From contig LJUY01000052.1 in NCBI GenBank assembly GCA_001304015.1, forward strand, positions 1-19,607: a stretch of DNA of 19,607 nucleotides, written 5' to 3'. Source of the DNA: a candidate division Zixibacteria bacterium SM23_81. GTDB taxonomy: Bacteria > SM23-81. Made by a program: the position numbers and the translations under genes. The notes beneath the pieces are model-generated. The model ran no database searches. It worked only from the letters and a program-made list of their open reading frames with translations, and had not been told where the DNA came from. This document shows, one piece after another, positions 1 to 19,607 of this stretch; within the stretch, counting starts at the first letter, position 1; the number at the start of each line of letters is the position of its first letter.

Positions 1-456
1 TCGAGTAACACCAGCAGAATCAGCCTGACACCGATTTGAATAATATGTACTGCTCTTCCAGCTACTCAGCACTGTTTCTTCGAATTCCACAAACTCCTGC
101 ACCTTCCGTCTGAACTCTTTGAGCTCAGATGATCTGCCTCTGCAAAGACCAGCCAGCCAGGTGGGCAAGTCCTTGTCCTGGGCTGAACCTCGGGAATATA
201 GAATCACCGGGATGTTCGGCTTTCTGGATCTGGTCTTTCCTGAGGAAACCTCTATCTCCCGCGATTCGGGCGTGCTGAGGTCTAAAATCAAGAGATCGGC
301 GTCCGGGTTGTTTTCTGCGTAAAGAAAGCTTTTCGAGCTCGAAGAGACCGAACGTCCGATCTGGCTCAGATCAGACTGGTCCCTGTGGCAGACGATACGA
401 ATATCCTCATGCTCGTCATGGATCAGTATAGTCCTTATGTTCCCTTGCTTGGACAT
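1..456 (-). CDS. Diverged single-domain response regulator (receiver), partial at window edge
   Basis: An open frame begins at the ATG at 456-454 and continues without a stop to base 1, giving 152 codons; the C-terminus lies outside the window. A GTGAGGA Shine-Dalgarno-like stretch lies about 12 nt upstream. From residue 9 the product aligns almost without gaps to the receiver encoded just upstream (547-933). Shared features include the TIL strand, the PxIPVILYS-like strand near residues 82-88, a WLA motif and SSxLKE. The acidic pair is D14/E15 and the phosphoacceptor is D59 (LILDL). The conserved lysine is replaced by arginine (about R108), and the usual MP..SG after the aspartate is lost. 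The receiver should end near residue 125, followed by about 27 residues of unknown character. It is probably a diverged duplicate with altered or no phosphotransfer. Decay into a pseudogene is possible, but the frame is intact. Confidence 0.7.
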   Translation of the reverse strand, partial: MSKQGNIRTILIHDEHEDIRIVCHRDQSDLSQIGRSVSSSSKSFLYAENNPDADLLILDLSTPESREIEVSSGKTRSRKPNIPVILYSRGSAQDKDLPTWLAGLCRGRSSELKEFRRKVQEFVEFEETVLSSWKSSTYYSNRCQADSAGVTR

Positions 457-519
457 ATCAAAAAGATTCCTCACTCAGCGTTTACGACAAAACCTACTTG
501 TCAACCCTGAAATGTAGGC

Positions 520-548
520 GCGGGATCACATGGCCCGCTGATGTGATC
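520..548. repeat. Two overlapping inverted repeats between the tandem receiver genes
   Basis: GATCACAT at 524-531 pairs perfectly with ATGTGATC at 541-548 across a 9-nt loop. A second possible hairpin, GCGGG (520-524) with CCCGC (534-538), uses part of the same sequence, so the two would exclude each other. The right arm overlaps the stop codon of the 547-933 gene. No T-run follows on either strand, so this is not a standard intrinsic terminator. It could act in mRNA stability or in coupling the two receiver genes. Confidence 0.4.
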
Positions 549-933
549 ATGACGATTTGGAGAAGCCGAGCAACTCCCTGATTTTTTGTTTTAGTTCTCT
601 CAGATCGGAGGACTTGATCAAGTATGCATCTGCCAGCCAGGAGAGGAAATTGTTCCTGTACGCGGAATAATCTGAATAGAGAATAACTGGTATGTTAACG
701 TTCCTGGCTCGAAGCCTTTTGAGAACCTCAATACCGCTCATGGTGGGCATCCTGACGTCGAGAATAATCAGATCCACCTTCCGGTTTTCGTTTATAAACC
801 GCAGGGCTTCCGCCCCGGAGGAGGCCGAGTGGGTCCCATATCCCCCCCGGCGGAGCTCTCGCTCGCACAGAAGCCGGCTATCTTCATCATCGTCTACCAC
901 CAAGATTGTCGCTCCGGTTGTCTCGACGAACAT
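547..933 (-). CDS. Single-domain response regulator (CheY-like receiver)
   Basis: This 128-aa protein is a complete receiver domain with no output domain. Acidic residues are at D14-D15 (VVDDDED), the phosphoacceptor is D59 (IILDVRMP), the Ser/Thr switch residue is S87 (VILYS) and the conserved lysine is K107 (YLIKSS). An in-frame TAG lies six codons upstream of the ATG at 933, which fixes the start. It probably accepts phosphate from a histidine kinase and signals by protein contact. The kinase encoded divergently at 1565 is a possible partner by proximity only. It lies upstream of and reads into the related left-edge receiver, so the two are probably cotranscribed and arose by duplication. 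Confidence 0.88.
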   Translation of the reverse strand: MFVETTGATILVVDDDEDSRLLCERELRRGGYGTHSASSGAEALRFINENRKVDLIILDVRMPTMSGIEVLKRLRARNVNIPVILYSDYSAYRNNFLSWLADAYLIKSSDLRELKQKIRELLGFSKSS

Positions 934-1080
934 ATCCCGATAGTCCTAGATTAGTATCCGTGAACCCGTGGTCTGGCTCTCGACCCCCTTTTTACACAGA
1001 ACGCTCTTGACCCCAAATGGCCGCCGTTTCTTTGGCTTGACTCGCCATTTTCTGAATTTCATTTTGCTTTGGCTGGCAAC

Positions 1081-1106
1081 GCGGAGAGGCCGAAGCCTCT
1101 CCACGC
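1081..1106 (-). repeat. Stable hairpin with UUCG tetraloop (REP-like or structured RNA element)
   Basis: GGAGAGGC (1083-1090) pairs perfectly with GCCTCTCC (1095-1102) across a four-base loop. Read on the minus strand the loop is TTCG closed by C-G, the extra-stable C(UUCG)G tetraloop. Flanking GCG/CGC bases can extend the stem with a bulge. No T-run follows, so a simple terminator is unlikely. It could be a structured leader of the minus-strand receiver transcript or a dispersed REP-type element. Confidence 0.5.
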
Positions 1107-1273
1107 CACCGAACCACCCATTGGGGCTGGGGTGAGCAAGAAGGGGGGTGGTTGTCTCACGATCCTTTTCAGACAAAGATAATTCTCGTACTTAGCCAAT
1201 TTGACCGCACCTTTCCCTTTTATCTATAGCACACGCACCTCGTTCTGTCAATAGGAAGAGAAAGCGGACGATA

Positions 1274-1292
1274 TACGTAGCGGCGCTACGTA
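1274..1292. promoter_or_regulatory. Perfect 19-nt palindrome, candidate operator
   Basis: TACGTAGCG and CGCTACGTA flank a single central G, giving nine perfectly paired positions on each side. It lies between the divergent receiver and kinase transcription units, about 190 bp upstream of the predicted kinase promoter. Symmetry this strong is typical of a dimeric regulator site. The absence of a T-run argues against a terminator. The cognate regulator is unknown. Confidence 0.45.
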
Positions 1293-1478
1293 ACATGCTC
1301 ATCGAGAGCAGACCTGCCTCCCTGCGAGTAGCTATGTGTCTACCGCACAAGAACTTGGGTGGTTATAACTGGATATATCCCCTCGTAACTCGGCTTTTTC
1401 GCCATTTCGCTGCCTGGCGGTAAGGAGCTCGAACGAGGCCTGCTTTAGCTCTGGTCGCGGGCGCCTGGCATTTTTTTC

Positions 1479-1506
1479 TTGCTTTGTGTGAATTATTGTA
1501 TATATT
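1479..1506 (+). promoter_or_regulatory. Putative sigma-70 type promoter for the kinase operon
   Basis: TTGCTT (1479-1484) and TATATT (1501-1506) are separated by 16 bases in an AT-rich stretch 60-90 bp upstream of the kinase ATG, which puts the transcript start near 1513. This is a match to general consensus only. Confidence 0.4.
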
Positions 1507-1564
1507 TTGTAAGGAGATAACAGGTAATCCATAGGTAATTCGCGCACGCAAAGAAGCAACCAGC

Positions 1565-4500
1565 ATGCCGTCCAAGAGAAGACTATCTGAGCAAATAAAG
1601 GCTAAAAAGTCGAGCACCACCAAGCCACCGAAAAGAGCGCAGCCGACCCTGAAACCAGAACACCTCCGGGGGGCGGGCAAAAACAGATCCCCCAGGGCCG
1701 CGGCAGCGACTTCTGGTCGTCGCTCAGCCACTTCTGGGGCAGGTCGCTGGCTGGGCAGCGAGAATGACCAGAGATACCGGGCGCTATTTGATCAAACCTG
1801 TGAAGGCATCGCATTATTCGACGTAGAAACGGGTCAAATAGTCGACTGCAATCCAGAATTCGAAAACCTGATTGGAAGAAGCCCGAAACAGCTTGAGAAG
1901 TTGAAGCTGTGGGAGCTCGTTGCCGGCGAAGAGGTAGAGCTGGCCAGGAGGAAATTTCACGAAATAAAGAAGAAGGCCGCGAGCCGCTCCGAGCAGTTCG
2001 ATTTGCACAAGCCCGACGGAGAGATTGTTCCCGTTGAGTTCGTAAGCAGCCTGGTCACAATTCAAGGAAAGCAGTACATCCGGAGCACGGTCAGGGACAT
2101 AACCGAGAGTAAACGAGCCGAGGCAGCGCTCGAAAAGCTGGCCCGGGATTTGGGTGAGCGAGTAAGCGAACTCAATTGTCTCTATGGCACGGCCCAGCTG
2201 ATCGAGACACCGGGTATTTCGCTGGATGAAATTCTCCAGGGGATAGTGAATCTGATTCCACCTGCGTGGCGGTATTCGGAGATTACCTGTGCGCGAGTCG
2301 TGCTTGAACAAAAGGTTTTCAGCACCCGCAACTTCGAACAGACCACCTGGAGCCAGCGGTCCGATATCAGGGTACACGGGAGGCTGGTGGGTACCCTGGA
2401 GGTGTACTACCTGGAGAAAAGGCCGGAAAGCGACGAGGGGCCTTTCCTGCGCGAGGAGAGAAACCTGATCAACGCCATCGCCCAGAGATTGGGAAGAGTC
2501 ATAGAGCGCCGGCAGGCGCAAGAGGCGCTTGAGAAGAGCGAGAAGAAGTATCGAGAATTCACCGATTCGTTGCCCCAGATTGTCTTTGAAATCGATAAAA
2601 CAGGCAAGTTCACATTCATAAATCTTAAAGCACTCCAGAATTATGGCTATACCAAAGAGGATCTGGATAGAGGATTGGATGTCCTTCAGGTCGTTGCCCC
2701 TGAAGATTTCGAGAGAGTCAAAAAAGACATTGCCAGGGCCCTCCGGGGGGACAAGTTGACCCGGGAAGAATACACAGCACTGAGCAGAGACGGAGGCAGA
2801 TTTCCTATCGCCGTACATTCCACCCCCGTTATTCACGAGAATAAAGTTACGGGAATCAGAGGAGTTGTGGTGGATATAACCGAGCTTAAGAGGGCTGAGC
2901 GGGCTGTTGAAGAGAGCGAGAGGAAGCATAGAACACTGGTTGAGCAGTCGCTCCAGGGCATAGCAGTGGTCCAGGATTTTGGGATCCGCTTCGCCAACAC
3001 CGCCTTTGCCAGGATGTCAGGCTACACTATCGAAGAGCTTCTTTCCCTTTCGCCTGATGAACTGAAACCACTGGTTCATCCTGAGGATCAGGCATTAGCT
3101 TGGGGACGATACTCAGACCGCTTGTCGGGAAAAGAGGTGCCTCCTCGCTATGAATTCCGCCTCATAAGAAAGGACGGATCAGTTCGCTGGGTGGAATTGT
3201 TCTCCAGTGCCATCGAGTTTCATGGCAGACCTGCCATCCAGGCAGCCTTGGTCGACATCACCGACCGAAAAGAGGCGCGGGAAGCGTTGGAAGAAATCAA
3301 TATGCGCCTCCAGGCCCTTTTGGATCATACTCACATGATGGTGGCCTATCTGGACCCTCAATTTAACTTCGTAAAGGTTAACCGAGCGTATGCCCAGGCA
3401 GACGAACATGATCCATCCTTTTTCCCCGGCAAAAATCACTTTGACCTGTATCCCAACAAAGAGAACGAGAGAATCTTCCGCCAGGTAGTGGAGACGGGCA
3501 AGCCTCACCTCACCCACGCCAAACCCTTTGAGTACGCAGATCATCCGGAGCGTGGAGTGACATACTGGGACTGGGGCCTTGTGCCTATCAAAGATCTGAC
3601 CGGAGCCGTGACGGGTCTAGTCCTTACAGTGCTCAACGTAACCGAGCGGAAACGCGCTGAGGAGAGACTGGAATGGGAGTTGGCGGTCAACAGTGCACTG
3701 GCTGAGCTGTCTGCTGCTTTGATAACTCCTAAATCTTCAATAGAGGATATTGCCAGCATAGTTCTGGATGCTGCCAAAAGTCTGACCCAAAGCGAGCACG
3801 GGTTTGTTTCCTCAATCGACCCTAAAACAGCCGACCAGGTTGCCCATACCCTGACCCAGATGATGGGGAAGCAGTGCCTGGTTCGGGGTAGTGATAGAAG
3901 AATCAGGTTTCCCATAGGACCTCAGGGGCGTTATCCAGCGCTTTGGGGTTATGCATTGAACACCCAGATGGCTTTTTTGACCAATTCTCCGGGCACCCAT
4001 GAGGCATCACGAGGCATTCCGGAGGGCCACATCCCGATTACCAGATTCTTGGCTGTCCCGGCAATCATCGACCAAGAATTAGTAGGTCTGGTAGCCCTGG
4101 CCAATTCACCCAGAGATTACACCGATGGTGAGCTGGAGGCAATCAAGCGGCTGGCTCAACTTTATGCCATGGCGGTCCAACGCAGGAGGACGGAGGAAGA
4201 AATCAGAAAGTTGAACCAGAACCTGAAATCCCGTGCTGCCGAACTGGCCGCCGCGAATAAGGAGCTGGAAGCATTTAGCTATTCTGTGTCCCATGATTTA
4301 CGTGCTCCGTTGAGAGCCGTTGACGGATTCAGCCGCATACTGGATGAGGACTATGGCAGTAAACTCGATGAGCCGGCAAGGGAGTATCTGGGGCGGGTCC
4401 GCGCTGCGACCCAGCGCATGGCACAGTTGATTGATGATCTGCTGAATCTCTCGCTGGTGATACGCCGAGAGCTCCATCGAGAAAAAATCAATCTAAGCCA

Positions 4501-4921
4501 GCTCGCCCATAAGATCACAGAGGAGATTCACAATAACCAGCCAGAACGCCGAATTGAGTTCATCATCCAGGACGAAGTTTTCGGCAACGGAGATCCCCGG
4601 TTACTACGGGATGTTCTGGAAAACCTGCTGAGTAATGCCTGGAAGTTCACTGGCAAGCGTTCCCGGGCGAAAGTCAAGTTCGGAACGGTCAACCGCCAAG
4701 GACAACAGATCTATTTCGTACGTGACAATGGCGCAGGTTTTGATATGAAGTATGCAGACAAGCTATTCGTCCCCTTTCAGCGGCTTCATTCAACGGATGA
4801 ATTCTCAGGTAACGGGATCGGCCTGGCAGTTGTCTTCCGGATCATAAATCGACACGGAGGCCGCATCTGGGCCGAAGGTCAGGTGGAAAAGGGCGCAACT
4901 TTCTATTTCACGCTACCCTGA
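1565..4921 (+). CDS. Soluble multi-PAS/GAF sensor histidine kinase
   Basis: This 1118-aa protein has no membrane segment and is expected in the cytoplasm. After a basic, low-complexity N-terminus (residues 1-60) come PAS (about 67-185), a GAF-like region (about 200-320), PAS (328-445), PAS (455-570), PAS (578-700), GAF (about 705-875), a HisKA domain with the phosphorylated histidine at H910 (SVSHDLRAPL), and a HATPase_c domain. The N-box is near 1016-1028 (LENLLSNAWKF), the G1 box DNGAGFD near 1052 and the G2 box GNGIGLAV near 1082. The catalytic half resembles phytochrome-like kinases that usually pair with Rcp1-type receivers, and just such a receiver starts 18 nt after its stop. No bilin-binding PHY region was recognised, so light sensing is not implied. 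The ligand is unknown. The ribosome-binding site is weak, so the exact start is less certain than the frame. Confidence 0.93.
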   Translation: MPSKRRLSEQIKAKKSSTTKPPKRAQPTLKPEHLRGAGKNRSPRAAAATSGRRSATSGAGRWLGSENDQRYRALFDQTCEGIALFDVETGQIVDCNPEFENLIGRSPKQLEKLKLWELVAGEEVELARRKFHEIKKKAASRSEQFDLHKPDGEIVPVEFVSSLVTIQGKQYIRSTVRDITESKRAEAALEKLARDLGERVSELNCLYGTAQLIETPGISLDEILQGIVNLIPPAWRYSEITCARVVLEQKVFSTRNFEQTTWSQRSDIRVHGRLVGTLEVYYLEKRPESDEGPFLREERNLINAIAQRLGRVIERRQAQEALEKSEKKYREFTDSLPQIVFEIDKTGKFTFINLKALQNYGYTKEDLDRGLDVLQVVAPEDFERVKKDIARALRGDKLTREEYTALSRDGGRFPIAVHSTPVIHENKVTGIRGVVVDITELKRAERAVEESERKHRTLVEQSLQGIAVVQDFGIRFANTAFARMSGYTIEELLSLSPDELKPLVHPEDQALAWGRYSDRLSGKEVPPRYEFRLIRKDGSVRWVELFSSAIEFHGRPAIQAALVDITDRKEAREALEEINMRLQALLDHTHMMVAYLDPQFNFVKVNRAYAQADEHDPSFFPGKNHFDLYPNKENERIFRQVVETGKPHLTHAKPFEYADHPERGVTYWDWGLVPIKDLTGAVTGLVLTVLNVTERKRAEERLEWELAVNSALAELSAALITPKSSIEDIASIVLDAAKSLTQSEHGFVSSIDPKTADQVAHTLTQMMGKQCLVRGSDRRIRFPIGPQGRYPALWGYALNTQMAFLTNSPGTHEASRGIPEGHIPITRFLAVPAIIDQELVGLVALANSPRDYTDGELEAIKRLAQLYAMAVQRRRTEEEIRKLNQNLKSRAAELAAANKELEAFSYSVSHDLRAPLRAVDGFSRILDEDYGSKLDEPAREYLGRVRAATQRMAQLIDDLLNLSLVIRRELHREKINLSQLAHKITEEIHNNQPERRIEFIIQDEVFGNGDPRLLRDVLENLLSNAWKFTGKRSRAKVKFGTVNRQGQQIYFVRDNGAGFDMKYADKLFVPFQRLHSTDEFSGNGIGLAVVFRIINRHGGRIWAEGQVEKGATFYFTLP

Positions 4922-4939
4922 GAGAGAGGTGGATGTAAT

Positions 4940-5383
4940 TTGCAACAAGTAATTCTACTAGTAGAAGATAATCCCGATGACATCGAGATGACCCTGCGCG
5001 CGTTCAGCAAGAGCAATGTGTGCAACAAGGTCGTTGTGACTCGTGACGGCGAAGAAGCACTTGACTATCTCTACGGCACCGGCGTATACGCCGGCCGCGA
5101 CGTCGGCATGATGCCAGCGGTCATCCTTCTGGATCTGAAACTGCCCAAAATCGATGGGCTGGAGGTCCTCAAACGCATCCGCAGGGATGAACGCACCCGC
5201 CTGCTGCCGGTGGTTATCCTCACCTCCTCAGAGCTGGAACAGGATCTTGTGGATGGCTATAAGCTGGGAGCAAACAGTTATATTCTCAAGCCGGTCGGCT
5301 TTGAGAACTTCTGTTCTGCAGTGCGGGAATTGGGGATGTACTGGGCACTTCTCAACCAGCCGCCCCCTACAGTGAAGGAGTGA
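4940..5383 (+). CDS. Rcp1-type single-domain response regulator
   Basis: This 147-aa stand-alone receiver starts at a TTG (4940-4942), supported by AGGTGG about 8 nt upstream; there is no better in-frame ATG. The phosphorylation site is complete: acidic E9/D10 (LLVEDNPDD), phosphoacceptor D65 (LLDLKLP), T95 (VVILTSS) and K117 (YILKPV). The EDNPDD signature and the loop before the phosphoacceptor strand match the Rcp1 family, which usually takes phosphate from phytochrome-like kinases such as the one directly upstream. It has no output domain, so it may pass phosphate on or act by protein contact. It lies 4 nt before the next gene in the same operon. Confidence 0.92.
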   Translation: MQQVILLVEDNPDDIEMTLRAFSKSNVCNKVVVTRDGEEALDYLYGTGVYAGRDVGMMPAVILLDLKLPKIDGLEVLKRIRRDERTRLLPVVILTSSELEQDLVDGYKLGANSYILKPVGFENFCSAVRELGMYWALLNQPPPTVKE

Positions 5384-5387
5384 TCAG

Positions 5388-6614
5388 ATGAAGATACCGC
5401 TTCGGGTGCTAATTGTCGAAGATTCCGAGGACGACGCCATCCTCCTGACCCGAGAGCTACGCCGGGCTGGATACGATCCGGTGCACAGGCGAGTTGAAAC
5501 TGCTGAGGCTATGTCTGCATTTCTAAAAGAGCAGGAATGGGATCTAGTGATCGCCGATTATGTGCTGCCCAAATTCAGTGGGCTTGATGCTTTGGCAGTC
5601 CTGAGGGATAGCGGCCTTGACCTGCCTTTCATCATTATCTCTGGAAAGATCGGAGAGGAAACGGCTGTGGAGGCGATGAAAGCTGGAGTGCACGATTACT
5701 TTATGAAAGATAATCTGACCCGACTTGGCCCGGCTATTCAGAGGGAATTGAAAGAAGCCGCTGTCAGAAGAGAGCGAAAACTGGCGGAGGAGTCCCTGCG
5801 GGTACAGGCCCAGATAATAGACCAGATCCACGACTCGGTGGTCTCTACAGATCTGGACGGCCACGTGACAAGCTGGAATAAAGGTGCGGAAAGACTATTC
5901 GGTTACTCAGCCAAGGAGGCTCTGGGCAAACATATATCCTTTCTCTACCCTGAAGATCAGCATGACTTTCTTGAAAAAGAAGTAATTAAACCTCTCAAAT
6001 GCAAAGGTCAACACGAAGTTGAAGTGCGCAGAAGAAGAAAATCAGGGGAAGAGTTCTACACGCACGTTTCACTCTCCCTGCTCCGGGATCAGCAAGGTTC
6101 CGTAATCGGGATGATCGGTTCTTCCATGGACATCACCCAGCGCAAGCTTGCCGAGGAGGCATTAAGAGAATCGACCAGGCAGCTGGACATCGAGCGGGAC
6201 GCGCTAGAAAGGAAGAACATCGCCTTACGCGAAATCCTCAGTCAGATCGAGGCAGAAAAGGACACTATCAAACAGCAAGTCACCACCAATGTGGAGCAGA
6301 CGATAATTCCCACGCTGCTTCGTATGAAAGAATCGTGCCATCCGTCTCAATCCAGGAATTTCGACATACTGGAGAAGGATCTCAGAGAAATCGTCTCGCC
6401 CTTTCTCGACAGGCTGAAGGGCGAATTCGCCAGGCTCTCTCCGAGAGAACTGGAAGTCTGCCGCTTGATAAAAAACGGCATGACATCTAAAGAGATAGCC
6501 GAGGCATTGAATCTCTCCGTTATGACGGTTCACAAGTACCGCGAGCTGATCAGGAAGAAATTGAACCTGGTGAACAACGACACCAATCTTCGCACCTACC
6601 TCCAATCCCTGTGA
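5388..6614 (+). CDS. Response regulator with receiver, PAS and LuxR-type DNA-binding domains
   Basis: This 408-aa protein starts at ATG 5388 with a GGAG site 7-10 nt upstream. Residues about 5-122 form a receiver with acidic E/D in IVEDSEDD, phosphoacceptor D57 (IADYVLP), a serine in IIISGK and lysine in YFMKDN. A PAS domain follows (about 142-255), then a charged coiled-coil-like segment (about 255-295) and a LuxR/GerE helix-turn-helix (about 348-408; LSPRELEVCRLIKNG, then TSKEIAEALNLS). It is the only DNA-binding member of this operon and is therefore the likely transcriptional output of the upstream kinase. The PAS domain could add a second signal. Its targets are unknown. Confidence 0.9.
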   Translation: MKIPLRVLIVEDSEDDAILLTRELRRAGYDPVHRRVETAEAMSAFLKEQEWDLVIADYVLPKFSGLDALAVLRDSGLDLPFIIISGKIGEETAVEAMKAGVHDYFMKDNLTRLGPAIQRELKEAAVRRERKLAEESLRVQAQIIDQIHDSVVSTDLDGHVTSWNKGAERLFGYSAKEALGKHISFLYPEDQHDFLEKEVIKPLKCKGQHEVEVRRRRKSGEEFYTHVSLSLLRDQQGSVIGMIGSSMDITQRKLAEEALRESTRQLDIERDALERKNIALREILSQIEAEKDTIKQQVTTNVEQTIIPTLLRMKESCHPSQSRNFDILEKDLREIVSPFLDRLKGEFARLSPRELEVCRLIKNGMTSKEIAEALNLSVMTVHKYRELIRKKLNLVNNDTNLRTYLQSL

Positions 6615-6836
6615 TGAGAACAGACCAAAGGGCAATGCACGCGTGGTCTCGCAGGCGGCTACAGATTACGGTTTATTGGCTTTTGGTTCACCACACCTCA
6701 TAAATGCTTGGGCCAGTCAAAAAGCGTGAGTCATTTGCCTTCTATCTGAGAAGTGAGTCTACCGCGAGATGCAAACATATCCGTCACCGACGTTGTACTA
6801 ACCTGTGAACGTGAACAAAGATCAGGAGATGTAGAC

Positions 6837-7118
6837 ATGAACATAGAACACGTCCAGGGCAAAAACAGAGGACATATCATGTTGTATGCCCTGAGCACTT
6901 GCGGATGGTGCAGAAAGACGAAGCGGCTTCTTACTGAGTTGGGCGTTGAGTATTACTACGTCGATGTGGATCTTCTGGGAAAAAAGGAGAAGGATGAGGC
7001 CATGAAGACAGTGAAGCGTCATAACCCACAGCGCTCGTTCCCCACCATTGTAATCAATGAAAAAAAGGCCATAGTAGGCTATGATGAAGATGAGATAAGA
7101 ACGGAGGTGGGCAGATGA
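6837..7118 (+). CDS. Glutaredoxin/NrdH-like thiol-disulfide protein
   Basis: This 93-aa protein has a thioredoxin fold of glutaredoxin/NrdH type. The redox pair is C22-G-W-C25 after a beta strand (IMLYALST), and the cis-proline segment is SFPTIVI near residue 71. The ATG at 6837 has AGGAG 8 nt upstream. An alternative GTG start at 6753 would add 28 residues with no ribosome-binding site or conserved character, so I reject it. The stop overlaps the start of the next gene (ATGA, 7115-7118), so the two are translationally coupled. The obvious role is as the disulfide substrate reduced by the FTR-rubredoxin protein encoded next. Confidence 0.9.
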
Positions 7119-7624
7119 GAGACAGCGATGTAGCTGAAGAGGAAATCGAAAAGCTGTACCGGAGGTTAGACCAAGAAGCTGAGGAAGGTGGCTACCATCT
7201 GAATCCTGAGGTGGAGCACACCAAAGATCTCATCCGGGGGCTAATCATAAACCAGAAAAGATACGGCTATTGGGCCTGCCCCTGCAGGCTGGCTGCCGGT
7301 GTCAAGCAGGAAGACCTGGACATAATCTGCCCTTGTGATTACCGGGATCCTGACCTGAATGAATACGATGCCTGCTACTGTGCGCTCTATGTATCCGAGG
7401 TTGTCTTGAATGGTCAAAAAAAGGTAGGATCAATACCTGAAAGACGCCCGCCGGAAGAACAAAGAAAAAAGGAAAAACATAAACCAGCTGAAAAAAGCAT
7501 CCCCGGTTTGTCATTGCCGGTGTGGAGATGTCGGGTCTGCGGGTACCTCTGCGGCCGAGAGGAACCTCCTGAAGTCTGCCCCATCTGCAAGGCAAAGAAG
7601 GAGAGGTTCGAAAGATTCATTTAG
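7115..7624 (+). CDS. Ferredoxin:thioredoxin reductase catalytic-type subunit fused to rubredoxin
   Basis: This is a 169-aa two-domain redox protein. Residues about 1-105 match the FTR catalytic subunit (FtrB): three Cys pairs C55-P-C57, C72-P-C74 and C87-Y-C89 provide the [4Fe-4S] ligands and the active-site disulfide. A charged linker (about 108-132) leads to a C-terminal rubredoxin-like domain with C139/C142 (CRVCGY) and C155/C158 (CPIC) for one Fe. This matches ferredoxin:disulfide reductases known from methanogens and anaerobic bacteria, which lack the separate FTR variable subunit. It probably moves electrons from ferredoxin or rubredoxin to a disulfide on the glutaredoxin-like protein encoded just upstream with an ATGA overlap. 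Assignment as FTR-rubredoxin is firm; the physiological partners are inferred. Confidence 0.9.
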
Positions 7625-7808
7625 TCTTGTGGCCAGCCAAACAAATTCTCGGCTGGGCAAATCTGTCCAGGCGAACTTCTCATACCTGACGGGAAGAGGA
7701 AGGAAAAGCAGGTCGACTGATCTATAGACAAAGCCGATATCTTCTCCCAGGCAGCCAATCATCTTGACCGGTATCTTCAGGTCAGGGTCGCAACTCCTCA
7801 TCCAACCT

Positions 7809-7831
7809 AAAAAAACTACCCCGGCATGGGG
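7809..7831 (-). terminator. Possible intrinsic terminator, minus strand
   Basis: On the minus strand a short stem CCCC/GGGG with loop ATGCC is followed, after TA and G, by seven T residues. It is correctly placed to end the kinase-NtrC-archaemetzincin transcript about 200 nt after its last stop. The stem is short, so this is tentative. Confidence 0.3.
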
Positions 7832-7988
7832 CGGGTTCTCGGGTTCACCAGAGGAGATCTTCTTTGTTAACTGAGAAAAAGCATAACCAGAGCAGGGTCA
7901 ATTACCCCACTGCTGACCTGCATATTGATCCTGCCCGCGTCGGGAGCGGGAGTCCGGGACAGGCTTTAACTGAGCTGCCCCTTTGCTG

Positions 7989-8012
7989 AATCTGAAGGGA
8001 TCTCAGATTTTT
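7989..8012 (+). terminator. Possible intrinsic terminator, plus strand
   Basis: AATCTGA (7989-7995) pairs with TCAGATT (8003-8009) across a 7-nt loop and is followed by TTT. It could end the glutaredoxin/FTR transcript, but it lies about 365 nt past that stop and the stem is AT-rich. Confidence 0.3.
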
Positions 8013-8032
8013 CCGGCAGCGAGTTTATCTAA

Positions 8033-8569
8033 TTAGGATTTTTTTTTGTTCTCTTCCAGGAGGGCAGAACAGACCCTGCAGAAGTTCTTTGATTTGAAAT
8101 CGATTTCTTCAGCATAGGTGGTGGAGTACATTATACACTCCGGTTCCCGACAATGAATTATGCCGAAAGTGTGTCCCAGCTCGTGGATTGCCTCTTTTTC
8201 CAGACGTTCTTTCAACTTCTCCGGATTTTTGGGCAGGCCGTACAGCTCGTCTCTCAAACGGTAGGTAGAAACAACGGCCGCTTTACCAGTTAGCTGTGCC
8301 TCGCCGAAAACATAGGTCAAAACAGGAACGTAAAGATCCACCGCGGCCACCCCCAGAATTTTGCAGTCCTCATCCGGGGCTATTTCCAGAATCCGGGACA
8401 GAATCCAGGTGGAATTGTACTGGTTTCTGATGGGATCCCTTCCCCCTTCCAGGGAAAAGGATCGGTTAAGGATCATGACTGGAAGACCGAAGGCGTCTCT
8501 CAAAGCAGCTAAGAGACTGCTCAAAAGGTTTTTGTCCGTGAATTCTATGGGAAGTATATAGATGCGCAC
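8033..8569 (-). CDS. amzA: Archaemetzincin family zinc metalloprotease
   Basis: This 178-aa protein is a peptidase family M54 (archaemetzincin) member. The zinc motif is H129-E130-LG-H133-TFG-II-H139, followed directly by C140 and then C145-I-M147; the methionine is the Met-turn. A second metal site uses C140, C145, C164 and C167 (CRVC), the family hallmark. No signal peptide is present, so it should be cytoplasmic. Family length is usually near 180-200 aa, so it is complete. Its start lies 2 nt after the stop of the NtrC-type regulator, indicating translational coupling with a two-component system. Natural substrates of bacterial archaemetzincins are not established. Confidence 0.93.
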   Translation of the reverse strand: MRIYILPIEFTDKNLLSSLLAALRDAFGLPVMILNRSFSLEGGRDPIRNQYNSTWILSRILEIAPDEDCKILGVAAVDLYVPVLTYVFGEAQLTGKAAVVSTYRLRDELYGLPKNPEKLKERLEKEAIHELGHTFGIIHCREPECIMYSTTYAEEIDFKSKNFCRVCSALLEENKKKS

Positions 8570-8571
8570 AT

Positions 8572-9924
8572 TTATTTTCGCAGGCCGTATTTTTCGATCT
8601 TCTTATACAGGGTTGCTCTATCGATGCCCAGGACTTCAGCCGTTCGGGTTATGTTCCATCCCATCTGCTCCAGGATGCTCTTTATGTGGACTTTTTCCAT
8701 CGCCTCCAGGCTCTGGTCATCTGGGATCCCTTCGGGGCAAGGCGGAATGGGAAGATCACTCACGCCGATGCAAGACTCCTTAGCCACGACTATGGCTCTT
8801 TCCACGGCATTCCTCAGCTCCCGTACGTTTCCAGGCCAATGATATGCTTCGAGTTTTTCCATAGCTTCGGAGGAGAAGCCGGTTATTGATTTGTTTATAC
8901 TGTCGGCTAGTTTCTTCAGAAAATAATTGCACAGAAGCGGTATGTCAGATCGCCTCTCTCTCAAGGGCGGAATTGAAATGGAGAAAACATTCAGCCGGTA
9001 ATAGAGATCTTCTCTGAAGGTCCCTTCTTTAACCGCCAGTTCCAAATCCCTATTAGTTGCGCATATTAGCCGGAAATCGACCTTGATGAATTCATCTCCC
9101 CCCACCCGGGTGAACTGTTTGGTTTCGATGACCCGGAGAAGATCGGTCTGAGCCTTGGCGCCAATATTCCCCACCTCGTCCAGAAATATCGTTCCCCCAT
9201 CAGCCATCTCGAATTTCCCTTTGCGCCGATAGAGTGCTCCGGTGAAGGCCCCTTTCTCATGGCCAAAGAACTCGCTTTCCGTAAGCCCCTCAGTTAAACC
9301 TCCACAGTTTACCGTGATTATCGGGAAGAACCTTCTTGAGCTTTTCGAGTGAATAGCTCGGGCAATGAGCTCCTTGCCGGTTCCGCTCTCTCCTTTGATC
9401 ATCACCGTAGTATCCGTGGGAGCCACCGTCTCGATCAGATCAAAGACCTTGAGCATGGCCGGGTTTTTCCCAACAATCTGGTCTATCTCATAAAGCTCCT
9501 GGATCTGTTCCCTGAGCTGAATGTTCTCGGAAAGAAGGCGCTTCTGCTTCACAACATTAGCCACCATGTGAGACAGGTAATCAGGATCCACGGGCTTGGT
9601 CACGTAATCGTAGGCCCCCTCTTTCAAGGATTTGACTGCGGTGTCTACGGACGCATAGGCAGTGATCATGATAATGGTGGCATTAGGGTCGATTGCCTTG
9701 ATTCTCTGCTGCAGCTCCATTCCGTCCATACCCGGGAGTTTTATGTCCAAGAAGATGATGTCCCAAAGTCCCGGCTTCAGCTTTTTCAGAGCCTCAGTTG
9801 CGTCGGCGGCCGAATCTGCCTGGTATCCATCCTCGACAAACCATTTCGTCATGGAATCCCGCACGCTGAGTTCATCGTCCACAACCAGAATGCTGACCTG
9901 TCTGCTATCTTTTTTGGGATTCAT
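8572..9924 (-). CDS. NtrC-family sigma-54-dependent response regulator
   Basis: This 450-aa protein has the classical three-domain layout. The receiver (about 10-125) has D16/D17, phosphoacceptor D60 (FLDIKLP), T in MITAYAS and K in YVTKPVD. The AAA+ domain (about 150-385) has Walker A GESGTGKE at 178-185, GAFTGA at 225-230 (the sigma-54 contact loop), GGTIFLDEVGN as Walker B and arginine-finger region residues in FREDLYYRL. The C-terminus carries a Fis-type helix-turn-helix (about 408-450; NITRTAEVLGIDRATLYKKI). It is encoded 65 nt after the haem-motif kinase, its presumed phosphodonor. The sigma-54 promoter before the cytochrome operon (17224-17240) is the best visible target. Confidence 0.96.
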   Translation of the reverse strand: MNPKKDSRQVSILVVDDELSVRDSMTKWFVEDGYQADSAADATEALKKLKPGLWDIIFLDIKLPGMDGMELQQRIKAIDPNATIIMITAYASVDTAVKSLKEGAYDYVTKPVDPDYLSHMVANVVKQKRLLSENIQLREQIQELYEIDQIVGKNPAMLKVFDLIETVAPTDTTVMIKGESGTGKELIARAIHSKSSRRFFPIITVNCGGLTEGLTESEFFGHEKGAFTGALYRRKGKFEMADGGTIFLDEVGNIGAKAQTDLLRVIETKQFTRVGGDEFIKVDFRLICATNRDLELAVKEGTFREDLYYRLNVFSISIPPLRERRSDIPLLCNYFLKKLADSINKSITGFSSEAMEKLEAYHWPGNVRELRNAVERAIVVAKESCIGVSDLPIPPCPEGIPDDQSLEAMEKVHIKSILEQMGWNITRTAEVLGIDRATLYKKIEKYGLRK

Positions 9925-9989
9925 GGCCTTTGCCTCCTAACTTTAGCCTTTTCTGGAGATCGTTTCACCTCAAATTAGAGTATTTTGCC

Positions 9990-11519
9990 TCAGCTCGCCC
10001 CCTGTCGCAGGGGAAGTTCGATAATGAAATTCGACCCCTGGCCCACGCGTGTTTTAACAGCGATTTCTCCGTTATGCCTTTCTATAATGCCGTAGCACAC
10101 CGATAGACCCAAGCCTACCCCTTTGCCTTCCTTCTTGGTGGTGTAGAACGGTTCAAATATGTGCGGCAGGTCGGCATCAGATATTCCCGAGCCCGTGTCG
10201 TGAATCTCTACTTTTATCTTCCTTCTGTCCTGGTCGGCGGTGGTTTGGATGGTTAAGGTGCCGCCCTCCGGCATGGCTTCCACTGCATTATCCAGAACGG
10301 CCAGAAAACACTGCTGTATCTGGTCTTTATCACAGATCACTTCCGCCTTTCCCTGCTGGTAGTCTTTGACCAACTCCACGTTGTTCAATTTCAAATGATG
10401 CTCCACCAGCTGAGTACAGCGGTCCAAAATCCCGTGCAGGTCGACCGAAGCGAACTCTCCTATTTCCTTTTTGGAGAAGAGCAGAAGGTTTTTCACTATG
10501 TTCCCGCAGCGCATGGTTTCATCACCCACAATGGATAGGTCCCGCTGAATCGAGGAGAGCCTGTCAGGGGTCAGATTTCCGGAGTTCAACTTCTTTTGCA
10601 GAAGCCTGGCATAGGTCAATATCCCGCTCAGCGGGTTATTCAGCTCATGCGCCACGCTGGCTGAGAGTTTTCCCAGGGAAGCCATTTTTTCCATGTGGAT
10701 CAGGTGGGCCTGAATGCGTTCCAGCTCCTCACGGGCCCTTTTCAGCTCCGAGGTCATGGTGTTGAAGGAATTGGACAGCTCCCCGATTTCGTCCTTTCGC
10801 TGAAGCGGAATCTTATAGTCCAGATTCCCCTGAGCGATGGCTCTGGTGCCGGCGGTCAGCTTACGCACGGGAGCACGAATCAAAGTGTAGATCAGAAATC
10901 CGGTCACCGAAAGAACGCTGAGCACTAATATGACAGACGCCAGGATGGTCTGGTGACGGCTGCGGGCAATATCGGCGTCCACGGTCGCCAAAGACATCTG
11001 CACGTCCAGGACCCCGAGAATGAATTTCTGATCGGGGTGCAAATGACAGCCGGAGCCGTGGCAGGCCATTTCGTTTTCGATGGGATTGATCAATGCCAGA
11101 ATCCTGTGCCCGTTTGAGGACTTTATGATCCGGTGGCGTTCCTCAGTGGCCAAAGCCTTGAGCGGCTCGGGATACCGGTGGCACACCTGACAGGCCTCCG
11201 AGATGATGGAAACTTTGTTCAACCTTTCCTCGGGATTGGTGGTGAAGATTATCTCACCGTCTTTATCGTAGATCCGGATGGCCTCAAACCCGGGCATGTG
11301 GCTTAAGTTTTTGAATATTTGATGAATATCCTCCTTCCGGTTTATGAGCATACTGTAGTGAGTAGATTGTTTGATCAGATCGGTGGTCCGGAGCGCGGCC
11401 AGCTCGACCTGCTCCAGAAGGTCATCAGCTTCGCTTCTTACGTTTATATAGGTAAAAGCAGCCAGTCCGACGAACATCACCAAAAAGAGCGCGACGAAAA
11501 ACTTAAGCCCTAAAGGCAT
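9990..11519 (-). CDS. Membrane histidine kinase with periplasmic c-type haem motifs
   Basis: This 509-aa kinase starts at ATG 11519 with GAGGT upstream. A membrane segment at about 7-25 and a second at about 187-210 bracket a roughly 160-residue periplasmic sensor domain. In that domain lie C110-x2-C113-H114 (CQVCH) and C153-x4-C158-H159, the two spacings used for covalent haem in multihaem cytochromes. A HAMP domain (about 211-265) follows, then HisKA with H291 (SVAHELNNPLSG) and HATPase_c with DTGSGI and GKGVGLGLSV. Haem attachment is inferred from the motifs. The likely signal is redox state or a small ligand such as an oxidant or gas. It probably phosphorylates the NtrC-type regulator encoded next. 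Confidence 0.92.
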   Translation of the reverse strand: MPLGLKFFVALFLVMFVGLAAFTYINVRSEADDLLEQVELAALRTTDLIKQSTHYSMLINRKEDIHQIFKNLSHMPGFEAIRIYDKDGEIIFTTNPEERLNKVSIISEACQVCHRYPEPLKALATEERHRIIKSSNGHRILALINPIENEMACHGSGCHLHPDQKFILGVLDVQMSLATVDADIARSRHQTILASVILVLSVLSVTGFLIYTLIRAPVRKLTAGTRAIAQGNLDYKIPLQRKDEIGELSNSFNTMTSELKRAREELERIQAHLIHMEKMASLGKLSASVAHELNNPLSGILTYARLLQKKLNSGNLTPDRLSSIQRDLSIVGDETMRCGNIVKNLLLFSKKEIGEFASVDLHGILDRCTQLVEHHLKLNNVELVKDYQQGKAEVICDKDQIQQCFLAVLDNAVEAMPEGGTLTIQTTADQDRRKIKVEIHDTGSGISDADLPHIFEPFYTTKKEGKGVGLGLSVCYGIIERHNGEIAVKTRVGQGSNFIIELPLRQGAS

Positions 11520-11587
11520 GACTTGACCTCACGGCGAAACAGAGACCGCCAGGAAAATCCTAACGCAACGGGTAGTCTCTTTCCACA

Positions 11588-11616
11588 CTAATATACTTAT
11601 CTCCAGACTGAATCAA
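11588..11616 (-). promoter_or_regulatory. Possible sigma-70 promoter for the haem-kinase operon
   Basis: On the minus strand TTGATT (11616-11611) is followed by TATATT with a 15-base spacer, or by TATTAG with a 17-base spacer, about 70 nt before the kinase start. No sigma-54 element was found here, consistent with constitutive expression of the regulatory pair. Confidence 0.33.
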
Positions 11617-11669
11617 AAGACTTTTTTACTCTTGGCGACCAGAGTTGGAAGGAAGCCGACTGTTAACCA

Positions 11670-11720
11670 GAGGCGGGGGAAATGCAAGTGTCTGGTAATC
11701 TGGATCCCTTTCCCCTCCTC
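11670..11720 (-). repeat. Imperfect inverted repeat after the cytochrome operon
   Basis: GAGGCGGGGGAAAT at 11670-11683 is nearly complementary to the CTTTCCCCTCCTC segment at about 11708-11720, with one bulge and about 25 nt of loop. It begins just downstream of the last operon gene (stop at 11734). There is no T-run, so it may be a factor-dependent end or an mRNA-stabilising 3' stem. Confidence 0.3.
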
Positions 11721-11733
11721 GAACAGAACAGAC

Positions 11734-12570
11734 TCACCAGGCCTGTTTCCCCGTCACCATAAGCTCCACTGCTAACCTTAAGCACACTTCGGCAGGCAGC
11801 ACTTGATGAAGATATCTAATGTTGACTCCACCGTCAGGAAGGGTCTGTCCTATATGGTCAACCTCCACACCTCTATGCTTAAGCAGGAATTTCAGATGCT
11901 GAGCTTCTTCCTCTAGGAATCTTCTACCCCCGCTGCCGGTGTAGAATTTCTGCAGTTCAGACGGATCTTGAGTCCAGTCTATCGTTACCAGCCAGCCCTC
12001 CCCATAAGGATCCCGTTGTGCCAGCTCCGGATCCTGGGCTAATCTGGGATTAGCTTTAACCAGAGACCCGGAAAAGGGGGCAGTCAGCAAAACCGGTCCG
12101 GCTTGGGTCGATATTCTTCCAAACATATGATCCTGCACAAGCTCAGAATCCAAATCCGAGAATTGATACTTCACCGGCGCTGGCAGGATATATGCCAGAA
12201 GCTCATCCACCCCTATTCTCCACTCGCGGCCTTTTGTCTGCCGGGCCCATAAGTGAGCAGGATGAAGATAGATCCCCTCCTTGATCTCACTTGCGGAGAA
12301 GGTGAAAAAGGGCCCAGGTGCCTTAGATACCCTGGTTGACATTCGCAGTTCATCCGGCGGCACGGGAATCTCAGATTCTTCTGGCTTGGCTTTCGATCTT
12401 ATTTTTCTCAGCTTGACCTGGGATCGCATGGCCTTATCCAGATCGCAGTGTTCACAATCGTAGTCAATGGGACACAGTTTGAAGGATATCACCCCTGCGG
12501 TCATCCAGATGCAGCGGTTTTCTGCTTTGGCTGATTCGGTACTCTTCTTTTTTGAAACCCTTTTTTTCAT
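11734..12570 (-). CDS. Soluble Cys-rich protein with GcvH-like domain lacking the lipoyl lysine
   Basis: This 278-aa protein has a basic start and a four-cysteine motif C20-x12-C33-x5-C39-x2-C42 (CIWM...CPID...CEHC) that could bind Zn or an Fe-S cluster. From about residue 101 it matches the glycine-cleavage H protein fold: HLWARQ, then IGVDELL, then APFSGSLVKAN and DPYGEGWLVTIDW. Where H protein has its lipoylated lysine, eleven residues before the SG glycine, this protein has A157. A C-terminal region (about 215-278) ends in a LPDGG-containing segment also seen, as QEGGE, in its operon relatives. There is no signal peptide, so it is probably cytoplasmic. Its start overlaps the NrfD stop by 4 nt. 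A true role in glycine cleavage is unlikely, because no gcvP or gcvT lies nearby. Confidence 0.82.
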   Translation of the reverse strand: MKKRVSKKKSTESAKAENRCIWMTAGVISFKLCPIDYDCEHCDLDKAMRSQVKLRKIRSKAKPEESEIPVPPDELRMSTRVSKAPGPFFTFSASEIKEGIYLHPAHLWARQTKGREWRIGVDELLAYILPAPVKYQFSDLDSELVQDHMFGRISTQAGPVLLTAPFSGSLVKANPRLAQDPELAQRDPYGEGWLVTIDWTQDPSELQKFYTGSGGRRFLEEEAQHLKFLLKHRGVEVDHIGQTLPDGGVNIRYLHQVLPAEVCLRLAVELMVTGKQAW

Positions 12571-13829
12571 AGAATCGCCTTACTGGTTTGAAAACTCTCC
12601 TCGAATTCCGACTCCCGGTAACCCGGGTGTTCCCTGTAAACCGGCAGCCGGTTGACAATCCAGCGGTAAACCAGGATCTCTATGGTTATTATGGCAATAA
12701 CCACGATAAATTCCTTCCAGTAGAAAAATACGCGGTGGGGCAGTTTCCAGTTAAGAGCGAACAGCGACACGTTCAACCGATTCACAGCAATGCCCAGGAT
12801 AGTAAAAAAGGCCGTAAAGCGCACCAGCCCCACACTTCTGCTTCTTACTCCCCATGCGAAGAGGAACGAAGGAAGCAGAACAAATCCAAGAAGCTCCACC
12901 AGGAACCATCGGCCGTATGTGGTGCTCAGCAAATCCCACTGGTGGCCGTGAGCCAGACCGACGATCTTCAGGCCAAAATAGGTAAAAAGGACAAAGGAGG
13001 CCGCTTTGCCCAGTCCCAGGGTGAGATCGGGTAGTCTTGCCAGATAGCCCGGGCTGTACCTGTGCTTTAGAAAACGAGAGGTAAGGGTACTCTCGGCAAT
13101 TATCATTGACAGCCCGGCGAATATGCTGGAGACAAAGAAAAACAACGGGATGAACTCTGAATACCAGAGGGGATGCAGCTTTCCCGGTGCAAGAAGAAAC
13201 AGTGCACCTAAAGCTGACTGATGGAGAGTGGATAGAATAACTCCAAAGATAGTAGCTCCTACAGTCACGGCTATGGCCCATCTGCGAAACCTGTTAGCTC
13301 CCAGCCACTCAAAGACGGCAGGGCAAAACTCGACGAACTGGGTGGAAAGGTAAAGGGCCACATGCCAGGCTACCAGGAACAGTACCGAAGCTGTCCCAAA
13401 TGAGCTGATCATAGGATAGGGAAGGCGCCAGGGACGGCCCAAATCCACCAAAAGAAACATTACAGCGAAGAAGTAACCGATGAATCCGGTAAGCACGGCC
13501 GGCCGAACCATAGGGTGGTACTGCTTTTGCCCGAAAATATAGACCGCCGACGCCATTATATAACCGGTGGCTGCCAGCGGGACACCGGTGAAAAGACCCC
13601 AGCTAAGAAACAGGCTCCAGGGCTGATCCTGAGAAGCATGGGTTACGGCCCCAAGGCCCTGGGCATAGCGCATCACGATAAAAGGAAGCCCCACCAGGAC
13701 GATTATTCCAGCCACAATGTTGAAAGGCTTTATCAGGTTTTTTAAGTAAGCTTTCAGATTCATTCCCAAGAATAGCTTCTCCCTGACCCATGACTGGAAA
13801 ACCTTTTGTTTTCCCACAAATTCAGTCAT
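12567..13829 (-). CDS. HybB/NrfD-like quinone-interacting membrane subunit
   Basis: This 420-aa, highly hydrophobic protein of the HybB/PsrC/NrfD family has roughly ten predicted membrane helices. The segment STLHQSALGALFLL followed by KLHPLWYSE is the HybB-type signature, and LVDLGRPWR is a typical family loop. Such subunits exchange electrons and protons with menaquinone or ubiquinone and dock a HybA-like Fe-S protein. The start is taken at ATG 13829: AGGAGG lies 7 nt upstream, and this gives an ATGA overlap with the preceding Fe-S gene. The ATG two codons earlier sits almost on the ribosome-binding site. No hydrogenase or molybdopterin catalytic subunit is present, so this is an orphan quinone module. 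Confidence 0.92.
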   Translation of the reverse strand: MTEFVGKQKVFQSWVREKLFLGMNLKAYLKNLIKPFNIVAGIIVLVGLPFIVMRYAQGLGAVTHASQDQPWSLFLSWGLFTGVPLAATGYIMASAVYIFGQKQYHPMVRPAVLTGFIGYFFAVMFLLVDLGRPWRLPYPMISSFGTASVLFLVAWHVALYLSTQFVEFCPAVFEWLGANRFRRWAIAVTVGATIFGVILSTLHQSALGALFLLAPGKLHPLWYSEFIPLFFFVSSIFAGLSMIIAESTLTSRFLKHRYSPGYLARLPDLTLGLGKAASFVLFTYFGLKIVGLAHGHQWDLLSTTYGRWFLVELLGFVLLPSFLFAWGVRSRSVGLVRFTAFFTILGIAVNRLNVSLFALNWKLPHRVFFYWKEFIVVIAIITIEILVYRWIVNRLPVYREHPGYRESEFEESFQTSKAIL

Positions 13830-14752
13830 GACCATTCCTCCTTTTCCTCTGGAATCACTTCCTCCTCTTCAGTCTCCTGCTCACGATTCTTAGTGAACAT
13901 GTAGAACCCTCCTAAAAGGGCAGGCCAGACTACAAGAACCGCTGGAACCATGGAGAGGAATCCCCTGGTGAATTCCGGATAGGGCTTGGTGCCGACATCG
14001 GTCGGAAGACCCACCTCTTCGAATGGGACTCCGGAGATGTACAACCAGCAAGTTCCTCCTACCTCGTGTTCGCCGTAGATGTGGTCTGTGTATTTGTCGG
14101 GACGATCCATGATCCTCTTCCTGGCAACCTTGATCAGATCCTTGCGCTTGCCGAAGGTCATGGCCTCCATGGGGCAGGCTTCCACGCAAGCCGGAATGCC
14201 CCCTTTGGAGGTCCGAGTATCATAGCACATGGTGCATTTCACTAAGTTGGGGCTGAAGGCGTTGGAATATTCGTATGCCGGAACGTAGAAAGGGCAAGCT
14301 GTCATGCAATACCGACACCCTATGCACACTTTTTCGTTCCAGATCACGGGTCCTTCTGGGGTCTTGGTCAGAGCTTTTACCAAACAGGCAGAAGCACAGG
14401 CAGGCTCGTCACAGTGGTTGCACTGAGCCTTTCTGTATACCCATTGGCCCTTGTTCTTGGGGTCAGCGTACCGATTCACGTAGGTATAATATTCGGCGCT
14501 GGCCCGCCTCTCCTTTTCCAGCACGGACCGGTCTTCAAAAGGAACTTTTGGCTGGGGCAGCTTGTTGATTTCGTTACACGCCGCTTCGCAGCTGCGACAT
14601 CCCACGCACCGAGTCAAATCGGTCAGCACGCCGAAACGATCGGGCCAGCCGGTGAACTGCTCCACCCCCCGGGCGGGCTTGGATTTGCCCAAGATGCCCG
14701 CACCTCCGGCCGCCGCGGCGATCTTAAAGAATCTTCTTCGGCTTATTTTCAT
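13826..14752 (-). CDS. TAT-exported HybA-like 4x[4Fe-4S] protein
   Basis: This 308-aa protein opens with a twin-arginine signal (SRRRFFK at residues 4-10, then an Ala/Gly-rich core to about 29). Sixteen cysteines fall into four groups: 49/52/55/59, 111/114/119/123, 143/146/149/153 and 173/176/189/193. They can hold four cubane clusters arranged as in HybA, DsrO and PsrB. A single hydrophobic helix near 272-290 (VPAVLVVWPALLGGFYMF) anchors the C-terminus, as in HybA. It should sit on the periplasmic face and wire the NrfD subunit encoded next to the octahaem cytochrome encoded upstream. GGAGG precedes the ATG by about 8 nt. Confidence 0.94.
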   Translation of the reverse strand: MKISRRRFFKIAAAAGGAGILGKSKPARGVEQFTGWPDRFGVLTDLTRCVGCRSCEAACNEINKLPQPKVPFEDRSVLEKERRASAEYYTYVNRYADPKNKGQWVYRKAQCNHCDEPACASACLVKALTKTPEGPVIWNEKVCIGCRYCMTACPFYVPAYEYSNAFSPNLVKCTMCYDTRTSKGGIPACVEACPMEAMTFGKRKDLIKVARKRIMDRPDKYTDHIYGEHEVGGTCWLYISGVPFEEVGLPTDVGTKPYPEFTRGFLSMVPAVLVVWPALLGGFYMFTKNREQETEEEEVIPEEKEEWS

Positions 14753-14782
14753 TTGCGGTCCTCCGCTTTCTTTCTTGAATCA

Positions 14783-15538
14783 TCATTTTGCTTTTGCCTT
14801 TTCTGTTTTTTCTACCTTCTTGGCGTGACACTCAGTACAGCCAGTGGGACCGGTCTCCATCTCCTTATGACAGTCCATGCACTGGAGATGGTATGCCCCT
14901 TTGAGGCCCGGCATGTTCAGATTATCAGGGTCAAAGGGTGCACCGTGACAGGTGCTACAGGAAGGAGTCTGACCGGCAGCACTGTGATGGTGGCATACCG
15001 CGCAGTCCTCCGCCAAAAGCGTATGCATTTCATGAGCGAATGAGACCGGTTCGTATATCTGCTCCAGCTGACTCAGAGTGAGAGTCTGCGGTCCGGCCCG
15101 GGGTGTTTTACTCTTACCCGGGGCCGATTGGGTGACCTGCTTTGCGTGGCAGTCGGTACAACCAGTGGGGCCCGTCTCCATCTTCTTGTGACAGCCCATG
15201 CACAGGCCATGGTATGCCTCCTTGAGGCCAGCTATCCCCATATCCTTGGCAGAAGCGGCTCCGTGGCACTCACTGCAGGGGATCGGCTCTCCTTCGGTAT
15301 GATGGTGACAGGATGAGCAATCCTCTGTGAGAAGGGTGTGCATATCATGGGAGAATCTGGCAGGCCGGTATACCTTTGCCAAGGTTCCCAGAGTCAAAGT
15401 CTCCGACTCACCTTCAGAAGAGAAAACGTCTCCGTTCTCAAAAGCGTACAAAAGAGCCAACAGGCAAATGACCGAACAAACCATGACCGACACGAAATTT
15501 CTGCTAAACATCCGATATCCTTTTGTATTTGCGTTCAT
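14783..15538 (-). CDS. Octahaem c-type cytochrome made of two cytochrome-c3-like repeats
   Basis: This 251-aa protein has eight CxxCH motifs, starting at C74, C88, C113, C127, C179, C194, C220 and C234. The sequence is an internal duplication: residues about 47-135 and 152-242 are closely similar, each carrying four haems with paired distal histidines (HDMHTLL / HEMHTLL; CHHH), as in class III tetrahaem cytochromes. An N-terminal hydrophobic helix (about 14-33) exports or anchors it. ATG 15538 has AGGT/AGGA upstream overlapping the previous gene's stop; the internal ATG at codon 10 also has a usable site. It probably conducts electrons between the HybA-like protein and a periplasmic or extracellular partner. 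Confidence 0.95.
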   Translation of the reverse strand: MNANTKGYRMFSRNFVSVMVCSVICLLALLYAFENGDVFSSEGESETLTLGTLAKVYRPARFSHDMHTLLTEDCSSCHHHTEGEPIPCSECHGAASAKDMGIAGLKEAYHGLCMGCHKKMETGPTGCTDCHAKQVTQSAPGKSKTPRAGPQTLTLSQLEQIYEPVSFAHEMHTLLAEDCAVCHHHSAAGQTPSCSTCHGAPFDPDNLNMPGLKGAYHLQCMDCHKEMETGPTGCTECHAKKVEKTEKAKAK

Positions 15539-15544
15539 TTATTC

Positions 15545-16216
15545 CTACCTCACGTTGAAAAACTCACGAGCTACCTTTTCCCACTGCTGGGACGTCAACT
15601 CATCTCCTAAATCAGGCTTGATCTCCCCTCCCTCTTGGAGGACCGGATAATCGGTGGGCACTAAACTGGAAACCAGCTGTTCTTTTACTGCTTGATTCCA
15701 CCGAGCCAGCATCTCTCCAGAGAGAAGATTTCTTACCTCCCGGACAAGATTGGTCGGCTCGATTTTCAGAATCCAGTTCTTCTCAGGGTTTTTCCGGTTC
15801 AAGAGATCCGGATTCTGAATGAACTCCTTGTTGATCTCCACGACCCTGCCGCTAACCGGGGAGGCCTGAACTAATTCTCTTTGGCCTCTTTTTATTCTCC
15901 AGGCCTTGCCACCCTGATAGATTCTATTACCCTCTTTTGGCACTTGAATCTCCTGTATCGTGCCAAAGACCGAAGATGTGAATCTGTCCATTCCCACATT
16001 CACCAGGTTGGGCTGCACAACTTCAGCCCAGGTGTGAGTGGGATGGCTGAAAATCCCCTTGACCGCCCTGGCTACCCTGGCAATCGATTCTCTGACCGGG
16101 CGGTATGGGGTGACGCTCAACAGCCTCCAGAAGAGAATAAAGGTTAAAAGAAAGAGGACAGCTATTATGTACTCATTTCCCTTGGTTGTAAGTAAGAACT
16201 CTTGAAGATTCTGCAT
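15545..16216 (-). CDS. Membrane-anchored GcvH-like protein, lipoyl lysine replaced by glutamine
   Basis: This 223-aa protein has an N-terminal membrane helix (about 13-32), then an H-protein-like domain (about 58-155): HTWAEVVQPNLVNVGM, a small beta segment, then ASPVSGRVVEIN and DPDLLNRKNPEKNWILKI. The lipoylation position aligns with Q112 (KRGQRELVQASP), so lipoate cannot attach there. A shared C-terminal region (about 165-223), with LSGEMLARWNQAVKEQL, QEGGE and WEKVAREFF, is closely similar to the next paralogue upstream in the operon. AAGGAAG lies before the ATG. It is probably a structural or accessory subunit of the cytochrome complex. Family membership is clear at the motif level; the function is unknown. 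Confidence 0.82.
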   Translation of the reverse strand: MQNLQEFLLTTKGNEYIIAVLFLLTFILFWRLLSVTPYRPVRESIARVARAVKGIFSHPTHTWAEVVQPNLVNVGMDRFTSSVFGTIQEIQVPKEGNRIYQGGKAWRIKRGQRELVQASPVSGRVVEINKEFIQNPDLLNRKNPEKNWILKIEPTNLVREVRNLLSGEMLARWNQAVKEQLVSSLVPTDYPVLQEGGEIKPDLGDELTSQQWEKVAREFFNVR

Positions 16217-16275
16217 GTGAACTTCCTTTCTGTTATACAGTTATTTCCCGTGGTCCATCCTTTTTGTCTTCTTCC

Positions 16276-16923
16276 CTATTTCCTTTTAGCCGGCGCAAAA
16301 AACTCCCCAGCTACCTTCTCCCACTGCTCAGAAGTCAATTCATTTCCCAGATCAGGCTTGATCTCTCCCCCTTCCTGCAGAACCGGAAACTGGGCCGTGG
16401 TCAACGTGGCCACCAGCTGGTCCTTGACCGCCTGATTCCATCTGCTAAGCATCTTCCCGTGAAGCAGATTCTGCAGTTCCGTTTTGAGCTTAATCGGCTT
16501 GACTTTCAATATCCAGCTTCTGCCGGTATCCTTCTGGCTCAAAAGCTGGGGATCGCTCTTCAGCTGTCTGTTTATTTCCACCACCCTACCGGTGATGGGC
16601 GAAGTCTGAACCAGCTCCCTTTTCCCCCTGCTTAAGGTCCAGGCTCTGCCGCCCTGCTGAATCAGAGTTCCCTGTTCGGGAAGGGTCAATTTGTCTACTG
16701 AGCCGAAAACAGAATTTGTGAAATCATCCGCTCCAACGGTAACCAAAGAGGGCTGAAGCACCTCCACCCAAGCGTGTCCCGGATGAACAAAGATTCCTTT
16801 CAAAAAGGGTGGAGGTTTAGCCTTGACGAGTTCCTCTTCAGGAACCCGGACAGCCTTTCTCATGCGCCAGACACCTATCCCTATAACCACCACCAAGAAA
16901 AGCAGGCCAATGAAAACCGACAT
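16276..16923 (-). CDS. Membrane-anchored GcvH-like protein retaining the lipoyl lysine
   Basis: This 215-aa protein starts at ATG 16923, with AGGAGG 8 nt upstream; a longer frame to 16968 would overlap the preceding small ORF and has no such site. A membrane helix (about 2-19) is followed by an H-protein-like domain (about 45-145): HAWVEVLQPSLVTVGADDF, then SPITGRVVEIN and DPQLLSQKDTGRSWILKV. K101 (SRGKRELVQTSP) falls exactly where GcvH carries lipoate, eleven residues before the TG glycine. The C-terminal region resembles that of the paralogue encoded next. This is the only one of the three operon members that could be lipoylated. Lipoylation is inferred, since the flanking residues differ from the classical ESVKA. 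Confidence 0.82.
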   Translation of the reverse strand: MSVFIGLLFLVVVIGIGVWRMRKAVRVPEEELVKAKPPPFLKGIFVHPGHAWVEVLQPSLVTVGADDFTNSVFGSVDKLTLPEQGTLIQQGGRAWTLSRGKRELVQTSPITGRVVEINRQLKSDPQLLSQKDTGRSWILKVKPIKLKTELQNLLHGKMLSRWNQAVKDQLVATLTTAQFPVLQEGGEIKPDLGNELTSEQWEKVAGEFFAPAKRK

Positions 16924-16928
16924 CTTGC

Positions 16929-17033
16929 TCACCTCCTGTTCTTTCTGATTTCTGATGCCCTGTGGCAAGTCTCCAAGCTCCCGCCGACTACCACAAGGAT
17001 TCTTAGAAAAAGCAAACCCAAAAGCGCTGACAT
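16929..17033 (-). CDS. Small membrane peptide, 34 aa, operon leader gene
   Basis: A 34-codon frame begins at ATG 17033, preceded by a strong AAGGAGG site, and ends at a TGA (16931-16929) that overlaps the ribosome-binding site of the GcvH-like gene. The first half is a hydrophobic helix (MSALLGLLFLRILVVVGG) and the second half is polar and basic with one Cys and one His. Its start resembles that of the following gene product (MSVFIGLLFLVVVIGI). It is too short to assign to a family. The two ribosome-binding sites and tight spacing suggest real translation, perhaps as a small subunit of the membrane complex or for translational coupling. Confidence 0.5.
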   Translation of the reverse strand: MSALLGLLFLRILVVVGGSLETCHRASEIRKNRR

Positions 17034-17048
17034 TGTATCCTCTCCTCC

Positions 17049-17186
17049 TTACCTCAATTGCAGAACTACACTTTTCTGATCTATCCGGGAAAGGGGGAGT
17101 TGCGCAATTGCCAGCACCTTAGGTCTGCCCTGGGTGCGACTTGCCAGCATTATCGCCGTAAAAATTAAACTACAAAACACAGACAT
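17049..17186 (-). CDS. Small hydrophobic-start protein, 45 aa, first ORF after the sigma-54 promoter
   Basis: A 45-codon frame begins at ATG 17186, with GGAGGT exactly 7 nt upstream, about 27 nt into the predicted sigma-54 transcript. Its N-terminus is hydrophobic (MSVFCSLIFTAIMLAS) and could be a signal peptide or membrane anchor; the remainder is basic. Its TAA stop overlaps the ribosome-binding site of the 34-aa ORF. I recognise no family. A longer frame reaches 17243, but its start would precede the predicted transcript start, so it is rejected. Confidence 0.48.
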   Translation of the reverse strand: MSVFCSLIFTAIMLASRTQGRPKVLAIAQLPLSRIDQKSVVLQLR

Positions 17187-17223
17187 TTCCATCACCTCCG
17201 GTTGTTTTTCCGCTAAGGTTAAA

Positions 17224-17240
17224 TGCAAATATAGTACCAA
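17224..17240 (-). promoter_or_regulatory. Sigma-54 (-24/-12) promoter of the cytochrome operon
   Basis: Read on the minus strand the site is TTGGTACTATATTTGCA. It has the obligatory GG-N10-GC spacing, TGGTAC at -24 (consensus TGGCAC) and TTGCA at -12. Transcription should start near 17213, leaving a leader of about 27 nt before the first small ORF. The NtrC-family activator at 8572-9924 is an obvious candidate regulator. Confidence 0.75.
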
Positions 17241-17425
17241 CAAACAGCTCCAGCGTAGCCCTGCGACGTAAGTTCAAGGATCCCTTGCAATTATGAGATC
17301 GATTTTCAGGAGAAGCTCTTGTTTTTGTTTAAAAATATCACGCCGAACCGTAGAGAAATCCTACGTTTTTCTTGACTGAGTTGCAGCCTTTGTGTCTAAC
17401 TTATTTACACTTAAGATGAAGCGAG

Positions 17426-17439
17426 GTGTTGCGAAACAC
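17426..17439. promoter_or_regulatory. Candidate upstream activator site (inverted repeat)
   Basis: GTGTT and AACAC flank GCGA, forming a short dyad about 215-225 bp upstream of the predicted sigma-54 transcript start. Enhancer-binding proteins normally bind dyads 80-250 bp upstream. One short dyad can occur by chance, so this is a suggestion only. Confidence 0.3.
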
Positions 17440-17572
17440 AACGGTCGGCGTCGAGAAACTCAGCAATTCAGTGACCTCTCAGGAATGAATGTACAGATTA
17501 GGTGGAGAGATCCGATCTGCACATAGTGTCCCTGGTTGTTTTTCTGCAGTGCCCTAGTGGTCTGATGAATAG

Positions 17573-17640
17573 AAAAAGCGCCAGCCTCCTCTCGTCCCCG
17601 AACCTCTGTGAGGCTCTTATCAGAGGAGGCTGGCGATTTT
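17573..17640 (-). terminator. Strong intrinsic terminator after the PorV-like gene
   Basis: CGCCAGCCTCCTCT (17579-17592) pairs perfectly over 14 bp with AGAGGAGGCTGGCG (17622-17635). The 29-nt loop holds a small inner hairpin (CCTC/GAGG). On the minus strand the stem is followed by CTTTTTC, and on the plus strand by ATTTT, so it may work in both directions. It starts about 35 nt past the PorV-like stop and insulates that unit from the cytochrome operon. Confidence 0.8.
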
Positions 17641-17672
17641 CACCTAAGGCCAGTTCCAGACAGTGACTTTAG

Positions 17673-18680
17673 CTAGAAGGCCAAAACCGCACTGAACCGA
17701 TGCGCGTTCTCCAGTCTTCCCAGATCTGCCCAGGCATAGCTAATGCCCAGAGCTCCAAATCCAGGAATATCGAAATCATATCCGCCGCCGACTGCTATTC
17801 CTTCTTCATCCGTTTGCAGCTTATATCCGACTCTCAGGAATACCTTGTTCTGCCAGCTGTATTCCAGTCCAGCGCTTCCCTGCTGGCCCCGGTCGCGGGT
17901 ATTGTACCCATCCAGAGCCGCCATAACTTTGCTGTCCGGACCAAACTCAAAATCGTAGGCCACGCCCACTCGGAAGGTCAGGGGAAGGGGATGATATTCC
18001 GTGTTCAATCTTACCTCGACCGGGAGGGTAGTGGGGTCGTTGTCCTGGTCCAGGGTGGTTTCCAGCTCCGTGCCCTGATAGTGAGTATCCGACCCGAAGT
18101 TTCGGGTGGACATTGCTATCCGGAGTGTCCTGAAGCCGGTGTAGTATAACGTGCCAAGGTCGAAAGCGATCGAAGTGGACGTCAGCTCAGATATCTTCTC
18201 CCTTATAAATTTGGCAGTTACTCCGAAGGAGAAGCGATCGGTCAGCTGGTAAGCATTACTTATTCCCACAACCCAGCTGTTGGCGCCGAACATCTCTCCG
18301 GTCCCGTCGGGCTGCTCCAGGGTTGTTCTTTCCATGTCGTCCATGGTCAGAACCGCCACGTGAACTCCGATGTTTCCGAAGGTGGGCACCGACCTGGCAT
18401 AGGCCAGGTAGTTGTACCTGATGTCGGCGATCCAGTCGGTGTAGCTGAAAGCCACACTATTCCCCTCCAGGCCAGCTATTCCTGCGGGATTGTAGTAGAG
18501 GGACATAGCTCCCTGGCTGAAAGCCGCGTTCGCTCCCCCCAAGCCTACCACGCGGGCATCCACATCCAGCTTTAGAAACTGAGCGCCGGATGTGCCCACG
18601 TTGTCGAACTCCTGGGCCCAGACTTCACCTGCAAAGCACGCCACGTGGGCCACCAGCAAAAATACGAGCAACTTTCTCAT
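17673..18680 (-). CDS. PorV/UPF0164-family outer-membrane beta-barrel protein
   Basis: This 335-aa protein has a cleavable signal peptide (about 1-22, ending AQEF after VWA). GTSGAQFLKL, then ARVVGLGGANAA and SLYYNPAGIAGLEG, form the conserved N-terminal signature of the PorV/PorQ (UPF0164) family. The rest is alternating strand-like sequence ending in a hydrophobic-aromatic C-terminus (FSAVLAF), as expected for a barrel of about 14 strands. AGGAGG precedes the ATG by 9 nt. In Bacteroidetes PorV-type proteins help export or attach type-IX substrates, and the gene directly upstream encodes a protein with a C-terminal domain of that sort. Whether a type IX system exists in this organism cannot be judged here. 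Confidence 0.87.
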   Translation of the reverse strand: MRKLLVFLLVAHVACFAGEVWAQEFDNVGTSGAQFLKLDVDARVVGLGGANAAFSQGAMSLYYNPAGIAGLEGNSVAFSYTDWIADIRYNYLAYARSVPTFGNIGVHVAVLTMDDMERTTLEQPDGTGEMFGANSWVVGISNAYQLTDRFSFGVTAKFIREKISELTSTSIAFDLGTLYYTGFRTLRIAMSTRNFGSDTHYQGTELETTLDQDNDPTTLPVEVRLNTEYHPLPLTFRVGVAYDFEFGPDSKVMAALDGYNTRDRGQQGSAGLEYSWQNKVFLRVGYKLQTDEEGIAVGGGYDFDIPGFGALGISYAWADLGRLENAHRFSAVLAF

Positions 18681-18710
18681 CGCAATTTACCTCCTAAACC
18701 ATTTCATACG

Positions 18711-19607
18711 TTATCGGACCACGGCGAACTTCCCGATCTTCTCCCCGTACGGCGAGTCCACATGGTAAATGTAGATCCCGGCGGCGATCTTCTGGTTGTT
18801 CTTGGTCATCAGATCCCAGTTCTCGTTGCCGTCGAACTCATCGCTTTCATGTATCAGAGTCTCCAAATGATCGCCGGAAAGACTGTATATCCTGATGGTG
18901 CACTTGTCGGGAAGGTGAGTGAAAGCAAGCCGAGAATAGTCCCGGCTGGGCTCCCAGTTGTTACGGACAATGTAAGGATTGGGGACCACCCTGATATCGT
19001 CCAGGTTAACCAGATCAGCTTCAACTGTCGCCTTCAGGGTCTGGAAGGTGAATACATCCGTAGAGGCGTTGGGCTTGTTGGTTATGAATCTGACGATAGT
19101 TCCAGCTGCCGGTTCTCCTGCATTAAATATTATCCTTCCGATATGGAAATCAGCAGGAAAAGAGTACTCAGCGACATCCGGCAGAGGTTCGTAGTACTCT
19201 CCTTCCCAGGGATATATTCTGTCTCCAGCGCTATAGCCTCCTGATCCATCATCGTCAATGATGGCGAATTGAATTCTCAGATCATCCGATGGGTCACCCG
19301 GGGTTCCCGGCCCGATGTTCCATACCTCAAAGGGCGCTTTGTCAGGCCATTTCTCATCGGTGTTCCAATCGTAATACTCGCTGCCTGTCTCGGTGAATCT
19401 GATCTCCCAGTCATCTATTCCTATCAGGCCTCTCCAGTTCATTCGGCTGAAGTCAGAACCAGATACATCGGTGGAGACATAGAACTCATGGGTGGAGTTC
19501 CAGGACCAACCCACATTATCCGGGGGGTCCACCGGACCTTCCGCATTCTGAGTCTCGACGATGGACTTGATATTGAAATCAGGTCCGGAAACTTTGACCA
19601 GGATTCC
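18711..19607 (-). CDS. Secreted protein with FlgD/type-IX-like C-terminal domain, N-terminus outside window
   Basis: The frame is open from base 19607 to the TAA-free end at 18711, giving 298 visible residues; the true start lies beyond the window. A GTG within it (19532) is not the start, because the frame continues upstream with similar composition. The visible part is rich in Asp, Gly, Trp and Tyr, as in extracellular beta-sandwich proteins (DDDGSGGYSAGD suggests a calcium-type loop). The VVPNPYIV motif leads into a last domain (about 70 residues: CTIRIYSLSGDHLETL, NQKIAAGIYIYHV, KIGKFAVVR) of FlgD-Ig/Por-secretion-tail type. It lies 30 nt upstream of the PorV-like gene, implying cotranscription and linked export. 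Confidence 0.83.
   Translation of the reverse strand, partial: GILVKVSGPDFNIKSIVETQNAEGPVDPPDNVGWSWNSTHEFYVSTDVSGSDFSRMNWRGLIGIDDWEIRFTETGSEYYDWNTDEKWPDKAPFEVWNIGPGTPGDPSDDLRIQFAIIDDDGSGGYSAGDRIYPWEGEYYEPLPDVAEYSFPADFHIGRIIFNAGEPAAGTIVRFITNKPNASTDVFTFQTLKATVEADLVNLDDIRVVPNPYIVRNNWEPSRDYSRLAFTHLPDKCTIRIYSLSGDHLETLIHESDEFDGNENWDLMTKNNQKIAAGIYIYHVDSPYGEKIGKFAVVR

Follow-up and report, generated by a model that had tools for sequence, protein, structure and literature searches.

H-protein-fold proteins without a conserved lipoyl lysine encoded with an Hmc-type redox complex and a two-component system in a Zixibacteria bacterium

Introduction

What do three proteins with the fold of the glycine cleavage H-protein do among the subunits of a membrane redox complex? 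The question is raised by positions 1 to 19,607 of contig LJUY01000052.1 from candidate division Zixibacteria bacterium SM23_81, a stretch of 19,607 nucleotides referred to here as the window. An earlier note on this DNA described three such genes, interleaved with octahaem cytochrome, HybA-like and HybB-like genes, and proposed a distinct membrane electron-transfer complex with a duplicated H-protein scaffold, one possible lipoate redox arm and two structural copies. The proteins of this family, which have the H-protein fold but no conserved lipoyl lysine, are named Hlp in the following.

Gene Content of the Locus

All three open reading frames were found where they had been placed, on the minus strand and in one operon with the interleaved genes, which indeed encode a cytochrome with eight CxxCH motifs, an HmcB/HybA-like protein and an HmcC/HybB/NrfD protein (Table 1). 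The conserved cluster exceeds the region delimited earlier and includes the genes of a histidine kinase, an NtrC-type regulator and an M54 peptidase.

Table 1. Features of the Hlp locus in the window (contig LJUY01000052.1).
Feature	Position	Strand	Characteristics
Hlp1	16276-16923	-	One N-terminal TM helix, H-protein-fold domain (residues 43-170), C-terminal 'GG' module
Hlp2	15545-16216	-	HmcD-like TM segment, H-protein-fold domain, 'GG' module; Gln112 at lipoyl position
Octahaem cytochrome, two class-III (c3) modules, periplasmic	14783-15538	-	PF02085 in two stretches; 8 CxxCH
HmcB (4x[4Fe-4S], Tat-exported, anchor at C-terminus)	13826-14752	-	NF045715, TAT signal
HmcC (NrfD/HybB-type membrane subunit, quinone site)	12567-13835	-	PF03916, NF045714
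Hlp3, soluble	11734-12570	-	Four-Cys module CIWMTAGVISFKLCPIDYDCEHC at N-terminus, H-protein-fold domain, 'GG' module; Ala157 at lipoyl position
Histidine kinase, Cache-like periplasmic sensor	9990-11519	-	Haem c motifs CxxCH and CxxxxCH
NtrC-type sigma-54-dependent response regulator	8572-9924	-	Response_reg, Sigma54_activat, HTH_8
M54 (archaemetzincin-like) metallopeptidase	8033-8569	-	PF07998, 72.8 bits; HELGHTFGIIH intact
Candidate sigma-54 (-24/-12) promoter	17224-17239	-	Upstream of Hlp1; TGGTACTATATTTGCA

H-Protein Fold and Loss of the Lipoyl Site

The Pfam model GCV_H (PF01597, cut-off 22.2 bits) was matched by Hlp1, Hlp2 and Hlp3 with 60.4, 61.0 and 41.6 bits, respectively. The NCBIfam gcvH models gave 34–57 bits for the three proteins, which is under the curated cut-off of 117 or 115.85. 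The AlphaFold2 model of Hlp1 (pLDDT 90.3) superimposes on 1htp with a Z score of 17.8 and an rmsd of 1.6 Å over 126 residues, and that of Hlp3 (pLDDT 79.2 overall and above 90 in the H-protein-fold domain) on 3a8j_E with a Z score of 18.1 and an rmsd of 1.5 Å over 127 residues. The fold noticed in the three genes was hence recovered by the profile search for all of them and by structure prediction for Hlp1 and Hlp3, which match solved H-proteins at Z 17–18.

The common C-terminal 'GG' region (DGG/EGG) is real as well; it adds some 50 residues to the H-protein fold and is present in the whole Hlp family. Hlp1 and Hlp2, described before as membrane anchored, have one N-terminal TM helix each and contain no cysteine, whereas the soluble, Cys-rich Hlp3 has no such helix and a four-Cys motif. 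Positive charges come after the TM helix of the anchored Hlps and, following the charge rule, the Hlp domains are predicted to lie on the cytoplasmic side. Hlp1 and Hlp2 group together in the tree with a support of 100/99, so that the suggested duplication of the scaffold is here a local one. The true GcvH proteins form a clade apart from Hlp (support 99/90). No catalytic residue is conserved in the Hlp family, though the fold is kept.

The residue eleven places before the conserved glycine is K101 in Hlp1, where it sits at the hairpin tip, Q112 in Hlp2 and A157 in Hlp3, exactly as listed in the earlier note. A lipoylated K101 was proposed to act as a redox-active swinging arm of a quinone-linked complex, with the two other proteins as structural copies. 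Hlp1 and one close orthologue do have a lysine at the right position, and LbpA, a lipoate-carrying H-like protein, does serve sulfur oxidation (PMC6067878). However, the six Hlp1 orthologues of the Zixibacteria show K, K, N, T, D and D in this column, and the four without lysine are 64–67% identical. Lysine occupies the lipoyl position in only 3 of 69 Hlp family members compared to 18 of 19 true GcvH proteins, and the ESVKA-type context is lost. The lipoate arm was rejected, since K101 is not conserved in the orthologues and lysine is rare in the family, and we consider it extremely improbable. Judged from the alignments, the Hlp family as a whole has lost the lipoyl site.

The Hmc-Type Redox Complex

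The HmcB protein reached 428 bits with the NCBIfam model NF045715 (cut-off 420), and its TAT signal scored 20.4 bits, slightly below the cut-off of 22.7. HmcC was matched across its full length by NF045714 with 467 bits (cut-off 550) and by PF03916 with 59 bits. The cytochrome is HmcA/TmcA-like (107 bits with the HmcA model, cut-off 400), with 8 CxxCH motifs rather than 16 haems. Residues 3–33 of Hlp2 matched the HmcD model NF045712 with 30.5 bits (cut-off 34), and the homologue L095 exceeded this cut-off with 41.4 bits. No NarI-like or GlpC-like gene was recognized among the operon proteins scanned in the window. Genes replacing HmcE/HmcF were looked for within the window, and none was recognized.

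The Cys module of Hlp3, C-(I/V)-W-M-x-A-G...KLC...C..C, is common to 11 soluble members from several lineages. Together with the lack of a recognized HmcE/HmcF-like gene in the window, this is consistent with an iron-sulfur cluster or zinc site in Hlp3 that drains electrons of the complex into the cytoplasm, in which case Hlp1 and Hlp2 would be the dock and this exit would replace HmcE/HmcF. The cysteine-free Hlp1 and Hlp2, however, have no cofactor site, the Cys segment of Hlp3 was modelled at low confidence (pLDDT 52–58), the exact module is missing from many loci, and no conserved electron acceptor gene lies nearby. Such an exit through Hlp3 is therefore quite unlikely.

In one MAG contig (G009, L052:1869-3809) Hlp is fused to the C-terminus of HmcC (NrfD); the two genes usually lie next to each other, and this fusion may be an assembly or frameshift artefact.

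Conservation of the Locus

A total of 42 Hlp loci was compared to 20 ordinary gcvH loci as controls, with the relatedness of the genomes judged by kinship labels and phylum checks. Profile-first gene calling was needed, since the Hlp genes of L104, L106 and L111 lay beneath longer spurious ORFs. HmcB was found in 30 and HmcC in 29 of the 42 Hlp loci, the haem-motif histidine kinase in 23 and the M54 peptidase gene in 18 (peptidase motif intact in 17 of these), whereas none of the four occurred in the gcvH loci. The NtrC regulator was present in 22 of the Hlp loci and in 1 of the 20 controls.

The earlier note had held that its proposal would fall if the genes were not conserved together in other genomes. 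The co-occurrence in many genomes supports a separate electron-transfer complex of the membrane that contains several subunits with the H-protein fold, and both the architecture of the locus and its conservation are well supported. Many Hmc-like complexes occur without Hlp (e.g., G111), and Hlp loci without Hmc genes were also found, which means that neither requires the other.

Link to Two-Component Signalling

Both haem motifs of the kinase sensor are invariant across 20 aligned relatives, and haem attachment is predicted from these motifs. The sensor is a distant match to PDB 3b42, the haem c sensor of GSU0935 (E 3e-5); the Tll0287-like/DUF3365 profile was not reached. The top-scoring sensor matches (E <1e-62) are all in genomes bearing Hlp.

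The NtrC-type regulator has an intact phospho-acceptor Asp. Of 32 Hlp genes, 15 have a sigma-54 site ahead of them, compared to only 8 of 198 other genes (Fisher p 1e-9), and sigma-54 itself is encoded in the source genome. The regulator may act on the candidate promoter upstream of Hlp1, and the Hlp operon is probably under its control. The shared neighbourhood could thus reflect expression control only and not physical coupling. The Hlps could be purely structural, without a role in signalling, and serve the assembly or stability of the Hmc-type complex from its cytoplasmic face, with the two-component genes merely controlling expression. The HmcD-like anchor of Hlp2 fits this explanation, as does a fold retained while conserved catalytic residues are absent, and the sigma-54 sites would explain the proximity of the kinase and regulator genes.

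Two observations stand against this explanation: some receiver-Hlp fusions occur where Hmc genes are lacking, and soluble Hlp genes adjoin histidine kinase, M54 and NtrC genes at loci without Hmc (L048, L056 and L059). Both indicate that Hlp accompanies signalling even apart from the complex. The phospho-acceptor Asp is intact in 15 of 15 fusions. Membrane-anchored proteins of this type adjoin HmcB/HmcC in four genomes (G056, G347, G244 and G108), whereas in the source genome a receiver-Hlp gene is found with a histidine kinase gene and without Hmc (L046, L047), which suggests that the Hlp domain also serves two-component signalling without a redox complex. A purely structural role is conceivable, though rather improbable.

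The earlier note mentions neither the link to a haem-motif kinase and NtrC pair nor the HmcD-like anchor of Hlp2 nor the fusions with receiver domains and NrfD. A defence-system reading was also rejected: the three Hlps of the window had no PADLOC match, and the PADLOC matches of the receiver-Hlp protein from the source genome fall on its receiver half.

Proposed Function

The reading that we favour by a modest margin of confidence is that non-lipoylated Hlp subunits form the cytoplasmic face of an Hmc-type complex and connect the complex with a redox-sensing two-component system of its own. HmcC with its quinone site, periplasmic HmcB with four clusters and the periplasmic octahaem cytochrome would make up a transmembrane redox complex, the cytoplasmic side of which would be built from Hlp subunits no longer carrying lipoate. 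Hlp2 would correspond to a small HmcD-like membrane subunit with an added Hlp domain, Hlp1 to a second anchored copy and Hlp3 to a soluble member with the four-Cys module. The Hlp domains would most likely be docking and regulatory modules rather than electron carriers, linking the complex to a dedicated system of a periplasmic c-haem kinase and an NtrC-type regulator, which would turn on the operon from the sigma-54 promoter. The function of the Hlps, their contact with the kinase or regulator and the direction of electron flow are what we infer here.

More tentatively, the respiratory complex may be part of a signalling circuit, with the lipoate-free H-protein fold as a general two-component docking domain and with receiver-Hlp phosphorylation or the redox state of the haem kinase gating or reporting Hmc-type electron flow.

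If the favoured reading is true, the Hlps give one class of NrfD-type membrane complexes a cytoplasmic partner, the lipoyl-domain fold gains a non-metabolic role as a signalling dock, and a haem-sensing two-component system is joined to respiratory electron flow. The Hlps, which Pfam labels as glycine cleavage H-protein, would then be a separate, widespread family.

Comparison with Known Systems

GcvH-like proteins joined with Hmc/NrfD complexes or receiver domains were not found described in the open-licence literature. With respect to this literature, an H-protein fold without lipoate in a redox complex and in two-component signalling, in many bacterial lineages, would apparently be an undescribed use.

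The Hmc complex of Desulfovibrio (HmcABCDEF, Rrf1/Rrf2) resembles the locus in the HmcB match above the cut-off, the full-length HmcC match, the HmcD-like segment on Hlp2, the c3-type multihaem cytochrome and the adjoining regulator genes (PMC10924467). The locus differs by the added cytoplasmic H-protein-fold domains, an octahaem instead of the 16-haem HmcA, the lack of a recognized HmcE/HmcF in the window and a haem-motif kinase with NtrC instead of Rrf1/Rrf2. The same three component types are found in a described three-gene module of a Tat-exported, tail-anchored HmcB-like FeS protein, a HybB-like quinol oxidase and an octahaem cytochrome, for which neither conserved flanking genes nor an H-protein were reported (Microbiology 2024, PMC10924467). 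The locus in the window has a c3-like octahaem cytochrome and strongly conserved flanks.

GcvH shares with Hlp the fold (Z 17–18) and the H.W, P..G, N and GW positions. Hlp has neither the lipoyl lysine nor the ESVKA context and adds a TM or four-Cys N-terminus and the C-terminal GG module. LbpA of Hdr-like sulfur oxidation is likewise an H-protein relative taken into redox metabolism, but its lipoate-binding lysine is strictly conserved (PMC6067878), which is not the case in Hlp, and no hdr-like gene was recognized in the window. Sensors of the haem c Cache/PAS type (GSU0935 and GSU0582; preprint PMC12889525 for sCache_heme) are similar to the window kinase in the predicted periplasmic sensor fold and the CxxCH motif, whereas the family of the window kinase has a second invariant motif, CxxxxCH.

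Organization of the operon

The window corresponds to contig C73 in a draft genome (3.07 Mb, 99 contigs). Its close relatives on named public contigs are all Zixibacteria MAGs, and the window very probably belongs to this group as well. Due to the small gaps and overlaps between the genes, the region from Hlp1 through Hlp3 very likely forms a single transcript. The short ORF immediately upstream of Hlp1 (MSALLGLLFLRILVVVGGSLETCHRASEIRKNRR) is similar to the Hlp1 membrane anchor and is possibly a decayed duplicate of it.

Features of the window, in gene order from 16923 to 8033 for the operon, and of fetched loci (L numbers); negative distances are overlaps
Feature	Position	Strand	Distance to next gene (nt)
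Hlp1 (H-protein-fold protein)	16276-16923	-	~59
Hlp2 (H-protein-fold protein)	15545-16216	-	~6
Octahaem cytochrome		-	~30
HmcB (iron-sulfur)		-	-10
HmcC (quinone-site subunit)		-	-4
Hlp3 (H-protein-fold protein)	11734-12570	-	~214
Histidine kinase	9990-11519	-	~65
NtrC-type regulator	8572-9924	-	~2
M54 (archaemetzincin-like) peptidase	8033-8569	-	
Short ORF	16929-17033	-	
Candidate sigma-54 site	17224-17239		
PorV-family outer membrane protein and ORF with weak type IX secretion sorting domain, adjoining the operon	17673-19532	-	
Glutaredoxin-like protein, then ferredoxin-thioredoxin reductase beta-chain homologue with fused rubredoxin domain	6753-7624	+	
Soluble Hlp with the four-Cys module twice in tandem	L059:8950-10059		
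414-aa protein, multi-TM segment of no known family followed by Hlp domain	L058:133-1377		
13-haem cytochrome	L001:9353-10501		
HmcC fused to HmcD-type TM and Hlp domain	L052:1869-3809		

Fold and lipoyl position of the Hlp proteins

All three Hlp proteins scored above the Pfam GCV_H cut-off and far below the curated cut-offs for true glycine cleavage H-proteins (GcvH). In the AlphaFold2 model of Hlp1 (50 natural sequences as input, mean pLDDT 90.3), residues 43-170 superpose on solved H-proteins (1htp: Z 17.8, 1.6 A, 126 residues). Residues 94-221 of the Hlp3 model match the E. coli H-protein with a Z of 18.1; the N-terminal Cys segment of Hlp3 was modeled poorly. The profile matches and the two models confirm the fold of the three GcvH-like proteins proposed in the earlier note. 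The 'GG' signature belongs to 45-50 C-terminal residues that extend beyond the classical H-protein fold and are kept throughout the Hlp family.

In canonical H-proteins, the lipoyl Lys is located eleven residues N-terminal to the Gly of the P..G motif. This position is K101 in Hlp1, Q112 in Hlp2 and A157 in Hlp3, as previously read. In the Hlp1 orthologues of six Zixibacteria genomes, including that of the window, it is K, K, N, T, D and D, within a hairpin otherwise conserved as '(K/R)RGxRxL(A/V)Q'. Among 69 Hlp sequences the position is chiefly Gly, Asn, Asp, Ser, Glu or Ala, with Lys in only 3, compared to Lys in 18 and Arg in 1 of 19 correctly registered canonical GcvH sequences treated in the same way (the count leaves out three sequences registered wrongly at an earlier PxxG, and a fourth that is itself an Hlp). 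Judged from these alignments, Lys is not under selection in Hlp, which makes a lipoate arm improbable; the arm earlier proposed for Hlp1 was a wrong inference.

Conservation of the gene cluster

A profile of the anchored Hlp was searched against 386 diverse genomes, and the neighborhoods of the matches were fetched and annotated with profiles built in this analysis. The 20 control gcvH loci were all drawn from genomes of this survey. Within 8 kb, HmcB was found at 30 and HmcC at 29 of the 42 Hlp loci (0/20 gcvH loci for both), any histidine kinase at 32 (3/20), a haem-motif kinase sensor at 23 (0/20), an NtrC-type regulator at 22 (1/20) and an M54 gene at 18 (0/20), the Hlp-locus counts being lower bounds since several loci end at a contig edge. 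The recurring Hlp-HmcB-HmcC clustering bears out the distinct membrane complex suggested before. Both the cluster and its conservation hold up, and its organisation goes beyond what the earlier note could see.

Hlp occurs together with HmcB or HmcC in 26 survey genomes. At least four phyla contain carriers according to direct phylum searches: that of the window and those of the survey genomes G045, G056 and G061, where G056 was counted via a receiver-fused Hlp under the threshold of its phylum search. Going by the sampling order of the survey, its first round seems to hold about one genome per phylum, so that the true spread probably exceeds 10 phyla. Only about half of the HmcC-like genes (n~53) adjoin Hlp, which therefore marks a subset of Hmc-like complexes. 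In some relatives (L001, L060 and L107) the octahaem cytochrome is replaced by one with 13 haems, and a 10-haem protein is encoded nearby in L053 and L100.

Membrane anchors and duplication history

The N-terminal 33 residues of Hlp2 reach 30.5 bits against the small Hmc membrane subunit HmcD (cut-off 34), and a relative in G061 exceeds this cut-off with 41.4 bits. By these scores, Hlp2 looks like HmcD with an added H-protein domain. In survey genome G009 (L052), HmcC itself is fused to an HmcD-type TM and an Hlp domain. Most anchored Hlp carry positive charges after the TM helix and not before it, which, following the positive-inside rule, would place the Hlp domain in the cytoplasm.

In the tree, true GcvH form one clade (support 99/90), the Zixibacteria Hlp1 and Hlp2 are sisters (100/99) and Hlp3 is placed among deep soluble lineages. 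The duplication assumed earlier is thus recent for Hlp1 and Hlp2, and not for Hlp3. Since Hlp1-type and HmcD-type anchors are both found in further lineages, the globular part may have undergone gene conversion.

Signalling genes and receiver fusions

The main new element of the cluster is its link to signalling. CxxCH and CxxxxCH are invariant in the periplasmic sensor of the kinase in 20 relatives. Its relatives include the haem c sensor GSU0935 (3b42, E 3e-5) and, at scores below threshold, Cache sensors; it appears to be a di-haem type akin to the sCache_heme sensors and overlooked by current profiles. Across the 386 genomes, the best sensor matches (E < 1e-62) all lie in Hlp-bearing genomes; weaker ones also occur in other genomes, some adjoining multihaem cytochromes. 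Kinases beside Hlp without Hmc genes (L046, L047, L048, L056, L059, L061, L109, L113) have neither motif. Two-motif sensors without Hlp are found beside HmcB/HmcC in L124 and beside 7- to 19-haem cytochromes in L120 and L125. The M54 gene lies between or beside the kinase and NtrC genes in the window and 17 other loci, its product showing HELGHxxGxxH followed by two more conserved Cys.

Of 32 Hlp genes, 15 are preceded by a sigma-54 type -24/-12 site, against 8 of the 198 other genes from these loci (Fisher p 1.2e-9). The single candidate site of the window, where 0.45 are expected by chance, rests on this cross-genome enrichment. The window's genome encodes sigma-54.

Several lineages have an Hlp domain fused to the C-terminus of a receiver domain, as a soluble protein (REC-Hlp) or with a membrane anchor (TM-REC-Hlp); all 15 such receivers retain the phospho-acceptor Asp. 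Receiver-Hlp genes directly adjoin HmcB, HmcC and the haem kinase in L060, L107, L108 and L110. The window's own genome (G000) has two near-duplicate loci on contigs C87 (L046) and C31 (L047), each with a Cache kinase and two REC-Hlp proteins, and no Hmc gene at either. Both also hold a 1055-aa HEAT/WD40-repeat protein.

Proposed role of the Hlp domains

In NrfD/Hmc complexes, the electron path links quinone (at HmcC), the clusters of HmcB and the periplasmic cytochrome. The Hlp domains would make up the cytoplasmic face of the Hmc-type complex, where a kinase, receiver or regulator would meet it using them as docking sites. That Hlp is a purely structural subunit is a less probable alternative, and a four-Cys Hlp3 acting as cytoplasmic electron exit a less probable one still. 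For docking through Hlp, an analogy is given by lipoyl domain L2, a lipoyl-type fold that docks the GHKL-group pyruvate dehydrogenase kinase. The entries 3crk and 1y8n of this pair are among the matches to the Hlp1 model at Z ~5, by fold only; the pair illustrates such docking and is not evidence for it.

Comparison with described systems

In the open-licence literature, no paper was found that links H-protein-fold Hlp, an Hmc/NrfD complex and haem-kinase signalling. A 2024 survey of Tat tail-anchored proteins covers the Hmc complex and the HmcB-like/HybB-like/octahaem module; its section on the module reports no conserved flanking genes and does not mention an H-protein (PMC10924467). The sCache_heme preprint describes Cache sensors with one CxxCH, reports NO-sensor properties for the ones joined to signalling modules, and does not refer to Hmc or NrfD (PMC12889525). 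LbpA is an H-protein relative bearing lipoate (PMC6067878), and differs from Hlp in its strict Lys, which is not kept in Hlp.
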